A DNA stretch of 64,000 nt from the NCBI RefSeq assembly GCF_025399835.1, contig NZ_JAODVR010000001.1, positions 2,356,001 to 2,420,000 of the forward strand, given 5' to 3'. The notes beneath the pieces are model-generated. The model ran no database searches. It was given only the letters and a program-made list of their open reading frames with translations, and was not told the origin of the DNA. The translations under genes were made by a program, and so were the position numbers. Source of the DNA: Haloarchaeobius sp. HME9146. Lineage in GTDB: Archaea; Halobacteriota; Halobacteria; Halobacteriales; Natrialbaceae. Below, piece after piece: positions 1-64,000 of the stretch (positions are counted from its first letter, which is position 1; each line of letters starts with the position of its first letter).

Positions 1-2
1 TC

Positions 3-608
3 ACCGGATTGGTCTCCGGACTCAGCGGGTTCTGCTACGACGGCGAGATTCCCGAGGGAACGACCCACGTCGTGCTCAAGGCCGGCATCGGCTGCTACCT
101 CGCGGAGGTCGACGAGGGCACGACCGAGATCTGTCTGGTCGACCCCGAGCTGAATCCGAACCAGTTCGGCGAGATCAGCAACGCGACGTTCTTCCAGTGC
201 TTCGAAGACGAGTTCGACCCGGACCCGGAGGGCGACCCCGAACCCGGCGACTGCTTCGTCCCGGGCGCGCACTGCTACGCGATGGAATGGTACCTCCCGT
301 GCAAGGAGAACGACCCGACCCGCCTCGGGTTCACCGACCTGCCGGTGTACAACGCCATCGACCAGGACGGTAACCCCATCGAGGAACAGGACATGGATAC
401 CGACGGCCAGGCCGGCGAGAGCCGCCTGAGCTTCAACGACGAACTGCGCCAGCGCGGCTTCGTCGACGGCGACGCGACCATCGACGTGAACGTCACGCAG
501 ACCGACTCGTGCCACTTCACCATCGAGTTCGAAGCGGTCCAGTGCCGCCACAACATGCGGCCCGTCGAGGAAGAAGAGGTCCCGGTCGAACCGATCGACA
601 TCGAGTGA
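3..608 (+). CDS. Cys-rich acidic surface-type protein, C-terminal part
   Basis: The frame is open to the left edge of the window, so the N-terminus is missing and the TTG at 9 is not a credible start. About 200 residues remain. They are very acidic and unusually rich in cysteine for a haloarchaeal protein (FCYDG, GCYLAE, EICLV, FFQCF, DCFVPGAHCYAMEWYLPCKE, DSCHF, QCRH), which suggests an extracellular, disulfide-bonded domain. No catalytic motif is visible. The C-terminus ends in a run of Glu, Pro and Val. I do not recognise the family; a secreted Tat- or Sec-exported surface protein is an inference. Confidence 0.6.
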   Translation, partial: TGLVSGLSGFCYDGEIPEGTTHVVLKAGIGCYLAEVDEGTTEICLVDPELNPNQFGEISNATFFQCFEDEFDPDPEGDPEPGDCFVPGAHCYAMEWYLPCKENDPTRLGFTDLPVYNAIDQDGNPIEEQDMDTDGQAGESRLSFNDELRQRGFVDGDATIDVNVTQTDSCHFTIEFEAVQCRHNMRPVEEEEVPVEPIDIE

Positions 609-690
609 GCACGTCTCGCGTCGAGACGTACCTCACCCCGGACCGGTAGACGGGTGGACTCGCCGTCCACCCCGCTGTGCTGTCCGCCCT

Positions 691-698
691 TTTTTATA
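691..698 (+). promoter_or_regulatory. TATA element of the HD-domain gene
   Basis: The T-rich string TTTTTATA is centred about 27 bp before the ATG at 722, the usual distance for a leaderless haloarchaeal transcript. This favours 722 over the upstream in-frame start at 677. Confidence 0.5.
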
Positions 699-721
699 CG
701 AACCCGCCGAAATCCACGGCA

Positions 722-1951
722 ATGAAGACCATCAAGGACAGCGTCCACGACCACATCGAGGTGGACGGTGTGGCGCGGGCGCTGCTCGATACGCCGGAGA
801 TGCAGCGACTCCGGCACATCACGCAGCTCGGCACCGCCTCGCTGGTCTACCCGTCGGCGAACCACACACGCTTCGAGCACTCGCTGGGGGTGTACCACAA
901 CGCCTGCGAGGCGCTCGACCACCTCGGCATCGAGGGCGAGAACGCGGAGAAGATTCGCGCGGCCGCCATCTTGCACGACGTGGGCCACGGCCCGTTCTCG
1001 CACAACCTGGAGCCGCTGACCCAGCGCCGGACCGGGAAGTACCACGACGACGTCCACGAGCTGTTCGAACGCGGGGCCGTCGGCGAGGTCCTGCGCGAGC
1101 ACGACATCGCCCCCCACGAGATCGCCGACCTGGTCGCCGGCGACGGGAAGTACGGGCAGATCGTCTCGGGCGAACTCGACGTGGACCGGATGGACTACCT
1201 GGTGCGTGACGCCCATCACACGGGTGTCCCCTACGGGACCATCGACCACGCACGCCTGCTGCGCGAACTCACCTTCGCCGACGGCGAGCTGGTGCTCGAC
1301 GAGGGGAACGTCCAGACCGCCGAGAGCCTGCTGGTGGCGCGAGCCCTGATGACGCCGACCGTGTACGGACACCACGTCGCGCGTATCTCGAAGGCGATGC
1401 TCCGACAGGCCGGCGAGCGCCTGCTCGATACGACCGACACCACGCCCGAGGAGTTCCGCCGGATGGACGACCACGACCTGCTCTACACGCTGCGCAACAC
1501 CGAGAGCACGGCCGAACTCGCCCGGCGGTTCGACCACCGTGACCTGTTCAAGCGCGCGGTGTGGGCCGAGTACGAGGACGTGCCGGAGTCGCTGCTCGCG
1601 GCCGACCACGAGGACATCCGGGGCTGGGAACTCGAACTCGCGGACAGGGCCGGACTCTCGGCCGGGGAGGTCATCCTCGACGTCCCCGGTGAGCCGTCGA
1701 TGACGGAGTCTTCGACCCGGGTCCTCGTCAACGGCGAGGCCCGGCGGCTCGACGAGCAGTCACCCCTGGTGCAGGCGCTCCAGTCCGCCCAGCAGGCGCA
1801 GTGGCGACTCGGTGTGTACGCGCCAGAAGAGGCGACCGACCAGGTGCGGAGTGCGGTCGTCAGGACGCTCGATATCGAAGAGAGCGCGCTCGTCTCGGAG
1901 GTCGGGGCGGGACTGCACGCGACGCTCGACCAGTTCGCGGAGGAACCATGA
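722..1951 (+). CDS. HD-domain phosphohydrolase (dGTPase/SAMHD1-like)
   Basis: A 409-residue cytosolic metal-dependent phosphohydrolase. The metal-binding HD core is visible: the His of HTRFEHSLGVYH, then the AAILHDVGHGPFSH box holding the His-Asp pair, and a later DVDRMDYLVRDAHHTG segment typical of the dGTPase/SAMHD1-like branch. The substrate is probably a (d)NTP or another nucleotide but is not proven by sequence. ATG 722 was chosen because a TATA element lies about 27 bp upstream and the protein then begins MKTIKDSVHDHIEV, the usual start of this family. The stop overlaps the next start in an ATGA tetranucleotide, so the two genes are translationally coupled. Confidence 0.85.
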   Translation: MKTIKDSVHDHIEVDGVARALLDTPEMQRLRHITQLGTASLVYPSANHTRFEHSLGVYHNACEALDHLGIEGENAEKIRAAAILHDVGHGPFSHNLEPLTQRRTGKYHDDVHELFERGAVGEVLREHDIAPHEIADLVAGDGKYGQIVSGELDVDRMDYLVRDAHHTGVPYGTIDHARLLRELTFADGELVLDEGNVQTAESLLVARALMTPTVYGHHVARISKAMLRQAGERLLDTTDTTPEEFRRMDDHDLLYTLRNTESTAELARRFDHRDLFKRAVWAEYEDVPESLLAADHEDIRGWELELADRAGLSAGEVILDVPGEPSMTESSTRVLVNGEARRLDEQSPLVQALQSAQQAQWRLGVYAPEEATDQVRSAVVRTLDIEESALVSEVGAGLHATLDQFAEEP

Positions 1952-2967
1952 TTCTGGAAGGAACCATCCTCGCCGGGGACGAGTTCGAGCCGGTCGAGGG
2001 CCGCGTCGTCGTCGAAGACGGCGAGATACAGGCCGTCGAAGAAGCGCCGGTCGAGAGCGACGATATCGTCCTTCCGGCGTTCGTCAACGCCCACACTCAC
2101 ATCGGGGACTCCATCGCGAAGGAGGCTGGCGGCGGTCTCTCGCTCGAAGAACTCGTCGCGCCACCGGACGGGCTCAAGCACCGGTTGCTCAGACAGACCA
2201 GCTACGAGGAGAAGGTCGCGGCGATGCGCCGGTCGCTCCAGTTCATGCAGTCGGGTGGAACCGCGACCTGCGTGGAGTTCCGCGAGGGCGGCGTCGAGGG
2301 CGTCCGGGCCATCCACGAGGCAGCGGATGGGCTCGACATCGACCCGGTCGTGCTCGGGCGGGAGACCATCGATGCGATGCGACTCGACGACGCCGATGGC
2401 TTCGGAGCCTCGGGCGCGAACGACGCCGAGTTCGGCGAGGAGCGGGCGGCGACCACCGACGCAGGGAAGCTGTTCGGTATCCACGCCGGGGAGGCCGACC
2501 CCTCCGACATCGACCCCGCGATGGACCTCGACCCGGACTTCCTCGTCCACATGTGCCATCCGGAGCCGCGCCACCTCGACCGCGTCGCCGAGGCGGGCAC
2601 GCCCATCGCGGTCTGCCCGCGCTCGAACCTCGTCACCGACGTGGGGCTCCCCCCAATCAGGGAGTGGCTCGACCGCACCACGGTCGCGCTCGGCACAGAC
2701 AACGTGATGCTCAACTCGCCGTCGATGTTCCGCGAGATGGAGTTCACCGCGAAACTGTGCGACGTGACCGCGACGGAGGTACTGCGGATGGCCACGCTCT
2801 CGGGGGCGGAACTGGCCGGCCTGAACTACGGCTGCATCGAGCCCGGGCGGGACGCGAAGCTGCTCGTCCTCGACGGCGACTCGGACAACCTGGCTGGTGT
2901 TCGCGACCCCGTTCGGGCGGTCGTGCGGCGTGCAGAGACCAGCGACGTGGCCCGGGTCGTGCTCTGA
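1948..2967 (+). CDS. amidohydrolase family protein (cytosine deaminase/chlorohydrolase-like)
   Basis: A 339-residue metal-dependent hydrolase of the amidohydrolase superfamily. It has the N-terminal beta-sandwich, the metal motif NAHTHIGDS, the later metal ligands GIHAGEAD and VHMCHPEP, the ALGTDNVMLNSP aspartate, and a C-terminal PGRDAKLLVLDGD sandwich strand. The likely reaction is deamination or hydrolysis of a C-N bond in a nucleobase-like compound. It starts at the ATG overlapping the stop of the HD gene (ATGA); an in-frame GTG far upstream would read through that gene and is rejected. Coupling to an HD nucleotidase suggests a nucleotide or base salvage or sanitation unit, which is an inference. 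Confidence 0.85.
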   Translation: MILEGTILAGDEFEPVEGRVVVEDGEIQAVEEAPVESDDIVLPAFVNAHTHIGDSIAKEAGGGLSLEELVAPPDGLKHRLLRQTSYEEKVAAMRRSLQFMQSGGTATCVEFREGGVEGVRAIHEAADGLDIDPVVLGRETIDAMRLDDADGFGASGANDAEFGEERAATTDAGKLFGIHAGEADPSDIDPAMDLDPDFLVHMCHPEPRHLDRVAEAGTPIAVCPRSNLVTDVGLPPIREWLDRTTVALGTDNVMLNSPSMFREMEFTAKLCDVTATEVLRMATLSGAELAGLNYGCIEPGRDAKLLVLDGDSDNLAGVRDPVRAVVRRAETSDVARVVL

Positions 2968-3029
2968 ACAGTCCCCGTTCTGGGGGGTACAACTAAAGCC
3001 CCCGCCCAGCCTACGTGGTAGCATACCGC

Positions 3030-3470
3030 ATGTACGACCGTATCCTCGTCCCGACCGACGGCTCACAGGGGGTCGAGCGTGCCATCCGGCACGCGGTAGA
3101 CCTCGCGGCCGCCCACGGTTCGACACTCCACGCTGTGTACGTCCTGAACTCCGCGAGCTACGGCGGAGTCCCTATCGAGACATCGTGGGAGGGCCTGCAC
3201 GACATGCTCCAGCAGGAGGGCGAGCACGCCATCGAGCGGGTGCGAGCCATCGCCGAACCCGAGGCGGTACCTGTGGTCGGGACCATCCTCGAAGGCTCCC
3301 CGAGCAAGGAGGTGGTCCGCTACGCCGAGGAGAACGACTGCGACCTCGTCGTGATGGGCACCCACGGCCGCGGGGGAATCGACCGGTTGCTCCTGGGGAG
3401 CGTCGCCGAGCGCGTCGTCCGGTCGTCGGCCGTGCCGGTGCTGACGGTGCAGGTCGGCGAACAGGAGTGA
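3030..3470 (+). CDS. universal stress protein UspA family
   Basis: A 146-residue single-domain Usp. It begins MYDRILVPTDGS, the canonical first strand, and ends with the ATP-binding signature GTHGRGGIDRLLLGSVAERV followed by VPVLTVQV. ATG 3030 was chosen because the ACTAAAG element at 2992-2998 places transcription start near 3020, after the in-frame GTG at 3015. Its physiological role, usually stress or nucleotide sensing, is not evident here. Confidence 0.9.
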   Translation: MYDRILVPTDGSQGVERAIRHAVDLAAAHGSTLHAVYVLNSASYGGVPIETSWEGLHDMLQQEGEHAIERVRAIAEPEAVPVVGTILEGSPSKEVVRYAEENDCDLVVMGTHGRGGIDRLLLGSVAERVVRSSAVPVLTVQVGEQE

Positions 3471-3533
3471 CCCCCGTGTCCCGTTCGTTCCGACGCCGCA
3501 AGGTCCATACTCGTACACCGCGAGGGTAGTGCA

Positions 3534-3674
3534 ATGATGGACATCGGCGACAAGGTGGTCGCACTGGCCGCCATCGCCTTCATCAACGCGATGTTCGCAC
3601 TGGTCATCCCGTGGATGGCCATGTTCGCGGCCATCGTCTCGCTCCCGCTGGCGGCGGCCATCATCTTCCGGTAG
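3534..3674 (+). CDS. small hydrophobic membrane protein (46 aa)
   Basis: A short frame beginning with two Met codons (ATGATG) and closing with TAG. It encodes one or two hydrophobic segments after a short charged head (MMDIGDKVVALAA, ending AAAIIFR). No named family is recognised. The composition is clearly that of a membrane protein and the frame fills the gap between uspA and birA, which supports it as real. Confidence 0.55.
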   Translation: MMDIGDKVVALAAIAFINAMFALVIPWMAMFAAIVSLPLAAAIIFR

Positions 3675-3703
3675 GAGCGAGCGGTTTTGCTCGGTCGACC
3701 AGC

Positions 3704-4693
3704 TTATTCGGCCGGTCGCAGGTGTTCACAGTCGCCCGCACTGACGCGAGTGATGCCCTCGCCGGTGTCGACGAGGAGCGTCCCCGGGAACGCCACGTCG
3801 ACCGCGTCGCCGACCACCTCGCCGCCGGGGGTCTCGACTCGCACCCGCTGGCCGAGCGTCAGCGACGCCTCGCGCCACGCCGGCAGCACGGAATCCGTGT
3901 CCGCCACGAGCTCGTGGAACGATTCGAGCACGCGCTGGAGGAAGCTTCGTCGGTCCACGTCGCCGACGAGCTCGCGAACCGTCGTCGCGGTCCCGGGGAG
4001 GTCCGACGCGTCGACGTTGACGTTGACGCCGATACCGACGACGACCCAGGAGACGCGGTCGGCCTCGCCCTCCATCTCGGTCAGGATGCCCGAGAGCTTG
4101 CGGGTCTCCCCCTCGTTCGCGACGCTCCCGTGAACACCGTCGGCCCCACCCGACGAGCCCTCGTTCGCGACGCTCACGAGGACGTCGTTCGGCCACTTGA
4201 TACCCGCATCGACGCCGGCTTCACGTGCAGCACGGGTGACCGCGACCGCGGCGGCGAGCGTGAGAATCGGGACCTGCGCCGGGGGAATCTCCGGGCGGAG
4301 GACGACCGACGCCCAGACGCCACCGCTGGGGGCGCTCCACTCCCGGTCGAGTCGGCCTCGCCCGCCGGTCTGCTCGTCGGCGACGACCACGACGTTGGAC
4401 TCGCCCTCGCCGGCGAGTTCGCGGGCGCGCCGATTGGTGGAGTCGATGCTGTCGTGGTACTCTATCTCGTAGGGGGCGTCGAGGCCGTACTCGATGGCCA
4501 GCCCGCCGTACTCGGGGACCCCAGTGAGGGCGTAGCCGCCGTCACCACTCTCGACGTCGAACCCGGCCTCGCGGAGGGCTTCGACGTGCTTCCAGACCGC
4601 CGCGCGGGAGACGCCGAGCGCGTCCGCGAGTGCGGGCCCAGAGATGGGGCCGTCCGCGAGCGCGTCGAGCACCGCGCGTCTCGTCTCGTTCAT
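3704..4693 (-). CDS. birA: biotin--[acetyl-CoA-carboxylase] ligase BirA with HTH
   Basis: A 329-residue bifunctional biotin protein ligase and repressor. Residues about 1-60 form a winged helix-turn-helix (ALADALGVSRAAVWKHVEAL). The catalytic domain shows the biotinyl-AMP loop GGRGRLDREW, the KWPNDVLV motif and the GIGVNVNVD strand, followed by a BPL C-terminal SH3-like domain. It transfers biotin to carboxylase carrier domains and may repress biotin genes. An insertion just after KWPNDVLV contains SVANEG twice, 16 residues apart; most relatives go almost directly to a KLSGIL-type strand there. The insertion probably arose by local duplication. Confidence 0.93.
   Translation of the reverse strand: MNETRRAVLDALADGPISGPALADALGVSRAAVWKHVEALREAGFDVESGDGGYALTGVPEYGGLAIEYGLDAPYEIEYHDSIDSTNRRARELAGEGESNVVVVADEQTGGRGRLDREWSAPSGGVWASVVLRPEIPPAQVPILTLAAAVAVTRAAREAGVDAGIKWPNDVLVSVANEGSSGGADGVHGSVANEGETRKLSGILTEMEGEADRVSWVVVGIGVNVNVDASDLPGTATTVRELVGDVDRRSFLQRVLESFHELVADTDSVLPAWREASLTLGQRVRVETPGGEVVGDAVDVAFPGTLLVDTGEGITRVSAGDCEHLRPAE
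4111..4175. repeat. 48-bp period direct repeat inside birA
   Basis: The 17-mer CCTCGTTCGCGACGCTC occurs at 4111-4127 and 4159-4175. It encodes the duplicated SVANEG in the BirA insertion. The 48-bp spacing keeps the reading frame. Confidence 0.85.
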
Positions 4694-4785
4694 GCCCGGT
4701 GGTAGACCGGCCGCCGTCTTGAAACCGTCCGAAGGCGATTCCGAGCACTGTTGGTCGTCGCCGCCGGTGAAAAACGAAGACCGGG

Positions 4786-5784
4786 TCAGTTCCCGCGGAT
4801 CTCGCGGAGCTTCTCACGGCCGTCCGCGATGAGTTCGTCGAGGTACTCCGCGAGCGTGTTCTTCGCGTCCGCCGGGTGGAGTTCGCCCGATTCGAGGTCG
4901 GCTTCGAGCGAGTCGTAGTCGTCGTAGACGAGGTTGCCGCCGTACTTCTCGGGGCGCTCGACCGTGACGGACTCGAAGCGCGGGAAGACGTGGTACCGGA
5001 ACAGTTCGAGCACCGGGTTGTAGCGCTCGTTCCCGTCGTCGTCCGGTTCGGGCTCCGCGGTCGGCGGGCAGAACGCGGAGTTGACCTTGTCCTTGAGGTC
5101 CTCGGAGGAGTCCTCCATGGAGATGGTGACGCCCTTCGAGGAGGACATCTTGCCGACGCCCGTCTCGAGGTCGGCCAGGATGGGCGTGTGCAGGCACGGG
5201 CGGGTGTCGTACTCGAGGTTCGGCATCTCCTCGCGGTGGAGCATGTGGACCTTGCGCTGGTCCAGCCCGCCGACGGCGAGGTCGAGGTCGAGGTACTCGA
5301 TGTCGAGCGCCTGCATCAGCGGGTAGACGACGTGGCTGACCTTCGCGGTCTCGCCCGACTGCAGTTCGGCCATCGCGCGCTGGGCGCGGTTCAGGCTCGT
5401 GCTGAGCTCGAGCTCGTGGAGGTCCAGCACGTAGTCCTCGTCGAGCTGGAACTCGCTCCCGTAGACGAACTCGGTCTGCTCCTCGTCGAGGCCGTACGCG
5501 AGGAACTGCGCGCGCATCTGCTCGGCGGTGTCACGGATTTCCTCGAAGGTGCCCTTCCCGTTGAGGTAGGCGTGCACGTCCGCGAGCAGGATGACGACCT
5601 CGAATCCGGCGTCCTGGAGGTCGATGAGCTTGTTCGCGGTGAGGAGGTGGCCGACGTGAAGCACGCCGGAGGGCTCGTAGCCGACGTAGACCCGCTTGCC
5701 TGTGGGGTCCTCGGCCAGTTCCTGAACCTCCTCCTCCGTGATGACCTCCTCGGTGTTCCGAGTGATCAACTCGTAGGTGTCCAT
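4786..5784 (-). CDS. tyrS: tyrosyl-tRNA synthetase (archaeal type)
   Basis: A 332-residue class I aminoacyl-tRNA synthetase that charges tRNA-Tyr in the cytosol. The HIGH-type motif reads PSGVLHVGHLL and the KMSKS-type loop reads GKMSSSKG. The tyrosine-recognition strand MQALDIEYLDLDLAVGGLDQRK-like segment matches the archaeal/eukaryal TyrRS rather than TrpRS pattern. Length and lack of a C-terminal S4 domain fit archaeal TyrRS. The gene stands alone and is convergent with nothing closer than birA, which lies downstream on the same strand. Confidence 0.93.
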   Translation of the reverse strand: MDTYELITRNTEEVITEEEVQELAEDPTGKRVYVGYEPSGVLHVGHLLTANKLIDLQDAGFEVVILLADVHAYLNGKGTFEEIRDTAEQMRAQFLAYGLDEEQTEFVYGSEFQLDEDYVLDLHELELSTSLNRAQRAMAELQSGETAKVSHVVYPLMQALDIEYLDLDLAVGGLDQRKVHMLHREEMPNLEYDTRPCLHTPILADLETGVGKMSSSKGVTISMEDSSEDLKDKVNSAFCPPTAEPEPDDDGNERYNPVLELFRYHVFPRFESVTVERPEKYGGNLVYDDYDSLEADLESGELHPADAKNTLAEYLDELIADGREKLREIRGN

Positions 5785-5859
5785 ACGGAGAGAATTTCGC
5801 CCGGAGGCTTTGAAGGTTTTCTACCTGTGTCACCGCTTCAGAACGGGGTGGTAACCGAC

Positions 5860-6060
5860 TCAGAACGGCTTGAAGACGTTCTCGACCGAGTCGCGGACCG
5901 ACCCGGCGATGTGGCCGCTCGCCGCGCCGAACCCCGCGCCGATACCGGACCCAACCGGCCCGAGCGGGCTTCCGATGGTCGCACCGATCTCTGCACCCTT
6001 CTTCGCGCCCTCTTTCGCGTGCTTGTTGTTGCGCATGCAGGGAGGCTTGAGTGGATTCAT
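5860..6060 (-). CDS. small Gly-rich (glycine-zipper-like) protein
   Basis: A 66-residue protein starting MNPLKPPCMRNNKH, then a basic-acidic stretch KEGAKKGAEIGA and a glycine-rich amphipathic segment (SPLGPVGSGIGAGFGAASGH) resembling glycine-zipper membrane-associated proteins. An in-frame ATG at 6087 would add nine residues and is possible. No function is recognised. Confidence 0.55.
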   Translation of the reverse strand: MNPLKPPCMRNNKHAKEGAKKGAEIGATIGSPLGPVGSGIGAGFGAASGHIAGSVRDSVENVFKPF

Positions 6061-6221
6061 CGTGTCATCTCGCGGTACGACGGCCACTCATAAAAAATCC
6101 GAACCTGCCACAGTGGGTCGGTCGAGACACCGGTCTCCCCCGGTTCGTCTCACCGTACCCGATGACACCGATGCCACCGGGTTGCAGTCGACGCCATCTG
6201 GTTGCATTAGTGTCGCCTGAA

Positions 6222-6227
6222 TTATAA
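6222..6227 (+). promoter_or_regulatory. TATA element upstream of the leader ORF/DoxX genes
   Basis: TTATAA sits about 32 bp before the ATG at 6257 and about 110 bp before the DoxX ATG at 6333. A transcript from here would start close to 6250, just before the 24-codon ORF. Confidence 0.5.
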
Positions 6228-6256
6228 GTCGGTTCGGCTCTGCACTAGGTAACGTG

Positions 6257-6331
6257 ATGAAATCCCAATCGGCTTCGACCGACGACAGCATCGACGCAGC
6301 AATTACCGTTCTCGCCACGGAGGTGGCCTGA
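6257..6331 (+). CDS. 24-codon upstream ORF, coupled to DoxX
   Basis: ATG to TGA encoding 24 residues (starting MKSQSASTDDSIDAAITVLA). It lies directly behind a TATA element and ends one base before the DoxX start codon. Either it is a real micropeptide or a translated leader that delivers ribosomes to the DoxX gene, which otherwise would carry an 80-nt untranslated leader. No homologue is known to me. Confidence 0.4.
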   Translation: MKSQSASTDDSIDAAITVLATEVA

Positions 6332-6332
6332 G

Positions 6333-6755
6333 ATGGCGCTCGAACTAACCGGTTCCGGTGGCATCGCGCTCCTCCTCGCCCGCGTCCTCGTGGGTGGCGT
6401 GCTCGCCTTTATGGGGCTCAACCACTTCATGCAGACCGAAGACATGGCCGGGTATGCACAGATGAAGGGCGTGCCAGCACCGACGCTGGCGGTCACGTTC
6501 TCGGGCGGGATGCTCGTCTTCGGTGGTCTGAGCATCGTCCTCGGGGCGTACGCCGCCATCGGCGCGGGTGCACTGGCGCTGTTCCTGCTGGTGACGACGC
6601 CGATGATGCACGACTTCTGGACGATGGACGACCCCGAACAGCAACAGAGCGAGATGATAAACTTCCTGAAGAACGTCGGCCTGCTGGGCGCTGTCCTCGC
6701 GTTCCTGGTCCTCGCCGGGACCCAGTGGCCGTACGCCATCGGGGTGGGCCTCTAG
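6333..6755 (+). CDS. DoxX family membrane protein
   Basis: A 140-residue four-helix membrane protein. The N-terminal helix GIALLLARVLVGGVLAFMGLNHF and the following MAGYAQMKGVPAP loop are typical of DoxX/DoxD-like quinol or redox-associated proteins. It is followed one base later by a flavin reductase gene on the same strand, consistent with a small redox operon. The substrate is unknown. Confidence 0.85.
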   Translation: MALELTGSGGIALLLARVLVGGVLAFMGLNHFMQTEDMAGYAQMKGVPAPTLAVTFSGGMLVFGGLSIVLGAYAAIGAGALALFLLVTTPMMHDFWTMDDPEQQQSEMINFLKNVGLLGAVLAFLVLAGTQWPYAIGVGL

Positions 6756-6756
6756 G

Positions 6757-7344
6757 ATGGAGATCGACCCTGCCGAGGTGGATGGCTCGCTCTACCGCAC
6801 GCTCTCCGGGTCCGTGGTCCCCCGGCCCATCGCCTGGGTCAGCACGACCAGTGAGGACGGCGTCGACAACCTCGCGCCGTTCTCCTTCTTCACGGTCGCG
6901 GCCATCGACCCGCCCATCCTGGTGTTCGCACCGGTCGACGGCCCCGACGGCCTGAAGGACACCCCGCGGAACGTCCGCGACACCGGGGAACTCGTGGTCA
7001 ACATCGTGACCGACGACACCGTCGAGGCGATGAACCAGACGGCCGCGACCCTGCCCGCCGACGAGAGCGAGTTCGACCAGTCGGGCGCGAGCCGTGCCGA
7101 ATCGACGCGCGTCTCGCCCCCGCGAGTGGCGGAGTCGCCCATCGCGTTCGAGTGCGAACTGTACGACCTGCAGGACGTGGGCAGTTCGAGCCTGATACTC
7201 GCGGAGGTCGTTTACGTCCACGTCGCCGACGCGGTCACGACCGACAGCAAGGTGGACGTGGAGAAACTGGACGCCGTGGGCCGTATGGCGGGCTCGTGGT
7301 ACGCGAGCACCGAGGACCGGTTCTCGCTGGAACGACCGCCGTAG
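6757..7344 (+). CDS. flavin reductase domain protein (FMN-binding split barrel)
   Basis: A 195-residue protein with the flavin-reductase-like split-barrel signature: SVVPRPIAWVSTTSEDGVDN, then LAPFSFFTVAAIDPPILVF. It likely binds FMN and reduces it or a related flavin using NAD(P)H. It starts one base after the DoxX stop, so the genes are co-transcribed. The DoxX partner suggests the flavin chemistry is coupled to the membrane, which is an inference. Confidence 0.88.
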   Translation: MEIDPAEVDGSLYRTLSGSVVPRPIAWVSTTSEDGVDNLAPFSFFTVAAIDPPILVFAPVDGPDGLKDTPRNVRDTGELVVNIVTDDTVEAMNQTAATLPADESEFDQSGASRAESTRVSPPRVAESPIAFECELYDLQDVGSSSLILAEVVYVHVADAVTTDSKVDVEKLDAVGRMAGSWYASTEDRFSLERPP

Positions 7345-7362
7345 CGACTCGTTATCGGACCT

Positions 7363-7785
7363 TCACTCCGGCCCGAGCAGGATGTCCTGGATGTTCGAGA
7401 GGGCTCGCTGGCAGACTGGCACGTAGCCCGCCGCCAGTAGCGGCACCTCGAAGACGACACGACAGCGCTCGGGCCCGAGGTACTCGATCCGATGGCCGGT
7501 CGCCGGGATTCCCGCCACGTCCCAGGTCCAGCGTTCGCCGTCCGAGGAGGTCACCTCGAAAGGGACCCAGAAACTGCCGACGACGCGCACCTTCCCCTCA
7601 TCGCCGGGTGAGATGAACCGGTCCGGGGCCTCGACGTCGGTGACCGTCGGGCCCCAGTCCGGCCAGCGCCACGTGTCCGTGAGCAGTTCCCACGCGAGCA
7701 TCCGGTCGACTGGCAGGTCGCGTCCGACCTCCAGCCGGCGGCCATCGGGGGTCTGCGCGAGCCGGACCTGTGGCTGTGATTGCAT
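7363..7785 (-). CDS. SRPBCC/polyketide cyclase-like protein
   Basis: A 140-residue START/Bet v1-fold protein: beginning with QVRLAQTPDGRRLEVGRDLP, then WELLTDTWRWPDWGPTVTDVE (the typical helix-strand entry where a Trp-Pro-Trp pattern precedes the cavity strands) and ending in an amphipathic C-terminal helix. Such proteins bind hydrophobic ligands. Function unknown. It converges with the flavin reductase gene. Confidence 0.75.
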   Translation of the reverse strand: MQSQPQVRLAQTPDGRRLEVGRDLPVDRMLAWELLTDTWRWPDWGPTVTDVEAPDRFISPGDEGKVRVVGSFWVPFEVTSSDGERWTWDVAGIPATGHRIEYLGPERCRVVFEVPLLAAGYVPVCQRALSNIQDILLGPE

Positions 7786-7901
7786 GTGGTAAGATTTGAC
7801 ACACTGCTGGTTAAGCCTACCGTCGGGTGATTTCGCGTCACCGGGTTGACGTACGGGGCCGGTATATTCAACTAGGCCGCGTTCTTGGCTCAGGACAACG
7901 A

Positions 7902-8825
7902 ATGATAACCGTCGAGGACCTCCACAAATCGTACGACGGGTTCGTGGCCGTCGACGGCAGTTCCTTCACCGTCGACCGGGGCGAGGTCTTCGGCGTCGTC
8001 GGGCCGAACGGTGCGGGAAAGACGACGACGTTGAAGATGCTCGCCGGCCTCATCGAGCCGACGAGCGGCCACATCTCCATCGCCGGCCACCCCGCCGGAG
8101 ACACCGACATGCGCCGGAATCTCGGCTTCCTCCCCGAGGAGTCGCCGCTCTACGAAGAGATGACGGCACACTCCTATCTCGAGTTCTTCGCCGACCTGTA
8201 CGACGTCCCCAGCGACGTGGCAACAGAGCGTATCACGACCGCACTCGACCGGCTCGACCTCGAACACCGGGAGCGCCGAATCGGCGACATGTCCAAGGGC
8301 ATGAAGCGCAAGGTCGCCATCGCCCGGTCCCTCGTCAACGACCCGGACGTGCTCATCTACGACGAGCCCGCATCCGGACTCGACCCTCTCACGACGAACT
8401 ACATCATCGAGTTCACCGAACAGCTCGCCGCCCAGGGCAAGACGATTGTCTTCTCCGCACACAACCTCTACCACGTCGAGAGCATCTGCGACCGCGTCAT
8501 CGTGATGAACCACGGCGACATCATCGCCCGTGGCAGCCTCGAAGAGATCCGCCAGGAGCACGGTCGGACCGCCTACCACGTGTTCACCGACGTTCGTGTC
8601 GAGGGCAGCGAACGCGTCGGTGACGGCCGGTTCGAGACGGTCGTCTCGGACATGGACGCCGTCGACCGACTCCGGTCGCAGGCGACGAGCCGGGGCGGCT
8701 CGGTCGTCGACCTGCAGACGAAGAACCCGAGCCTGGAGGACATCTTCCTCGACATCGCCGGCGAGACGCCCGAGGAGGCCCGTGAGGCGGAGCAGGACCG
8801 GACCGTCGGGGAGGCCGAGACGTGA
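7902..8825 (+). CDS. ABC transporter ATP-binding protein (ABC-2 exporter)
   Basis: A 307-residue nucleotide-binding subunit. Walker A GPNGAGKTTT lies near residues 34-43, a Q-loop region LGFLPEES, the signature MSKGMKRKV (a variant of LSGGQ common in Nat/CcmA-like exporters), Walker B VLIYDEPASGLDP, and the switch His in VFSAHNLYH. The C-terminal 80 residues form the regulatory extension of drug or Na+ exporters. ATG 7902 is chosen because the conserved fold begins with MITVEDLHKSY. It overlaps the permease start by 4 nt (GTGA). It powers the two permeases that follow. Confidence 0.92.
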   Translation: MITVEDLHKSYDGFVAVDGSSFTVDRGEVFGVVGPNGAGKTTTLKMLAGLIEPTSGHISIAGHPAGDTDMRRNLGFLPEESPLYEEMTAHSYLEFFADLYDVPSDVATERITTALDRLDLEHRERRIGDMSKGMKRKVAIARSLVNDPDVLIYDEPASGLDPLTTNYIIEFTEQLAAQGKTIVFSAHNLYHVESICDRVIVMNHGDIIARGSLEEIRQEHGRTAYHVFTDVRVEGSERVGDGRFETVVSDMDAVDRLRSQATSRGGSVVDLQTKNPSLEDIFLDIAGETPEEAREAEQDRTVGEAET

Positions 8826-10642
8826 GCAGGCGCGGCCTCGACCGCGTCCTCTCGCTCCGCAAGACCCTGCGTATCGCCCGCTGGGAGGTCGCCCGGAGCG
8901 CCGGCACCCTCGACCGCCAGACCGTCGCGCTCGCGCTCGTCCTCGTCGCGGTCGGGGCCATCGTCGGGCCGACCGTCGTCGCACAGGGACCGGGCCTCGA
9001 CGACGGTATCTACCGGGTCGGCGTCGAGGAGGACTCGCCCTACCACGACGTGGTCACGAACACCAGCCAGTTCGTGGCCAGACCTGACGACGCCAGCGCG
9101 GCCGCCCTGAAATCGGGCGAGATAGACGTCCTGATTCCCGAACGGGGCGAGCCCATCCCCAGACCGACCCGGAAGGGCCAGGCCGCCTACGCGGAGTTCC
9201 GGACGGCGGTCCAGGAGTACAACGACCAGCTGATGGGCAACGAGTCGAACCAGAGCGCCGCGTTCCCGGTCGACGTCTCGCTCCAGTACGAGAGCCGCGC
9301 CGGAAGCGCCCTCACCGGCGGTGCCGGGAGCGGCGGCGGAACTGGAGATAACGGCGGGAGCGGTGGCGACGCCGGCACCGGCGGTGCAGCAGGTGGCGGA
9401 AGCGACGGCGGCCAGGCCGCCGTCGGGGGCGGCGACGACGGGCAGGTTCAGGCCCCACGACTGGGTGGCTCGGCAATCGTCAGTGGCTCGACCTCGGGCT
9501 CGCCGAGCAACATCAGCCCGCCGTTCCCGTTCGCCTCGCTGGTGCTCGCGTTCCTCTTCATCGTCCCGATGAACTTCATCATCCAGGCGTACGGGAGCAC
9601 CATCATCAACGAGCGCATCAACCGTCGGGGCGAGTTGATGCTCGTCTCGCCGGTCTCGCGCCGGGACATCATCGCGGGCAAGACCCTGCCCTACCTCGCC
9701 GCGTTGCTCGTCATCACGGTCGCCATCGCCATCCTCATCGGCGGGACCGCTGTGTCGGTGGCAGCAGTCCTGCCCATCGCCCTGTTGTTCCTCTCGGCGA
9801 CGTTCGTCGGCGGGATGTTCGCGCGGTCGTTCAAGGAGCTCACCTTCGTCACCATCACCGTCTCCGTGTTCATGACCTCCTACGTGTTCGTCCCGGCCAT
9901 CTTCACGGACGTGACGCCCATCGCGCTCATCTCGCCGCTGACGCTGGTCGTGATGGACCTGCAGAACGAGGCCGTGACGCTCGGAGAGTACACCTTCTCG
10001 ACGCTCCCGTTCTACCTGACCTCGCTGGCCCTGTTCACCTTCGGTGCGGGCACCTACCGCGAGGAGGACATGTTCAGCCAGCGCCCGGTCCACCAGAAGG
10101 CGCTCGACGCCATCGCGACCCGGGTCCGTAACAAGAAGACGGTCGCGCTGGTGACCGCGCTGTTCCTCCCGTTCGTCTTCGTCGCCGAGTTGCTCGCCAT
10201 CGCGGTGCTGTTCATCGTCCCGCCCGCGCTGTCGGTACCGGTGCTGTTCGGTGCCATCGCCCTCATCGAGGAGACCGCGAAGAGCATCCACGTCTACGCC
10301 GGGTTCGAGTACGCCCGGTTCGAGCGCTCGCCGAAGACCGCGGTCGTGCTCGGGCTGGTGAGCGGGTTCGCGTTCTTCGTCGCGGAGAAGCTCACCCTGC
10401 TGGTCCAGCTGGTCCAGTTGCAAGAGCTCACGCTCGGCCAGCGGGCGTACCCCGAGGCCGCGGCGACCGACCCCGTGGTCGTCCTCGGTCTGCTGTTGCT
10501 CCCGCTCGGACTGCACACCGTGACGGCGACCATCTCCGCGCTCGGTGCACAGCGCTCGAAACGGGCGTACGCGGCCGCCTTCCTGCTGGCGGTCGTGGTC
10601 CACGTGGCGTACAACATGGGGGTGACCCAGCTTGTCCCGTGA
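8822..10642 (+). CDS. ABC-2 permease fused to a PrsW-like intramembrane protease domain
   Basis: A 606-residue protein in two parts. Residues about 1-400 look like an ABC-2 permease: an N-terminal membrane helix, a large outside domain with a glycine/serine-rich linker (about residues 160-205), then membrane helices. Residues about 430-606 look like a PrsW-family (CAAX-protease-related) membrane metalloprotease, with the motifs LIEETAKS, FAFFVAEKL, a GLHTVT histidine and a final HVAYN. The start GTG 8822 overlaps the ATPase stop. It is the first of two permeases in the operon. The fusion suggests that export and membrane proteolysis act on the same substrate, or that the protease domain processes an exported peptide; this is inferred. 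Confidence 0.8.
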   Translation: MSRRGLDRVLSLRKTLRIARWEVARSAGTLDRQTVALALVLVAVGAIVGPTVVAQGPGLDDGIYRVGVEEDSPYHDVVTNTSQFVARPDDASAAALKSGEIDVLIPERGEPIPRPTRKGQAAYAEFRTAVQEYNDQLMGNESNQSAAFPVDVSLQYESRAGSALTGGAGSGGGTGDNGGSGGDAGTGGAAGGGSDGGQAAVGGGDDGQVQAPRLGGSAIVSGSTSGSPSNISPPFPFASLVLAFLFIVPMNFIIQAYGSTIINERINRRGELMLVSPVSRRDIIAGKTLPYLAALLVITVAIAILIGGTAVSVAAVLPIALLFLSATFVGGMFARSFKELTFVTITVSVFMTSYVFVPAIFTDVTPIALISPLTLVVMDLQNEAVTLGEYTFSTLPFYLTSLALFTFGAGTYREEDMFSQRPVHQKALDAIATRVRNKKTVALVTALFLPFVFVAELLAIAVLFIVPPALSVPVLFGAIALIEETAKSIHVYAGFEYARFERSPKTAVVLGLVSGFAFFVAEKLTLLVQLVQLQELTLGQRAYPEAAATDPVVVLGLLLLPLGLHTVTATISALGAQRSKRAYAAAFLLAVVVHVAYNMGVTQLVP

Positions 10643-11759
10643 GCCGCCCCGTCCCGAACACGGGAGTTCGGCGGCCGAGCGCGAGAGTGAGTCCCGGAAC
10701 GGTGCCTCGTGGCGCGCCCGGCTCACCATCGCGCGCCGGGAGATCGGCTCGCTCCGGAGCGAGAAGACCATCGTCCTCGCGTTGCTCATCCAGCTGTTCG
10801 TGGCGACGTTCTCCTCGTTCCTCGTCGTCGGGCTGGTGTCGCTGTACGACCCCGGGTCGGTCGAGGGGTACGAACTCGACATGGCCGTGACCGGCAACGC
10901 CTCCGACGAGGTCATGCAGGCGGTCCGCCAGCAGAGCGGTATCTCCCCCACCAGATACGCCACGGTCGCGGACGCCCGGGCGGATTTCCAGGACCGGCGG
11001 GTCGACGCGGTGATGGTCGCCACACAGGGCGAGGACGGGACGGTGTTCGTCACGACCAGCGTGCCGAAGGAGAACCTGCGGACGACCATCATCGTCGTCC
11101 AAGTCCGGGACACGCTGGAGTCGATGGAGGAGAACCTCCGGCGCGAGTACCGCGGGTCGCTCGAACACACCGTCCTCGAGGTGCCCCAGAAACGCGGCTC
11201 CAGCCCGTACTTCGGGTTCACCTACACCGTGCTGGTGCCCCTGCTGATGTTCCTCCCGGTGTTCATCAGCGGCTCCATCGCGGTCGACTCGCTGACCGAG
11301 GAGATGCAACGCGGGACCCTCGAGCTGTTGCGGGTCGCCCCTGTCTCGCTGTCCGACATCGTCGACGCCAAACTGCTCGCGACCGCCGTGCTCGCCCCCC
11401 TGCAGGCCGCGGTCTGGCTCCTGTTGCTGTGGGTAAACGGGACCAATATCGCGAACTGGCCGATGCTGGTGGCGATGGTCGCCGGGCTGTCGTTCACCGT
11501 CGTCACGGTCGGGCTGACCATCGCACTGCTGTCCTCCGACCGGCGACAGGCGCAGTTCCTCTACTCGACGGGGGTCCTCGGGGCGATCACGCTCACCGGC
11601 CTGCTGCCGGAACACCCCGCGAACACCATCGCCAGGCTCGCCATCGGCAGCGCCGGACCGTTCACCTGGGGCTTCGCAGTGGGCTATGTCCTGCTCGGGG
11701 TGGTGACCTACCTCGGGATGCGCGTCGGGATGCGCTTCGTGGACGCCGAGTCGGTCTGA
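10632..11759 (+). CDS. ABC transporter permease (ABC-2 type)
   Basis: A 375-residue permease with a cytoplasmic N-terminus (ARLTIARREIGSLRSEKT, a coupling-helix-like stretch), a first helix, a large extracytoplasmic domain (about residues 75-190) and five further helices, the usual ABC-2/NatB layout. The proposed TTG start at 10632 overlaps the upstream gene by 11 nt; no better in-frame start lies before the first helix. It probably pairs with the permease-protease to form a heterodimeric exporter. Confidence 0.8.
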   Translation: MSREPPRPEHGSSAAERESESRNGASWRARLTIARREIGSLRSEKTIVLALLIQLFVATFSSFLVVGLVSLYDPGSVEGYELDMAVTGNASDEVMQAVRQQSGISPTRYATVADARADFQDRRVDAVMVATQGEDGTVFVTTSVPKENLRTTIIVVQVRDTLESMEENLRREYRGSLEHTVLEVPQKRGSSPYFGFTYTVLVPLLMFLPVFISGSIAVDSLTEEMQRGTLELLRVAPVSLSDIVDAKLLATAVLAPLQAAVWLLLLWVNGTNIANWPMLVAMVAGLSFTVVTVGLTIALLSSDRRQAQFLYSTGVLGAITLTGLLPEHPANTIARLAIGSAGPFTWGFAVGYVLLGVVTYLGMRVGMRFVDAESV

Positions 11760-11797
11760 CCGGGAGGATTCTTGCTCCGACGCAGCGTTCTGCAGCC

Positions 11798-12240
11798 ATG
11801 GACCCACGCATGACCATCGTGACGCTCGGGGTCGACGACCTCGACGCCGCCATCGAGTTCTATCGTGACGGCCTCGGCTTCCCGATTCGAGACCGGGACC
11901 CGGACGACGACATCGCCTTCTTCACGCTCGACGGAACCTGGCTCGCGCTGTACCCGTGGGACGCGCTGGCCGAGGACGCGAACGTTCCTGTCGGGGACGC
12001 GGCTGAGGTGGGTGAAGACGCGGCCGCTCCGGCCGGAGGCAGCGGGTTCTCGGGCGTGACCCTCGCCACAACGTTCCCGACTCGGCCGAGGTCGACGCGG
12101 TACTGAGCGAAGCGGTTGCGGCCGGTGCTGACCTCGTCAAACCCGCACAGGACACGTTCTGGGGTGGCTACTCGGGATACTTCGCGGACCTGGATGGCCA
12201 CCTCTGGGAGGTGGCGTCACCGGTACTCGATGGAATGTGA
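11798..12240 (+). pseudogene. VOC/glyoxalase-family protein, frameshifted
   Basis: The first frame encodes MDPRMTIVTLGVDDLDAAIE and continues as a typical vicinal-oxygen-chelate domain (FYRDGLGFPI, FTLDGTWLALYPW) until VTLA at about 12067, then reads out of frame to a stop at 12106. A shift of one base at 12066-12067 restores AHNVPDSAEVDAVL and continues to GYFADLDGHLWEVA, the conserved VOC C-terminus, ending at 12240. One C is missing in the run that should encode Ala-His. The full protein would be about 147 residues. This is either a recent inactivation or a sequencing error; all codons around it are otherwise intact. Confidence 0.85.
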
Positions 12241-12804
12241 CTACAGTTCCTGCATCAGCAGGGGGAGAGCGACCACCTTCAGCCCGACGATGAGCAGGAC
12301 GAAGAACCCGACTGCCCCGAAGAATTTCAGTGCCGGAACCGGGTTCCAGGCACTCTCGTCGTCGAATCGGAGCACGGTGTAGGTCGCGCTCTCATTGAGC
12401 GTCTCGCCGTCGGTCGTCTCGACGACGACCGTGACGGTCCGGTTCCCCTCCTGCATGAAGCGGTAGCTGGCCTCGGTCCCCGTGGCCGTCGAGCCATCGG
12501 GGAACTGCCAGGTGACGGATTCGACGTCCGCCCCGGCCACGGCGATGCTGAAGTTCTCGGTGTAGTCGTAGACGGCCTTGTCGGGCCCGTAGATGGTGAC
12601 TTCGGCACCACTGGACTCGTTCTCTGGGCTGGTGTTCTCCTGCAGCGCGAGCGTCCCCGGAGCTGGGTCGGAGGCGACGGAAGGGGTGGTGGCAGTGGAG
12701 GTGGGACCGGTAGCGGCGACAGTGGGGGCGACGGCGAGCGTCATCGTGGCGAACAACACCATCGTCGTCAGGGTGGCGACGGTTGCGGTGTGGAGGGCAC
12801 GCAT
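12241..12804 (-). CDS. secreted/membrane PKD-domain protein
   Basis: A 187-residue protein with a Sec-type signal peptide (about residues 1-32, ending VAPTVAATG), a low-complexity Thr/Ser/Pro linker, a single PKD-like beta-sandwich (VTWQFPDGSTATGTEASYRF, then TVTVVVETTDG) and a C-terminal membrane helix (FFGAVGFFVLLIVGLKVVA). The domain faces outside, anchored by the C-terminal helix. The role is probably adhesion or structural. It ends immediately after the VOC remnant on the opposite strand. Confidence 0.75.
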   Translation of the reverse strand: MRALHTATVATLTTMVLFATMTLAVAPTVAATGPTSTATTPSVASDPAPGTLALQENTSPENESSGAEVTIYGPDKAVYDYTENFSIAVAGADVESVTWQFPDGSTATGTEASYRFMQEGNRTVTVVVETTDGETLNESATYTVLRFDDESAWNPVPALKFFGAVGFFVLLIVGLKVVALPLLMQEL

Positions 12805-12877
12805 ATTTCACACAGATAACGTCGGATAGTTTATCAATCTGGCGATGTTTTTCACCCCGGGGGCCGTCGCCCCGTCC

Positions 12878-13852
12878 ATGGAGTACACTACACTGGGTGA
12901 CACCGGTATGGAGGTCAGCCGAATCTGTCTCGGGTGCATGAGCTTCGGGACCTCGGACTGGCGCGACTGGGTCCTCGACGAGGAGGAGGGTATCGAGCTC
13001 GTGAACCGGGCGCTCGACCTCGGTGTCAACTTCTTCGACACCGCGAACATGTACTCGGACGGCGAGTCCGAGCGCGTCCTCGGGAAGGCCCTGGAGGGAC
13101 AGCGCGACGAGGCCGTCGTCGCCACGAAGTGCTACTTCCAGATGGACGAGGACGACCCGAACTCGGGTGGACTCTCCCGGAAGGCCATCGAGCAGGCGCT
13201 GGAGGGGTCGCTTGACCGGTTGGGCATGGACACCATCGACCTCTACCAGATTCACCGCTGGGATTACGACACACCCATCGAGCAGACGATGCGCGCCCTC
13301 GATGACGCGGTGCGCCGCGGAAAGGTCCGGTATCTCGGTGCGTCCTCGATGTGGGCGCACCAGTTCGCCGAGGCGCTGCACACCAGCGACCACCTCGGGC
13401 TCGACCGCTTCATGACGATGCAGAACCACTACAACCTGCTCTACCGCGAGGAGGAGCGCGAGATGCTGCCCCTCTGTGAGAAAGAAGACGTCGGCGTCAT
13501 CCCGTGGTCACCACTTGCCCGCGGCTACCTCGCCCGCCCGCACGAGGAGTTCGACGCGACCGCCCGCGGCAAAAGCGACGAACACGCGAAGGCCCACCCG
13601 TACTTCGAGGGTGGCGGCCGCGAGGTGAACGAACGGGTGCAGGAACTCGCCGAACAGGAGGGCGTCTCGATGGCCCAGATCGGCCTCGCGTGGCTGTTCT
13701 CGAAGGACACCGTCGACGCGCCTATCGTGGGCACGACGAGCATCGAACACCTCGAAGCCGCGGTCGAGGCACTGGACATCGACCTCTCTGATTCCGACAT
13801 CGAGTGGCTCGAGGAACCGTACGAGCCGGTCCGGGTGTCGGGACACGACTGA
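12878..13852 (+). CDS. aldo/keto reductase
   Basis: A 324-residue NADPH-dependent oxidoreductase with a TIM barrel. Catalytic residues can be placed: Asp and Tyr in FFDTANMYSDGESE, Lys in VVATKCYF, and His in DLYQIHRWD. The NADP-binding end is IVGTTSIEHLEAAV. ATG 12878 gives the usual MEYTTLGDTGMEVSRICLG start; an in-frame upstream start at 12845 adds an untypical tail. Substrate not predictable. Confidence 0.9.
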   Translation: MEYTTLGDTGMEVSRICLGCMSFGTSDWRDWVLDEEEGIELVNRALDLGVNFFDTANMYSDGESERVLGKALEGQRDEAVVATKCYFQMDEDDPNSGGLSRKAIEQALEGSLDRLGMDTIDLYQIHRWDYDTPIEQTMRALDDAVRRGKVRYLGASSMWAHQFAEALHTSDHLGLDRFMTMQNHYNLLYREEEREMLPLCEKEDVGVIPWSPLARGYLARPHEEFDATARGKSDEHAKAHPYFEGGGREVNERVQELAEQEGVSMAQIGLAWLFSKDTVDAPIVGTTSIEHLEAAVEALDIDLSDSDIEWLEEPYEPVRVSGHD

Positions 13853-13874
13853 GCTGCGACCCCTATCTGCGGCC

Positions 13875-14072
13875 CTATTCCTCGATTTCCGCCTGCGCGT
13901 GGGTGTGGTGGTAGAACCTGATGCGTGGCCCATCGACTGGCTCGACGCAGACCCGGCGGTAGCGCTCGTTGTCGAGCAGGTTTATCATGAGCCCGCGCTC
14001 GTGGTCCGAGACGGAATCGTACGCTTGCGCACAGACCGGGCAGGCATCGGGGGTGTCCGCAGGGACGTCCAT
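13875..14072 (-). CDS. small CxxC protein (65 aa)
   Basis: Starts MDVPADTPDACPVCAQAYDS and ends HHTHAQAEIEE. One CxxC pair, a third Cys (RRVCVEP) and a His-rich end (YHHTH) suggest a single zinc site. Upstream in-frame codons toward 14267 are Arg-rich and overlap the macro-domain gene, so the ATG at 14072 was preferred. I do not recognise a named function. Confidence 0.6.
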   Translation of the reverse strand: MDVPADTPDACPVCAQAYDSVSDHERGLMINLLDNERYRRVCVEPVDGPRIRFYHHTHAQAEIEE

Positions 14073-14110
14073 GGTCCCTGCTCGGGACCGGACCGAGAAA
14101 GACGACTCGC

Positions 14111-14614
14111 CTACTGGAGCTCGCTCGCGGTCTCGCGGATCGTCTCGAACTCCTCGTCCGAGTAGGCGATGAACCGCACGTCGGTCAGCGCCGTGGGTTC
14201 GTAGTTCGCTATCTCCTCGCAGATGAGCCGTGCGCCTTCGGCAGTCTCGAAGCCGGCGACGCCACACCCGAGTGCCGGTATCACGAGCGACTCGCAGCCG
14301 CGTTCGTCGGCTGCAGCCAGCGCGTTCCGGGTCGCATCGCGGATGCTCTCGGCCGTGGCTTTCCCGTCGCCGTAGTGGGGCATCGCGGCGGCGTGGATGA
14401 CGTAGTCGGCGTCGAGGTCGAAGGCGTCGGTCACCGCGACCGACCCGAGGTCGACGGGCCCTTTCGCCATCGCCGCCTCGTTGAGTCCTTCGCCCGCCCC
14501 GCGGCGGAGCGCGCCCGCGACCCCGCTCCCCATCCGGAGGCTGGTCCCGGCCGCGTTCACCAGTGCGTCTGCGGACTGCTGTGCGATGTCTCCCTGGACG
14601 ACGGTGAACTGCAT
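14111..14614 (-). CDS. macro-domain ADP-ribose-binding protein
   Basis: A 167-residue macro domain. It starts MQFTVVQGDIAQQSADALVNAAG with the conserved Asn-Ala-Ala, followed by the glycine-rich loop GSGVAGALRRGAG, HAAAMPHYGDGK and the second ligand loop IPALGCGVAGFE. Family members remove or bind ADP-ribose, for example O-acetyl-ADP-ribose deacetylase. It is transcribed away from the small iron-box gene at 14734. Confidence 0.9.
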   Translation of the reverse strand: MQFTVVQGDIAQQSADALVNAAGTSLRMGSGVAGALRRGAGEGLNEAAMAKGPVDLGSVAVTDAFDLDADYVIHAAAMPHYGDGKATAESIRDATRNALAAADERGCESLVIPALGCGVAGFETAEGARLICEEIANYEPTALTDVRFIAYSDEEFETIRETASELQ

Positions 14615-14651
14615 GGCCGACCGTGCTCGCGAGACGGGGATAAAACTGGGG

Positions 14652-14665
14652 CTGTAGTGCTACAG
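14652..14665. promoter_or_regulatory. 6-bp inverted repeat between divergent genes
   Basis: CTGTAG-TG-CTACAG is a perfect palindrome in the 119-bp gap between the divergent macro-domain and 47-aa genes. It could be an operator; no regulator is assigned. Confidence 0.3.
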
Positions 14666-14709
14666 TGTGACACGATTTTGGCGGGGGCTGTCGAACCGCA
14701 ACACTTAGA

Positions 14710-14725
14710 TTTAGGTTTGCCTAAA
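14710..14725 (+). promoter_or_regulatory. DtxR/IdeR-like palindrome (iron box candidate)
   Basis: TTTAGG-TTTG-CCTAAA is a 6-bp perfect inverted repeat resembling the TTAGGNNNNCCTAA core recognised by DtxR-family metalloregulators. It lies directly after a TATA-like CTTAGAT (14704-14710) and before the ATG at 14734, where a bound repressor would block initiation. dpsA, an iron-storage gene, is immediately downstream on the other strand. Confidence 0.5.
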
Positions 14726-14733
14726 GGGCTGCT

Positions 14734-14877
14734 ATGAGCGACGGACGGATGGACGAACTGGAGTCACTGCCGCCAGTCCGTGCGAACGAGACCAGCCCCG
14801 GCCGCGTCGTCTTCTGCGAACACGACAACTCCGACGGCTGGATCGCGACGGACTTCACAGTCGACGCCGACCCATAA
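14734..14877 (+). CDS. 47-aa acidic protein under a putative iron box
   Basis: Encodes MSDGRMDELESLPPVRANET followed by RVVFCEHDNSDGWIATDFTV. The CEHDN-DGWI pattern is like small haloarchaeal proteins I remember as DUF7331, although I cannot verify it. The ATG sits 24-27 bp after a TATA-like element and just behind the DtxR-like palindrome, so it is probably metal-regulated. Confidence 0.6.
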   Translation: MSDGRMDELESLPPVRANETSPGRVVFCEHDNSDGWIATDFTVDADP

Positions 14878-14904
14878 AAACCGGAAAACAGCTCGAGCGA
14901 GTTC

Positions 14905-15435
14905 TTACTGGACGAGCGTGTCGTCCTCGAGGTAGTGGTGGATGGAGTGGATGAACTCCTCCAGTTCGAGGAGCTGCTCGCGGAGCATGTGGGCGGTGGC
15001 GTGGTCGCCGAGGTTCGTGGCGACCTCGATGTGCTCGCGCATGGTCTCGATGATATCGCCGCCCATTTCCATGTCGTTGTGGAGCGAGGTGCGGATGTCG
15101 TAGACGTGGTCGTCCTCGGGCGTGACGGGCGAGGCGTCGGCCAGCGCCGTCATGCTGCCGTGGGGCGCACCGCCCAGCGCCTGGAGGCGCTCTGCCTGCG
15201 CGTCTGCTGCCTCTTCGAGTTCGTGCGCGAAATCGCCGAGGAAGATGTGGATGTCGCGGAACTCAGCACCCTCGACGTTCCAGTGGTGCTTGCGCACCTG
15301 GTGGTACAGCGTGTACGTCGCCGCGAGGTCTGTGTTGAGCGCGTCGATGACCTGCTTGGCCTTCTTCTCGTCGAGACGGAGCGGGTTCGATTTGACCGTG
15401 TTCGCCTGCTGGCGGACCGACTTCTGGGTACTCAT
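14905..15435 (-). CDS. dpsA: DpsA ferritin-like DNA-binding/iron-storage protein
   Basis: A 176-residue Dps protein. It forms a dodecameric cage that oxidises Fe(II) and protects DNA. The intersubunit ferroxidase ligands are visible in the block around YHQVRKHHWNVEG and DFAHELEEAADAQAERLQAL (His, Asp and Glu residues), and the four-helix length fits. It is monocistronic and ends close to the 47-aa gene tail. Control by iron or oxidative state is known for haloarchaeal DpsA; I saw no clear DtxR-like box in its own promoter. Confidence 0.95.
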   Translation of the reverse strand: MSTQKSVRQQANTVKSNPLRLDEKKAKQVIDALNTDLAATYTLYHQVRKHHWNVEGAEFRDIHIFLGDFAHELEEAADAQAERLQALGGAPHGSMTALADASPVTPEDDHVYDIRTSLHNDMEMGGDIIETMREHIEVATNLGDHATAHMLREQLLELEEFIHSIHHYLEDDTLVQ

Positions 15436-15607
15436 CGTTCTACATACGTTGACTGACAGCTTAAGCGTATGTCTGCGTGCCAGTGTCTGGTCTGCGTCTC
15501 TCGCGCAGGCTTCAGTTACCGACCCGTAACCGACCTCGGTGCGCCTGTTCGTTCTCGTGTGTTTTGCCGGAAATCAACCGCCGTCCGTTAATTCGCTCAT
15601 GAGTAAA

Positions 15608-15614
15608 TTTTTAG
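15608..15614 (+). promoter_or_regulatory. TATA element of the aldehyde dehydrogenase gene
   Basis: TTTTTAG is centred 27 bp before the ATG at 15638. This spacing points to a leaderless transcript and argues against the upstream start at 15539. Confidence 0.55.
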
Positions 15615-15637
15615 TTCTGGCGCTCCCACGTACTTGT

Positions 15638-17065
15638 ATGGCTACGAAGACGGCACAGCGGAAAGAGCGGCTACTCGTCGGCGGCGAGTGGGTCGACAGC
15701 GAATCGACGCTCCCGGTAACCGACCTGGCCGACGGTGGGCACTTCGCGGAGGTCGTGGCTGCCTCCCCGGAACAGGCAGAGGACGCCCTCGCATCGGCAC
15801 ACGCGATGAAGGAGACCCTGCGAGAGACGACGCTCGTCGAGCGCGCCGAGTGGATGCTCGAGATCGCAGACAAGCTCGAGGCACGCGAGGAGGAACTCGC
15901 GGAGGTCATCGTCCGCGAAGCGGGCAAGCCCATCTCCTCGGCCCGTGGCGAGGTCGGCAGCGCGGCCGAGCGCTTCCGGCGCGCCGCCGAAGAGATTCGC
16001 CACATCAAGGGGCAGTTCCGCGAGGGCACCACGGCAGGCCACGAGGGCTGGGAGGCCATCGTGAAGCACGAGCCCGTCGGGACCGTGCTCTGCATCACCC
16101 CGTACAACTACCCCCTCGCGACCACGGCGCTGCAGGTCGCCCCGGCGCTCGCCGCGGGCAACAGCGTCGTCCTCAAGCCCGCGACGAAGACGCCCGTCAG
16201 TGGCGCTATCCTCGCGGAGGTCGTGAACGAGGTCGTCCCCGACGGGACGCTCAACTTCGTCACCGGCAAAGGGTCCGAGATCGGTGACATCCTCGCCGGC
16301 GACGACCGCATCAACGCGGTCGCGATGACCGGTTCCTCGGGCGCGGGCAAGCACGTAGCCAAGGAGTCCGGCATGGTCAACCTGCACATGGAACTCGGCG
16401 GGAACGCCCCCGCCGTCGTCTTCCCCGACGCCGACCTCGACGAGGCCGCCGCGGCCGCCGCGAAGGGCTCGCTCAAGTACGCCGGCCAGCGCTGTTCCGC
16501 CGTCTCCCGCGTCCTCGCGCACGAGGACATCCACGACGAACTGGTCGAGACCATCGAGGAGAAGATGGGCGACTGGGTCAAGGGCGACCTCTTCGACGAG
16601 GACACCGACCTCGGCCCCCTCATCTCCGAGGACCAGGCGGAATGGGTCGAAGGACTCGTCCAGGACGCCCTCGACAAGGGCGCAACGCTCGTCACGGGTG
16701 GCGAACGCGACGGCCGCGACTTCGAGCCGACCCTGCTCGCGGACGTCCCCCACGACGCCCGCATCGTCCACGAGGAGCAGTTCGGCCCGGTCTGTGCCGT
16801 CACGAAGGTCGCCGACGAGGACGAGGCCGTCGCGCTGGCGAACGAGGGCGACCTCGCGCTCGACGCCGCCGTCTTCACCGCGGACTACGACCGCGCGATG
16901 AAGCTCGCGAACGTCATCGACGCCGGTGCGGTCCGCATCAACGGTGCCCCGAGCCACGGGCTCGGCGACATCCCGTTCGGCGGCAACAAGGACTCCGGTA
17001 TCGGGCGTGAGGGCCTCGACGCCTCCATCCACGCCTTCCTCCGCAAGAAGAGCATCGTCCTCTGA
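15638..17065 (+). CDS. NAD(P)-dependent aldehyde dehydrogenase (GapN/lactaldehyde dehydrogenase-like)
   Basis: A 475-residue ALDH-superfamily enzyme. The catalytic Glu lies in MELGGNAPAVVF and the catalytic Cys in AGQRCSAVSRV; the latter matches the GapN/archaeal lactaldehyde dehydrogenase branch more than betaine or succinate semialdehyde dehydrogenases. CITPYNYPLATTALQVAPAL is the cofactor-domain entry and DIPFGGNKDSGIGREG the conserved end motif. A non-phosphorylating glyceraldehyde-3-phosphate dehydrogenase role is plausible, but the substrate cannot be fixed from sequence. Start chosen by the TATA element and the usual MATKTAQRKE-type beginning. Confidence 0.85.
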   Translation: MATKTAQRKERLLVGGEWVDSESTLPVTDLADGGHFAEVVAASPEQAEDALASAHAMKETLRETTLVERAEWMLEIADKLEAREEELAEVIVREAGKPISSARGEVGSAAERFRRAAEEIRHIKGQFREGTTAGHEGWEAIVKHEPVGTVLCITPYNYPLATTALQVAPALAAGNSVVLKPATKTPVSGAILAEVVNEVVPDGTLNFVTGKGSEIGDILAGDDRINAVAMTGSSGAGKHVAKESGMVNLHMELGGNAPAVVFPDADLDEAAAAAAKGSLKYAGQRCSAVSRVLAHEDIHDELVETIEEKMGDWVKGDLFDEDTDLGPLISEDQAEWVEGLVQDALDKGATLVTGGERDGRDFEPTLLADVPHDARIVHEEQFGPVCAVTKVADEDEAVALANEGDLALDAAVFTADYDRAMKLANVIDAGAVRINGAPSHGLGDIPFGGNKDSGIGREGLDASIHAFLRKKSIVL

Positions 17066-17120
17066 GCGAGGACTTCCGACCGCCTCGATTCCGTCTTCGA
17101 TTCTTCTCTCTCCGTTCTCG

Positions 17121-18389
17121 TCAGGGTATCTGGGACTCTGCGATGACGTAGCTCTGGTCGTCACCCGCCCAGATGATCCGGAGCGTCGAGTCGGCACTCG
17201 TCTCACTCAGGTCGACGGTGAGGCTGTCCCCGGCCGAGACCGTCTCGTAGTTCTGGCGCCACTGGGCAGCCGTCTCCTCACCGTCGAGGGTCACGGTGAG
17301 GTTCTTCGCCTGGACATCGTCTCCGCCCTCGTGCGTGATTTTGGCCGTTGACCCGTCGACAGAGTAGCCGAAACTGAAGCTCACCTGCGGTGGTGCCCGG
17401 TTCGTCTGGACCGAGGTTTTCTCCTCCGGCGTCCCCGCCTGCAGGACGTCGAAGTCCTCGGTCGGCTGGGTGCCCGTCTGGGTGACGACGTTTCCGTCGG
17501 TCTGTGGGTCGTCCCAGTCGTAATCCTCGAACCCACTCGTGGTCGAGGTGACCTCCGTCATCGTGCTCTCGTCGGTGCTCTCGGCGTCTTCGAACGCGAA
17601 TGCGAGCGTGAGTTCGGTCGTCTCTGTCCCGAAGGACCACGACCAGGCGCTCAAAGTGGTTCCCTGTTCCTCGGGGTCTTCGGTGCCACTGAACAGTTCC
17701 AGCGAGCCACCGGAGACGACGTCGGCGAGGTCGATGTACGGGTCGGACTCGTCCTCGAGCCGCGGGGCGTCTCCGGCCTTCGCATCGAGGGCGGTCTCGA
17801 CGTTCGACGAGGTGCCGAACAGCACGATTTCCCCGTCGACCGCGACGACCTGTCTGTCGTTCTCGTAGATAGTCGCACCCTGGTGTGTGCCGACTTCGCT
17901 GTACGCCTCCTCGGTCAGTTTCGCTCCGATGTCGTCGGTCGAGACCACGATGAGCTTCACGTTGTACGAGGATATCATGGCCTTGACCTCGGACTGCTCG
18001 ACCGGTATGCCGGTCTCGGCTGGGTCGTAGAACGACGCGAGTCGCTCGCTGACGTCGCTGGTGAAACGGTCGTACATCGGCCGAAGGTTCGCGACGTCGA
18101 GGTACAACAGGTCGATGCGCGGGTTGCCTGCCTCGCCCGGCACGTCGGCGGAGATGTAGTCGGTGAGCGAGGAACGCGAGGGGCCGCCGCCATCGCTGCC
18201 GTCGCTGCCGTCGCTGCCGTCGCTGCCGTCGCTGCCGTCGCTGCTGTTGCTGCTGTTGCTGCTGTTGCTGCCGTCGCTACCGTCGCCGCCGTCCCCACCG
18301 GGCGTGGGAACAGAGTCGAGACAGCCAGCGAGAGAACCGAGTGCGAGTGTCGAACCGAGGCCAGCCAGGAACGTCCGTCTATCGGTCAT
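17121..18389 (-). CDS. Tat lipoprotein, paralog 1 of 3, with Ser-Asp-Gly repeat
   Basis: A 422-residue exported lipoprotein. The signal is MTDRRTFLAGLGSTLALGSL with lipobox LAGC, so it is exported folded by Tat and lipid-anchored at the Cys. Residues about 32-70 are a pure SDG/NSS repeat linker. The body (TLSAWSWSFGTETTELTLAFAF and DYDWDDPQTDGNVVTQTGTQ) and the C-terminal beta domain (LTVTLDGEETAAQWRQNYET) are shared with the next two genes. The C-terminal domain resembles archaeal pilin-type or immunoglobulin-like modules. Function unknown. It is separated from the other two genes by short gaps on the same strand. Confidence 0.75.
   Translation of the reverse strand: MTDRRTFLAGLGSTLALGSLAGCLDSVPTPGGDGGDGSDGSNSSNSSNSSDGSDGSDGSDGSDGSDGGGPSRSSLTDYISADVPGEAGNPRIDLLYLDVANLRPMYDRFTSDVSERLASFYDPAETGIPVEQSEVKAMISSYNVKLIVVSTDDIGAKLTEEAYSEVGTHQGATIYENDRQVVAVDGEIVLFGTSSNVETALDAKAGDAPRLEDESDPYIDLADVVSGGSLELFSGTEDPEEQGTTLSAWSWSFGTETTELTLAFAFEDAESTDESTMTEVTSTTSGFEDYDWDDPQTDGNVVTQTGTQPTEDFDVLQAGTPEEKTSVQTNRAPPQVSFSFGYSVDGSTAKITHEGGDDVQAKNLTVTLDGEETAAQWRQNYETVSAGDSLTVDLSETSADSTLRIIWAGDDQSYVIAESQIP
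18188..18297. repeat. 9-bp microsatellite encoding an SDG/NSS linker
   Basis: About twelve tandem 9-bp units of two related kinds (GCCGTCGCT and GCTGCTGTT as read on the + strand) lie inside paralog 1. They encode repeated Ser-Asp-Gly and Asn-Ser-Ser triplets. Frame is kept by the unit size, so copy-number changes only alter linker length. Confidence 0.9.
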
Positions 18390-18490
18390 GTTTGATTGCT
18401 ACCGCCGCGTGACAAAAATCCTGTTGCCGTTTTGGTAGATGTGAAATCGTACCGCGCGCCAGGACGGATTCTCTAGAGCGTTCGTCTCTC

Positions 18491-19771
18491 TCAGGGAAGC
18501 GTGAACCGCGCCAGCATGGAACTCACGCTGTCCTCTGCCCAGATAATCCGGAGCGTCGCCCCCGATTCGGCCTCACTCACGTCGACGGTGAGGGCGTCAC
18601 CGGCCTGGACGGACTCGTAGTTCTGGGCCCACTGCGCGGCGGTCTCCTCGCCGTCGAGCGTGACGGTGAGGTTCTCGGCGTTCGCCTCGTCACCGCCCTC
18701 GTGCCTGAGGCGGACCTCGGCCTCGTCGGGGTAGTACTCGAACCCGAACTGTATCTGTGGCGGGCGGGGCCCTCGAGTCGGCCGCTCGCCGGGGTCCCCA
18801 TCGGCGAGGAGGTCGAAGTCCTCGGTCGGGATGGTACCCGTCGCGATCAGGACGCGCCCCTGCGTCTCGGCCGTGAACTCGCCGTAGTCACGGAGGCCGC
18901 GCTGGTCCGCGAGGTAGGACGTGAAGTCGCTCTCGGCCGGCACCTCCCCCTCGGGGTAGGCGACGGCGGCGACGATTGTGGTTTCCTCGGGGCCGAACGT
19001 CCAGGCGTAGCCGAAGCCGGTCCCCGATTCGACGACTCCGCTGCCGTTCAGGTCCCGCGCCGTCACGACGCCGAAGTGGCGGGCCGGGAGCGCGTTCCGG
19101 ATGGTTGTGAGGTCGTCGCTCCTCTCGATGTAGCGCGGAATCTCGCCGTGCTTCGCGGATAGAACGGCCGCGATGGTCTCCGCCGGGGACTCGCTGTTGC
19201 GCGTGAGCACGATGACCCCGTCGACCGCCACGCAGACCAGTTGTGTGCCATCGACAGAGCCAGTGTACTTCGTCTGCCCCGACACCGTCCCGTCCTTCGT
19301 GAGGCCCGCATCCGTGAACGCGGTCTCAAGGTCGGCGTCGGCCGTGCTCGTCGCCGCGAGGACGAGCCGACCGGACTGTACCTGCACGACGGAGTCCACG
19401 GTCCCCGGCTCGGGCTCCAGTAGCGAGATGGGACCGAGGACGTTCCGCCGGAACGTCGGGTAGCCGTTGGGCTCGCCGCCGAAGGCGTCGCGGCGCTCGT
19501 AGATGGCGGCTGCATCGGCGGTAACGAGTTCGAAATCGCGGTCGACGCCCGGGAAGGAATCGGGGGCGGGCACCCACGAGAGCAATCTCGTGGACTCCGC
19601 CCCGGTCGAGGTCTCGGTCGTCGTCCGGGTTCCGGTCGCGGTGTCCGATTGCGACGACCTGCTCGTGTCTCCGACACCGGTCGACTCGTCGAGACAGCCG
19701 GCGAGGCCGACCAGCGATGCTGTACTCGTGAATCCGACCTGTAGTAATCGACGCCTGGAGGGCGATGGCAT
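18491..19771 (-). CDS. lipoprotein, paralog 2 of 3
   Basis: A 426-residue lipoprotein beginning MPSPSRRRLLQVGFTSTASL, with lipobox LAGC and a Thr/Ser/Arg linker. It shares the body pattern (GFGYAWTFGPEETTIVAAVAY, DYGEFTAETQGRVLIATGTI) and a nearly identical C-terminal beta domain (LTVTLDGEETAAQWAQNYES, then VDVSEAESGATLRIIW) with paralog 1. ATG 19771 is used because the twin-arginine region begins there; upstream in-frame sequence lacks a signal. Function unknown. Confidence 0.72.
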   Translation of the reverse strand: MPSPSRRRLLQVGFTSTASLVGLAGCLDESTGVGDTSRSSQSDTATGTRTTTETSTGAESTRLLSWVPAPDSFPGVDRDFELVTADAAAIYERRDAFGGEPNGYPTFRRNVLGPISLLEPEPGTVDSVVQVQSGRLVLAATSTADADLETAFTDAGLTKDGTVSGQTKYTGSVDGTQLVCVAVDGVIVLTRNSESPAETIAAVLSAKHGEIPRYIERSDDLTTIRNALPARHFGVVTARDLNGSGVVESGTGFGYAWTFGPEETTIVAAVAYPEGEVPAESDFTSYLADQRGLRDYGEFTAETQGRVLIATGTIPTEDFDLLADGDPGERPTRGPRPPQIQFGFEYYPDEAEVRLRHEGGDEANAENLTVTLDGEETAAQWAQNYESVQAGDALTVDVSEAESGATLRIIWAEDSVSSMLARFTLP

Positions 19772-19875
19772 ACCCGAATGTACTGGAATCAGACAGATAA
19801 CTGCTGTGTGTGGTCTGGGGGCATGGGACGGTGTCGCAATGGCCGAACCGCCACCGTCGGCTGTGGACACCTGGG

Positions 19876-21051
19876 TCAGTTGCAGTTCTGGAGCGTCGCT
19901 TCCGCGATGAGCGACTCGGTTCCATCACCGTAGTCCCAGTACAGTTCTAACTGGATGGTCTCCGTCGTCACGTCACTCACGTCGACCGTGGCCGAGTCAC
20001 CTGCTTCCAGCGTCTCGCTGGTCGCGGCTATCGACCTCGTCTCCCCGTCGACCCTCGGCACGAGGTGTTCCACGTGTACTGGCTCACCCTCTTCGACGGT
20101 CACCGTCACCTCTCCAGACCCTGCCTCGCAAGCGAACGAGAACGCCGCGTTCGGGGCGGACCGCATGGTCGTCTCGGAGCTGTCCTCACCGGGCGTGCCC
20201 TCCTGCAACAGGTCGAAGTCTGCCAGGGTCTGGGTGCCAACCTGTGAGACCACCCGGCCATCGGTCGACGGCTCGCCCCACTCGTAGTCCTCCATGCCTC
20301 TGGTCATCGAGGTCATATCCGAGAGGGTGCTCTGGTCGGTGCTGTCTGCGTCCGCGAAGGCGATAGCGAGCGTGAGTTCGGCCGTCTCCTCGCCGAAGGT
20401 CCACGAGAAGGCGGTCACGGTCGTTCCGTTGTCACCCGGCGTTTCCGACCCGCTGAACAGCTCCAGCGAACCGCCGGAGACCACCTCGGCGAGGTCGGCG
20501 TACGGGTCAGAAACGGCCGTCAGGCGTTCTGCCACCCCCGCGCTCGCGTCGAGGGCTTTCCGGACTGCGGCGTCGGGGCCGACCACGAGGGTCTTTCCGT
20601 CGACAGCGACGGTCTGGTCGCGGCCTTTGTACAGGGTCGCGCCGCGGTGTGCCCCCGATTCGGTGTAGTCACCGTCGGCCAGTTTCGAGCCAGCGTCGCC
20701 GCTGGAGAGGGCGACGACGCTTATCGTGCTGGCCTGGACCGTCCCATCGACCGACGAGGCCGGGAACGGGAGGTGTATCTCGCCGGGGTCGTACGCCGAT
20801 GCGAGTTGACTCCCAACGTCGGCCGCGAGGTCGTCGACCATCGTCTCCAGCCGCGGGGCGTCGGTGTAGAGGACGTTGATTCGCCGGCTGCCGTCGTCGC
20901 CGTAGGCGGACGCAGGGATGTAGTTCGTGAGTTCAGAGCGCGAAGCACCACCACTGTCACCCATCCCAGGGACAGAGTCGAGACAGCCTGCGAGAGAACC
21001 GAGTGCGAGCGTCGAGCCGAGACCGGAGAGGACGGTCCGTCTGTCGTACAT
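19876..21051 (-). CDS. Tat lipoprotein, paralog 3 of 3
   Basis: A 391-residue lipoprotein with the signal MYDRRTVLSGLGSTLALGSL and lipobox LAGC, almost the same leader as paralog 1. The core (ADLAEVVSGGSLELFSGSET, FSWTFGEETAELTLAIAF, DYEWGEPSTDGRVVSQVG) aligns with paralog 1 throughout, but the C-terminal domain has diverged and lacks the GEETAAQW segment. Together the three genes are a tandem duplication array. Function unknown; cell-surface ligand binding is a guess. Confidence 0.75.
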   Translation of the reverse strand: MYDRRTVLSGLGSTLALGSLAGCLDSVPGMGDSGGASRSELTNYIPASAYGDDGSRRINVLYTDAPRLETMVDDLAADVGSQLASAYDPGEIHLPFPASSVDGTVQASTISVVALSSGDAGSKLADGDYTESGAHRGATLYKGRDQTVAVDGKTLVVGPDAAVRKALDASAGVAERLTAVSDPYADLAEVVSGGSLELFSGSETPGDNGTTVTAFSWTFGEETAELTLAIAFADADSTDQSTLSDMTSMTRGMEDYEWGEPSTDGRVVSQVGTQTLADFDLLQEGTPGEDSSETTMRSAPNAAFSFACEAGSGEVTVTVEEGEPVHVEHLVPRVDGETRSIAATSETLEAGDSATVDVSDVTTETIQLELYWDYGDGTESLIAEATLQNCN

Positions 21052-21096
21052 GACTGATTCCTCTCAGCAGTTTACATAAACCCATCGTCACGTCCG

Positions 21097-21597
21097 GTGG
21101 GGCCGTTCTACATTCCCGGTGCCGACGGCGGCTTTTTGACCACCGGCCACGAACCCGTCGCCGTGACCGACCCCGACGCTGCCGCCCGGACCGCGCTACT
21201 CGACACCCACGCCGACCTCCTCGTCGCGGTCGCCGACTGTGCCGACGAGGTAGCCGCGGCCTGGGACGGCCCGGCAACCGACCGCCGCCAGGTGGTCGAA
21301 CCGCTGACCGCCCTGCTCCGCCAGCGCGGCATCCTGGCACAGCTCCCCGAGGTGCTCGCCTCGGCGGTCGACGCAGCAGGCTACGACCTCCGGGCGAACC
21401 CCGTCCCGGCACCCCCGTACGTCGTCGTGACGAGTACCGGCCCGGTTCTCCGGGCGACGGTGGGTGACGGCCGGCTCGTGGTCCGGGTCGAGTGCTTCGA
21501 GCTTGTGCCGGACGACGGCGGCGGGAAGCCCCGGTACGTCAGGCGCGACATTACACCCGAAGACGCACTGTCTGTGACCTTCGTCCAGTCGCGATAG
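21097..21597 (+). CDS. conserved hypothetical protein
   Basis: A 166-residue protein with a GTG start at 21097. It begins with an Ala-rich helical part (TALLDTHADLLVAVADCADEVAAAWDG type helix, LTALLRQRGILAQLPEVLAS) and ends in a beta-rich part (APPYVVVTSTGPVLRATVGD, LVVRVECFELVP). No motif recognised. It is divergent from the lipoprotein array and about 55 bp before a YbaK-type gene. Confidence 0.6.
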   Translation: MGPFYIPGADGGFLTTGHEPVAVTDPDAAARTALLDTHADLLVAVADCADEVAAAWDGPATDRRQVVEPLTALLRQRGILAQLPEVLASAVDAAGYDLRANPVPAPPYVVVTSTGPVLRATVGDGRLVVRVECFELVPDDGGGKPRYVRRDITPEDALSVTFVQSR

Positions 21598-21652
21598 CGC
21601 AAGCCATACCGGCGAACGTAGCTTTTTGTCCCCCGCCATGGTCACCGCGACC

Positions 21653-22123
21653 ATGCACGAGAGCGCCGCCGAGTTCGTCGCCGAAGCCAGCGACCGCTAC
21701 GGGTTCGACCCGGACGTGATGGAGTTCCCCGAGGGGACGAAGACCGCCGCCGACGCGGCCGACGCCATCGGCTGTGACGTCGCCCAGATCGGCAGCAGCA
21801 TCGTCCTCGTCGCCGACGGCGAGATCGTCGTGAGCGTCACCTCCGGCGCGAACCGGGTGGACACCGACAAACTGGCCGGGCTGGTGGGTGCCGAATCAGC
21901 CCGGATGGCGAACGCCGACGAGGTGAAGGAAGCGACCGGCTGGAGCATCGGCGGGGTCCCGCCGTTCTGTCACGCGACCGACCTGCCGGTGTACCTCGAC
22001 GAGACGCTGACGACGTTCGAGACGGTGTGGGTCGCCTCCGGGACGCCGACGACCGTCTTCCCCATCGCGCCCGACGAATTGCTCGAGTACTCGGGGGCGA
22101 CGGTGGCCGACGTGGCGGAGTAG
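21653..22123 (+). CDS. YbaK/EbsC-family aminoacyl-tRNA deacylase
   Basis: A 156-residue editing-domain protein. The fold-specific stretch DAIGCDVAQIGSSIVLVADG, the TSGANRVDTDKLA strand-helix with the conserved catalytic-type Lys region, and the GGVPPFCH motif (GxxP loop) identify the YbaK/ProX deacylase family, which hydrolyses mischarged tRNAs such as Cys-tRNA-Pro. ATG 21653 gives the usual MHESAAEF start; ATG 21638 is an alternative that adds five residues. T-rich sequence AGCTTTTTG at 21620-21628 is a possible promoter. Confidence 0.85.
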   Translation: MHESAAEFVAEASDRYGFDPDVMEFPEGTKTAADAADAIGCDVAQIGSSIVLVADGEIVVSVTSGANRVDTDKLAGLVGAESARMANADEVKEATGWSIGGVPPFCHATDLPVYLDETLTTFETVWVASGTPTTVFPIAPDELLEYSGATVADVAE

Positions 22124-23437
22124 TCAGTCGAAACAGACCAGCTTCCCGTCCCCGTCGCCGACGAAGAGTCGGCCGCCCGCGACGGCGAGGGACCGGGGGC
22201 TCGGTGTGACGTGCTTCTCCCACTGCGTCTCTCCAGTCACGGCGTCCAGCGCCGTCACCCAGCCGCCGCCGTCGACCTCCGGCGCGAAGTAGCTCCCGAC
22301 GTAGAGGGTGCCACCGGCAGCGTTGTCTTCGTCCTTGTCGGCGTCGGACCAGTCGAACCGGGGGACGCCAGCGAGGACGGGTCGGGCGCTGCCAAGGCGC
22401 TCTGCGAACTGGCGTTCCCAGCGTACCTCGCCGTCCATCCCCCGTCGCCGGACCACCATGTCGTTGTCACCGACGTTCGTCACGCCGTCGTCTCGGTCGA
22501 CGTGGACCGACCCGACGCTCCAGAGCGACCGGCCGTCGGTCGCTGGCGGCACCGCAGTGGCGCTCTGGACGGCCGCCCACTCGACGCCGCCGTCGTTCAG
22601 GTCCAGTACGCGCAGCTGAGCGCTCCCGCTCCCGAACGCGTCGATGCCGGTCAGCACGTCGATTCCTCGAACCGTGGGGGCGTGCCAGCGGTCCCCGCCG
22701 GGATAGCGCTCCCGCCAGTCCGTCGCTGGTGGGCCAGCACCAAGACGACAGCCGAGGCCGCAGGTCGGCCCGATGGCGCGGACTGCCCCGTGCTCCGCGA
22801 GCGCGAGGACGCGGCCGTGGGCCACCGCCGGCGCGAACATCTCCATGCTCTCTACCTCGCTCGACCAGCGAACGCTGCCGTCGTGGCGGTCGAATGCGAC
22901 GAGCCGTCGTGTTCGCCGTGTCACACCCAGCTGAACGTAGAGCGTGTCGTCCGCGACCACCGGTGGTCTGGCATCGGGGGACGGAACCGCGGTCGACCAC
23001 TCCCACTGCACACGCCCGGCAGAGTCGAGTGCGCGGACGATCACCGACGCTTCGGTCGTTGTCACGGCATAGATGGTCCCATCGACGACTGCCTGTCCCG
23101 CACCGTTCTCCTCGCTGCCGACGTGCCAGCGCTCCCGGCCGGTCGCCGCGTCCAGTGCGACGACCCCATCGCCGTTGGCGTAGACCGTGCCATCTGCGAT
23201 GACCGGGGTGGCGGCCGTCCGCTCACCCCCAAGGTGACGCTGCCAGGCGACCGACCCAGCAGACGGGCCATCGCTGGCGGTGCGGCCCGTGTGATGGGCG
23301 TCGTGGTTCGCCATCGGCCAGTCGGGAGAAGTCGTCCAGTGGTGCTCGGTCTCGAGTCGTCGCTCGAGGCAGCCGGCGGAGAAACCGGTCGCCCCGAGAG
23401 CGACACCAGTCCGGAGGAGGCGGCGGCGGGAGGGCAT
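22124..23437 (-). CDS. PQQ-like beta-propeller lipoprotein
   Basis: A 437-residue lipoprotein. The leader MPSRRRLLRTGVALGATGFS ends in AGC. The rest is built of PQQ/quinoprotein-like propeller blades with repeated Val-Tyr-x-Gly and ALDAATGRERWHV-type motifs (GTVYANGDGVVALDAATGRE, GTLYVGSYFAPEVDGGGWVT, ALDAVTGETQWEKHV). No dehydrogenase catalytic signature is visible, so it may be a structural or sensory propeller like BamB-type proteins. It converges with the YbaK-type gene at 22123/22124. Confidence 0.82.
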   Translation of the reverse strand: MPSRRRLLRTGVALGATGFSAGCLERRLETEHHWTTSPDWPMANHDAHHTGRTASDGPSAGSVAWQRHLGGERTAATPVIADGTVYANGDGVVALDAATGRERWHVGSEENGAGQAVVDGTIYAVTTTEASVIVRALDSAGRVQWEWSTAVPSPDARPPVVADDTLYVQLGVTRRTRRLVAFDRHDGSVRWSSEVESMEMFAPAVAHGRVLALAEHGAVRAIGPTCGLGCRLGAGPPATDWRERYPGGDRWHAPTVRGIDVLTGIDAFGSGSAQLRVLDLNDGGVEWAAVQSATAVPPATDGRSLWSVGSVHVDRDDGVTNVGDNDMVVRRRGMDGEVRWERQFAERLGSARPVLAGVPRFDWSDADKDEDNAAGGTLYVGSYFAPEVDGGGWVTALDAVTGETQWEKHVTPSPRSLAVAGGRLFVGDGDGKLVCFD

Positions 23438-23621
23438 CGTGGTGAGGTGCGCCGGGCGGACCGAAATAGCTTCAGGGTCTGTTCCGTGGAAACGAACCGT
23501 GGGTCTGCGGGACAGCACACCACCATTGCGAGTGAAACTCTGACGCACGGCGTCGGGACGATACCCGCGAAATGGTAACCGTCGCGCACCTTTATCCCGA
23601 GTCGGCGAGACGTTCTAGGTG

Positions 23622-25718
23622 ATGGGAACGTTGACAGGCTTGTTCGCGCCAGAGCGGGTCGCCGTGGTCGGGGCGACCGACCGCGAGGGCTCGGTCGGGC
23701 GTGCGATACTGGAGAACCTCCGCAGCTTCGACGGGGACGTCGTGGCCGTCAACCCGAGCCGGGACGAAGTGCTCGGGGAGACGTGTTACGACGACTTACA
23801 GGGCGTCCCCGACCCCGTCGACCTCGCGGTGGTCGTCGTCCCGGTGAGATTCGCCGTCGACGTCGTCCGCGACGCCGGTGAGGCCGGCGTCCAGAACGTC
23901 GTCGTCATCACCGCCGGCTTCGGTGAGACCGGCGGCGAGGGCGCGAGCCGGGAACAGGAACTCAAGGCGGCCGCCGAGGAGTACGACCTGAACCTCGTCG
24001 GCCCGAACTGCCTCGGCGTGATGAACACCGGGGTCAACATGAACGCGACGTTCGGCCCGGAGATGGCCCTGCCGGGGAACATCTCCTTCATGAGCCAGTC
24101 CGGCGCGTTCATCACCGCGGTGCTGGACTGGGCGAACGACCAGAACATCGGCTTCAAGGACGTGGTCTCGCTCGGGAACAAGGCCGTCCTCGACGAGACC
24201 GACTTCGTCCGCGCGTGGGGCGACGACCCCGACACCGACGTCGTCCTGGGATACCTCGAATCCATCCAGGACGGCCGCGAGTTCATCGAGGCGGCGCGCG
24301 ACACCACGAAGGACACGCCGGTCGTCGCGGTCAAGTCCGGGCGCACCGACGCCGGGGCGAAGGCCGCATCGAGCCACACCGGGGCCATCGCCGGCAGCGA
24401 GGCCGCCTACGAGGCCGGCCTCGAACAGGCTGGCGTGCTCCGTGCCGAGTCGGTCCAGGAGCTGTTCGACTCGGCCCGCGCGCTCTCCGGGCAGCCACTG
24501 CCCGAGACCGACGAGGTCGCGGTCATCACGAACGCGGGCGGCCCCGGCGTGATGGCGACCGACGCCATCGGCGACAGCTCGCTGTCGCTCGCCTCCTTCA
24601 CCGAGGAGACCCTCGACCGGCTCAAGGAGGAGATGCCCGACGAGGCGAACGTCTACAACCCGGTGGACGCCATCGGCGACGCCGACATCGACCGGTTCGA
24701 GCGGGCAATCGACATCGTGCTCGACGACCCGAACGTCGCGGCCGCGGTCGTCGTCAGCGCCCCGACCGCGGTGCTCGACTACGCCGACCTGGCCGACGTG
24801 GTCGTCGAGAAACAGGCGGCACACGAGAAACCGCTTCTGACCTGCCTGATGGGCGGGGAACGAACCGGGCCGGCCGCCGAGACGCTCCGCGAGGCCGGCA
24901 TCCCGAACTACTTCGACCCGGCACGCGCCGTCGACAGCATCGACGCGCTGGCCCGGTACCGGCGCATCCGGGACACCGACTACCAGCCCGCGACCGAGTT
25001 CGACGTGGACCGCGAGGCTGCCCGCGAGGTGCTGGAGCAGGCCAAGGCCCGCGACGACAACCGCCTCGGCGTGGAGGCGATGGGGCTGCTCGACGCCTAC
25101 GGCATCCCGACGCCCGACGGTGAGGTCGTCGACTCGCCGGGCGAGGCGGTCCAGACCGCCGCCGACATCGAGGGCCCGGTCGTGATGAAGATCGTCAGCC
25201 CGGACATCCTGCACAAGTCCGACATCGGCGGTGTGAAGGTCGGCGTCGAGACCGACGACGTGTACGACGCCTTCGAGGACCTCATCACCCGCGCCCGGAA
25301 CTACCAGCCCGACGCGAACATCCTGGGTGTGCAGGTCCAGGAGATGGTCGACCTCGACGAAGGGACCGAGACCATCGTCGGCGTCAACCGCGACCCGCAG
25401 TTCGGCCCGCTCGTCCTCTTTGGACTGGGCGGCATCTTCGTCGAGGTGCTGGAGGACACGACCCTGCGAGTCGCGCCCGTCTCCGAACCGGAGGCTCAAG
25501 ACATGATCGACGACATCCAGGCGGCCCCGCTGTTGCGCGGAGCCCGCGGCCGAACCCCGGCCGACGTGGATAGCGTCGTCGAGACCATCCAGCGCCTCTC
25601 ACAGCTCGTGACCGACTTCCCGCAGATACTGGAACTGGACATCAACCCACTGGTCGCCGGCCCCGACGGGGTTCAGGCGGTCGACATCAGACTCACCGTG
25701 GACACGGAGGACCTATGA
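23622..25718 (+). CDS. acd: acetate--CoA ligase (ADP-forming), fused alpha-beta
   Basis: A 698-residue single-chain ADP-forming acyl-CoA synthetase. The N-terminal CoA-binding domain has VAVVGATDREGSVGRAIL; the ligase domain holds the phospho-His segment AASSHTGAIAGSEAAYEAGL; the C-terminal half is an ATP-grasp domain with VVMKIVSPDILHKSDIGGVK. It converts acetyl-CoA plus ADP plus Pi to acetate plus ATP plus CoA. ATG 23622 is preferred over GTG 23619, which adds one residue. It overlaps the next gene by ATGA, indicating coupled expression. Confidence 0.93.
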   Translation: MGTLTGLFAPERVAVVGATDREGSVGRAILENLRSFDGDVVAVNPSRDEVLGETCYDDLQGVPDPVDLAVVVVPVRFAVDVVRDAGEAGVQNVVVITAGFGETGGEGASREQELKAAAEEYDLNLVGPNCLGVMNTGVNMNATFGPEMALPGNISFMSQSGAFITAVLDWANDQNIGFKDVVSLGNKAVLDETDFVRAWGDDPDTDVVLGYLESIQDGREFIEAARDTTKDTPVVAVKSGRTDAGAKAASSHTGAIAGSEAAYEAGLEQAGVLRAESVQELFDSARALSGQPLPETDEVAVITNAGGPGVMATDAIGDSSLSLASFTEETLDRLKEEMPDEANVYNPVDAIGDADIDRFERAIDIVLDDPNVAAAVVVSAPTAVLDYADLADVVVEKQAAHEKPLLTCLMGGERTGPAAETLREAGIPNYFDPARAVDSIDALARYRRIRDTDYQPATEFDVDREAAREVLEQAKARDDNRLGVEAMGLLDAYGIPTPDGEVVDSPGEAVQTAADIEGPVVMKIVSPDILHKSDIGGVKVGVETDDVYDAFEDLITRARNYQPDANILGVQVQEMVDLDEGTETIVGVNRDPQFGPLVLFGLGGIFVEVLEDTTLRVAPVSEPEAQDMIDDIQAAPLLRGARGRTPADVDSVVETIQRLSQLVTDFPQILELDINPLVAGPDGVQAVDIRLTVDTEDL

Positions 25719-26767
25719 AATCGTTACTCGTCACCGCGAACGCAGAAAGCACCGGCAAGACAGCCATCACCCTCGCCCTCGCCAGCATCGCACAGGAGCG
25801 AGACGGCAGCATCGGGTACATGAAACCGAAGGGCACGCGCCTGCAGTCGAACGTCGGCAAGACGCTCGACGAGGACCCGATGCTGGCGAAGGAACTGCTC
25901 GGCCTCGACGCCGAGATGCACGAACTCGAACCCGTCGTCTACTCGCCGACGTTCATCCAGCAGGTGGTTCGTGGGCGAGAGGACGCCGACGAGGTTCGCA
26001 AGCGGATATCCGAGGCGTTCGACTCCCTCGCGGCCGACCAGGACCAGATGTTCCTCGAAGGCGGCGGTCTCAGCACGGGGAACATCATCGACATCGCCGA
26101 CGGCGACATCGCCGAACTCGTCGATGCAGAGGTGCTCCTGGTCTGCTCGTACAATCGCATCAACGACGTGGACGAGGTGCTCGCGGCCGTCGACGACATC
26201 GGACGCGACCGGCTCCGCGGCGTCGTGTTCAACCGTGTTCCCGACGGCGTGTACGAGGAACTCGAGGACGACGTGGTACCGTTCCTCGAGAAGCGCGGCG
26301 TCCCGGTCGTGGGAATCGTCCCGCGTGAGAAGCACCTCGCGGGCGTGACGGTGCAGGAACTCGCCGACGAACTCGGTGCCGATGTCCTCACGGACGTGGC
26401 CATGGACGGGTTCGTCGAGCGCTTCAGCGTCGGCGCGATGGGTGCCGACGCGGCCCTGCGCGGGTTCCGCCGGACGAAAGACGCCGCCGTCATCACGGGT
26501 GGGGACCGCGCCGACATCCAGTCGGCCGCGCTCGAAGCCCCGGGCGTGAAGTGTCTCATCCTGACCGGTGGCCACCGACCATCGGGTGCCGTGCTGGGCA
26601 AGGCCGCCGAGAAGGGCGTGCCCATCATGGTCGTCCAGGCGAACACCATCACGACCGTCGAACGCGCCGAAGACGTGGTCCGGGTCGGCCGGACCCGCGA
26701 CGAGCAGACCGTCGAGACGATGGTCGAGCTGCTCCGCAACCACGCAGACGTCGACGCCCTGCTCTGA
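25715..26767 (+). CDS. Pta N-terminal-like P-loop/DRTGG-domain protein
   Basis: A 350-residue protein of the 'phosphotransacetylase family' found without the transacetylase domain. The N-terminus is a BioD-like P-loop domain (TANAESTGKTAIT with the Gly-Lys-Thr, LEGGGLSTGNIIDIADGD), and the C-terminal part is a DRTGG domain (KDAAVITGGDRADIQSAA, LILTGGHRPSGAVLG). It follows the ADP-forming acetyl-CoA synthetase with a 4-nt overlap, so it likely senses nucleotide or acetyl-CoA state for that enzyme. Catalysis is not established. Confidence 0.85.
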   Translation: MKSLLVTANAESTGKTAITLALASIAQERDGSIGYMKPKGTRLQSNVGKTLDEDPMLAKELLGLDAEMHELEPVVYSPTFIQQVVRGREDADEVRKRISEAFDSLAADQDQMFLEGGGLSTGNIIDIADGDIAELVDAEVLLVCSYNRINDVDEVLAAVDDIGRDRLRGVVFNRVPDGVYEELEDDVVPFLEKRGVPVVGIVPREKHLAGVTVQELADELGADVLTDVAMDGFVERFSVGAMGADAALRGFRRTKDAAVITGGDRADIQSAALEAPGVKCLILTGGHRPSGAVLGKAAEKGVPIMVVQANTITTVERAEDVVRVGRTRDEQTVETMVELLRNHADVDALL

Positions 26768-26864
26768 GGACGGGCCGACCGCACCGGTGGCTGGTCGCGA
26801 AGGGAGTGGGCCGTGGCCCCGATTAGGCCCGACTCATTTCCATCCGGCGCTGCTCGCGTCGGAT

Positions 26865-26993
26865 ATGGAACTCTCATCCTGGTTCGTCGTCGCTGGCGCG
26901 ATCATGTTCGTCATTCCCGAGCCGATCACGTCCGTGCTTGGTGTCCTGACTGCACTCGTCGGTGCGGTGCTTCGGTACGGCTTCGGCATCTGA
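26865..26993 (+). CDS. small membrane protein (42 aa)
   Basis: A short frame MELSSWFVVAGAIMFVIPEP followed by a second hydrophobic stretch LGVLTALVGAVLRYGFGI. It is a two-helix membrane micropeptide of the type common in haloarchaea. No function known. Confidence 0.6.
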   Translation: MELSSWFVVAGAIMFVIPEPITSVLGVLTALVGAVLRYGFGI

Positions 26994-27108
26994 GCCGTGT
27001 CACCCGCCCGGCCCGGCCGGATCCACTGCCAAAGACTTTTTTAGCACCGGTCACAGATGAGCAGAAAGTGATGCAGACGAACGGCCTCGGCGACCGTGGT
27101 GGTCGCGA

Positions 27109-27426
27109 GTGATATCCGAGGAGACCTACTGGCTCCTCGTTCAGGCCGTGACGGTCGCCAACATCGTCGTGCTGAGCATCGGCTTCGTGCTGTCGCTCAT
27201 CGCGGTCCGTGGGTTCAGCGGGGCACCCATCAACCGGATGCTGAAGCCGATGCCGGTCGTCTTCGGGGCGTTCATCCTCACGAACGCGCCGGTCGCCGCG
27301 TTCTACCTCTTCGAACTCCCCCACTACCGGGTGCTGTTCAGCATCGTGTTCACGGTGGCCGTCCTCGCCGCGGTCGTCGCCGCCCTGCAGGCGGTCTACC
27401 TCCTGACCGAACGGAGGGACCTCTGA
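27109..27426 (+). CDS. integral membrane protein, cassette gene 1
   Basis: A 105-residue protein with three hydrophobic helices (LLVQAVTVANIVVLSIGFVL, VVFGAFILTNAPVAAFYLFE, SIVFTVAVLAAVVAALQAVY) and a GTG start. Its stop shares a base with the start of the next gene (TGATG). The size and pattern are similar to haloarchaeal DUF7521-type membrane proteins as I recall them, unverified. It forms a tightly packed three-gene unit with the next two genes. Confidence 0.65.
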   Translation: MISEETYWLLVQAVTVANIVVLSIGFVLSLIAVRGFSGAPINRMLKPMPVVFGAFILTNAPVAAFYLFELPHYRVLFSIVFTVAVLAAVVAALQAVYLLTERRDL

Positions 27427-27818
27427 TGGTGCTCGACCTGCTCCTGGAGAACCCGTTCCAGGTCGTCACGGCGATACACATCGCCCTGTTCCTCGCGGCC
27501 TCGCTGTTGTTGCTCTACCCCGCCATCGCGTACGCCCAGAACGTCGCCTACACCGAGGGCATCGTCGGGCTCTCGGTCGGCCTGTTCCTCGTGACCGTCG
27601 CGAACGTCCTCGGGTTGCTCATCGAGTACGACGTCATCCTGCCCGACCTCTACAGCTCCTTCCTGGTCACGAGCATCCTGAACCTCGGGGCCTCGACCTG
27701 CGCCACCATCGGTATCTACTACTTCGCGAGACAGTTCATCGACACCGGCCAATCGTCGTTCGAGGCCGAGACGCACACCGACACGACCGGAGGGTTCGAA
27801 GATGCGGACGACGATTGA
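27426..27818 (+). CDS. integral membrane protein, cassette gene 2
   Basis: A 130-residue protein with four probable helices (AIHIALFLAASLLLLYPAIA, IVGLSVGLFLVTVANVLGLL, SSFLVTSILNLGASTCATIG) and an acidic C-terminal tail (ETHTDTTGGFEDADDD). It overlaps the upstream gene by 1 nt and the downstream gene by 17 nt. It could form a membrane module with gene 1. Confidence 0.7.
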   Translation: MVLDLLLENPFQVVTAIHIALFLAASLLLLYPAIAYAQNVAYTEGIVGLSVGLFLVTVANVLGLLIEYDVILPDLYSSFLVTSILNLGASTCATIGIYYFARQFIDTGQSSFEAETHTDTTGGFEDADDD

Positions 27819-28341
27819 GCGAGAGCCGGTGGCGGTCGACGCGGGCACGCAGGCACTCGTGCTCATCTCGTCGCTCCGGTCCCCGCTCTCGCTGATTCCC
27901 GAATCCGCCTTCGAGAACCTGCTCGTGGTGTCGACCACGCGCTCGCCGACGAAGATAGAACAGCTCGTCCGGGACCGCGGCGGCGACCCGAACAAGGTCG
28001 GTGTCGTCCCGGTCTCCGGGTCACCCGTGGACTACGACGGGCCGATGTGGACCGGGTCGGTCGTCCACCCGAACGACCTGAGCGGCATCCACCAGCAGTT
28101 CTCGACCGGGATGAACTACGTCAAACCCGGTGAGGGCTGGGTGGTCTTCGACAACGTGAACGTGTTGCTGATGTACGCGGAGCCGTCGGGCGTCTACCAG
28201 CTCGTCGAGTCCGTCGCCACCCAGACCCGGGACCGGCGGGCCAGCGGGGCCTTCGCACTGGTCCGCGACGCGGTCGCCGACTCCACCTACGACCGGTTCA
28301 GGGGGCTGTTCGACACCGAACTCGACCAGCGCGAGCCGTGA
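27802..28341 (+). CDS. soluble KaiC/RecA-fold-like protein without P-loop, cassette gene 3
   Basis: A 179-residue cytosolic protein. It runs LVLISSLRSPLSLIPESAF, LLVVSTTRSPTKIEQLVRDR, then GWVVFDNVNVLLMYAEPSGV. The last stretch looks like the Walker B strand region of KaiC/DUF835-like proteins, but no GKT/S Walker A is present. I infer a non-ATPase RecA-like fold; it resembles haloarchaeal DUF7504-type proteins in my memory. The ATG lies within the end of gene 2, showing co-translation with two membrane proteins. Confidence 0.6.
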   Translation: MRTTIEREPVAVDAGTQALVLISSLRSPLSLIPESAFENLLVVSTTRSPTKIEQLVRDRGGDPNKVGVVPVSGSPVDYDGPMWTGSVVHPNDLSGIHQQFSTGMNYVKPGEGWVVFDNVNVLLMYAEPSGVYQLVESVATQTRDRRASGAFALVRDAVADSTYDRFRGLFDTELDQREP

Positions 28342-28356
28342 GAAGGAGTACTGGTT

Positions 28357-29439
28357 CTACGACGCGTCGAGCGGGTCGGTCTGCTCGCCGGTGATGACCT
28401 CCCAGGCGTCGGTCGGGGTGAGCAGTCCGACGACCTCGCCACCGCGTTCGACGAGTGCGAGCTCCTCGCCAGCGGCCTGGAACTCGTCGATGGCGTCCGA
28501 CACCGACGTTTCCGCCGAGAGCGTCATCGGGGTGCTGGCACAGTCGGTCAGGTCCGTCTCGCCCGAGCGGAGCCCCTCGAAGTCCCGGAGGACCGCCGGG
28601 GCGTACACCGCACCGCGGTAATCGTCAAGGGTGTCACCCACCAGCGGGAACCGGGTGTGGGGGTGCTCGCGCATCCGGTCGAGGTTCGTCTCCACGTCGT
28701 CGCCGGCGTGCAGGGTCACCGCCTCGTCGATGGGGACCATGATGTCCTCGATGGGTTTCTCGTCGATCTCGAACGCGGCCAAGACCTCCTGTCGGCGTTC
28801 CTGGGGCAGGTCGGACTTGCCGAGCACGTCGCCCATCCGGGTCCGCAGCTCGGCACGGGAGGAGAGGGTCTCCTCGCCCTCGTCCAGTTCTTCTTCCGCC
28901 CACGACCGGGTCATCTCGACACCGAACAGGGCGAGGATGGCCTTCGCGATGCGGTCCGCGAGGCGGATGAACGGGGACATGAGCTTCGTCCAGAGCGAGA
29001 GCGGCCGGGAGCCGTACTTCGCGGCCGTCTTGGTGCGCTCGACACCGAAGTAGGTCGGGGCCTGTTCCCCGATGACGACGTGCATGAAGTTCATCAGGCC
29101 GAACGCGGTGATGGCCGCGATGGCGGCGTGGGACCCAGGCTGGGCGAGACCGACCAGCACGAACAGCGGGTTGATGGCCGCCGACAGCGCGGGTTCGGCG
29201 ACGACACCGAGACCGATCGAACAGACGGTGATACCGACCTGGCAGCCAGAGAGATAGATCTCGAGCTCTTCGGTCATCTCCCACGCCCGTTCGAGTCCAG
29301 GGTGCCCGGTGAACTCGGACTGGGGGAACTGCCTGATGCGCGTCATCGCGAACTCGGTCCCGACGAAGAACCCGTTCGCAAGCAGGAGGGCGAAACCACC
29401 GAGGAGTCTGGCGGCAGTAAGCAACTCGCTCATCGCCAA
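28357..29439 (-). CDS. CNNM/CBS-domain transporter (hemolysin family)
   Basis: A 360-residue membrane protein: a CNNM (DUF21) N-terminal domain with about four helices (LLGGFALLLANGFFVGTEFA, SGCQVGITVCSIGLGVVAEP, MHVVIGEQAPTYFGVERTKT) and two CBS domains (IEDIMVPIDEAVTLHAGD; MTLSAETSVSDAIDEFQAAG). The C-terminal CorC/HlyC domain is absent. Family members are implicated in Mg2+/Co2+ efflux or homeostasis. A possible promoter (read on this strand) about 27 bp upstream of 29433 makes the inner Met (MSELL) an equally good start. Confidence 0.88.
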   Translation of the reverse strand: MAMSELLTAARLLGGFALLLANGFFVGTEFAMTRIRQFPQSEFTGHPGLERAWEMTEELEIYLSGCQVGITVCSIGLGVVAEPALSAAINPLFVLVGLAQPGSHAAIAAITAFGLMNFMHVVIGEQAPTYFGVERTKTAAKYGSRPLSLWTKLMSPFIRLADRIAKAILALFGVEMTRSWAEEELDEGEETLSSRAELRTRMGDVLGKSDLPQERRQEVLAAFEIDEKPIEDIMVPIDEAVTLHAGDDVETNLDRMREHPHTRFPLVGDTLDDYRGAVYAPAVLRDFEGLRSGETDLTDCASTPMTLSAETSVSDAIDEFQAAGEELALVERGGEVVGLLTPTDAWEVITGEQTDPLDAS

Positions 29440-29796
29440 ACCGTGGTGGTTCCGGTCACTTAGATATGTGGTCTATTCTCGTTAGGATGGAACGGTCGGA
29501 CCCCGGAACCGGTCGATTCCAGTGGCTCCTCGGTCTGAGGAGTTGGCACTCGGTGGGTCAAAAACGGTGGGGGAGAACCCCCCAGTCAACGACCGACTCG
29601 GGCAGGGTCGGTCGTCGAGGGCCGGATTGTCAGAGGCACCCCGGCACTCACACAAAATGGAGTGAGAGATTTATCCTCATGCACTCGGGAGATGACCGAG
29701 TGTCGAATACTTGTATAAAAAAGTTTTGTGTATTTATATACTGCCACCTGCGCCGGGAGCCGAACACTCAACTACTCGGCCGTGTGAGCCGGTGAT
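29440..29796. other. non-coding stretch with several hairpins
   Basis: No convincing gene. It contains three strong inverted repeats: a G/C arm around GGGGG-AGAA-CCCCC (about 29569-29583), CGACCGAC/GTCGGTCG (about 29590-29616) and CACTCGG/CCGAGTG (29682-29688 with 29696-29702). The last is followed by a short A/T-rich run with TATAAAAAAGTTTTG. These could be terminators or a structured RNA between the divergent CNNM and aminotransferase genes. Confidence 0.45.
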
Positions 29797-30906
29797 ATGT
29801 TCCCCACCATCGAGTACCTCGAGTGGATCGCGGGGAGACCCGACGCCGCGACCCACGACCTCGGGTCGAGCGACCTCCGTGGGAGCTTCCAGCACCAGCG
29901 CGGGCCGGTCCCTGGCCGGCTGGCCGGACTGGAGGACCCACCGCCGGACCGGGGCCTCGAGACGCAACTCGCCGACCTGTACGAGGTGGACGAAGCGAAC
30001 GTCCTCGTGACCGCGGGAGCGACCACGGCTAACTTCGTCGCAATCGCCACCGCCCTCCAACACACCGGGCCGGCGACCGAGGAGCCACGACCGCAGGTAC
30101 TCGTCGAGAAACCAGGGTACGAGCCGCTTCGTGCGACCCCACAGGGGCTCGGCGGCCGGGTCGACCGCTTCCTCCGACCGCCAGAAGACGGGTACCCACT
30201 CGACCCGCACCGGGTCGAGGCCGCGCTGACCGAGGACGCGAGCCTCGTCATCACGACCAACCGGCACAACCCCTCCGGGACGGTCACTCCCACCGAGACG
30301 CTCGCCGAGGCGGCACAGCACGCTGGTGAGGAGGGGGCCCGACTCCTCGTCGACGAGGTGTACGCCCCCTACGTCACGGAGCCCACGTCGGAGGGCGCCT
30401 TCGGCGCGCCGACCGCGGCTGGTATCGAGAACACCGTCGTCACGGGGTCACTGACCAAGTTCATGGGACTGGGCGGGCTGCGGGTCGGCTGGCTCATCGC
30501 CGATGAGGACTTCATCTCACAGGCCCGGTCCGTCGCCTGGCACCTCCCCACACTGGCCGAACCCAGCGTCGCCCTCGCCGGCCGGGCGCTCGAACATCGG
30601 GCCGAGCTCGTCCCGGTCCAGCGTGACCTGCTTCGCGCGAACCACGAGCTACTCACCTCGTTCGTCGAGGAGCGCGAGGACCTCACGGGGTCGATTCCAC
30701 CGGGCTCGCCGTACGGCCTCGTCGAACACGAGTCCGTCGACGGCGACGAGCTCGCCGCCAGAGCGTGGGAGGAGTACGACCTGCTGGTCGTTCCGGGCCG
30801 GTTCTTCGACCGCCCGGGGGCGGTCCGCCTGAGCCTCGGTCGCTCCACTGCCCACTGCGAGGACGCACTTGCCGTCCTCGCCGAACTGCTCGACACGCTG
30901 TCGTGA
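29797..30906 (+). CDS. PLP-dependent aminotransferase, class I/II
   Basis: A 369-residue fold-type I aminotransferase. The Schiff-base lysine lies in VVTGSLTKFMGLGGLRVGWL; the Asp that contacts the pyridine nitrogen lies in LLVDEVYAPY; Asn in TNRHNPSG binds PLP. The N-terminal ANVLVTAGATTANFVA segment is typical. The substrate is unknown; an aspartate- or histidinol-phosphate-like aminotransferase branch is possible. It is followed by a PRC-barrel gene with its own promoter. Confidence 0.88.
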   Translation: MFPTIEYLEWIAGRPDAATHDLGSSDLRGSFQHQRGPVPGRLAGLEDPPPDRGLETQLADLYEVDEANVLVTAGATTANFVAIATALQHTGPATEEPRPQVLVEKPGYEPLRATPQGLGGRVDRFLRPPEDGYPLDPHRVEAALTEDASLVITTNRHNPSGTVTPTETLAEAAQHAGEEGARLLVDEVYAPYVTEPTSEGAFGAPTAAGIENTVVTGSLTKFMGLGGLRVGWLIADEDFISQARSVAWHLPTLAEPSVALAGRALEHRAELVPVQRDLLRANHELLTSFVEEREDLTGSIPPGSPYGLVEHESVDGDELAARAWEEYDLLVVPGRFFDRPGAVRLSLGRSTAHCEDALAVLAELLDTLS

Positions 30907-30920
30907 GAGTCTGACCAAGA

Positions 30921-30926
30921 ATTAAG
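30921..30926 (+). promoter_or_regulatory. TATA element of the PRC-barrel gene
   Basis: ATTAAG is 25-30 bp before the ATG at 30951, consistent with a leaderless transcript and with choosing 30951 rather than the GTG at 30945. Confidence 0.45.
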
Positions 30927-30950
30927 ACCCGTCTCTCCCTCAGGGTGGGT

Positions 30951-31241
30951 ATGGACGGGACACCGCAAGAGATAACGAACCTCGTCGGACGCGAGGTGTA
31001 TTCGAACAACGGCGTCTTCGTGGGTGAAGTCGAGGACGTCCGTCTCAACATCCAGAACAGGGTCGTCACCGGGCTCGCACTGACCGAACTCAACCCGGAA
31101 CTGTTCAACGGTCGCCTCAGCGGTGAGCGAGGCGTCCTCATCCCCTACCGGTGGGTGCGCGCGGTCGGGGACGTGGTACTCATCAACGACGTCATCGAAC
31201 GGCTCAAGAAACCCGAACAGGAGGACGAAGTCGCGGTCTAA
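30951..31241 (+). CDS. PRC-barrel domain protein
   Basis: A 96-residue single PRC-barrel protein (EITNLVGREVYSNNGVFVGE, VEDVRLNIQNRVVTGLALTE, PYRWVRAVGDVVLINDVI). Archaeal relatives of this size are linked to RNA metabolism or cell division (CdpB-like), so a structural or RNA-associated role is plausible, although unproven here. It is convergent with the DHH gene and overlaps it by 4 nt at the tails. Confidence 0.88.
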   Translation: MDGTPQEITNLVGREVYSNNGVFVGEVEDVRLNIQNRVVTGLALTELNPELFNGRLSGERGVLIPYRWVRAVGDVVLINDVIERLKKPEQEDEVAV

Positions 31242-32689
31242 CTGCCGTTTCCTGACTCGCCGCTCTCGACGCCCATCGCCTGGAACAGTTTTCGCTTCAC
31301 CGCCTCTTCGGTGAGCTGCAACAGCGTATCGCGATTCTCGTCGTTCGTCTCGATTCCCGTGAAGATACCGAGTGAGATCTCCGCGCTCGCCTGGGTGGAG
31401 TGCCCGGCGGCCTCGCCGATATCGCCGTAGGCGTCGGCGAGCACCTTGCCGATGTTCATCCGGATGTCCTTCGAGCGCGCCGCGAGGAAGATGGTGTCGT
31501 CGGCGATGCCGAAGACGGCCGTGGTGGTGATACCCTCCAGGTTGAGGAGGTGCTGGGCCGCCTGTGCGAGCGCCTCGCGGTCGCGGATGAACCCCGCGTT
31601 CGAGACGAGATGGCTGCCCTGTACCTCGCGGTTCTGGATGGCCTCGGCGAGTACGTCCAGCGTCTCCGGGCTCATCGACGGGGACTCGACCTGTTCAAGC
31701 AGGTCGTGGTTCGCGAAGGGGTAGAGGTACGCCGCGGCGGTGAGGTCCGCCGGCGTGGTGTCGCGCTTGAAGTCCAGCGTCTCCTCCCGGATACCGTAGA
31801 GCAGCGCCGTCGCGACGGCCTCGTCGACCTTCATGTCGAACTCCTGGATGTACTTCGTCATGATGGTCGACGTCGAGGACATGTTCGGGCGCACGTCGAG
31901 GAACGCCGCGTCGAGGTCCTCGTCGGGCTCGTAGTGGTCGATGATGACGTCGACGTCCACGTCGACCGAGTCGCCGCTCTTGGCGTGGTCCACGAGCGCC
32001 ATCGTGTCGTACACCTCCTTCTCCTCGACGTCGGCCCAGTTCAACAACTCGATACCGAGCAGGTTGACGAACGCCCGGTTCTCCTGGTGGCCGATGTCGC
32101 CGAGATAGCAGATGTCGGCCTCCACGCCGAGGTGCTCGGCGATGGCCTGGAGCGCCGCTGCAGAGGCGATGGAGTCGGGGTCGGGGCTGTCGTGGGTGAG
32201 GATGGCGACGCGCTCTTTGGTGTCGGTGAGGACCTCCGCGAGCTGGTTCGCCTTGTACTCCAGTTCGCCGGATTCGAGCGAGCGCATCGCCGCGTCGGCG
32301 ATGACCGACGACGGGTTGATGACCACGTCCGCGCCCATCTCGGTGAGTTCGTCCCCGGAGACCGGGTCCGACGCGCGCACGACGACGAACTGTTCGCCGC
32401 CTTGCTCCCGGATGTTCTGGACCGCCGCCTTGTTCGACTCGACGTCGGAGGCCATGATGAGGACCACGTCGCAGTCAGCGATGTCCTCGGCGACAGCCTC
32501 GTCACGGATGTCCGCCGTCTGGGCGTTGAGGTCCTGGTCGCGTAGCGCCTCGACGCGCCCCTCGTCTCGGTCGACAATCAGCACGTCCTTTCCCTGCTCG
32601 ACCAGTTCCTCGGCGACGGCGTGGCCGACGCTCCCACACCCGAGGATGGCGTACTTCGACATCGAGGAGATGCTGACCCCGGTACTCAT
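31238..32689 (-). CDS. TrkA-N/DHH-family phosphoesterase
   Basis: A 483-residue two-part cytosolic protein. The N-terminal TrkA-N (RCK) domain has the Rossmann loop YAILGCGSVGHAVAEELVEQ and binds a dinucleotide or cyclic nucleotide. The C-terminal DHH/DHHA1 phosphoesterase shows DSPDPDSIASAAALQ, TMALVDHA and GEAAGHSTQASAEIS. Related proteins hydrolyse oligonucleotides or cyclic di-nucleotides (GdpP/NrnA class). ATG 32689 was chosen on the basis of the short haloarchaeal leader MSTGVSISSMSK; Met at 32662 is an alternative, and the longer 5' extension is Pro/Arg-rich and unlikely. Confidence 0.88.
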   Translation of the reverse strand: MSTGVSISSMSKYAILGCGSVGHAVAEELVEQGKDVLIVDRDEGRVEALRDQDLNAQTADIRDEAVAEDIADCDVVLIMASDVESNKAAVQNIREQGGEQFVVVRASDPVSGDELTEMGADVVINPSSVIADAAMRSLESGELEYKANQLAEVLTDTKERVAILTHDSPDPDSIASAAALQAIAEHLGVEADICYLGDIGHQENRAFVNLLGIELLNWADVEEKEVYDTMALVDHAKSGDSVDVDVDVIIDHYEPDEDLDAAFLDVRPNMSSTSTIMTKYIQEFDMKVDEAVATALLYGIREETLDFKRDTTPADLTAAAYLYPFANHDLLEQVESPSMSPETLDVLAEAIQNREVQGSHLVSNAGFIRDREALAQAAQHLLNLEGITTTAVFGIADDTIFLAARSKDIRMNIGKVLADAYGDIGEAAGHSTQASAEISLGIFTGIETNDENRDTLLQLTEEAVKRKLFQAMGVESGESGNGS

Positions 32690-32883
32690 GTTGTCCAACA
32701 CCTTTCGCCCGGGGCACTTAACGCTCCCGAACCCACCGGCTGACCGCGATTCCGGGGACTGTGGCGGGGTGCGAGGCCGAAACAGCCCCACCTGCCCCGC
32801 GGAACCACCTCGGCTCGTGCCTGGCGTCCCGCCGCCTGCATGTGGATGGAACACACTCACGAAGCAGGGTCGAATGATAACCC

Positions 32884-32890
32884 TTTTTAA
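32884..32890 (+). promoter_or_regulatory. tRNA-Lys promoter TATA element
   Basis: TTTTTAA starts 35 bp before the first base of tRNA-Lys, the usual place for its archaeal TATA box. Confidence 0.6.
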
Positions 32891-32918
32891 CTACCACCAG
32901 CAAGCATGGAATGCAGTT

Positions 32919-32992
32919 GGGCCGGTAGCTCAGTTAGGCAGAGCGTCTGACTCTTAATCAGACGGTCGCGTGTTCAAATCGCGCCCGGCCCG
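32919..32992 (+). tRNA. tRNA-Lys(CTT)
   Basis: A 74-nt cloverleaf. The acceptor GGGCCGG pairs with CCGGCCC and a G discriminator follows. The anticodon loop CTCTTAA carries CTT (Lys codon AAG), closed by TCTGA/TCAGA. The T-arm reads GTGTTCAAATCGCGC. CCA is not encoded. A 3'-end direct copy occurs 172 bp downstream. Confidence 0.95.
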
Positions 32993-33168
32993 CTTTTCAG
33001 GATGCAACAACGCGAGCGAAGCGAGCGTTCAGCATCCCGAAACGGGAGACTAGAGATTTGAACGCAGCGAGCAGTGCGCGGTTCGAGGATACGAGAACCG
33101 CGATGCGAACGGCGGAGCCGTGAGCAGCTTGCTGCGAGTGAGTGTTCATAATCGCGCCCGGCCCGCTT
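32993..33168 (+). repeat. tRNA-Lys-linked structured element with a copied tRNA 3' end
   Basis: Contains, in order: hairpin GATGC/GCATC and AACGC/GCGTT capped by CGAGCGAAGCGAG (33013-33025); GATTTGAAC (33055-33063), the exact reverse complement of tRNA T-arm bases 32972-32980; CGCGGTTC/GAACCGCG stem (33077-33084 and 33095-33102); ACGGC-GGA-GCCGT (33109-33121); GCAGC-TT-GCTGC (33124-33135); and a direct copy of the T-arm plus acceptor 3' end (33143-33168; one extra base). The same layout follows tRNA-Trp. Confidence 0.85.
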
Positions 33169-33702
33169 CTTCAACACTCGAAACACGTTCGAGCGTTGCG
33201 TGTCTTCTGGCACGCGTCCACGAGTACTTGCACTCCACTCGGGAGTTAATTGCACGATTTTCAGACGGCGAGTCCGCACCCTGGAGTGGTCCGGGTCCAC
33301 TATGTCTTGCGGTTCTACCCGTTCAAACGCTCCGCACAGAGATAGCTTTGACTCCGGGAGAGCCCACGCCGGACACCTATTGCGACCGAGAACGCCCCCG
33401 ACTCCAACCTCTCGCCCGCACCTGCCGCGACACTGACTCGAAACGTACCGACCTCCGGATGGGCCCGCAATCTGGCACCTCCAGGAGGTTGGCAAGTCGT
33501 CAGTCGCGGAGTGCCCGATGGGAGGGTTGCCGCTCGCAGAATTTTGGAAACCCGGATTGCGCATAGGCAGCGTCTCACAAGATCACTCCGGGTAGTGGTC
33601 GCGGGTGGGGAGTATTGAATATACGTGAGATTAATATTCCGAGACCTTCCAGCTGCTTATCACAATAGCACCAACCAACCGAGGGAGTTTACTGGTCTCC
33701 CC
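33169..33702. other. non-coding stretch between the tRNA-linked element and the island
   Basis: No supported gene. Reading frames here have no recognisable signature and weak codon bias. A short hairpin-like CACTCGAAACACGTTCGAGCG stretch occurs near 33174-33194. Base composition falls towards the AT-rich island from about 33600. Confidence 0.6.
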
Positions 33703-35307
33703 TTACCAAGTAGCCCGCCTCCCGAGTACGAAAACAAGCAGAGCCATAAGTGAAGCCCCAATTACAGCTTCACTTGCAGCAACGTATCTGGAGAATCCCT
33801 CAGGCTGAATGTCTCCATACCCTAAAGTAGTAAATGTAACAATGCTGAAGTATAGGCTTGTAAACCACAGTTCGAGGTCAAATTCTACGCTGCAGGACAA
33901 AATCGCATCGATTGGGGATGAATATTTTATCATGTCTCCACCCTGATTTATGCCCCATATTGGGTAGATAAACGAATATATAAGTGTTGTAAAACCAAGC
34001 GATGCAAGTACATTTCGGTGCCCCTCTCCATAATTTATAGTCAAGCGCGAAAGCTCTGACTTTATGCAGGTTGAGACCTTTTTGATCTGGGAACCAAACC
34101 GTAAATGGAAATCTGTATCTGAATCTTTCTCGGGTGTGAGTAGATTGGCAATATATCCAGCCTTTCGCGTCATTAGTCCACTGAAACCATCACTGTCAGT
34201 AGAAACTGGACCACACAATTGAATCCAACTCAGTCTCCTCTTCAGATCCTTCTCCTTAATATAATATTCCTGGGCTTGCTTCGACAAAGCATTGTCCTTG
34301 CTTAGATTAGAAAGCGAGTTGTAGGTCCAAATGGCACGGTTGATCTGTTCAACTTTCGCATCTTTATCGTCACGACTCACAGACTCTTTCTCATATTTTG
34401 ATATAGAATCAAAGTTGGTATCGTGGTCGATAATCGCGTCCGAAATTACTGCCGAGTGTAACTTTGTGTCTACTAATTCCGTACTTTGAAGGTTTGCACC
34501 ATCGAGGACTGCCCTCTCCAGTGTTGAACCACTAAGGTTCGCATCGAATGCAAAGACGTTAGTTAAGTTCGCATTTGTAAAATCAGCGTTGATAGTGGCA
34601 TTAGACATATTAGCTCCGCGTAAATCTGCCCCTGTTAATACCAAATCTGCGAATTCCGTCTCACTAAGGTCTGCATTGCAAAAGTTCGCATCTATCAAAT
34701 CTCGACACAGCTTGGACGAACGATCAAAGTCAGCACTCTTGAAGTTAGCAGAATCCTTGAAATCTGCGTCAATGAAATTAGTACCCTTGCACACTGAATC
34801 TTGGAAATCAGTTTTTTCCTTGGTGAATGTTGAATTGTCAAAAGTGGCGTCTACAAACCGACTTCCAGATAAGTCACTCCCAGAGAAATCTACTTGATCT
34901 AACTCGGCATTCTCGAAAGAAGAGTAGAAGAGGATCATATTTGAAAGATTCACATTTGATAGTTCCGCATCGTCAAAATTGGCCCACAAAAATGAAAATT
35001 CTGTTAAATCACTCCCATTGAGTGTACAATCTTCCAGATGTGGCTCACAGACCAATTTTTGTTTGTTGCTACTTGCTGACTTAATGTCTTTTGTAGATTT
35101 TCCAGACCTTTGAGTGTGCCATACACAACGATTTGAATCCGTTTCAGCTTCTCTCGGACATTGATGTTCCTGAAGTTGAATATCATCTATACTTCCAGAA
35201 ATCTCTTTCTCCTCTCCTAATTGATTATACTTTATGTCTCCATATTGGCCAAATTGTTGTTCCTTTTTCCGTGACCAAGAGAATTCATATTCACACTGGT
35301 TAGTCAT
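33703..35307 (-). CDS. pentapeptide-repeat protein fused to a K+-channel domain
   Basis: A 534-residue protein. Residues about 1-70 contain a Cys/His cluster (HQCPREAETDSNRCVWH). Residues about 90-285 are pentapeptide repeats of the A(D/N)LSG type, for example LTGADLRGANMSNATINADF and ANLSGSTLERAVLDGANLQS, which form a right-handed beta-helix. The end is a two-helix ion channel: a helix around LGFTTLIYSFIYPIWGI, then the selectivity filter TTLGYGDIQP (about residues 493-502) and a last helix. It is in DNA much richer in A/T than the neighbours. It may be an ion channel gated by a helix-shaped sensor domain, inferred. Confidence 0.8.
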   Translation of the reverse strand: MTNQCEYEFSWSRKKEQQFGQYGDIKYNQLGEEKEISGSIDDIQLQEHQCPREAETDSNRCVWHTQRSGKSTKDIKSASSNKQKLVCEPHLEDCTLNGSDLTEFSFLWANFDDAELSNVNLSNMILFYSSFENAELDQVDFSGSDLSGSRFVDATFDNSTFTKEKTDFQDSVCKGTNFIDADFKDSANFKSADFDRSSKLCRDLIDANFCNADLSETEFADLVLTGADLRGANMSNATINADFTNANLTNVFAFDANLSGSTLERAVLDGANLQSTELVDTKLHSAVISDAIIDHDTNFDSISKYEKESVSRDDKDAKVEQINRAIWTYNSLSNLSKDNALSKQAQEYYIKEKDLKRRLSWIQLCGPVSTDSDGFSGLMTRKAGYIANLLTPEKDSDTDFHLRFGSQIKKVSTCIKSELSRLTINYGEGHRNVLASLGFTTLIYSFIYPIWGINQGGDMIKYSSPIDAILSCSVEFDLELWFTSLYFSIVTFTTLGYGDIQPEGFSRYVAASEAVIGASLMALLVFVLGRRATW

Positions 35308-35402
35308 GTGGTAGATGTTAACTAAAATTCAAGATTTATCCTATACATAGTTTTCTACAATCTCTGCTGAGCGGAGAATGTGGGACATGGAACGTATGAA
35401 GG

Positions 35403-35408
35403 TTTAAG
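35403..35408 (+). promoter_or_regulatory. TATA element of the unknown two-gene operon
   Basis: TTTAAG is 28-33 bp before the GTG start at 35436, which fits a leaderless transcript and supports that start. Confidence 0.4.
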
Positions 35409-35435
35409 AGATACTGGAAGAAACCTCACCACATC

Positions 35436-36554
35436 GTGCCCGCTTTCGAGTACATCAACACCAGACGAGAGCTGAAACAGATGCTTCGAGAGCGGATGGT
35501 GGATTCTTATGATTCTGTTGCAACAAAACAGGAGCTTCACGACGGGCAGACGTACCTGAAGTCCTATCTAATTGAATCTAACCGATCTTCGCTCTCAGAG
35601 GGCACTGTCTCGCTTGGTGATCAGCAGTTGCATATCTCGGAGACTCAAGAACCTGGTTTCGTTCGGGCAACCGCCCAAACCGATGACGGCCGGGTTTACT
35701 TCTTTATCGATAAACTGAATGAGCGATTTTGGTCTATACACACGGTAGCTAAAGCAACTGTTAGTGATAAAATTATTAAACGGATTATCTTTCCGAGATT
35801 CACTGAGCTGGATTATCCCTGGCTCTCTAATGGGTTCCTTGAGAGGGTAGGAAAACAACCAGAAGCCACTTTTAGAGCGTTCTCTGTAAAATTCGAAGAC
35901 GAATTCCATGAGATAACTGAGAACAGTGGTGGTGTTGAAGGACTTTCAATGCGTCTTTGGGGAAATAGTGCAGACGAGGTTTTGGATACGCTTAGAACTA
36001 ATCAGAATATCAGCGGTTCTACCTCATTATCAAATGTTGGGATTAAAAAAGAATTTGGAGAGCGTGTTCTTCTGAGTGACATTACGTACCAATCAAAGTT
36101 CACAGCGAGAGGCGAATCCGTTGAGGGGCATCTTAGCCAGGTGCGGAATGTCATGGAAGACTATTACACAATCTTGGATAAGGTCGAAAATGAGTATAGT
36201 ATGTATACTGAGCGAAGAGGGAGCGGAACTCACATCGATGGCCACCCCTTGTTAATCGACTTCGATCGAGAAATAGAGAATCTCAGAGAGTTTGTAGATG
36301 AACTATTCTCGTCTACAAACCCGTTCCGCCTCTGGGGAATTGTCGATGAAGTAGAGGAGGACTATTATACTGTCGCTGGTGTTGACATGCACACCGGTGA
36401 CAAAATCGATTTTGAAGTTTGTCCCAACTGGATACGAATCTATCTACCAAAGGGAAGCTGTGGAAATGTCGTGATGAGATTGTATACAAATATACAACAT
36501 TATTACGATTCAAAATCTACACTGGAGGGAGAAGACAGTGAGCAACTTATCTAA
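35436..36554 (+). CDS. unknown protein A of an AT-rich two-gene operon
   Basis: A 372-residue protein with no signal peptide or membrane segment. It begins MPAFEYINTRRELKQMLRER (GTG start). It has a probable beta-rich middle (RVYFFIDKLNERFWSIHTVA), then a coiled-coil-like helical part (HLSQVRNVMEDYYTILDKVE), and a C-terminal beta portion (FRLWGIVDEVEEDYYTVAGV, EVCPNWIRIYLPKG). I recognise no family. It overlaps gene B by 17 nt. Codon use is AT-rich, unlike flanking core genes, which suggests recent acquisition. Possible function: partner of a nuclease-like protein in defence, inferred. Confidence 0.7.
   Translation: MPAFEYINTRRELKQMLRERMVDSYDSVATKQELHDGQTYLKSYLIESNRSSLSEGTVSLGDQQLHISETQEPGFVRATAQTDDGRVYFFIDKLNERFWSIHTVAKATVSDKIIKRIIFPRFTELDYPWLSNGFLERVGKQPEATFRAFSVKFEDEFHEITENSGGVEGLSMRLWGNSADEVLDTLRTNQNISGSTSLSNVGIKKEFGERVLLSDITYQSKFTARGESVEGHLSQVRNVMEDYYTILDKVENEYSMYTERRGSGTHIDGHPLLIDFDREIENLREFVDELFSSTNPFRLWGIVDEVEEDYYTVAGVDMHTGDKIDFEVCPNWIRIYLPKGSCGNVVMRLYTNIQHYYDSKSTLEGEDSEQLI
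36524..36528 (+). promoter_or_regulatory. Shine-Dalgarno site of gene B
   Basis: GGAGG lies 9 nt before the GTG at 36538 inside the end of gene A. It decides the GTG as the start and shows internal ribosome entry in a two-gene mRNA. Confidence 0.6.
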
Positions 36555-37380
36555 ACGAACTCGTCTAATAAATATCTGTATCGGGTTTACGAAAAGTATG
36601 CCCCATTGGCCCTCGTTCTTAGACAGTGCTGGGTATGACTTGCAATCAGTGCGGCCTATCTTGGTCAATTCAGACGATGACAAGGTGGTCCCTGATTTGC
36701 TGTTGGGCTCTACTTTCGCTCAAAATGTGCTTGTTGCGAATTGTGAAGGAAATCGGGTGCCTGATGAGGAATTCGACAGTTTAGCAGCTATACGTCCAAT
36801 AGATCTCCGTACCAGTGTCGAAAACCTCGATGTAGAACAATTGACAAGCGAAATATTTTTTGTGGGTGGCTCCGATACCGAGGCATCAATAAATGCAAAT
36901 GGAAGTGACTTCCCAGCGATTATTATAAACGGAGACCGATATAAGCAATTAAATGAATTCCAGGATGACAACGTAAATCGGAATCTCCCAGGTGGACGAC
37001 TCCCAAGAATGCGACCACCAACCCTCTTCCATCCGTTCTCTCCTGAAGATGACCGGGCAAGAATCGCGGTCTTCTTAGGTCGTGAATTAGGCCATCTCGC
37101 CGCAAAAGGTGAAAACGATAAAATCAAAATCGAGGTTGAGGAACTTTTGGAGGGTGCATTTGATTCCTGGGAACAAATAGATTCTGATGAAAAAGAAAAG
37201 CTGATTCGCAAAGCCGAAGACATACTTAAGCTATTTGAAAAGAAAGATGTTGAAGGCCACATGGAGAAGCTTGATCAACGGAAATATTATGTAAATAGTA
37301 GCCAAGCTCTCGAACGGAAATTTCAGGAGGTCGCCAATGATTTATCTAACGATGATTCGTCTCTAACCGACTGGATGTAA
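36538..37380 (+). CDS. unknown protein B, possible degenerate PD-(D/E)XK core
   Basis: A 280-residue soluble protein. Near residues 50-75 it reads VVPDLLLGSTFAQNVLVANCEGN, which has the shape of a PD-(D/E)XK nuclease core (PD motif, a strand, then E-C-K at the next strand), but the catalytic Glu and Lys positions appear as Asn and Glu/Gly. The second half holds a charged helix (DSWEQIDSDEKEKLIRKAED). The GTG start is decided by GGAGG at 36524. Overlap with gene A shows coupling. The family is unknown to me and the nuclease reading is an inference. Confidence 0.65.
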   Translation: MSNLSKRTRLINICIGFTKSMPHWPSFLDSAGYDLQSVRPILVNSDDDKVVPDLLLGSTFAQNVLVANCEGNRVPDEEFDSLAAIRPIDLRTSVENLDVEQLTSEIFFVGGSDTEASINANGSDFPAIIINGDRYKQLNEFQDDNVNRNLPGGRLPRMRPPTLFHPFSPEDDRARIAVFLGRELGHLAAKGENDKIKIEVEELLEGAFDSWEQIDSDEKEKLIRKAEDILKLFEKKDVEGHMEKLDQRKYYVNSSQALERKFQEVANDLSNDDSSLTDWM

Positions 37381-37703
37381 TATCTAAAATTCTACTCCAC
37401 CCCTAGTACCGAAGTTCGTGGCCCAAAAAATCAGATGCTTGTTGAGATGAGGGATGAGTGAGACAAGACCGTCCAAAGACGAGTGGTTACCAATAGATGC
37501 TCTGAGGTCCCCTCTTGCCACTCTCTGCAATCCAGTATCCTGACTCTGCATACAGAATACCCTCGCATTCTCTATTAGTGTCGCGTTGATCCAGTGGTCC
37601 GGCTTGAGGATGCCTCACAGCAGTTACGTCAGGAAACGCATGTTAACGTCTGTTCTTCCCGTTCAAGATACACCCTGCTCAAACCACCGCCCGCTCGGCG
37701 GAC
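37381..37703. other. non-coding remnant sequence between island and YgjP fragment
   Basis: No supported gene. Base composition rises from the AT-rich island value toward the normal GC level. The stretch leads without a stop-free frame into the truncated YgjP coding region. Confidence 0.5.
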
Positions 37704-37940
37704 CATCGTTGGGGTGAGTACCATGATGACGTGGTCTCACTGCACTGGCGTCTCATTCTCGCCCCGAAACGGATTCAGGACTACGTTCTCGCTCACGAGC
37801 TGGCCCATGCGAAGTACGGTGACCACAGCGAGTCGTTCTGGAACACCGTCGGGACCCTGATACCGGACTACCAAGACCGGCGCGAGTCAGTAGTGCTCAT
37901 GCCGCAGGCGTTCTTGTGCGAACGAGACGTAAGTCGGTGA
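37704..37940 (+). pseudogene. YgjP-like metallopeptidase, N-terminally truncated
   Basis: Only the C-terminal third of a YgjP/DUF45 (M48-like) protein remains: the frame reads HRWGEYHDDVVSLHWRLILA, then LAHELAHAKYGDHSESFW with the HELAH zinc motif and the downstream His, and LIPDYQDRRESVVL. The catalytic motif is intact but the N-terminal domain is gone. The GTG at 37731 is unlikely to be a real start. It lies at the right edge of the AT-rich island, where an insertion or deletion may have cut it. Confidence 0.75.
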
Positions 37941-38172
37941 CGACTGGATGTGACTGTCCAGAGTAGGTGTGACAGTCATGGTCCCATCACCTCTCGTTCG
38001 CTCGTTCTCACTGCACTCGAGTCGAGAGTCGATTACAGTGTTTTCGGGTGGTGAGTTGCCCACACACCGTGTTCTGTCCCAGTACGCACTGCGGTTCTGG
38101 TGTGCAGGAGGGTGTGGGCTGTGCTCACGGATTGCGTTAGAATTATGTCACTTGGGGCGCACTCTCAGTGCG

Positions 38173-39327
38173 ATGCGCCGCCGGACATTCCTCATGGGAG
38201 TTGGTGTGGCCTCGACGGCTGGTTGTTTGCGTTTGCAGGACGGTGGTGCGACCAGCGAACGCACCGGGACAGCCACGCCGACCGACAGTACCACGACGAC
38301 CACCCGCGAGCCAGCGTCTACGGCCGAGGAGACGACCACACAGGAACCTGCTGAACCCACCTTCCCGACCGGTCTCTCCGAGGACGGTGTCTCCGCTTTC
38401 CTGTATCCGACGCACCGACAGGCGCTGTATCAGACCAGCTACGAGGCTCAGTGGATAAAACGCGACCGTCGCAATTCGACGGTGAAATGGCAGAAGCAGT
38501 ACCTGGGCGACCACGGAGAGTCGCTCGGAACCTGGCAAAACCACGACGGCAACCCGGTCCAGATGTACCGGACCGTGCAGGGTAACTACTGGCGGGAGGA
38601 CCTCGGAGACAGGGTGACGTTCGGCAACGATATGGAGGACAGTGACCCGGCTCTCTGGGGAGAGGAGGTGCAGCCGTTGATTACCGCCGGTGACTGGAGT
38701 TCCCCGACCCGTGTCAACGAGACGCGACCAGCCATCTGGAAAGTCACGACGGACACGGTGGGGGACGAATCCGTGCTCCCGGGCAGGAGCCACGGGCAAC
38801 CGGGCAAGGTACTGTCGATTCCCTCCGCGGAGATGCACGTCGACGAACGGGGCGTGATTCGAAAGCTGGAGGCGAGCTACCGCATTCTGGACGAAGGAAG
38901 CGGTGAGTTCGAATACGAGTCGCTGTACACCATCGACAGAGTCGGAGCGGTTTCGCTACAGGAGCCATCGTGGTTTGCGACGGCCAAGGAGGAGGTACCG
39001 GCGGTTACAGCCACGCTCACCGACGATAACCGATTCATTCGGTTCGAACTCGAATCCGGGAACCGGCTCGAACCCGGCACCAGGGTGGTCGTCGACGTCG
39101 AGAACGGAGACCCCGGCTTTCACCTGAGCCTCGACGCACCAATCGAACCGAACACCCCCGTGTATCTGTACAGACCATCGGACGAACCAGCGTCGGGTGC
39201 GGTCGGGCGTCTCTCACGCGGGTCTCGACCGACAGATGCGAATCCGGCACTCCTCGAACACTCCTACTCCTTCTACGCACGACGCCACGGGAACTTCTAC
39301 TTCCACCGGATCAACGGGCTGCAGTGA
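38173..39327 (+). CDS. secreted Tat-like lipoprotein
   Basis: A 384-residue lipoprotein beginning MRRRTFLMGVGVASTAGCLR, with an AGC lipobox and a Thr-rich spacer (TATPTDSTTTTTREPASTAE). The rest is a mostly beta-strand domain (ALYQTSYEAQWIKRDRRNST, EMHVDERGVIRKLEASYRIL) resembling haloarchaeal surface lipoproteins of the DUF7537 type in my recollection, unverified. ATG 38173 was chosen since an AATTAT TATA-like element lies about 30 bp upstream. Confidence 0.7.
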   Translation: MRRRTFLMGVGVASTAGCLRLQDGGATSERTGTATPTDSTTTTTREPASTAEETTTQEPAEPTFPTGLSEDGVSAFLYPTHRQALYQTSYEAQWIKRDRRNSTVKWQKQYLGDHGESLGTWQNHDGNPVQMYRTVQGNYWREDLGDRVTFGNDMEDSDPALWGEEVQPLITAGDWSSPTRVNETRPAIWKVTTDTVGDESVLPGRSHGQPGKVLSIPSAEMHVDERGVIRKLEASYRILDEGSGEFEYESLYTIDRVGAVSLQEPSWFATAKEEVPAVTATLTDDNRFIRFELESGNRLEPGTRVVVDVENGDPGFHLSLDAPIEPNTPVYLYRPSDEPASGAVGRLSRGSRPTDANPALLEHSYSFYARRHGNFYFHRINGLQ

Positions 39328-39743
39328 CTGCCCTCGATTCACCCGCACAGCCTGCCCTCGTGGTCGGCGGTCGTCCATCGGCTGCACTCCCTGTGTGAGT
39401 GTTGCAACCGTCACTTCGCCGTGGGGTAGCTGGATACCCACGAGTCAGTACTCGTCTGGTCGAAAAGCGGGGCCGACCCGGGTGGGGTTGGGTGGAAACC
39501 CGGTTCGGCCCACGAAGATGGGATGGCGATGAGGGGCCGGGTCACGCGGTGGGCAGGACGCGCGACCCAGTAGCGTCGGCGGCCGTGGGGGGCGACGACT
39601 GACGGAGGGCCGGCCGACGCGCAATGCGGGGATGCATTGCAATCCGAACTCGCCGGGCCATCGTAATGAGTTTTCTGCCACAGTGGATTGGCCCGGCGGC
39701 GCGGTGGCTCACTGGTTCTGGAGCGCGCAAAGATGGGTGGGGT
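39328..39743. other. non-coding stretch with two inverted repeats
   Basis: No supported gene; Arg/Pro-rich frames here look like shadows. A 14-bp stem with one mismatch joins 39470-39483 and 39498-39511 (loop 14 nt). A second perfect 7-bp repeat is GCAATGC at 39621-39627 with GCATTGC at 39634-39640. The long stem is a candidate terminator or structured RNA. Confidence 0.5.
39470..39511. repeat. 14-bp near-perfect inverted repeat
   Basis: GGGCCGACCCGGGT pairs with ACCCGGTTCGGCCC across a 14-nt loop with one mismatch. Confidence 0.7.
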
Positions 39744-39905
39744 TCAGTCGTCCTGGCCGATGGGTTCGACCCGCTCGCTGCCGCACTTGGGGCAGATACT
39801 GTACGCCGTCTCGTACTCGTTCTCACAGAACTGGCACCGGAATTCGGGCGTCTGCTCGGGGCTGTCGGTTCGGAACGCGTTCTTCAGCGAATCGATGACA
39901 CTCAT
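39744..39905 (-). CDS. small zinc-ribbon protein (53 aa)
   Basis: Encodes MSVIDSLKNAFRTDSPEQTP followed by EFRCQFCENEYETAYSICPKCG. The two CxxC pairs make one rubredoxin/zinc-ribbon site. It is divergently arranged with the winged-helix gene at 40002. Confidence 0.8.
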   Translation of the reverse strand: MSVIDSLKNAFRTDSPEQTPEFRCQFCENEYETAYSICPKCGSERVEPIGQDD

Positions 39906-40001
39906 GCAGGTCCGGTTCGAATTCGCAGCGAATCATGATAAATGTTACCGTCCCACATGGTCTGCGATACGCCTTTGCTGCGCACCGACGTCCAGTGGAG
40001 C

Positions 40002-40946
40002 ATGGTCGAACAGCGGAACGCGTTCGAGGGGGAGACGACCAGGGTGGAGGACGTGCTCCGACCGCTCGCGAGCGACGTTCGCCTGCGTATCGTCAGGGCG
40101 CTCATCGGGTCGCCCGGCAAGACGCTGTCGTACTCGGACCTCCAGCGAGCATCGGGCATCAAGGACAGCGGGCAGTTCAGTTACCACCTCCGCCAGTTGC
40201 AGGGGCAGTTCGTCACGCAGACCGACGACGGGTATCGGCTCCGGTACTCCGCGGTCGCGCTCTACCAGGCGCTGCTCGCGGGGACTGCACTCGGGGAGAA
40301 CGAGCCACGGACCATCGACACCGAGAGCCCGTGTCCGGCCTGTGACGGGCTGCTGGAGGCGCACTACTGCGACGACATGCTCACCATCTCTTGCCCGGAC
40401 TGTCGGCACTTCGTCCACCACGTTCCCTTCCTCCCCGGCGGCGCGGAGGGGAAGTCCGACGCTGGCCTGTTGCGGACCTTCGACCACCAGACCCGGTCGA
40501 TGATCACCTCGGCCGTCTCGGGCATCTGCCCGTACTGTGGTGGCGAGATGGGCCACGAATTCGTAGAGCGGGACTGGACAGAGGAACACGAGGAGGAGGA
40601 CACGACGCAGTCGGACGACACCCTGGTACGACCGAAGGCGGTCCCACACTGCGACAACCTCGTCCACTACCGGTGTGACCGCTGTTCCGGCGAACTCCGC
40701 ACGAGCGTGGGCGAGACGCTGCTCGGCAAGCCCCCGGTCGTGGCGTTCTACTACGACCACGGCGTCGACGTGCGCGCAGTTCCGTCCTGGGAGCTGGCGT
40801 TCTGCGTCGACCGCGACGCGGTGACGACCTTGTCGAGCGACCCCTACGAGTTCGGCGTCGCCGTGACCCTCGGTGAGGAGACCCTCCACGTGACGGTCGA
40901 CGAATCGCTCTTGGTGGTCGAGGCGGAGCGGACCCCGGCGGCCTGA
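40002..40946 (+). CDS. ArsR-like winged-helix protein with zinc-binding C-terminal domain
   Basis: A 314-residue transcriptional regulator candidate. Residues about 1-85 are a winged helix (VLRPLASDVRLRIVRALIGS, SDLQRASGIKDSGQFSYHLR). The rest contains several CxxC pairs (SPCPACDGLL, SCPDCRHF, CPYCGGEM, CDRCSGEL), indicating more than one zinc site, and resembles the haloarchaeal DUF7351 domain in my recollection. ATG 40002 gives the N-terminal domain directly; ATG 39957 adds 15 residues and remains possible. It may sense a small ligand or metal. Confidence 0.8.
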   Translation: MVEQRNAFEGETTRVEDVLRPLASDVRLRIVRALIGSPGKTLSYSDLQRASGIKDSGQFSYHLRQLQGQFVTQTDDGYRLRYSAVALYQALLAGTALGENEPRTIDTESPCPACDGLLEAHYCDDMLTISCPDCRHFVHHVPFLPGGAEGKSDAGLLRTFDHQTRSMITSAVSGICPYCGGEMGHEFVERDWTEEHEEEDTTQSDDTLVRPKAVPHCDNLVHYRCDRCSGELRTSVGETLLGKPPVVAFYYDHGVDVRAVPSWELAFCVDRDAVTTLSSDPYEFGVAVTLGEETLHVTVDESLLVVEAERTPAA

Positions 40947-41063
40947 GTCAGGTACGGGCTGATATGTCGGTTGTGAAGAAAACTTCAGTTGCCGTTCTGT
41001 CTGAAATGTTCTTCAGAATACACTTTTTTACGTAGGTATGGTACGTGGTAGTGGTGAACACAC

Positions 41064-41393
41064 GTGAGCAACGAGAACCTCAACATCGTGCCGGCCGAGG
41101 CCGACCGCGTCGTCGAACTCGACCCGGTCGTCGACCCAGAACCCGTCCCGGAACCAGCGCCGTCCGCTGTCCCGGACATCCAGGAACCGTCGTGGCGCAC
41201 CGACCTCGCGGCACTCGTCGACAGTCCCACAGTCGGCCGGGTCGTCCTGGCCATGCTGCTCGCCCTCGAGTTCCTCTGGCTGGCGTGGTTCGTCACGCCC
41301 GCGCTGGGAATCGTGGTGGCGTTCGGGTTCGTCGTCTCGCTGCTGCTGGTCGTCCCCTACGTCGCGGTTCGGATCGCTGGCGACAGTGTGTAG
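41064..41393 (+). CDS. membrane protein with acidic Pro-rich N-terminus
   Basis: A 109-residue protein with a GTG start. A cytoplasmic or exterior Pro/Glu/Val-rich head (VVDPEPVPEPAPSAVPDIQE) precedes two closely spaced helices (VVLAMLLALEFLWLAWFVTP, VAFGFVVSLLLVVPYVAVRI). No family recognised. It sits alone between two core genes. Confidence 0.6.
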   Translation: MSNENLNIVPAEADRVVELDPVVDPEPVPEPAPSAVPDIQEPSWRTDLAALVDSPTVGRVVLAMLLALEFLWLAWFVTPALGIVVAFGFVVSLLLVVPYVAVRIAGDSV

Positions 41394-41495
41394 GCCGCTT
41401 TCATCGATTCGAGGCAGAGACCGGTGCGACCGCCGCAGAAACAGAATAATATTCGCCAGCCTGTGAGGCGGCCGGGAAGGACCTGAAGACCGGTT

Positions 41496-42983
41496 TCAGT
41501 CGGGCTGGTAGTTCGGCGCTTCGTCGGTGATCATCACGTCGTGGGCGTGGCTCTCGGTCTGGCCCGCCGCCGAGACGCGAACGAACTCCGAGCGCTCTTT
41601 GAACTCGGGGACGGTCTCGGCACCGACGTAGCCCATGCCGGACTGCATCCCACCGACGAGCTGGTGGAGCTCCTTGCTCAGCGGCCCCTTGTACGGGGTC
41701 GCGGCCTCGACGCCCTCGGGAACGTAGTCCTCGTCTTCGTCGTCGTCCTTGAGGTAGCGCTGGCCGTCGCCGGACTGCATCGCGCCGACCGACCCCATGC
41801 CGCGGTACTGCTTGTACTTCTTGCCCTGCATCTTGACGACGCGGCCGGGGGCCTCGTCGGTCCCCGCGAAGTACGAACCGAGCATCACGGCGTCGGCCCC
41901 GGCCGCGATGGCCTTGATGGCGTCACCGGAGTACCGGATACCACCGTCTGCGATGACGGGCACGTCGTGGCGGGTCGCCACGTCCGCGACCTCCGAGACG
42001 GCGGTGATCTGGGGCATGCCAGACCCGGAGACGATGCGGGTCGTACAGATGGAGCCCGGGCCGATGCCGACCTTCAGGCCGTCCGCGAAGTCGACGAGGT
42101 CCTCGGCGGCCTCCCGGGTCCCGACGTTCCCGACGACCACGTCGGCCTCGACGTTCTCCTTGATCTCGCGAGCGCTGTCGATGACGTTGAGGTTGTGCGC
42201 GTGCGCGCAGTCGATGAACAGGACGTCGGCCCCGGCCTCGTCGGCCGCGATTGCACGGTCGACCTCGAACGGGCCGACGGCCGCACCTGCGATGAGACGC
42301 CCGTCGTCGTCGCGGGCCGCGTTGTCGTACTCGCGGCGCTGGAGGATACCCTGCATCGTGACGAGCCCGATGAGTCGGTTGTCCTCGTCGACGATGGGGA
42401 CGCGCTCGATCTTGTGCTCGTACATCAGTTCGAGACCTTCGCGTGCGTTCAGCCCCTTCGGACCCGTGATGACCTCCTCGGTCATGGCCTCGCTGACGCG
42501 GTCTTGCTCACCGACCTCGAGGTACGGACGGATGTCCGTCCCGGAGATGATGCCGAGAACCCTGTCGTCATCGTCGACGACGGGGGCACCGTTGACGCCT
42601 TCGCGTGCCATCATCGCGTCGACCTCCTCGACCGTCTGGTCGGGGTTCGCCGTGACGACGTCGCGGATGATGAGCTCGTCGGCGCGCTTGACGCGCTCGA
42701 TGTGGGCCGTCATCTCGTCGACGTCGAGATTGCGGTGGATGACGCCGAGTCCGCCGTTACGAGCCATCGCGATGCCCATGTCCGCCTCGGTGACGGTGTC
42801 CATCGCGGCCGAGAGAACGGGAACTGGAAGCTCGACGTTCTTCGACACGCGAGATGTCAGGTCGGCTTCGTCGGGTTCGACGCGGCTCTCTTTCGGTCGG
42901 AGGAGCACATCGTCGAATGTCAATGCCTCTGGTACGCGGAGTTTCTCGGAGAATCTGCCGTCCTCGTGAGCGTCCTTCGCCAT
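41496..42983 (-). CDS. guaB: IMP dehydrogenase
   Basis: A 495-residue IMPDH, the first committed step of GMP synthesis (IMP + NAD+ to XMP + NADH). The catalytic Cys loop is [17 protein letters not shown]; the substrate-binding strand is [16 protein letters not shown]; the flap includes [15 protein letters not shown] pair ([39 protein letters not shown]) interrupts the barrel at residues about 95-220. ATG 42983 is chosen because CACTAAAGC (a TATA-like element on this strand, centred 27 bp upstream) makes a leaderless mRNA; the upstream extension to 43049 is unlikely. Confidence 0.96.
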
Positions 42984-43215
42984 ATAAGTGGTCCGCACGA
43001 GTGCCACTAAAGCGTTCCGAGACAGTCGCTCCGTGCCGTTCCCTTTCACACCTTTGAATACCGACAGTAGTGGTGGACAAAGATAGACTCTCTCGGGGAA
43101 ATCTGCACATCGGCTACGGAGCGTAGCATCGTTTTAAAAAGGCCCTAGTATATCGTTGGCGTTTGGCCACTCGTCTCACACAATCCTTATCAATTCAGGG
43201 GTCTGTGATGTGAGT

Positions 43216-43401
43216 ATGAACTCCGCCACGGATTTCACCACGCGAACGTTCGCTCAGGTTCGAGACGACACCGCACGTTCCCTGGCGGAGACATTTGCAC
43301 TCCTTCGGCCCACCAAACGGTTCGCCGACGCCCCCGCATCGCGTCGCCACCGTTCCCACCCCGGGGCCACGGGTCAGGCCCAACCACCAGCTGATCGATG
43401 A
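43216..43401 (+). CDS. 61-codon ORF coupled to the DUF5794 gene
   Basis: ATG 43216 to TGA 43401 overlaps the next ATG in an ATGA tetranucleotide. The product (starting MNSATDFTTRTFAQVRDDTA) has no domain or membrane segment. Coupling is the main evidence; it could also be a shadow of regulatory DNA. Confidence 0.4.
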   Translation: MNSATDFTTRTFAQVRDDTARSLAETFALLRPTKRFADAPASRRHRSHPGATGQAQPPADR

Positions 43402-44177
43402 GTACGTCACGCCATCCCGTCGCGCTCAGACTGGAAGGTATCGTCGGTGGGAAGACGCGCCTGCTCGCGACCGTCATGGGCCTCTCGCTCGTCGACGGTA
43501 TCTTCCCCGCACTCGTCCTCGCAGGGGCGCTCTCGACCACCATCGGAATCGTCCAGGTCGGCCTGCTCGTCTTCGGCGGCAGCGCCACCGTCGCGGTCAT
43601 CCTCGCCGAGATGGACGGAACCCACCGCGAGATAATCGCCAGCGTCGCCCTCGTCGGCGTCGGCGTGGTCGTCCTCGCCGCCATCGAGGCCGCCATCGCC
43701 CCGACCATCGAGAGCATCCTCTACACGCACAGGTTCGAGCGCGCCGCTGCACTCGTCATCGCCGCCGTCGCCGCAAAGACCGCGTCCGCACGCGTGGGCG
43801 AGTACCTCCCCCGGCCCGCAGTGGTCGTCGGCATCGGCCTGGTGGTCAGCCTCGACCCCTCGAACCCCCAGCTTGCGCTGGCGCCCGACCTGGTCCTCGT
43901 CGCCAAGGCCGCGGCCGCGGCCGCCGTCGGCGCGACGTTCGCCCTGCTGGTCGCCATCGCGGGCCCGCAGCTCCGCCAGCGCATGGACGTCGACCGCTTC
44001 CGCTTCGGGAGCGCGGTCGCCCTCGGCCTGCTGGCGCTCTCCATCGCCGGCCTCATCGAGGTCAACTCCGCCCCGCTCGCCGTCATGGCCGTCTCGGCCG
44101 TCCTCGCGCTGGACCCCAGCGCCGGTGAGGGGCAGCCGGCCGACACTCCCACCGAGCGCGCCGACGCGGCCGACTGA
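43398..44177 (+). CDS. DUF5794 membrane protein
   Basis: A 259-residue integral membrane protein with at least seven hydrophobic segments (LLATVMGLSLVDGIFPALVL, VALVGVGVVVLAAIEAAIAP, VVVGIGLVVSLDPSNPQLAL, VAIAGPQLRQ and others) and a short acidic tail. I recognise the haloarchaeal DUF5794 family by the start SRHPVALRLEGIVGGKTRLL. It is followed by DUF5795. Function unknown. Confidence 0.8.
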   Translation: MSTSRHPVALRLEGIVGGKTRLLATVMGLSLVDGIFPALVLAGALSTTIGIVQVGLLVFGGSATVAVILAEMDGTHREIIASVALVGVGVVVLAAIEAAIAPTIESILYTHRFERAAALVIAAVAAKTASARVGEYLPRPAVVVGIGLVVSLDPSNPQLALAPDLVLVAKAAAAAAVGATFALLVAIAGPQLRQRMDVDRFRFGSAVALGLLALSIAGLIEVNSAPLAVMAVSAVLALDPSAGEGQPADTPTERADAAD

Positions 44178-44231
44178 GTGCTCCGCTGACTGACCGGAGG
44201 GCTTACGGCTTTCCGGCGTTCCGTTTCCACC

Positions 44232-44459
44232 ATGACAGGCAACCGCGTCGTGGAGGGTCGCATGGTCACCCCCAAGAGCCTCGCCGAACTCGTCGAGGGC
44301 GAGTCCGTCATGGAAGCCGAGAACATCGAAGACGCCGACCGGGAGTGTCCCGACTGCGGCGGCGACGTGCTCAAGGTGGTGTACATGCCGAGCGTCACCG
44401 AACTCGTCACCGGCTACAAGTGCCAGGACTGCGAGTGGGCCGACGACGACCGCGACTGA
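44232..44459 (+). CDS. DUF5795 zinc-ribbon protein
   Basis: A 75-residue protein beginning MTGNRVVEGRMVTPKSLAEL, with two CxxC pairs (RECPDCGGDV, YKCQDCEWADD) giving one zinc site. It matches the haloarchaeal DUF5795 family, which travels with DUF5794. Function unknown. Confidence 0.85.
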   Translation: MTGNRVVEGRMVTPKSLAELVEGESVMEAENIEDADRECPDCGGDVLKVVYMPSVTELVTGYKCQDCEWADDDRD

Positions 44460-44492
44460 CCCCGGTTTCGAATCGGTTTGAATCGAAACCCC

Positions 44493-44498
44493 TTTAGT
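44493..44498 (+). promoter_or_regulatory. tRNA-Trp promoter TATA element
   Basis: TTTAGT is about 28 bp before the first base of tRNA-Trp. Confidence 0.5.
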
Positions 44499-44523
44499 GC
44501 GAACCGCCAAACGAGAGAGCGAA

Positions 44524-44703
44524 GGGGACGTGGCCAAGCCAGGCATGGCGACTGACTCCAGAGGCCACGCGCCCGGGACGAAACTCCAGCTGATATACCG
44601 AGCGGCCGACTGATCATCGGTTCGCGACGACGACCCTCTGGAGTTCCGAGGCGCACACACCGGAGATATCAGTCGATCGGGGGTTCAAATCCCTCCGTCC
44701 CCA
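44524..44703 (+). tRNA. tRNA-Trp(CCA), intron-containing
   Basis: The acceptor GGGGACG pairs with CGTCCCC. The 5' exon ends near 44561 after anticodon CCA (44558-44560); the 3' exon resumes near 44668 and closes the anticodon stem as TCAGT. The intron is about 106 nt and its end CCTCTGGAGT is the exact reverse complement of the exon/intron junction ACTCCAGAGG, which builds the bulge-helix-bulge. In haloarchaea this intron carries a C/D-box guide RNA for tRNA-Trp itself; I see CTGA D-like boxes but did not prove the C boxes. Mature length about 74 nt. Confidence 0.92.
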
Positions 44704-44888
44704 TTTTCTCGCAGCACAACACGACGAGCGAAGCGAGGAGGCTGTGCTGCCTGAATCATAGACGAGGAGGGATTTGAACCAGGGAGCGTAACGGAGTGGA
44801 ACGACCGTGGTTCCGATTTCTGTGGAATCGGAAGCCTGTGACGGCTCCGTCACAGTGGTTCGAACTTGCCTCCGTCCCCATTTTCTCG
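44704..44888 (+). repeat. tRNA-Trp-linked structured element with a copied tRNA 3' end
   Basis: Contains in order: GCAGCACA/TGTGCTGC stem (44711-44718 and 44743-44750) capped by CGAGCGAAGCGAG (44725-44737); GGAGGGATTTGAACC (44766-44780), exact reverse complement of tRNA T-arm 44682-44696; TTCCGATT/AATCGGAA (44811-44818 and 44826-44833); CTGTGACGG-CT-CCGTCACAG (44836-44855); and a direct copy of the T-arm plus acceptor end with the flanking ATTTTCTCG (44857-44888). The layout matches the element behind tRNA-Lys. Confidence 0.88.
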
Positions 44889-45012
44889 AATCACACACCG
44901 AGTGAGCGGCGGCTGTTGCTGCCCCGAACTCGGCGCCGGCAGTGGCATCCGATAGTATAAACTGAGTAAACAGTCCCAGCGATTAATTGGTTTTCAGCGA
45001 CTGGTCGTGACT

Positions 45013-45573
45013 ATGCAGAGACGAACGGTCCTGCAGTCCGTGGGGGCATCGCTCGCGAGCATACCACTCGTCGCATCGACAGTGACAGCCAAGCAGGGTG
45101 AGAAGCAACCCGTGGGGGGAACGCTGCCGAACGAGAACGCGCCCGTGCAACAGGTGTCCGGGTTCCCATCGGGGGAGCGAACGGTCGAGGCCGGGCAGTT
45201 CCTGCGGCTGGAGAACGGGTGGGTGTTCTTCGACCTCTCCGACGAGAAGATCCGCGAGTTCTTCGAGAAGACCCGACAGACGTTCACGTTCGACGGACAG
45301 CGCTTCGTCCTCGACAGCTACGAGGAGTGGGAGGAGTACGCGGTCGAGGGGACCGAGGACCTGTTCCTGTTCACGCACACCGATACGCCGAAGGGGGTGG
45401 GCGAGCGCTTCGAGGTGACCTGGGACGTCGTCTACACCGACGCGTACTACGACCCCATCCGGGACATCCAGTACGAGCAGGGCGAGCGAAGCGTCATCTT
45501 CCCGTTCCAGAGTCGGTACGAGGTCGTCGCAAAGGACTCAGGAGCGGCGGGGGCGGAAACGGGCCGCCGCTGA
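45013..45573 (+). CDS. Tat-exported hypothetical protein
   Basis: A 186-residue protein starting MQRRTVLQSVGASLASIPLV with the twin-arginine signal and probable cleavage after STVTA. The mature part is beta-rich (QVSGFPSGERTVEAGQFLRL, WEEYAVEGTEDLFLFTHTDT) and ends in a short Gly-rich tail. No family recognised; ATG 45013 was preferred over GTG 45007. Confidence 0.65.
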   Translation: MQRRTVLQSVGASLASIPLVASTVTAKQGEKQPVGGTLPNENAPVQQVSGFPSGERTVEAGQFLRLENGWVFFDLSDEKIREFFEKTRQTFTFDGQRFVLDSYEEWEEYAVEGTEDLFLFTHTDTPKGVGERFEVTWDVVYTDAYYDPIRDIQYEQGERSVIFPFQSRYEVVAKDSGAAGAETGRR

Positions 45574-45723
45574 AGGCACAACACCACCCGATTCTTCATC
45601 GAGACGGCCGGTAGCCTGTGCTGTCGTCGAACCAGCGTCGACTCACGCAGCCGATTCCAAGCTTCCGAGAATAGAAACCAGTATTCATTACGCTACCGCC
45701 GAAAGGTTCGCATAGACAGTTAC

Positions 45724-46545
45724 ATGCCGACGCGTCGCAGGAGCCTCCAGGCGCTCGCCGCGGCCGGGGCCACGGGTATCCTCGGAAGCGCAGCCTACAG
45801 CCAGCTCTCGGCTTCCGACGACGCACCCACCGCACTGGTCGCCGGCTCGCTCCTCACGGTCGCCTCCGACACGCCCGGGGCGAGCATCGAGGCTCACGGC
45901 TCGGCAACCGTGGCCCAGCTCGTCCGCGACGAGCTCAGACAGCCAGACGCAATCGCACTCGCAGACCCGGTGTTGTTCCAGGGCATCACCGAGGAGTTCA
46001 CGCTGTTCGCGACGAACGCGCTGGTACTGACCTACGACCCCAGGTCCGAGCACGCAGAGTCGGTCCAGCAGGACTGGCGCGAGGCGGTCCGGAATCCCGA
46101 GGTCAGCATCGGGCGGACCGACCCGAAACTCGACCCACTGGGCTACCGGACCGTGATGGCGCTGCAACTCGCCGAGGGGCTCGACACCGACACGGTGCTC
46201 GACGACTCCCGCATCTTCGCCGAGACCGGCCTCCTGAACGCGCTCGAAGCGGGGGGAATCGACGCGGCGTTCACCTACCGGAACATGGCGGTCGAGCGCG
46301 GCCTCTCGTACGTCGACCTCCCCGAACGCATCGACTTCTCTGACCCGATGCGGCGCGAGACCTACGCGAGCGTCAGTTACGAGCTGTCGGAGCAGACCGT
46401 GCAGGGCGCACCCATCCGGTACGGGGTCGCCGCGCTCACGCCGGCCGGCGAGTCGTGGATTCGGGCCCTCGTCGGCGAAGAGCGCCGCCTCGAACGGGCC
46501 GGGTTCACGATTCCGCGGAGCTACCCCAAGCTGGGACGGCCGTAA
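45724..46545 (+). CDS. tungstate/molybdate-type substrate-binding protein, orphan
   Basis: A 273-residue exported binding protein. The leader MPTRRRSLQALAAAGATGIL looks Tat-like. The body follows the WtpA/ModA-type pattern: VAGSLLTVASDTPGASIEAH, FATNALVLTYDP, VSIGRTDPKLDPLGYRTVMA, and LDALEAGGIDAAFTYRNMAV-type helix. Relatives deliver oxyanions to an ABC permease. No permease or ATPase gene lies next to it here, so it either serves a distant transporter or has another role. Confidence 0.75.
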   Translation: MPTRRRSLQALAAAGATGILGSAAYSQLSASDDAPTALVAGSLLTVASDTPGASIEAHGSATVAQLVRDELRQPDAIALADPVLFQGITEEFTLFATNALVLTYDPRSEHAESVQQDWREAVRNPEVSIGRTDPKLDPLGYRTVMALQLAEGLDTDTVLDDSRIFAETGLLNALEAGGIDAAFTYRNMAVERGLSYVDLPERIDFSDPMRRETYASVSYELSEQTVQGAPIRYGVAALTPAGESWIRALVGEERRLERAGFTIPRSYPKLGRP

Positions 46546-46605
46546 CCGAACGACTGCGGCCCGGCGACCGCGTCGTTTATCCCGCCCACAGTCTCGTTTT
46601 GGGGT

Positions 46606-47118
46606 ATGACGCTGGCGAGGGAGACACGCGACGCGGCCGACGAACATCCGTTCCTGCTTTCAGCCCTGCGAGCGGGTGTGGTGAACTACTCTGCGGCCGC
46701 CCGGTTTCTGGCGGTCGACGGGGAGGCAGAGGCGGTGGCGACGGCACTGCGACGCTACGCGGATGCCCTGCCAGAGTTCGAGACCGGCAGCCGGGACGTC
46801 CGTGTCACCATGCAGAGCGGTATCGGCCCGGTCCCCGAAGCTGCCGACGACGAGCCGTTGCTTCGGGTGAGCGAGCAGGGGTACGGGAAGACGGCCGGTG
46901 GCGAGTCCACAGCCATCCTGGCGACGGGGGCGGTCGACGCGGCGTTCTGCCAGCAGGCGCTCGGGCAACTGGAGACCGACGACGTGGGTGTCTCCGCGCT
47001 CGGGTTCGACGGGGGCGCACTCGTCGTCCTCGTCGGCCGGCGGGAGGCCGCCAACGCGCTCCGGGCCGTCGAGGCCGCCGCCGAGGCCGTCCGGGAACCG
47101 GCGCGAGACACGCCGTGA
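46606..47118 (+). CDS. DUF7523-like ACT-domain-type protein
   Basis: A 170-residue protein. An N-terminal helix-rich part (HPFLLSALRAGVVNYSAAAR) precedes strands and helices typical of an ACT-like fold (DDVGVSALGFDGGALVVLVG). I remember it as the haloarchaeal DUF7523 family, which sits beside cysS, but cannot verify it. Its ATG lies 61 bp after the binding-protein stop. Confidence 0.65.
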   Translation: MTLARETRDAADEHPFLLSALRAGVVNYSAAARFLAVDGEAEAVATALRRYADALPEFETGSRDVRVTMQSGIGPVPEAADDEPLLRVSEQGYGKTAGGESTAILATGAVDAAFCQQALGQLETDDVGVSALGFDGGALVVLVGRREAANALRAVEAAAEAVREPARDTP

Positions 47119-47134
47119 CCACTCACCGTATCCA

Positions 47135-47140
47135 TTAAAA
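47135..47140 (+). promoter_or_regulatory. TATA element of cysS
   Basis: TTAAAA is about 27 bp before the ATG at 47165, supporting a leaderless cysS transcript and this start. Confidence 0.5.
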
Positions 47141-47164
47141 GGACTGCAGGGGAAGAAGAGGGTA

Positions 47165-48652
47165 ATGACCCTGTACGTGTCGAACACGTTGACGGGCGAG
47201 AAGGAGGCGTTCGAGCCACAGGACCCCGACGATGTGCTGCTCTACTACTGTGGCCTCACCGTCTCCGACCCCGCCCACCTCGGCCACGCCCGCGGCTGGG
47301 TACACGTGGACGTGATGCACCGCTGGCTGGAACAGCTCGGCTACGGCGTCCGACACGTCGAGAACTTCACCGACGTGAACGAGAAGATTGTCGCCCGGGC
47401 GGGCGACCCCGAACTCGGCGCGGACGAGGCCGAGGTCGCCGAGCATTACATTCAGGACGTGCTCGACGACATGCGCGGGCTGAACCTCAAGCGCGCCGAG
47501 GTGTACCCCCGCGTCACCGAGCACATCCCGGAGATCATCAACCTCATCCAGACACTCATCGACCAGGAACACGCCTACGAGTCCAACGGGTCGGTGTACT
47601 TCGACGTCACCACCTTCGAGGACTACGGCAAACTCTCCGGGCAGAAGGTCGAGGAGATCGAGGAGCAAGGCGACCCCGACGAACTCGCCGAGAAGCGCCA
47701 CCCCGCGGACTTCGCACTGTGGAAGGCCGACGGCGTCAAGCCGGAAGCGGTCCGCGAGCACCGTAAAGAGGGCCACCCACTCGGCGAGGACGAGTGCCCG
47801 AGCGGGCAGACGTGGGACTCGCCCTGGGGCGAGGGCCGGCCCGGCTGGCACATCGAGTGCTCGGCCATGTCGATGACCCACCTCGACTCGACCATCGACA
47901 TCCACGTCGGCGGGATGGACCTCGTCTTCCCCCACCACGAGAACGAGGTCGCCCAGAGCGAGGCCGCGACCGGCCAGCAGTTCTCGAACTACTGGCTGCA
48001 CGTCCGGTTGCTGGAGACGAAGGCCGAGAAGATGTCCTCCAGCCTTGGTAACTTCACCACCGTCGCGGACCTACTTCGCGAGGAGGGCCCGAACGTGGTC
48101 CGGATGCTCCTCGTCTCGACGGCGTACCACAACAAGGCGGTCTTCAGCGACGAGACGCTCACCGAGGCCAGAGAACGCTGGGAACGGCTCGAACGCGGCT
48201 ACCGCGCCGCCGTCGATGCCTGCGATTCCACCGCGGCCCGGACGAAGGTCGACGACCGCGACCTGAAGTCCGCCGTCGAGCGCACCCGCCGCGAGTTCGC
48301 AGAGGGGATGAACGACGACTTCAACACCCGCGAGGCGACGACGGCCCTGCTCGAACTCGCAACCGCGGTGAACAGGCACCTCGCCGACCGCGACGAGTAC
48401 GACTACCGCGCCCTCCACGACGCCATCGACACGTTCGAAGAACTCGGTGGGGGCGTCCTCGGCTTCCAGTTCGGCGCGCAGACCGGCGGCGAGGCGAGTG
48501 TTGCCGACGAGGTCATCCAGCTGGTCCTCGACGTACGCGAGGCCGAACGCGAAGCTGGCAACTACGACCGTGCCGACGAGCTCCGGGACGAACTCGAAGC
48601 GATGGGTGTCACCGTCGAGGACACCGACGACGGCACTTCGTTCCACTACTGA
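47165..48652 (+). CDS. cysS: cysteinyl-tRNA synthetase
   Basis: A 495-residue class I synthetase. The HIGH-type motif is HLGHARGWVHVD and the zinc Cys is in YYCGLTVSDP; the second zinc ligands lie in WHIECSAMS and the HHENE block; the KMSKS-type loop is KAEKMSSSLGN. The C-terminal DALR-like anticodon-binding domain follows. It charges tRNA-Cys in the cytosol. The TATA element places it as leaderless from 47165. Confidence 0.96.
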   Translation: MTLYVSNTLTGEKEAFEPQDPDDVLLYYCGLTVSDPAHLGHARGWVHVDVMHRWLEQLGYGVRHVENFTDVNEKIVARAGDPELGADEAEVAEHYIQDVLDDMRGLNLKRAEVYPRVTEHIPEIINLIQTLIDQEHAYESNGSVYFDVTTFEDYGKLSGQKVEEIEEQGDPDELAEKRHPADFALWKADGVKPEAVREHRKEGHPLGEDECPSGQTWDSPWGEGRPGWHIECSAMSMTHLDSTIDIHVGGMDLVFPHHENEVAQSEAATGQQFSNYWLHVRLLETKAEKMSSSLGNFTTVADLLREEGPNVVRMLLVSTAYHNKAVFSDETLTEARERWERLERGYRAAVDACDSTAARTKVDDRDLKSAVERTRREFAEGMNDDFNTREATTALLELATAVNRHLADRDEYDYRALHDAIDTFEELGGGVLGFQFGAQTGGEASVADEVIQLVLDVREAEREAGNYDRADELRDELEAMGVTVEDTDDGTSFHY

Positions 48653-48705
48653 GGGCAGCGCGGGGGGTTGCCGAGGGTCGACCCCGAGCATGATAGGCGG
48701 ACAGA

Positions 48706-48713
48706 CTTTTATC
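48706..48713 (+). promoter_or_regulatory. TATA element of the DUF6517 gene
   Basis: CTTTTATC is about 26 bp before the ATG at 48736. Confidence 0.5.
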
Positions 48714-48735
48714 CCCTGCAGAGTGACCGACGGGT

Positions 48736-49383
48736 ATGAAGCTGACTCGACGGACGTTGCTGGGCAGTGCCAGTGCAGGAATCGCGGCGACAGCCGGGTG
48801 TCTCGGCATCCTCTCTGGAACGAGCGAGTTCGCGGCCGACCAGGCCGCCGTCGACGAGCAGGTTGCGAGCGACACGAACTACGTCAAGCAGGAACCCAAA
48901 GAACAGACCATCGAGAAGACGTTCTCCGCGGCGGGCCAGGAGAAGACGGTGAAGGTGACGAACTGGGTCACGCAGTACTACAAGACCCTCGACCTGCCCA
49001 TCGCATCGGACCAGAAGGCGGGCGTGTTCGCGCTCATCTCCTCACCGAAGGTCGAGGTCGTCGGCCAGTCGTTCAACCCGCTGAAGGACTGGGACGAGCG
49101 CAAACTGGCGAAGCAGATCCAGTCGCAGTACGAGGGCTTCTCGGTCGGCAGCGCGGTCGACGAGTTCGCCGTCCAGATACTCGGCTCCGCGAAGACCGTG
49201 ACGAAGTTCGAGGGGACCGCGACCCTCAGTGGGAACGAGGTCGACGTCTACCTCCTCCTCACGGGCGCGGTCGGCCACGAGTCCGACTTCGTCGTCCCGA
49301 TGGGCATCTACCCGCAGGAGATCGACGAACAGGCCAACGTCACGAAGCTCATGCGGAATCTCGTGCATCCCGCGGCAGAATAA
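48736..49383 (+). CDS. DUF6517 lipoprotein
   Basis: A 215-residue Tat-like lipoprotein (MKLTRRTLLGSASAGIAATA, lipobox AGC). The mature part (ISSPKVEVVGQSFNPLKDWD, TKFEGTATLSGNEVDVYLLL, VVPMGIYPQEIDEQANVTKL) fits the haloarchaeal DUF6517 family as I recall it. Function unknown. It converges with the pilin-like cluster. Confidence 0.75.
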   Translation: MKLTRRTLLGSASAGIAATAGCLGILSGTSEFAADQAAVDEQVASDTNYVKQEPKEQTIEKTFSAAGQEKTVKVTNWVTQYYKTLDLPIASDQKAGVFALISSPKVEVVGQSFNPLKDWDERKLAKQIQSQYEGFSVGSAVDEFAVQILGSAKTVTKFEGTATLSGNEVDVYLLLTGAVGHESDFVVPMGIYPQEIDEQANVTKLMRNLVHPAAE

Positions 49384-49422
49384 GCGCGTCTCTCCGTTCG
49401 ATTCGAGTACCGTGACACCCGG

Positions 49423-51099
49423 TCAGGCGTCGGCGGCGTGGACTGCCGAGCGTGCGAGCACGATACGCTCATCGTCGTCGTCGCCGTCGTCGTCGCCGTC
49501 GTCGAGTTCGACCTCGTGGAGCGAGACGTGGAGGAACGTGATCGGCGGCGGGAACAGCTGGTCCTCGATCTGGAGTGATGGTTCGACGTCCTCGAGGTCC
49601 GGGTCGTAGATCAGGTCTGCGTCCTGTTCGATGTTGGTCGGCCCGCCGATGATGGCTCCTTCGACGTGGGCGCTCCCACCGACGATACACACGTCCCAGC
49701 CCTCACACTTGTTCTGGCTGGAGAGCGCGGCTTCGTTCGTCTCGGTTTCGTTCACCGCGGGTGCGTCACGGGGTGCGTAGATGGTTCCGTAGAACTGCGT
49801 CGAAGAGCCGCCACCACCGGTGATCGCGACCTGCATATCGGAGGTCCCGTAGATCTGCAGCCGCTCGGACTCGTTCACGATGCCAGCCTGGCCGTTTCGA
49901 AGTCCGAAGTCCCCGTTCATGTATATCCGGAGGGCGTGGTCGTCCGTCGGGTTCTCCAGTTCGAGGTCCGCGCTGTCGAGGGAGATGCTCCCGTTGAGGA
50001 CGAGACTGATGTTCCCGTCCTCGAGGTCGGCCCTGACATCGTTGCTGGAGAGGTTGATATCCCCGTCCAGGTAGTACGTGTTGCCACCTTCCATCGAGAT
50101 GTTGTTACCGGGATTGTTGGGGGTGATTACCGAACTGTTGTTCCGTGCGCCCTCGATCTTGAGTTCGATGGCCGGGTCGAGCTCGTAGAGCCCGGATTCG
50201 ATGTTGGGCATCGTCGACCCGATGATCTCACCGGCCCCACTCACGTTGATGTCACCTTCCGCGCGCACGGGCCCCTCGATGGTCGCGTCCCCGTTCTGGA
50301 CCATGACGTCACCTTCGTCGCCGCCGGTGGCGTACACGCCCTGACCGAAGTCTCCGTTGAGGATCGGTCGCCCGAGCTCCACGGTCACCGTCTCGTTCGA
50401 GTGGTACACGGTCACGGCCCTTTCGCTGGTGTGGTCACGGAGGTACTCCGCCCAGCCGGCGTAGTACTCGCTGTGGATCTTGACGGTGACCATCTCACCC
50501 TCGACGTAGCCGACGCGGTTGATGGGCGACATCGTCCGGTTCTTCCGGATCTCGACCACGCCGGAGCTGATGCGTTTCTCGCCGGAGACGATCGGAATCG
50601 GGAGGTTGAGCGTGCCATCGCGGTAGTGGAACGACGGCGAAGAGACCATCCTCGCGTCGGCACCGGTCCCGCGCCAGACGCCGCCCGCCTGGTAAGCGTA
50701 GACGGTGTCGCCGCGGCGGTACTCGATGGACCCGAAGGATTCGTTCGCGATGTCGATGTTCTGGGTGTAGACCTCGATACGGCCGGTGTCCTTCCGGTGG
50801 ATCGCGCCTTCGCGCGTCCGGATGTCGAAGTCGGTCACCTCGTTCGCACCCTCGCCGAGCGCCACCGACCCGACGTTCTTCTCGAGTTCGATGAACACCT
50901 GCTCGACACGCTGTGATTCGGTGTCCTCTTTGGTTTCTTCGAGCGTGAGCCCACCGATGACGATGATAGACACTGCGCCGATGCTCACCAGCCCGATGAG
51001 CAACACCACCGCTAGCAGTGCGCTCTGCCCTCGTTCGTTCGGTTCGTGTGTCCCCCAGGACGACGTGTCGTCTCCCCCCCTCGCGGAGAGACGTCTCAT
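49423..51099 (-). CDS. pilin-like/beta-helix surface protein 1 (DUF7289-type)
   Basis: A 558-residue protein. After a short charged head, GQSALLAVVLLIGLVSIGAV is a class III/type IV pilin-like N-terminal helix. Then a folded block (GSIEYRRGDTVYAYQAGGVW, LPIPIVSGEKRISSGVVEIR) and a long beta-helix-like region (LVLNGSISLDSADLELENPT, LQIYGTSDMQVAITGGGGSS, FYGTIYAPRD) with the conserved CEGWDVC cysteine pair. It ends in an acidic tail (LDDGDDDGDDDDERIV). ATG 51099 starts MRRLSARGGDD. Likely exported and assembled on the surface. Two similar genes follow in the same orientation. Confidence 0.78.
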   Translation of the reverse strand: MRRLSARGGDDTSSWGTHEPNERGQSALLAVVLLIGLVSIGAVSIIVIGGLTLEETKEDTESQRVEQVFIELEKNVGSVALGEGANEVTDFDIRTREGAIHRKDTGRIEVYTQNIDIANESFGSIEYRRGDTVYAYQAGGVWRGTGADARMVSSPSFHYRDGTLNLPIPIVSGEKRISSGVVEIRKNRTMSPINRVGYVEGEMVTVKIHSEYYAGWAEYLRDHTSERAVTVYHSNETVTVELGRPILNGDFGQGVYATGGDEGDVMVQNGDATIEGPVRAEGDINVSGAGEIIGSTMPNIESGLYELDPAIELKIEGARNNSSVITPNNPGNNISMEGGNTYYLDGDINLSSNDVRADLEDGNISLVLNGSISLDSADLELENPTDDHALRIYMNGDFGLRNGQAGIVNESERLQIYGTSDMQVAITGGGGSSTQFYGTIYAPRDAPAVNETETNEAALSSQNKCEGWDVCIVGGSAHVEGAIIGGPTNIEQDADLIYDPDLEDVEPSLQIEDQLFPPPITFLHVSLHEVELDDGDDDGDDDDERIVLARSAVHAADA

Positions 51100-51456
51100 A
51101 CAGTTTCGAGTAGTCACCAGAATATAAATAAGAATTGTAAGGTCTGGCGTAGCTACTGCGTAAAACCATATCTATATAGATATAAAATTTTTAAATCTAC
51201 TAAGAAAGGATTCCTTAAAATTGCTTAGAGATGTTTTGAAGCCTCAAAGGCTAATGGTAATGGCCGATGATTAATCGGCCATAAGTTTCAATAGTATAAT
51301 CATATCTCGCTATCCAGTTCGCGTATGAACGTTGTGGCCAAACTGTGGTCCATGGTCAGTCATCATGGTGGTCCTCGGGAACGGTCCGACGCGGTGACGT
51401 AGTCGTCCGAATGGCGTCCGGAGAATAGCTCGAACCCGGTCCCTGACTCGGGTAGC
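51100..51456. other. AT-rich regulatory gap upstream of surface protein 1
   Basis: No gene seen. It contains a 9-bp perfect inverted repeat ATGGCCGAT-GATTA-ATCGGCCAT at 51260-51282, an AGCCT-CAA-AGGCT palindrome, and promoter-like A/T stretches just before 51099. A CCTCAAAGGCTA / TCGGCCATAAG motif pair (51242-51285) is shared with the next gap. Confidence 0.55.
51260..51282. promoter_or_regulatory. perfect 9-bp inverted repeat
   Basis: ATGGCCGAT-GATTA-ATCGGCCAT lies about 160-185 bp upstream of surface protein 1. It could be an operator or terminator. The TCGGCCA half recurs upstream of surface protein 2 at 53288-53294. Confidence 0.5.
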
Positions 51457-53115
51457 CTATCGCCGCAGTGACGGCCGATGTGCTGCCGGTGCGAGCACGA
51501 TGCGCTCGTCATCGTCGTCGTCCAGTTTGACGTCGTGGACGGAGACGTGGAGGAACGTGATCGGCGGCGGGAACACGCCGTCTTCGAGCTGGAGGGAGGG
51601 TTCCGTGCCCACGAGGCTCGGGTCGTGGGTCAACCCGGTACTCGACCCGACGTACGTCGGCCCGGCGACGATGGCACCCTCGATGGCACTGTTCCCCGTT
51701 GCGATGCAGACGTCCCAGCCGTCACACTTGCTCTTCGTGTCGATGGTCGCGACGTTGGTCTCGCCGGGGTCGAGCGCCGGTTCGTCCCGCGGCGCGTAGA
51801 TGGTCCCGTAGAACGCGGTGCTCCCGCCGGTGAAGCCGATCTGCATGTCCGAGGTCCCGTATATCTGGAGGTACTGCGCCTGCCCGGTGATGCCGGCCTG
51901 GCCGTTCTTCAGGCCGAAGTGGCCGGTACTGTACACGCGGAAGGCGGATCCCGGGCTCGCGTTGTCTATCTGGATGCCGCCGTCCTCCAGGGCGATGCTC
52001 CCGTTGACGATGAGGGTCACGTTCCCGTCCGCGAGGTCGACCTCGATGTCGTCACCGCCCGAGACGATGTCGGAATCGACGTAGTAGGTCTTGCCCTCGT
52101 CCAGTTCCTCGGTCAGTGGGTTGGGCCGCGGCTTCGACGCGTTCTGCTTCGCGCTCTCGACCATCCGGTCGATGGCGGGGTCGATCTCCGTCAGATCTGC
52201 GTTCACGTTCGACTCCTCCGAGCCGTTTATCGAGTTGTTCTTCTTCTTGTCGATGTCTCCTTCTGCCTTCACCGGGCCCGTGATTCCCCCCGCGTTCCCG
52301 TTGGCGTCGACCTTCACGTTACCGTCGGCACCGCCGGTGGCGTACACTCCCTGGGCGAAGTCACCGTCGATGAGCGGCCGGCCCAGCTTGACGACGACCG
52401 TCTCGTTGGCCTCGTCGACCGAGACGGCCACATCGTTCGTGCGCTCCCGGAGGTACTGTGCCCAGCCGGCGTAGTACTCGCTCTGGATCTCGACCGTGAC
52501 GAGCTTGCCTTCGACGTAGCCGACGCGGTTGATCGGTGAGCGCGTCCCGTTCTTCCGGAGCGTGATCTTCCCGCCAGCGAGGCGGTCGTCACCGGAGACG
52601 GTCGGAATCGGGAGGTTGAGTGTGCCGTCGCGGTAGTGGAACTGTGGGGCAGCGACCATCATCGCCTCGTCACCGGTCCCACGCCAGACGCCGCCCGCCT
52701 GGTAGGCGTACACCGTGTCGTCATTGCGGTACTCGATGGACCCGAAGGTCTGGTTCGCGATCTCGGTGCCGTTGGCGGTCACCGTGATTCGCCCGGTGTT
52801 CTTGCGGTGGACGGCCCCATCTTTGGTCCGCAGGGCGAAGTCGACCTGGCCGGAGCCGTCGTCGCTCAACGCCACCGAGTCGATCGTCCGGTCGAGTTCG
52901 AGGAAGGCGTACTCGATTCGTTTCGTCTCGGTCTCGGATTGCTGTTGCTCGAGCGTGAGCCCACCCACCACCAGGATGGACACGACACCGATGGTGACGA
53001 GCCCGATCAAAAGTACCATCGCTACCACGGCCGTCTGGCTACGGCCCGTGCGTGGCGATGCACCGGTTCGACGTCCCCCTCGTGGTTTCCCCCCTGACGT
53101 GGTGGGACGTATCAT
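51457..53115 (-). CDS. pilin-like/beta-helix surface protein 2 (DUF7289-type)
   Basis: A 552-residue paralog of surface protein 1. It begins MIRPTTSGGKPRGGRRTGAS; the pilin-like helix is VVAMVLLIGLVTIGVVSILV; the folded block (SIEYRNDDTVYAYQAGGVWR) and beta-helix region (LIVNGSIALEDGGIQIDNAS, YLQIYGTSDMQIGFTGGST) follow, with CDGWDVC and an acidic DDDDDERIVL tail. Same strand and spacing as gene 1, so a tandem duplicate. Confidence 0.78.
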   Translation of the reverse strand: MIRPTTSGGKPRGGRRTGASPRTGRSQTAVVAMVLLIGLVTIGVVSILVVGGLTLEQQQSETETKRIEYAFLELDRTIDSVALSDDGSGQVDFALRTKDGAVHRKNTGRITVTANGTEIANQTFGSIEYRNDDTVYAYQAGGVWRGTGDEAMMVAAPQFHYRDGTLNLPIPTVSGDDRLAGGKITLRKNGTRSPINRVGYVEGKLVTVEIQSEYYAGWAQYLRERTNDVAVSVDEANETVVVKLGRPLIDGDFAQGVYATGGADGNVKVDANGNAGGITGPVKAEGDIDKKKNNSINGSEESNVNADLTEIDPAIDRMVESAKQNASKPRPNPLTEELDEGKTYYVDSDIVSGGDDIEVDLADGNVTLIVNGSIALEDGGIQIDNASPGSAFRVYSTGHFGLKNGQAGITGQAQYLQIYGTSDMQIGFTGGSTAFYGTIYAPRDEPALDPGETNVATIDTKSKCDGWDVCIATGNSAIEGAIVAGPTYVGSSTGLTHDPSLVGTEPSLQLEDGVFPPPITFLHVSVHDVKLDDDDDERIVLAPAAHRPSLRR

Positions 53116-53484
53116 CGTAACAGGAAATGCACCCGACACGTAAATAGGAATCGATTATTTTACCCTACTCGAACGCAAGAACACCGAGAATAGTTGTTAA
53201 TTGATTTCTGATTTTGTAGTATAAATGTTCTACAGCCACTCTCGCGGCTATTGACCATTCTGGAACAGCCACCTCGAAGGCTACTATTCGGCCACAAGGT
53301 ACTTTTATCTCACGACGTCGTTCGTGACTGACGGCCGAGCAGTTCGTCGATTCTCTCTCCCACGATTCTAATAACTCAGTGAGACAACATTTCCTTGACA
53401 GAGTGCGTCACGCCTGTCGGAACGAAGGGCATCGAGCCGGTCGAAAAGGAGACGAGTTTCGTCAGTGAAGTCGCTCGCAGAGAC
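53116..53484. other. AT-rich regulatory gap upstream of surface protein 2
   Basis: No gene seen. CCTCGAAGGCTA (53272-53283) and TCGGCCACAAG (53288-53298) match the motif pair in the previous gap, both in the same direction relative to the gene and at similar distance. Confidence 0.55.
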
Positions 53485-55155
53485 TCAGTTCGTCGCCGAT
53501 ACCACTGCGCTGTCGGCGATGAGTATCCGTTCGTCGTCCTCGCCGTCGTCGAGTTCGACCTCGTGGACGGAGACGTGCAGGAACGTGATCGGCGGCGGGA
53601 ACACGCCGTCCTGAAGCTGCAGGTCGGGGTCGAGCGTCGAGAGACTCGTGTCGTAGGTCATCTCAGTGTTCGTGTTGAGCTTGGTGGAGCCGCCGACGAT
53701 CGCCCCGACGATGTCCGCGTGTCCCGAGCTGAGGCAGACGTCCCAGCCGTCGCAGGTGTTCCCGTTCTTGAAGTAGTCGTAGGCAGTGTTCGGTTCGCTA
53801 GCGTTGACCGCGGAATCGTCACGTGGGGCGTAGTACGTGCCGAAGAATTCGGTTCCGTTCCCACCAGTGATGTAGACCGTACTGTTCGAGGTCCCGTAGA
53901 GCTGGAGTCGCTTGGACTCGTTATCGTACCCGACCGAGCCACCCGATTGACCGTAGTGACCCGTCATGTACACCTTGAACGAGTTGCTTCCTGACGGATT
54001 GTCGATATCGAGGTCGTCGCCCTCCATGTACAGACTCCCGTTCAGGATGAGCGTGACGTTGCCACTGCCGAGATCAACGTCTACATCCGAGCCACCAGTC
54101 GTGATATCAGAGTCGACGTAGTACGTCTTGCCGCCGTCGAGCGTCGTGTTCAGGGGGTCGACCGTCTGGATGGACGTGTCGTTCCGGGCCGTCTTGACCT
54201 TGGTGTAGATCACGTCGTCGATAGCAGTGAGGCCCGAGTCGACGTTCTCTTCGGTGGAGCCGGTGATGTCCGACCCGTTGGAGATGTCGCCCTCTGCCCG
54301 GACCGGTCCGTCGATCTGTGCGTTCGAGTGGTTGGCGGCCACGGTCCCGCCACCACCGCCGGTCGCGTAGACACCCTGCGTGAAGTTGGTGTCGGCGACC
54401 GGTCGGCCCAGCTTGACGAGGACCGTCTCGTTCGCTTCGTCGACCTTCACCGCCACGTTGTTGGTCCGGTCGCGGAGGTACTGTGCCCAGCCGTTGTAGT
54501 ACTTGCTCTCGATCTCGACCGTGACCAGTTTCCCTTCGACGTAGCCGACGTTGTTCACCGGGGCCTTGGTGTGGTTCTTCGATATCTCGACGACGCCGGA
54601 GGAGAGTTGCTCCTCGCCGGTCACCGTCGGGATGGGGAGGTTGAGCGTCCCGTCACGGTAGTGGAACTGTGGGGCTGCGACCATCGTCGCGTCGGCACCG
54701 GTGCCACGCCAGACGCCACCAGCCTGGTAGGCGTAGGTGCTGTCGTCACGCCGGTACTCGATGGAACCGAAGGACTCGTTGGCTATCTCGGTCCCGTTGG
54801 CGAAGACGGTGATGCGACCGGTGTTCTTGCGGAACACGGCACCTTCCTTCGTTCTGATGTCGAAGTCGACCTCGCGGGTCGACCCACCGCCCAGAGCGAC
54901 GGTGTCGACGCCTTCGTCGAGCTGGACGAAGACCTGCTCGATGCGCTGGTCTTCGGCGGTATCTTGCGATTCCTGGAGTGCCACGCCGCCGAGGACGACG
55001 ATCGAGACCGACCCGATGGCCACGATGCCGACGAGGAGGATGACGGCCATGACGGCCGACTGCCCTCGCTCCGCCCGGTGAGTCGCACCACGACTGCCAT
55101 CGGATCTCCTGGCCCCAGCAGGGAGACCGTTTGTCAGGGAAGCTCCTCTCATCAT
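53485..55155 (-). CDS. pilin-like/beta-helix surface protein 3 (DUF7289-type)
   Basis: A 556-residue paralog. It begins MMRGASLTNGLPAGARRSDG; the pilin-like helix is AVMAVILLVGIVAIGSVSIV; the shared block GSIEYRRDDSTYAYQAGGVW, the beta-helix strands (LILNGSLYMEGDDLDIDNPS, LQLYGTSNSTVYITGGNGTE) and CDGWDVC are present. The acidic tail reads LDDGEDDERILI. Start may be the second Met at 55152. Confidence 0.78.
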   Translation of the reverse strand: MMRGASLTNGLPAGARRSDGSRGATHRAERGQSAVMAVILLVGIVAIGSVSIVVLGGVALQESQDTAEDQRIEQVFVQLDEGVDTVALGGGSTREVDFDIRTKEGAVFRKNTGRITVFANGTEIANESFGSIEYRRDDSTYAYQAGGVWRGTGADATMVAAPQFHYRDGTLNLPIPTVTGEEQLSSGVVEISKNHTKAPVNNVGYVEGKLVTVEIESKYYNGWAQYLRDRTNNVAVKVDEANETVLVKLGRPVADTNFTQGVYATGGGGGTVAANHSNAQIDGPVRAEGDISNGSDITGSTEENVDSGLTAIDDVIYTKVKTARNDTSIQTVDPLNTTLDGGKTYYVDSDITTGGSDVDVDLGSGNVTLILNGSLYMEGDDLDIDNPSGSNSFKVYMTGHYGQSGGSVGYDNESKRLQLYGTSNSTVYITGGNGTEFFGTYYAPRDDSAVNASEPNTAYDYFKNGNTCDGWDVCLSSGHADIVGAIVGGSTKLNTNTEMTYDTSLSTLDPDLQLQDGVFPPPITFLHVSVHEVELDDGEDDERILIADSAVVSATN

Positions 55156-55373
55156 TCACTGCGTTGCAGTCCGTTAACATATAGGGGGAATACGGTTATG
55201 GACCGTTTTCGCCGTTCACGTGGGCGTGGGTGCACCCGTGCTTTCACGCGGCGTGCGCAGAAAGAAGGGTTTAGAATCGTTTTTGAACGGTCTCGGGCAT
55301 CGGTGAACGATTCAACTAACTCACACGAATCGTGTGGTGGGGTACCAGATACCGTGATGTTCCGATTCCGTCG

Positions 55374-56216
55374 TCAGCGTGGCTGCCACTCGGGTTCGCG
55401 ATCTTCGAAGAACGCGTCGATACCTTCGTTCTTGTCCTCGTTGGCGAACAGCAACGCGAACAGTTCGGCCTCGTACTCGATGCCTTCCTCCAGCCCCATC
55501 CGCGAGCCCGCCTTCACCGCCTTCTTGGCGATCTCCAGGGCGAGCGGGGACTTCGACGCCATCTTGCCCGCAAGGTCGTACACGCGGTCGTCGAGGTCGT
55601 CCTCGGGGTACACCTCGTCGACGAGGCCGATGTCGTTCGCCTCCGTGGCGTCGATGAGTTCACCCGAGAGGATGAGTCGCATCGCCTGACCCTCACCGAC
55701 GAGCCGGGGAAGACGCTGGGTCGCACCGCCGCCGGGCATGATGCCGAGGTTGATCTCGGGCTGCCCGAGCTTCGACCCCTCCTGGGCGATGCGCACGTCA
55801 CAGCCCAGTGCAAGTTCCGAGCCGCCGCCGAGACAATGGCCGTTGATGCGGGCGATGACCGGTTTCTCCAGGTCGTCGACGTACTCGTACACGCGCGGGC
55901 GTTTCGAGGCGTCGCGCTGCTCGATAGCGTCGCGCTCGCGCAGTTCCGTCACGTCCGCGCCCGCGACGAAGGAACTCGACTCGTCCGAGCCGGTGAGGAC
56001 CACGACCCGGACCGAGGAATCCGCCTCGACCGCGTCGAGGACCGCCTTGAGCTCCCGGCGAAGCTGCGCGTTCAGGGCGTTGCGGGAATCGGGTCGGTCG
56101 AGAACGACGGTCGCGACGCCCTCGGCGTGGTCGCCGACCGCGACGGACACGAGTTCGCAGTCCTCTGCCGCGGCGAGCACGTCGTCGGTCCCTGAGTCGG
56201 TCGACTCCTCGCCCAT
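55374..56216 (-). CDS. enoyl-CoA hydratase/isomerase family protein
   Basis: A 280-residue crotonase-fold enzyme. The CoA oxyanion-hole segments are FVAGADVTEL and INGHCLGGGSELALGCD; catalytic-type Glu is in QPEINLGIMPGGGATQRLP. It hydrates trans-2-enoyl-CoA. The 25-residue acidic N-terminal extension is unusual but the ATG is well supported by an immediate 1-nt overlap with the upstream 3-hydroxyacyl-CoA dehydrogenase gene, which precedes it in transcription. Confidence 0.92.
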   Translation of the reverse strand: MGEESTDSGTDDVLAAAEDCELVSVAVGDHAEGVATVVLDRPDSRNALNAQLRRELKAVLDAVEADSSVRVVVLTGSDESSSFVAGADVTELRERDAIEQRDASKRPRVYEYVDDLEKPVIARINGHCLGGGSELALGCDVRIAQEGSKLGQPEINLGIMPGGGATQRLPRLVGEGQAMRLILSGELIDATEANDIGLVDEVYPEDDLDDRVYDLAGKMASKSPLALEIAKKAVKAGSRMGLEEGIEYEAELFALLFANEDKNEGIDAFFEDREPEWQPR

Positions 56217-57100
56217 CAGTCGTCACCCCAGTCGCCACTGGTACCCACTATCTCGCCGTCCTCCCAGACGTAGAAGCCCTCGCCGGACTTCTTGCCGAGC
56301 TTGCCGGCGCGGACCTTCTGCTTGAGGAGCTGCGGCGGGCGGAACCGCTCGCCGAGCTCCTCGCGCAGGTACTCGAGGATATCCAGGCGCACGTCGAGCC
56401 CGACCACGTCGCCGAGTTCGATGGGACCCATCGGGTGGTTGTAGCCGAGTTCCATCGCGGTGTCGATGTCCTGGGGCGAGGCGACGCCCTCCTCCAGCAT
56501 CCTGATCGCCTCCACGCCGAGGGAGACGCCGAGACGCGAGGACGCGAACCCGGCGGAGTCCCGCACCGTCACCGGCTCGCGGTCGATGCCGTCGACGAAC
56601 GATTCGGCGAACTCGACCGTCTCCTCGCTGGCCTGCTCCGGCACCACGATCTCGACCAGTTGCATGATGTGGACCGGGTTGAAGAAGTGGAGCCCGACGG
56701 CGCGCTCGTCGTGGTCGAGCGCACTGGCGATCTCGGTGACCGAGAGCGAAGACGTGTTCGAGGCGATGACGGTGTCGTCAGCGGCCAGTTCCTCGACGTC
56801 CTCGAAGGTCTGCTTCTTCAGGTCCATCCGCTCCGGGACCGCCTCGATGACGATGTCGACCCCGGGGACCGCGTCCGACAGGTCGACGGCGGTGTCGATT
56901 CGGTCGAGGGTCTCAGCCATCTCGGCCTCCGTGACCTTTCCGCGGTCGACGCCACCCTGGAGGTTCCGCCGGATGCCGTCGAGGCCGTTCTCGACGTACT
57001 CTTCTTCGATGTCGCGCATCGTGACCTCGTGCCCGGCCATGGCACAGACCTGTGTGATTCCATGTCCCATCGTCCCTGCGCCGAGTACACAGACGTTCAT
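56216..57100 (-). CDS. 3-hydroxyacyl-CoA dehydrogenase
   Basis: A 294-residue HAD-type dehydrogenase. The NAD-binding Rossmann motif is GAGTMGHGITQVC; the catalytic His is in GLHFFNPVHIMQLVE; SNTSSLSVTEIA is typical. The C-terminal helix domain has ASSRLGVSLGVEAIRMLEEG. It oxidises 3-hydroxyacyl-CoA to 3-ketoacyl-CoA and its gene runs straight into the enoyl-CoA hydratase gene, together giving two beta-oxidation steps. The thiolase lies 4 kb away on the same strand. Confidence 0.95.
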   Translation of the reverse strand: MNVCVLGAGTMGHGITQVCAMAGHEVTMRDIEEEYVENGLDGIRRNLQGGVDRGKVTEAEMAETLDRIDTAVDLSDAVPGVDIVIEAVPERMDLKKQTFEDVEELAADDTVIASNTSSLSVTEIASALDHDERAVGLHFFNPVHIMQLVEIVVPEQASEETVEFAESFVDGIDREPVTVRDSAGFASSRLGVSLGVEAIRMLEEGVASPQDIDTAMELGYNHPMGPIELGDVVGLDVRLDILEYLREELGERFRPPQLLKQKVRAGKLGKKSGEGFYVWEDGEIVGTSGDWGDD

Positions 57101-57175
57101 GAATGATACCGCTCGGTCGAGCGTCGTAAACGTTGCCGCTTCGGCAGCACGGCGTATGTATCGGTGTGGTGAGTG

Positions 57176-58771
57176 CTACCGGTGGTCGGGGTCGAAGAGC
57201 CAGAGCTGGTTCGGCGCGTGCGGGCCGTCTTCACCGATGAGAACGCGGCCATCGGGGAGGACGACGATGTTGTCCGGCCCCCAGAAGGTCGTCCGCGAGC
57301 CGACCGCCGCCGGCTCGATACGCGAGATGTCGAAGTCGCCGTCGAGCTGTGCACAGTACAGCACGCCGTAGGGGAGCCGGTTCAGGGATATCTCGTCGCG
57401 AGGGCGCGCGTTCGCCTCGCTCACCTCGTTCGATAACATCGTGCCCTGTACCGACGACACGGCGATGTAGAGGAAGTCACCGGGTTCCGCGCCAGGACGG
57501 ACGTTGATGCCCTCCATCTTGTTCCACTCGGCGGTCGCCCCCTTCGCGACGGCTGCGCGGCGGGATTCGAGGAACGCGGCCCGGTCGTCGCGGCGGTTGC
57601 CCGCTGCCCATTCCTGCACGTCCTTTCGGGTGATGTACCGGCCGCCGGTCCCCTGTCCGTCGTACTCGGTGACCCACGACGCGATCTCGCGCTCGGTCCC
57701 GTGGGCCAGCCGCACCCACTCGACGTCGAAGCCGACCCGTCCGGAGTCGCTACCCGAGTCCTGCGTGAGCCGGGCAGCGAACAGGGTTCCGGCGGTGAGG
57801 TCCCCGGGGCTATCGGCGACGAACTTGAACAGCACCCCGCCGGCCGCGTCGTCGCTCAGGTAGACGGTGCGCTGGTCGGGCATGACGACCGCGTTCTCGT
57901 GGGAGAACCGGCCGAGTGCGAAGCGCTTCTCGGTACCGGGCGTCCGGGCGAGCGGGTCCGTCACCTCGACGATCCAGCCGTACCGGTACGGGTTCCCGGG
58001 GCGGCCGAGGTAGCGCTCGACCGACTCGTGGGCATCGCGCCAGGTCGCGCCCGCGTACCAGTTCGCCGCCGGCGGTTCGTACTCCTCCGAGAGCAGCGGG
58101 GTGCCCCAGGGTGAGACGGTCCCGAAACAGGTGTTCCACAGGCCCTCGACCGGGCGGAGGTCGAGGTTCTCGCCGCCGAGGACCGTCCACCCCTCGGCGG
58201 TGTTCTGGAGGTGTAGTCGGCTGACTGCCGCCGGAATCTGCTCCCACGCGGTGTAGAGGTAGCCCTGGTTCCGGTCGCCGGGGAACGGCACGAACCCGTT
58301 GAAATCGGGTTGGCTCGCGTCGGTCAGCTTCGTGCCGTCAGTCGCGTAGGTGATGCCGAGGCCCTCCCCTGTCGCGGTCTTGTCTCCCCCGTTGACCAGC
58401 ACGCGATGGGTCCCGAGACAGGACCGAAACGTCCGCTTCCCGTGCCGGGTCCAGGGGTAGGTGAGCGCGTCGACCTCGTCAGGGAGGCTTGTCACGTCGA
58501 CCCCCTCGAACACACCGACTGCACCGCAGTCGTACGGTTTCTCGTTCGTCGAATCGGGATGGGCGACGTTGCAAAAGAGGGTCCCGTCCCCGGTGACGAA
58601 CAGGCCGGTGAACTCCGCGCCGATGACCGTCGTCGCCACTCGCGTCACCGACCCGGTGGCACAGTCTCGGCGCGTCAGGCTGTCACCGAGCACACCACCG
58701 CCGATGCCGAGGGCGACCGCACTCGCCCCGACCAGGCCGAGGCTCTGCCGGCGCGTGAGTTCGCGGCCCAT
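57176..58771 (-). CDS. PhoX-like (DUF839) secreted protein
   Basis: A 531-residue protein with an N-terminal twin-arginine stretch (LTRRQSLGLVGASAVALGIG) and DUF839/PhoX-type propeller strands (GLGITYATDGTKLTDASQPD; GRFSHENAVVMPDQRTVYLS; RLPYGVLYCAQLDGDFD). PhoX proteins are Tat-exported metal-dependent alkaline phosphatases. I could not verify all metal ligands, so phosphatase activity is likely but unproven. Confidence 0.8.
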   Translation of the reverse strand: MGRELTRRQSLGLVGASAVALGIGGGVLGDSLTRRDCATGSVTRVATTVIGAEFTGLFVTGDGTLFCNVAHPDSTNEKPYDCGAVGVFEGVDVTSLPDEVDALTYPWTRHGKRTFRSCLGTHRVLVNGGDKTATGEGLGITYATDGTKLTDASQPDFNGFVPFPGDRNQGYLYTAWEQIPAAVSRLHLQNTAEGWTVLGGENLDLRPVEGLWNTCFGTVSPWGTPLLSEEYEPPAANWYAGATWRDAHESVERYLGRPGNPYRYGWIVEVTDPLARTPGTEKRFALGRFSHENAVVMPDQRTVYLSDDAAGGVLFKFVADSPGDLTAGTLFAARLTQDSGSDSGRVGFDVEWVRLAHGTEREIASWVTEYDGQGTGGRYITRKDVQEWAAGNRRDDRAAFLESRRAAVAKGATAEWNKMEGINVRPGAEPGDFLYIAVSSVQGTMLSNEVSEANARPRDEISLNRLPYGVLYCAQLDGDFDISRIEPAAVGSRTTFWGPDNIVVLPDGRVLIGEDGPHAPNQLWLFDPDHR

Positions 58772-58934
58772 AGTCTCTGAGTGACGTAGGCACGCAGGGG
58801 TGATTACCTCGCGGCGACCCCGTGACCACCCGGGAACGTGCTGCCTACCGGGAAACTTCGGGGAAGGTGGTATCCACGGAGTTCGCGGCTCCCCTGATAC
58901 GTCACGTTATCCCGCCAGCCCGCGTATCTCTCGC

Positions 58935-59390
58935 ATGCGCCTCGACTTCGCACTTACCGCCGTCCGCCGGTCCGTCGCCACCTACGGGTTCCCGGTCCGC
59001 GTCGCCCTCGTCCTCGTGTTGGCGATGGTCGGTAACGCCATCCTGCTCGCCATCGCCCAGTCGCTGTCGGTCGCGCCCGGCTTCCAGCCCCTGGCGTACC
59101 CGCCGGTCCTGTTCCTGACCGCGGTCGGTGCCGCAGGGGCCGCCGTGGTCTACTGGGGGCTCACCCGACGCGTCGAGGACCCCGAGCGAACGTTCACCCG
59201 CATCGTCGTCGCCGTCCTCGCGCTGTCGTTCATCCCCGACTTCGCCCTGCTCGTCGAGGATCCCAACGCGACCCCTGCTGGCGTCGTCGTCCTGATGGCG
59301 ATGCACGTGGTCGTCGCGGTGGCCTGTGTGGCACTGTTCCCGGCCCAGCAGGTGGTGGCGGAGCCCGAGGCTGAGGCAGAAGCGCAGTAG
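58935..59390 (+). CDS. DUF6069-like membrane protein
   Basis: A 151-residue protein with four hydrophobic segments (VRVALVLVLAMVGNAILLAI, AYPPVLFLTAVGAAGAAVVY, IVVAVLALSFIPDFALLVED, GVVVLMAMHVVVAVACVALF). The layout resembles DUF6069 membrane proteins. ATG 58935 is preferred because the frame upstream is Arg/Pro-rich. Confidence 0.75.
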   Translation: MRLDFALTAVRRSVATYGFPVRVALVLVLAMVGNAILLAIAQSLSVAPGFQPLAYPPVLFLTAVGAAGAAVVYWGLTRRVEDPERTFTRIVVAVLALSFIPDFALLVEDPNATPAGVVVLMAMHVVVAVACVALFPAQQVVAEPEAEAEAQ

Positions 59391-59441
59391 GCGAGAAGAA
59401 CGAAAGAGGAACAGAACGGAATGAGGGCCGGTTCAGTCGGT

Positions 59442-59575
59442 CTGCGGTCTACTCTTGAAACTACGATGCGTAAGCGAATCGAGATTCAAGATTATCCCTG
59501 TGGTCTACTCTTGAAACTGCGGTTCACGAGGTGAACCGCGCTTCATAATCCTCCCTGCGGTCGGATTTTGAAACC
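59442..59575. repeat. three-copy degenerate repeat (57/56-bp period) at the 3' end of the DUF35 fusion gene
   Basis: CTG(C/T)GGTCTACTCTTGAAACT occurs at 59442 and 59499, and a diverged copy CTGCGGTCGGATTTTGAAACC at 59555 is the last coding part (FKIRPQGGL) of the gene. A perfect hairpin GCGGTTCAC-GAG-GTGAACCGC (59518-59538) separates copies two and three. Confidence 0.8.
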
Positions 59576-60970
59576 GTACCTCGTCACACCCTCCTGCGTG
59601 TAGATGCGCCGAATCACCGTCTCGACGGTATCCCCCACAGAGAGCGCGTCGGGAGCCGCGTCGGTCACCTGCGCAGGAGCACTCACCGACCCGTCCGTGG
59701 GCCCATCGAGTGCGACGACGGCGACCGCGAAGTCACCCGCTTTCCCCTGCTGCTCCGCGAACTCCGGTGGGGCACCGCCCTGCGAGATGGTCGTCAGGGC
59801 CTCGACTGTGCCTGTCCCGGACAGTTCGACCGGGTCGTAGTCGGTCCGGGTGTTGCAGGCGTTGCAGGCTCCCTCCGGCGGGAAGTTGAGCGCCCCGCAC
59901 TCGGGGCAGCGCCCGGCTTCGAGTCGGTAGCGTTGCGGGATGGAGCGCTTCCAGGTGGGCACCGAGACGTACGCACCGCCGCCCGAGGGCGGCCCCGACG
60001 TGACCTCGCCGCGCTGACGCAGGTACTCGGCGTAGCTGATGGGCTGGTCGCCGTCGAGCCGGAGCGAACTCGGTAGGCCGGACTCGCACTCGACGACGAA
60101 GGCGTCCGAGCCGGCACCGCTGCCGAAGCTGACGCCCAGAATCGTCTGCTGGTCGTCGGCCGCGAGCGCCTTCACGAGCCCGAGCGGGACGCTCGCAGCG
60201 CCGGTGTCGCCGAGGTCGTGGACCGTCGCACAGGCCGCGATGGTGTCGGTGTCGACGCCGAGGCCACCGGCGACCCGGTACGGGAGCCGGCCATCGGGTG
60301 ACTGGACGGCTGCAGCGTCCGGGTCGACCTGCCCGAGCTGGTCGGCCGCGCCGGTGACGACCTCGCGGAACGCCTTCCGGTCGTAGTTCGTCACGTCCAG
60401 CCCCTCGACGCGGTCGCTGCCGGTCTCTCGGAACCGGGTGCCCGGGTACGGCGTCGTGTACTCGGCGCGGTCGGTGACATGCGCCAGGCCCTCGTCGACC
60501 ACGACGAAGGCGGCCGCGCCTGCTCCGGCGGCGTGGTCGACCGCATCGTCGAGGTGCCCACGCGGGCAGTCCGCGACGACGACCAGCCCGATACCGTCGC
60601 CGAGGTCCGAATCGAGGGCGTCGAGGAGTGCCTGTGTGCCGGCGCGGGTGCTCCCGGAGTAGGAGCGCCTCGCCGCGGTCTCGGGGACGCCGAGCATCGC
60701 GCCCAGCCGGGCTGTCAGGTCCTCCTCGGCGAGCGGGGGCGTCGAACTCGCGAACGCGAGATAGGACACGGCTTCACCGTGGGTCCCGTCGGCGTGCAGG
60801 GCGTCGCGGGCGACCTCGGCGGCCATCGTCAGTGCGTCCTCGTCCGCGCCCGCGACGGCCTTCTCCTCGATGCCGCCAGCCTCGAAGCGACCCCACGCCT
60901 CGGCGAACTCGTCGGCCGTGATGCGGAAGCGAGGTGCGTAGCCCGCAACGGCACGGATTCCGTTCGTCAT
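59543..60970 (-). CDS. HMG-CoA-synthase-like/DUF35 (OB-fold) fusion protein
   Basis: A 475-residue protein. Residues about 1-330 have the thiolase-fold/HMG-CoA-synthase outline (MTNGIRAVAGYAPRFRITAD; SYLAFASSTPPLAEED; RRSYSGSTRAGTQALLDALD). Residues about 345-475 are a DUF35 zinc ribbon plus OB fold (CPECGALNFPPEGACNAC, then VEALTTISQGGAPPEF). At the places where archaeal HMG-CoA synthase keeps Glu, Cys and His, it appears to have Ser, Thr and Ser, so the synthase may be inactive. It overlaps the thiolase by 1 nt and is probably a scaffold partner for it. Confidence 0.8.
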   Translation of the reverse strand: MTNGIRAVAGYAPRFRITADEFAEAWGRFEAGGIEEKAVAGADEDALTMAAEVARDALHADGTHGEAVSYLAFASSTPPLAEEDLTARLGAMLGVPETAARRSYSGSTRAGTQALLDALDSDLGDGIGLVVVADCPRGHLDDAVDHAAGAGAAAFVVVDEGLAHVTDRAEYTTPYPGTRFRETGSDRVEGLDVTNYDRKAFREVVTGAADQLGQVDPDAAAVQSPDGRLPYRVAGGLGVDTDTIAACATVHDLGDTGAASVPLGLVKALAADDQQTILGVSFGSGAGSDAFVVECESGLPSSLRLDGDQPISYAEYLRQRGEVTSGPPSGGGAYVSVPTWKRSIPQRYRLEAGRCPECGALNFPPEGACNACNTRTDYDPVELSGTGTVEALTTISQGGAPPEFAEQQGKAGDFAVAVVALDGPTDGSVSAPAQVTDAAPDALSVGDTVETVIRRIYTQEGVTRYGFKIRPQGGL

Positions 60971-62172
60971 CACGCGCTCACCTCCTCGTCCGCGGCCGCG
61001 CCGTCTGGGCCTTCGCGCTCGAACAGGTGGACGACCGCGGCCCCACCGCTCCCACCGACGTTGTGGGTCAGGCCGCGGGTCGCACCCTCGACCTGCCGGT
61101 CCCCGGCGCGGTGGGTGAGCTGCTTGAACGCCTCGACGACCTGGCCAGCCCCGGTCGCACCGATGGGGTGACCCTTGGACTTGAGCCCGCCGGAGGTGTT
61201 CACGACCACGTCGCCACCGTAATCCGTCGCGCCTGAGGCGACCAGCTCCCCGGACTCCCCGGGTTCGCAGAAGCCGAGGTCCTCGTAGGCCATCAGCTCC
61301 GCGATGGCGAAGCAGTCGTGGACCTCCGCGAAATCCACGTCTTCCGGACCCATCCCGGCCATCTCGTAGGCCGTCTCGGCCGCCATCTTCGACGCCGGGA
61401 CGCTGGTGTAGGTGTCGCGCTGGAACAGCCCGACGCGGTCGGAGGCCGCGCCGACACCCGCGACCCGGACGCGCTCGTCCGTGAACTGGTCGACAACGTC
61501 CTCGCTGACGACGATGGCGCAGGCCGCCCCGTCGGTCGTCGGACAGCAGTGATACAGATTCAGCGGGTCCGCGATGGTCGGCGCGTTCATCGCATCTTCG
61601 AGGGAGCACTCGAAGCCGAGCTGGGCGTGCGGGTTCATCGCGCCGTGGCTGTGGTTCTTCACGGCGACGTGAGAGAGCTGTTCTTTCGTCGTCCCGTGTT
61701 CCGCCATGTGCGCACTGGCCATCTGTGCGTACACGCCCGCGAAGGTCGTTCCCGAGAGACGCTCCCACTCGGTCTCGCCCGAGACGCCAAGCCAGTACTT
61801 CGTGGCGTCGCCGGACATATCGGTCATTATCTCGACCCCGCTCGCCAGCACCACGTCGGCCATCCCGGACTTGACGGCCTGGACCGCCTGTCGGACCGCG
61901 TAGCCCGAGGCCCCGCAGGCGTTCTCGACCCGCGTCGTGGGCACGCCGTGGAGCCCGACGTGTTCGGTGACCGCCGGCCCGGCGAGGCCGAGCTGGCGGC
62001 CGCCGACGCCCAGTGTGCCGACGACCGCCTCGTCGAAGTCGTCCGCGTCGATACCGTGGTCGACGCTCTCGACCGCCGCCTCGAAGGCGGTCTCGAACAG
62101 CGACCGGTAGCTCTCGTCGGGGAACGAACCGTAGTCAGACTGGCCCGCCCCGACGACGTACGCGTCTCGCAT
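60970..62172 (-). CDS. thiolase family protein (acetyl-CoA acetyltransferase/SCP-x-like)
   Basis: A 400-residue thiolase. The nucleophilic Cys is in VENACGASGYAVRQAVQAVK; other active-site parts are EVHDCFAIAELMAYE and SGGLKSKGHPIGATGAGQVV. It condenses or cleaves acyl-CoAs. Its stop overlaps the start of the DUF35 fusion gene (TGATG), the same gene pairing used by archaeal thiolase/DUF35/HMG-CoA-synthase complexes. Confidence 0.92.
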   Translation of the reverse strand: MRDAYVVGAGQSDYGSFPDESYRSLFETAFEAAVESVDHGIDADDFDEAVVGTLGVGGRQLGLAGPAVTEHVGLHGVPTTRVENACGASGYAVRQAVQAVKSGMADVVLASGVEIMTDMSGDATKYWLGVSGETEWERLSGTTFAGVYAQMASAHMAEHGTTKEQLSHVAVKNHSHGAMNPHAQLGFECSLEDAMNAPTIADPLNLYHCCPTTDGAACAIVVSEDVVDQFTDERVRVAGVGAASDRVGLFQRDTYTSVPASKMAAETAYEMAGMGPEDVDFAEVHDCFAIAELMAYEDLGFCEPGESGELVASGATDYGGDVVVNTSGGLKSKGHPIGATGAGQVVEAFKQLTHRAGDRQVEGATRGLTHNVGGSGGAAVVHLFEREGPDGAAADEEVSA

Positions 62173-62264
62173 ACGGTGGCGTTCACCCGCCCCCGTAAAA
62201 TAGCCAACCCCGTCTACACGCGGGCCTGCTCACCCTCTGTGCCAACATGTGACCAGTACGTAGC

Positions 62265-62270
62265 TTTATA
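62265..62270 (+). promoter_or_regulatory. TATA element of the DUF5518 gene
   Basis: TTTATA is 15-21 bp before ATG 62286 and 24-30 bp before the in-frame ATG 62295. The usual leaderless spacing therefore favours 62295. Confidence 0.45.
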
Positions 62271-62285
62271 TTTCGAGAGGCAGAT

Positions 62286-62753
62286 ATGAACGATATGGCT
62301 CTCAATTTCGACGAGCGCAGTTCGGAGAACGGGTTCTGGATCAACGCGGCAATCGGTGGTGTTGCCGCCATCGTACTGTCGTTCGTTCCCTTCTCGCCGG
62401 TCCTTGGTGGTCTCATCTCCGGCTACCTCGAGAAGGACACCCGACGCAACGGGAACCTCAAGATCGGGGCCGCAGCCGGTGCCATCTCGCTCATCCCGAT
62501 GCTGTTCCTCGGCGTGTTCTTCGTCGGGTTCGGCTTCCTCGGTGCCCTCGGCGGTGCCGATGCCGCGATGGGCGTCGTGTTCATGCTGTTCATCGTCGCC
62601 ATCTTCGCCGTCATCGGTGCCGTCTACACCATCGGCCTCGGTGCCGCCGGCGGCTTCCTCGCGCACGTCCTCTGGGAGGACGACTTCGAGCGTGCTCGCG
62701 GCCGCGGTAGCCAGGGCGGCTACGACGACATGGCCTACGAGACCCAGCACTGA
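62286..62753 (+). CDS. DUF5518 membrane protein
   Basis: A 155-residue membrane protein with several hydrophobic helices (WINAAIGGVAAIVLSFVPFS, IGAAAGAISLIPMLFLGVFF, VFMLFIVAIFAVIGAVYTIG). The GLISGYLEKDTRRNGNLKIG loop is the recognisable DUF5518 signature. The true start may be Met at 62295, judging by the TATA spacing. Function unknown. Confidence 0.8.
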   Translation: MNDMALNFDERSSENGFWINAAIGGVAAIVLSFVPFSPVLGGLISGYLEKDTRRNGNLKIGAAAGAISLIPMLFLGVFFVGFGFLGALGGADAAMGVVFMLFIVAIFAVIGAVYTIGLGAAGGFLAHVLWEDDFERARGRGSQGGYDDMAYETQH

Positions 62754-62797
62754 ACTGGCGGCAGCGCACAGAACGCCCGCGTGTAGACGGGGTACCA

Positions 62798-62803
62798 TTT
62801 ATA
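62798..62803 (+). promoter_or_regulatory. TATA element of the MaoC gene
   Basis: TTTATA is about 28 bp before ATG 62829, fitting a leaderless transcript and rejecting the upstream start at 62814. Confidence 0.5.
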
Positions 62804-62828
62804 CGGGCACCGGGTGAACCAGTCGGTC

Positions 62829-63317
62829 ATGGTCTACAGTTACGAACCGCATTACTTCGAGGACATGGAAGAGGGAATGACGTTCCAGAGCGCCGGTCGG
62901 ACCGTCACAGAGTCCGACTTCGTCTTCCACTCGATGTTCGCCGACGACTGGACCGAACTCCACACCAACGCGGAGTACTCCGAGGACGGCCCCTTCGGCA
63001 AGCGCATCGGCCACGGCCCGATGACGTTCATCCTGACGACCGGGATGGTCCAGCGCTGTGGCTTCGTCGAGCGCACCGTCATCGCCTTCCTCGGCATGAA
63101 CTACATGGACGTCCCGAACCCGATGTTCATCGACGACACCATCCAGGCCGAGTTCGAGGTCACCGAGACCAAGGAGTTCGAGTCCCGCGACGACGCCGGC
63201 CTCGTCGTCATCGACGCCGAGACGACGAACCAGGACGGCGACATACTGCTCCAGGGCGACATGAAGTTCATGTTCAAGCGCCGGGACTTCTACGGCGACA
63301 AGCCCGGTCACCCCTGA
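62829..63317 (+). CDS. MaoC-like hydratase
   Basis: A 162-residue hot-dog-fold hydratase. The catalytic Asp/His motif region is visible in SDFVFHSMFADDWTELHTNA and RIGHGPMTFIL; EYSEDGPFGKRIGHGPM matches R-hydratases of the MaoC type. It hydrates enoyl-CoA or a related substrate. Near the fatty acid genes upstream, a role in acyl-CoA metabolism is likely. Confidence 0.88.
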   Translation: MVYSYEPHYFEDMEEGMTFQSAGRTVTESDFVFHSMFADDWTELHTNAEYSEDGPFGKRIGHGPMTFILTTGMVQRCGFVERTVIAFLGMNYMDVPNPMFIDDTIQAEFEVTETKEFESRDDAGLVVIDAETTNQDGDILLQGDMKFMFKRRDFYGDKPGHP

Positions 63318-63336
63318 ACAGGCCCGGTTTCGATTC

Positions 63337-63951
63337 TCATCTCTCACCCGACCGAGCAGCCGGTGCCGTCTCCTCCTGGACGACTGCCTGGGGCCGTGCG
63401 CCGAGTGCCAGCATGACCAGCGAGAGCCCGGTCACGGAGAGGGCGATTCCGAAGACGAGGCCGATGGCCCAGGGTTCGGTCGCCGGGAGGCCCAGCCACA
63501 GCAGGACCGCCGCGAGTATGGAGACACATCCGGCGAGGATGGGCCACTGCCAGTTCGGGTCGCCGCGGATGGCGAGGCCCAGGACGAATTGAGCCAGGCC
63601 GACGGCGAGGAACAGCCCGACGAGCAGGAGCCACAGCGAGAGGAACCTGATGGTCGGGTTCACGAGGACGAGGATACCGAGCCCGGTGAACAGGACCGCG
63701 ACGAGGCCCTGCCAGACGAACCCCCGCCAGTTCGTCGCCGAGAACGCGTGAGCTACCTGGAGGACGCCCCCGGCGACGAGGATGGTCCCCAGCAGGAGCG
63801 CGAGGGACACGGTGCTCACGTGGGGGAAGACGATGGCGACCAGCCCGAACAGGACGAGCAGGCTCCCGACGAGCCGCAGCGTCCCCCGGCTCTCGGCCAG
63901 CTCGGGGTGGCTGGTGTCCGTGGCGGGCTCGGTGGTCACGTCAGTCGACAT
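63337..63951 (-). CDS. HdeD/DUF308 membrane protein
   Basis: A 204-residue integral membrane protein with six hydrophobic segments (LVGSLLVLFGLVAIVFPHVS, ALLLGTILVAGGVLQVAHAF, IRFLSLWLLLVGLFLAVGLA, LAGCVSILAAVLLWLGLPAT). This is the two-fold repeat pattern of HdeD/DUF308 proteins. Function unknown in archaea. It ends 19 bp after the MaoC stop, on the opposite strand. Confidence 0.85.
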   Translation of the reverse strand: MSTDVTTEPATDTSHPELAESRGTLRLVGSLLVLFGLVAIVFPHVSTVSLALLLGTILVAGGVLQVAHAFSATNWRGFVWQGLVAVLFTGLGILVLVNPTIRFLSLWLLLVGLFLAVGLAQFVLGLAIRGDPNWQWPILAGCVSILAAVLLWLGLPATEPWAIGLVFGIALSVTGLSLVMLALGARPQAVVQEETAPAARSGER

Positions 63952-64000
63952 GGCGGGCTACCGGTGACACACGGGTCACTCAGACGCCACCCGGCTTCGC

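Follow-up and report, generated by a model that had tools for sequence, protein, structure and literature searches.

Introduction

Some abortive-infection systems combine a cytosolic sensor complex with a membrane effector that can be exchanged. Another described system, the RnlA/RNase LS anti-phage toxin, contains TBP-like domains (PMC3710099). Here we analyze a gene pair, A/B, in a 64,000-nucleotide stretch of haloarchaeal DNA, called the window throughout. Protein A is weakly like RnlA in fold, with a Foldseek probability of up to 0.75 in the PDB and of 0.98 against a phage RNaseLS-like model. Unlike in RnlA, no HEPN RNase domain was found in A, and the partner of A is B rather than RnlB. 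We conclude that A/B belongs to an undescribed two-gene family that is widespread and probably antiviral.

Results

A gene pair and a divergent third gene beside a tRNA-Lys

The first-pass annotation of this DNA had described two GTG-start genes with AT-rich codons that overlap by 17 nt, with an internal GGAGG. The open reading frames and the sequence bear out the starts, the overlap (36538-36554) and the GGAGG, and the island holding A/B is AT-rich, at ~42% GC against ~65% around it. The A/B pair is thus real as described, but the two-gene interval was incomplete, as it omitted the divergent gene C, which very probably belongs to the same functional unit. The annotation had likewise made no mention of the pattern seen across the family or of the clamp-type tail of B, both described below. 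The elements of the locus are:

32919-32993, plus strand: tRNA-Lys (CTT), an integration hotspot adjoining the island
32977-32995, plus strand: copy 1 of a 19-bp att-like direct repeat, at the 3' end of tRNA-Lys; copy 2 at 33150-33168
33703-35307, minus strand: gene C, 534 aa, with a pentapeptide-repeat region and a 2-TM ion-channel domain (by Pfam and PHROG); putative membrane effector
35308-35435, no strand: the 128-bp intergenic region between the divergent genes C and A
35436-36554, plus strand: gene A, an open reading frame with a GTG start, 372 aa; conserved core protein
36524-36528, plus strand: GGAGG, Shine-Dalgarno-like, within gene A and 9 nt before the GTG of gene B
36538-37380, plus strand: gene B, an open reading frame with a GTG start, 280 aa; predicted PD-(D/E)XK-fold protein with a degenerate catalytic motif

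The tRNA-Lys site is a cargo-exchange hotspot; far less is found there in four further species of the genus. Downstream of B, at 37594-37940 of the window, lies the remnant of a YgjP-like metallopeptidase, with disrupted frames and a match to the C-terminal part only. In G003, a sister species within the genus, this tRNA-Lys is occupied by a different island (L152, 3165-9369), which encodes a tyrosine-recombinase-like integrase (8027-9163, minus strand) and a 621-aa protein whose function is unassigned.

Predicted folds of proteins A and B

A is the better-conserved core of the pair: its family has 16 invariant residues across archaea and bacteria, and the window's A keeps all 16. Its AlphaFold model (pLDDT 83.8, pTM 0.85) gave weak Foldseek matches to TBP-type proteins, RnlA, Iml3 and phage RdgC-type proteins, and RnlA Pfam models had no match in 12 A-family members at E ≤ 1. 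Judged by the model, A probably adopts a repeated TBP/RdgC-like alpha-beta fold that binds nucleic acid. Two haloarchaeal plasmids (Natronosalvus and Salinibaculum; L015, 5983-6423, and L016, 6115-6363) encode a short protein made up of the C-terminal domain of A by itself.

B evolves fast. It contains a short stretch that the earlier annotation had read as resembling a PD-(D/E)XK nuclease core with the catalytic residues replaced:

36685-36756, plus strand: degenerate core motif VVPDLLLG...VLVANCEGN, from an alignment of 36 distinct B sequences

In this alignment the window's B retains the Asp of PD, while the D/E is replaced by N and the Lys by E; at the same columns its relatives read PDLILT..IVIDCKS, PDVILV..IFECKS, PDVVLT..LIVDCKS and others. 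PD...(D/E)xK is kept in almost all B relatives, the exceptions being certain lineages. Because homologues have catalytic residues at the same columns, the core is real and degenerate rather than a chance resemblance. The AlphaFold model of B (pLDDT 82.6, pTM 0.83) has mostly PD-(D/E)XK proteins as its Foldseek neighbours in the PDB, with a best probability of 0.98 at E ~0.01; among them are R2 endonuclease, SPO1766/3dnx (probability 0.98), XisH, Bax1, DrdV, Hjc, McrC and Can2. A sequence search of the PDB with the A and B profiles returned chance-level matches only. Structure prediction, which had been proposed as a check, thus finds in B a restriction-endonuclease-type alpha/beta core with the strand order conserved in the PD-(D/E)XK superfamily, and the nuclease link, until then a motif reading, is upheld by intact homologues, a confident model and the fold matches. 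The replacement of the catalytic residues holds as well, since the window has N-C-E where relatives have (D/E)xK. Reading D...N-C-E among intact homologues, the window's B is a member of the fold that is not predicted to be an active nuclease; alignment and model together assign it to the PD-(D/E)XK fold with its predicted catalysis lost.

Gene C encodes a channel-like protein

C matches the Pfam families Pentapeptide (5e-30) and Ion_trans_2 (2e-13; 50.4 bits against a cut-off of 22.5), as well as phrog_15350, and the TxGYG filter is present in it as TTLGYGD. The nearest relatives of the window pair, L078 (G085) and L079 (G087), are ~49% identical in A and ~30% in B. Both keep C in divergent orientation to A with a comparable gap and have a tyrosine integrase after B, although their outer flanks are different. 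C stands divergent from A in exactly three A-family loci (the window, L078 and L079), which belong to three genera; no other haloarchaeal locus of the A family has a B that lost the Lys. The same divergent position of C recurs in seven loci of a second pair, A'/B', described below; in the nine channel loci other than the window, the gap from C to A or A' is ~80-111 bp.

Upon comparison of these ten linked copies, we found the K+ filter TTLGYGD only in the window's C. We therefore rejected the idea that C is a plain K+ channel effector everywhere. As the filter is absent in the nine other linked copies, ion conduction is unproven, and ‘channel-like’ is the safe term. A-linked and A'-linked C form separate clades in a tree, and two separate recruitments of C are therefore probable. 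Haloarchaea commonly have channel-type genes, often with no A/B nearby. In three genomes (L197, L209 and L211), a same-strand operon of ~300-aa and ~630-aa genes precedes longer pentapeptide-channel proteins (ORFs of 648-665 aa), possibly a further system with a C-type channel.

Remote homologues and a second membrane partner

Following the C family led to the seven further haloarchaeal loci in which C is divergent from another two-gene pair, A'/B', and a search with A' yielded a third set, A''/B''. Profile comparison connects A with A'' (P = 5.8e-10), A' with A'' (3e-39), B with B'' (1.7e-7) and B' with B'' (1.9e-15), against 0.07 to 0.6 for cross controls between unrelated pairs; A and A' compared directly gave 3e-6. 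The direct hhalign comparison of B with B' was not significant (P 0.54, or 0.04 with more rows), so the link between these two runs through B''. On these profile scores, A'/B' and A''/B'' are remote homologues of A/B. A' and A'' are patchily distributed, occurring in 23 of 145 genomes.

In nine A''/B'' loci, a conserved single-TM protein (163-204 aa) is encoded immediately upstream in the same orientation. Of the TM-bearing ORFs adjoining A, only the channel cluster (10 loci) and this single-TM cluster (9 loci) recur. As all but these two families were singletons, we rejected the notion that a TM gene counts as a partner simply by lying beside A. B'' without a partner mostly reads VECKSG, VECKAG or GEAKS, that is, intact. 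B'' with the single-TM partner reads SCR, SCE, CCE, ICE, VCE, SCI, FCK or SCC, with the acid, the Lys or both gone (FCK, in L245, retains the Lys and has lost the acid), and B' with C has neither acid nor Lys at the aligned position. In Halorubrum aquaticum (L033, 5690-10970), A''/B'' with its single-TM gene lies back to back with an intact-nuclease A/B pair, and a large protein with PLD- and helicase-like sequence adjoins the two.

Loss of the nuclease site goes with the membrane partner

We tallied the state of B against the presence of a membrane partner in 62 modules with a readable B, scoring B as degenerate unless D...(D/E)xK was complete. The modules with a partner, 19 in number, were all degenerate and none was intact, whereas 36 of the 43 without a partner were intact and 7 degenerate (Fisher 1.5e-10 by row, a value that ignores relatedness). 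Collapsed at 60% identity of A, the tally is 20 intact without a partner, 12 degenerate with one and 4 degenerate without. On the tree, the degenerate state needs ~5 changes, at least 3 of them on well-supported branches. The partnered degenerate lineages are three (the window clade, the A' clade and an A'' subclade), separated from one another by intact lineages or by distance. This suggests that the active site was lost where the pair gained a conserved membrane partner, one weapon being swapped for another.

Two further lineages, the Methanosarcinia ELT type and L242/L248 (ECE and EIE), are degenerate without a partner and kept the acid while losing only the Lys. Since they lost it with no detectable partner, decay has not always followed the gain of a partner. 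In the Methanosarcinia loci L123 and L129-L132, B reads PD...ELTT or ELSA, which a Lys that migrated, or a partner that escaped notice, might explain; no recurrent third gene was found in the Methanosarcinia-type loci examined.

Clamp-type tails in B

A second motif lies at the C-terminus of B. In haloarchaea the PIP box reads QxxLxxFx, as described for Haloferax proteins (PMC7776575); the clamp motif of bacteria is QL[S/D]LF, which PolC carries at its C-terminus (PMC12309361). Many archaeal B proteins end in tails of the QxxLxxF/W type (QTSLDDF, QETLDKWF, QKTLDPW, QTRLGDY), and QLSLF ends B in two bacteria, Lysinibacillus and Enterococcus. Within the last 30 residues of B, a clamp motif is present in 19 of 41 sequence clusters, compared with ~3% by shuffling or in internal windows. 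These tails predict that members of the family act at the replication sliding clamp, perhaps to a lesser degree after loss of the nuclease. The Gln is missing from most single-TM-linked B'' and from the window's B, which has a weakened form of the tail:

37354-37377, plus strand: PIP-box-like tail DSSLTDWM, with the first Gln changed to Asp (from the tail table and chance rate)

Distribution and neighbourhood

Wherever B is readable downstream of A, it follows A directly. This adjacency is seen in haloarchaea, a Methanocaldococcus plasmid, Methanoperedens, Thaumarchaeota, Chloroflexota and Bacillota. Plasmid homologues come from Methanocaldococcus jannaschii, Halobacterium hubeiense, Metabacillus and Lysinibacillus, and further homologues from haloarchaea, Methanoperedens, Thaumarchaeota, a Dehalococcoidia MAG, Enterococcus and Methanosarcinia genomes. 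Among haloarchaea A is patchy, being present in 24 of 391 genomes. One small genome bin, Thaumarchaeota archaeon S13, holds several diverged A/B pairs or fragments on separate contigs (L135, L136, L138-L141).

No Pfam or NCBIfam family fits A or B, and PADLOC-DB 2.0.0 gave no match of A, B, A' or B' better than E 0.018; the earlier annotation had likewise recognised no domain in A. A, B and C match three families of unknown function in PHROGs, which is built from (pro)viruses. BLAST returned no hits for A and B among phage records and none for B among plasmids. In the literature we found no description of pentapeptide-channel defence, of clamp-linked anti-phage systems or of the M. jannaschii plasmid genes.

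Neighbours of A/B include type IIG and type I restriction genes, DrmMI-like methylases, OLD/GajA-like and AriA-like ATPases, integrases and resolvases, in a scan that had no matched control set. In line with the defence-type setting suggested by the first-pass annotation, homologues are found outside housekeeping operons: on plasmids, next to integrases, and in the vicinity of restriction or OLD-type genes. The case for a defence role of the A/B module is circumstantial.

Discussion

The reading that we favor, in which we place about as much belief as doubt, is that A, B and C form one horizontally moving conflict module, most likely antiviral and of the abortive-infection type, in which a nuclease effector has been replaced by a membrane effector. 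The A-B pairing, the homology and fold of B, its catalytic loss, the conserved linkage of divergent C and the recurrence in remote lineages are observed, and signs of mobility are found in the tRNA-Lys hotspot, the drop in GC, the integrases and the plasmids. The ancestral module would have been a two-gene complex, A-B, in which A would sense a nucleic-acid state, on DNA or RNA, and B would be a PD-(D/E)XK nuclease that cuts DNA, with the C-terminal sliding-clamp motif bringing the complex to replicating DNA. B would have lost its nuclease site to decay in the window's lineage, where C would have taken over the killing or arresting step, as a pentapeptide-repeat, 2-TM, pore-like membrane protein expressed from the divergent promoter region. 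Dead B may be kept as a structural adaptor within the A-B complex, which would gate C, and C would then permeabilise the membrane. In the derived A''/B'' types, the single-TM protein would serve as the membrane effector in place of C. The target would be a virus or a plasmid.

Some of these observations can also be read as decay, with A/B the remnant of a nuclease system, the loss in B simple degeneration and C an unrelated neighbour. B does evolve fast, the window has lost both the catalytic motif and the Gln of the clamp motif, and two lineages lost the Lys without a partner. Yet the frames are intact, A keeps every invariant residue of its family, the same three genes stand together in three genera with different surroundings, and the link between partner and catalytic loss recurs in three lineages; we hold plain decay to be rather improbable. 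It is unlikely, too, that A-B serves integrated elements as an accessory in replication or repair, tethered to the clamp through B and with an RdgC-like A, beside a C that acts in host potassium homeostasis or envelope stress. The clamp motifs, the weak RdgC/TBP-like fold of A, the matches of all three proteins to (pro)virus-built PHROGs and the K+ filter of the window's C would suit such a role, but the patchy distribution (24/391 haloarchaeal genomes), the conserved coupling to two unrelated kinds of membrane protein and the loss of the filter in nine of ten linked C argue against it.

A toxin-antitoxin or addiction module, with C (or B in its ancestral form) as a toxin restrained by A, would account for the overlapping genes, the location on plasmids and in an island, and the divergent C. 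We think this quite unlikely: both A and B are large, they stay paired in every case, also where C is missing, their sizes and the conserved three-part layout are unlike known toxin-antitoxin pairs, and the similarity between A and RnlA is a weak fold match with no RnlA Pfam match.

Returning to the conflict module with an exchanged effector, we put forward a wider claim tentatively and with more doubt than belief: that these genes represent an undescribed clamp-tethered immune superfamily of archaea and bacteria, built on a TBP/RdgC-like sensor A and a PD-(D/E)XK protein B, in which the nuclease was repeatedly replaced by one of two unrelated membrane effectors and the dead nuclease became an adaptor. 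If true, archaea and bacteria would have a link between immunity-type sensing and the replication clamp, and nature would provide a series in which a DNA-cutting effector gave way to a membrane effector more than once, the dead enzyme being kept as a scaffold. How modular defence systems change weapons would then become directly testable, as versions with an intact nuclease, a linked channel or a linked single-TM protein can be set against one another, two of the types adjoining each other in Halorubrum.

Among known systems, B shares its predicted fold with the PD-(D/E)XK superfamily (MmcB-like 3dnx, R2 endonuclease, XisH, Bax1, Hjc, McrC, Can2), and its relatives carry the PD...(D/E)xK signature, as the superfamily does. 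It differs in having no significant Pfam or PDB sequence match, in the missing catalytic D/E and Lys of the window copy, and in its clamp-type C-terminal tail. C, by Pfam and PHROG score, is a member of the haloarchaeal pentapeptide-repeat/Ion_trans_2 (2-TM K+ channel) proteins of phrog_15350, among which ten members stand apart by a fixed divergent arrangement with A or A'; the K+ filter is missing from nine of the ten. CBASS and type III CRISPR with TM effectors, like Hailong (doi 10.1038/s41586-025-09058-z, as cited in PMC12265719), offer a comparison in manner of working only. The A-B-C module differs from these systems in its protein families and in retaining a dead nuclease, and we detected no nucleotidyltransferase or nucleotide-binding signature in A or B.
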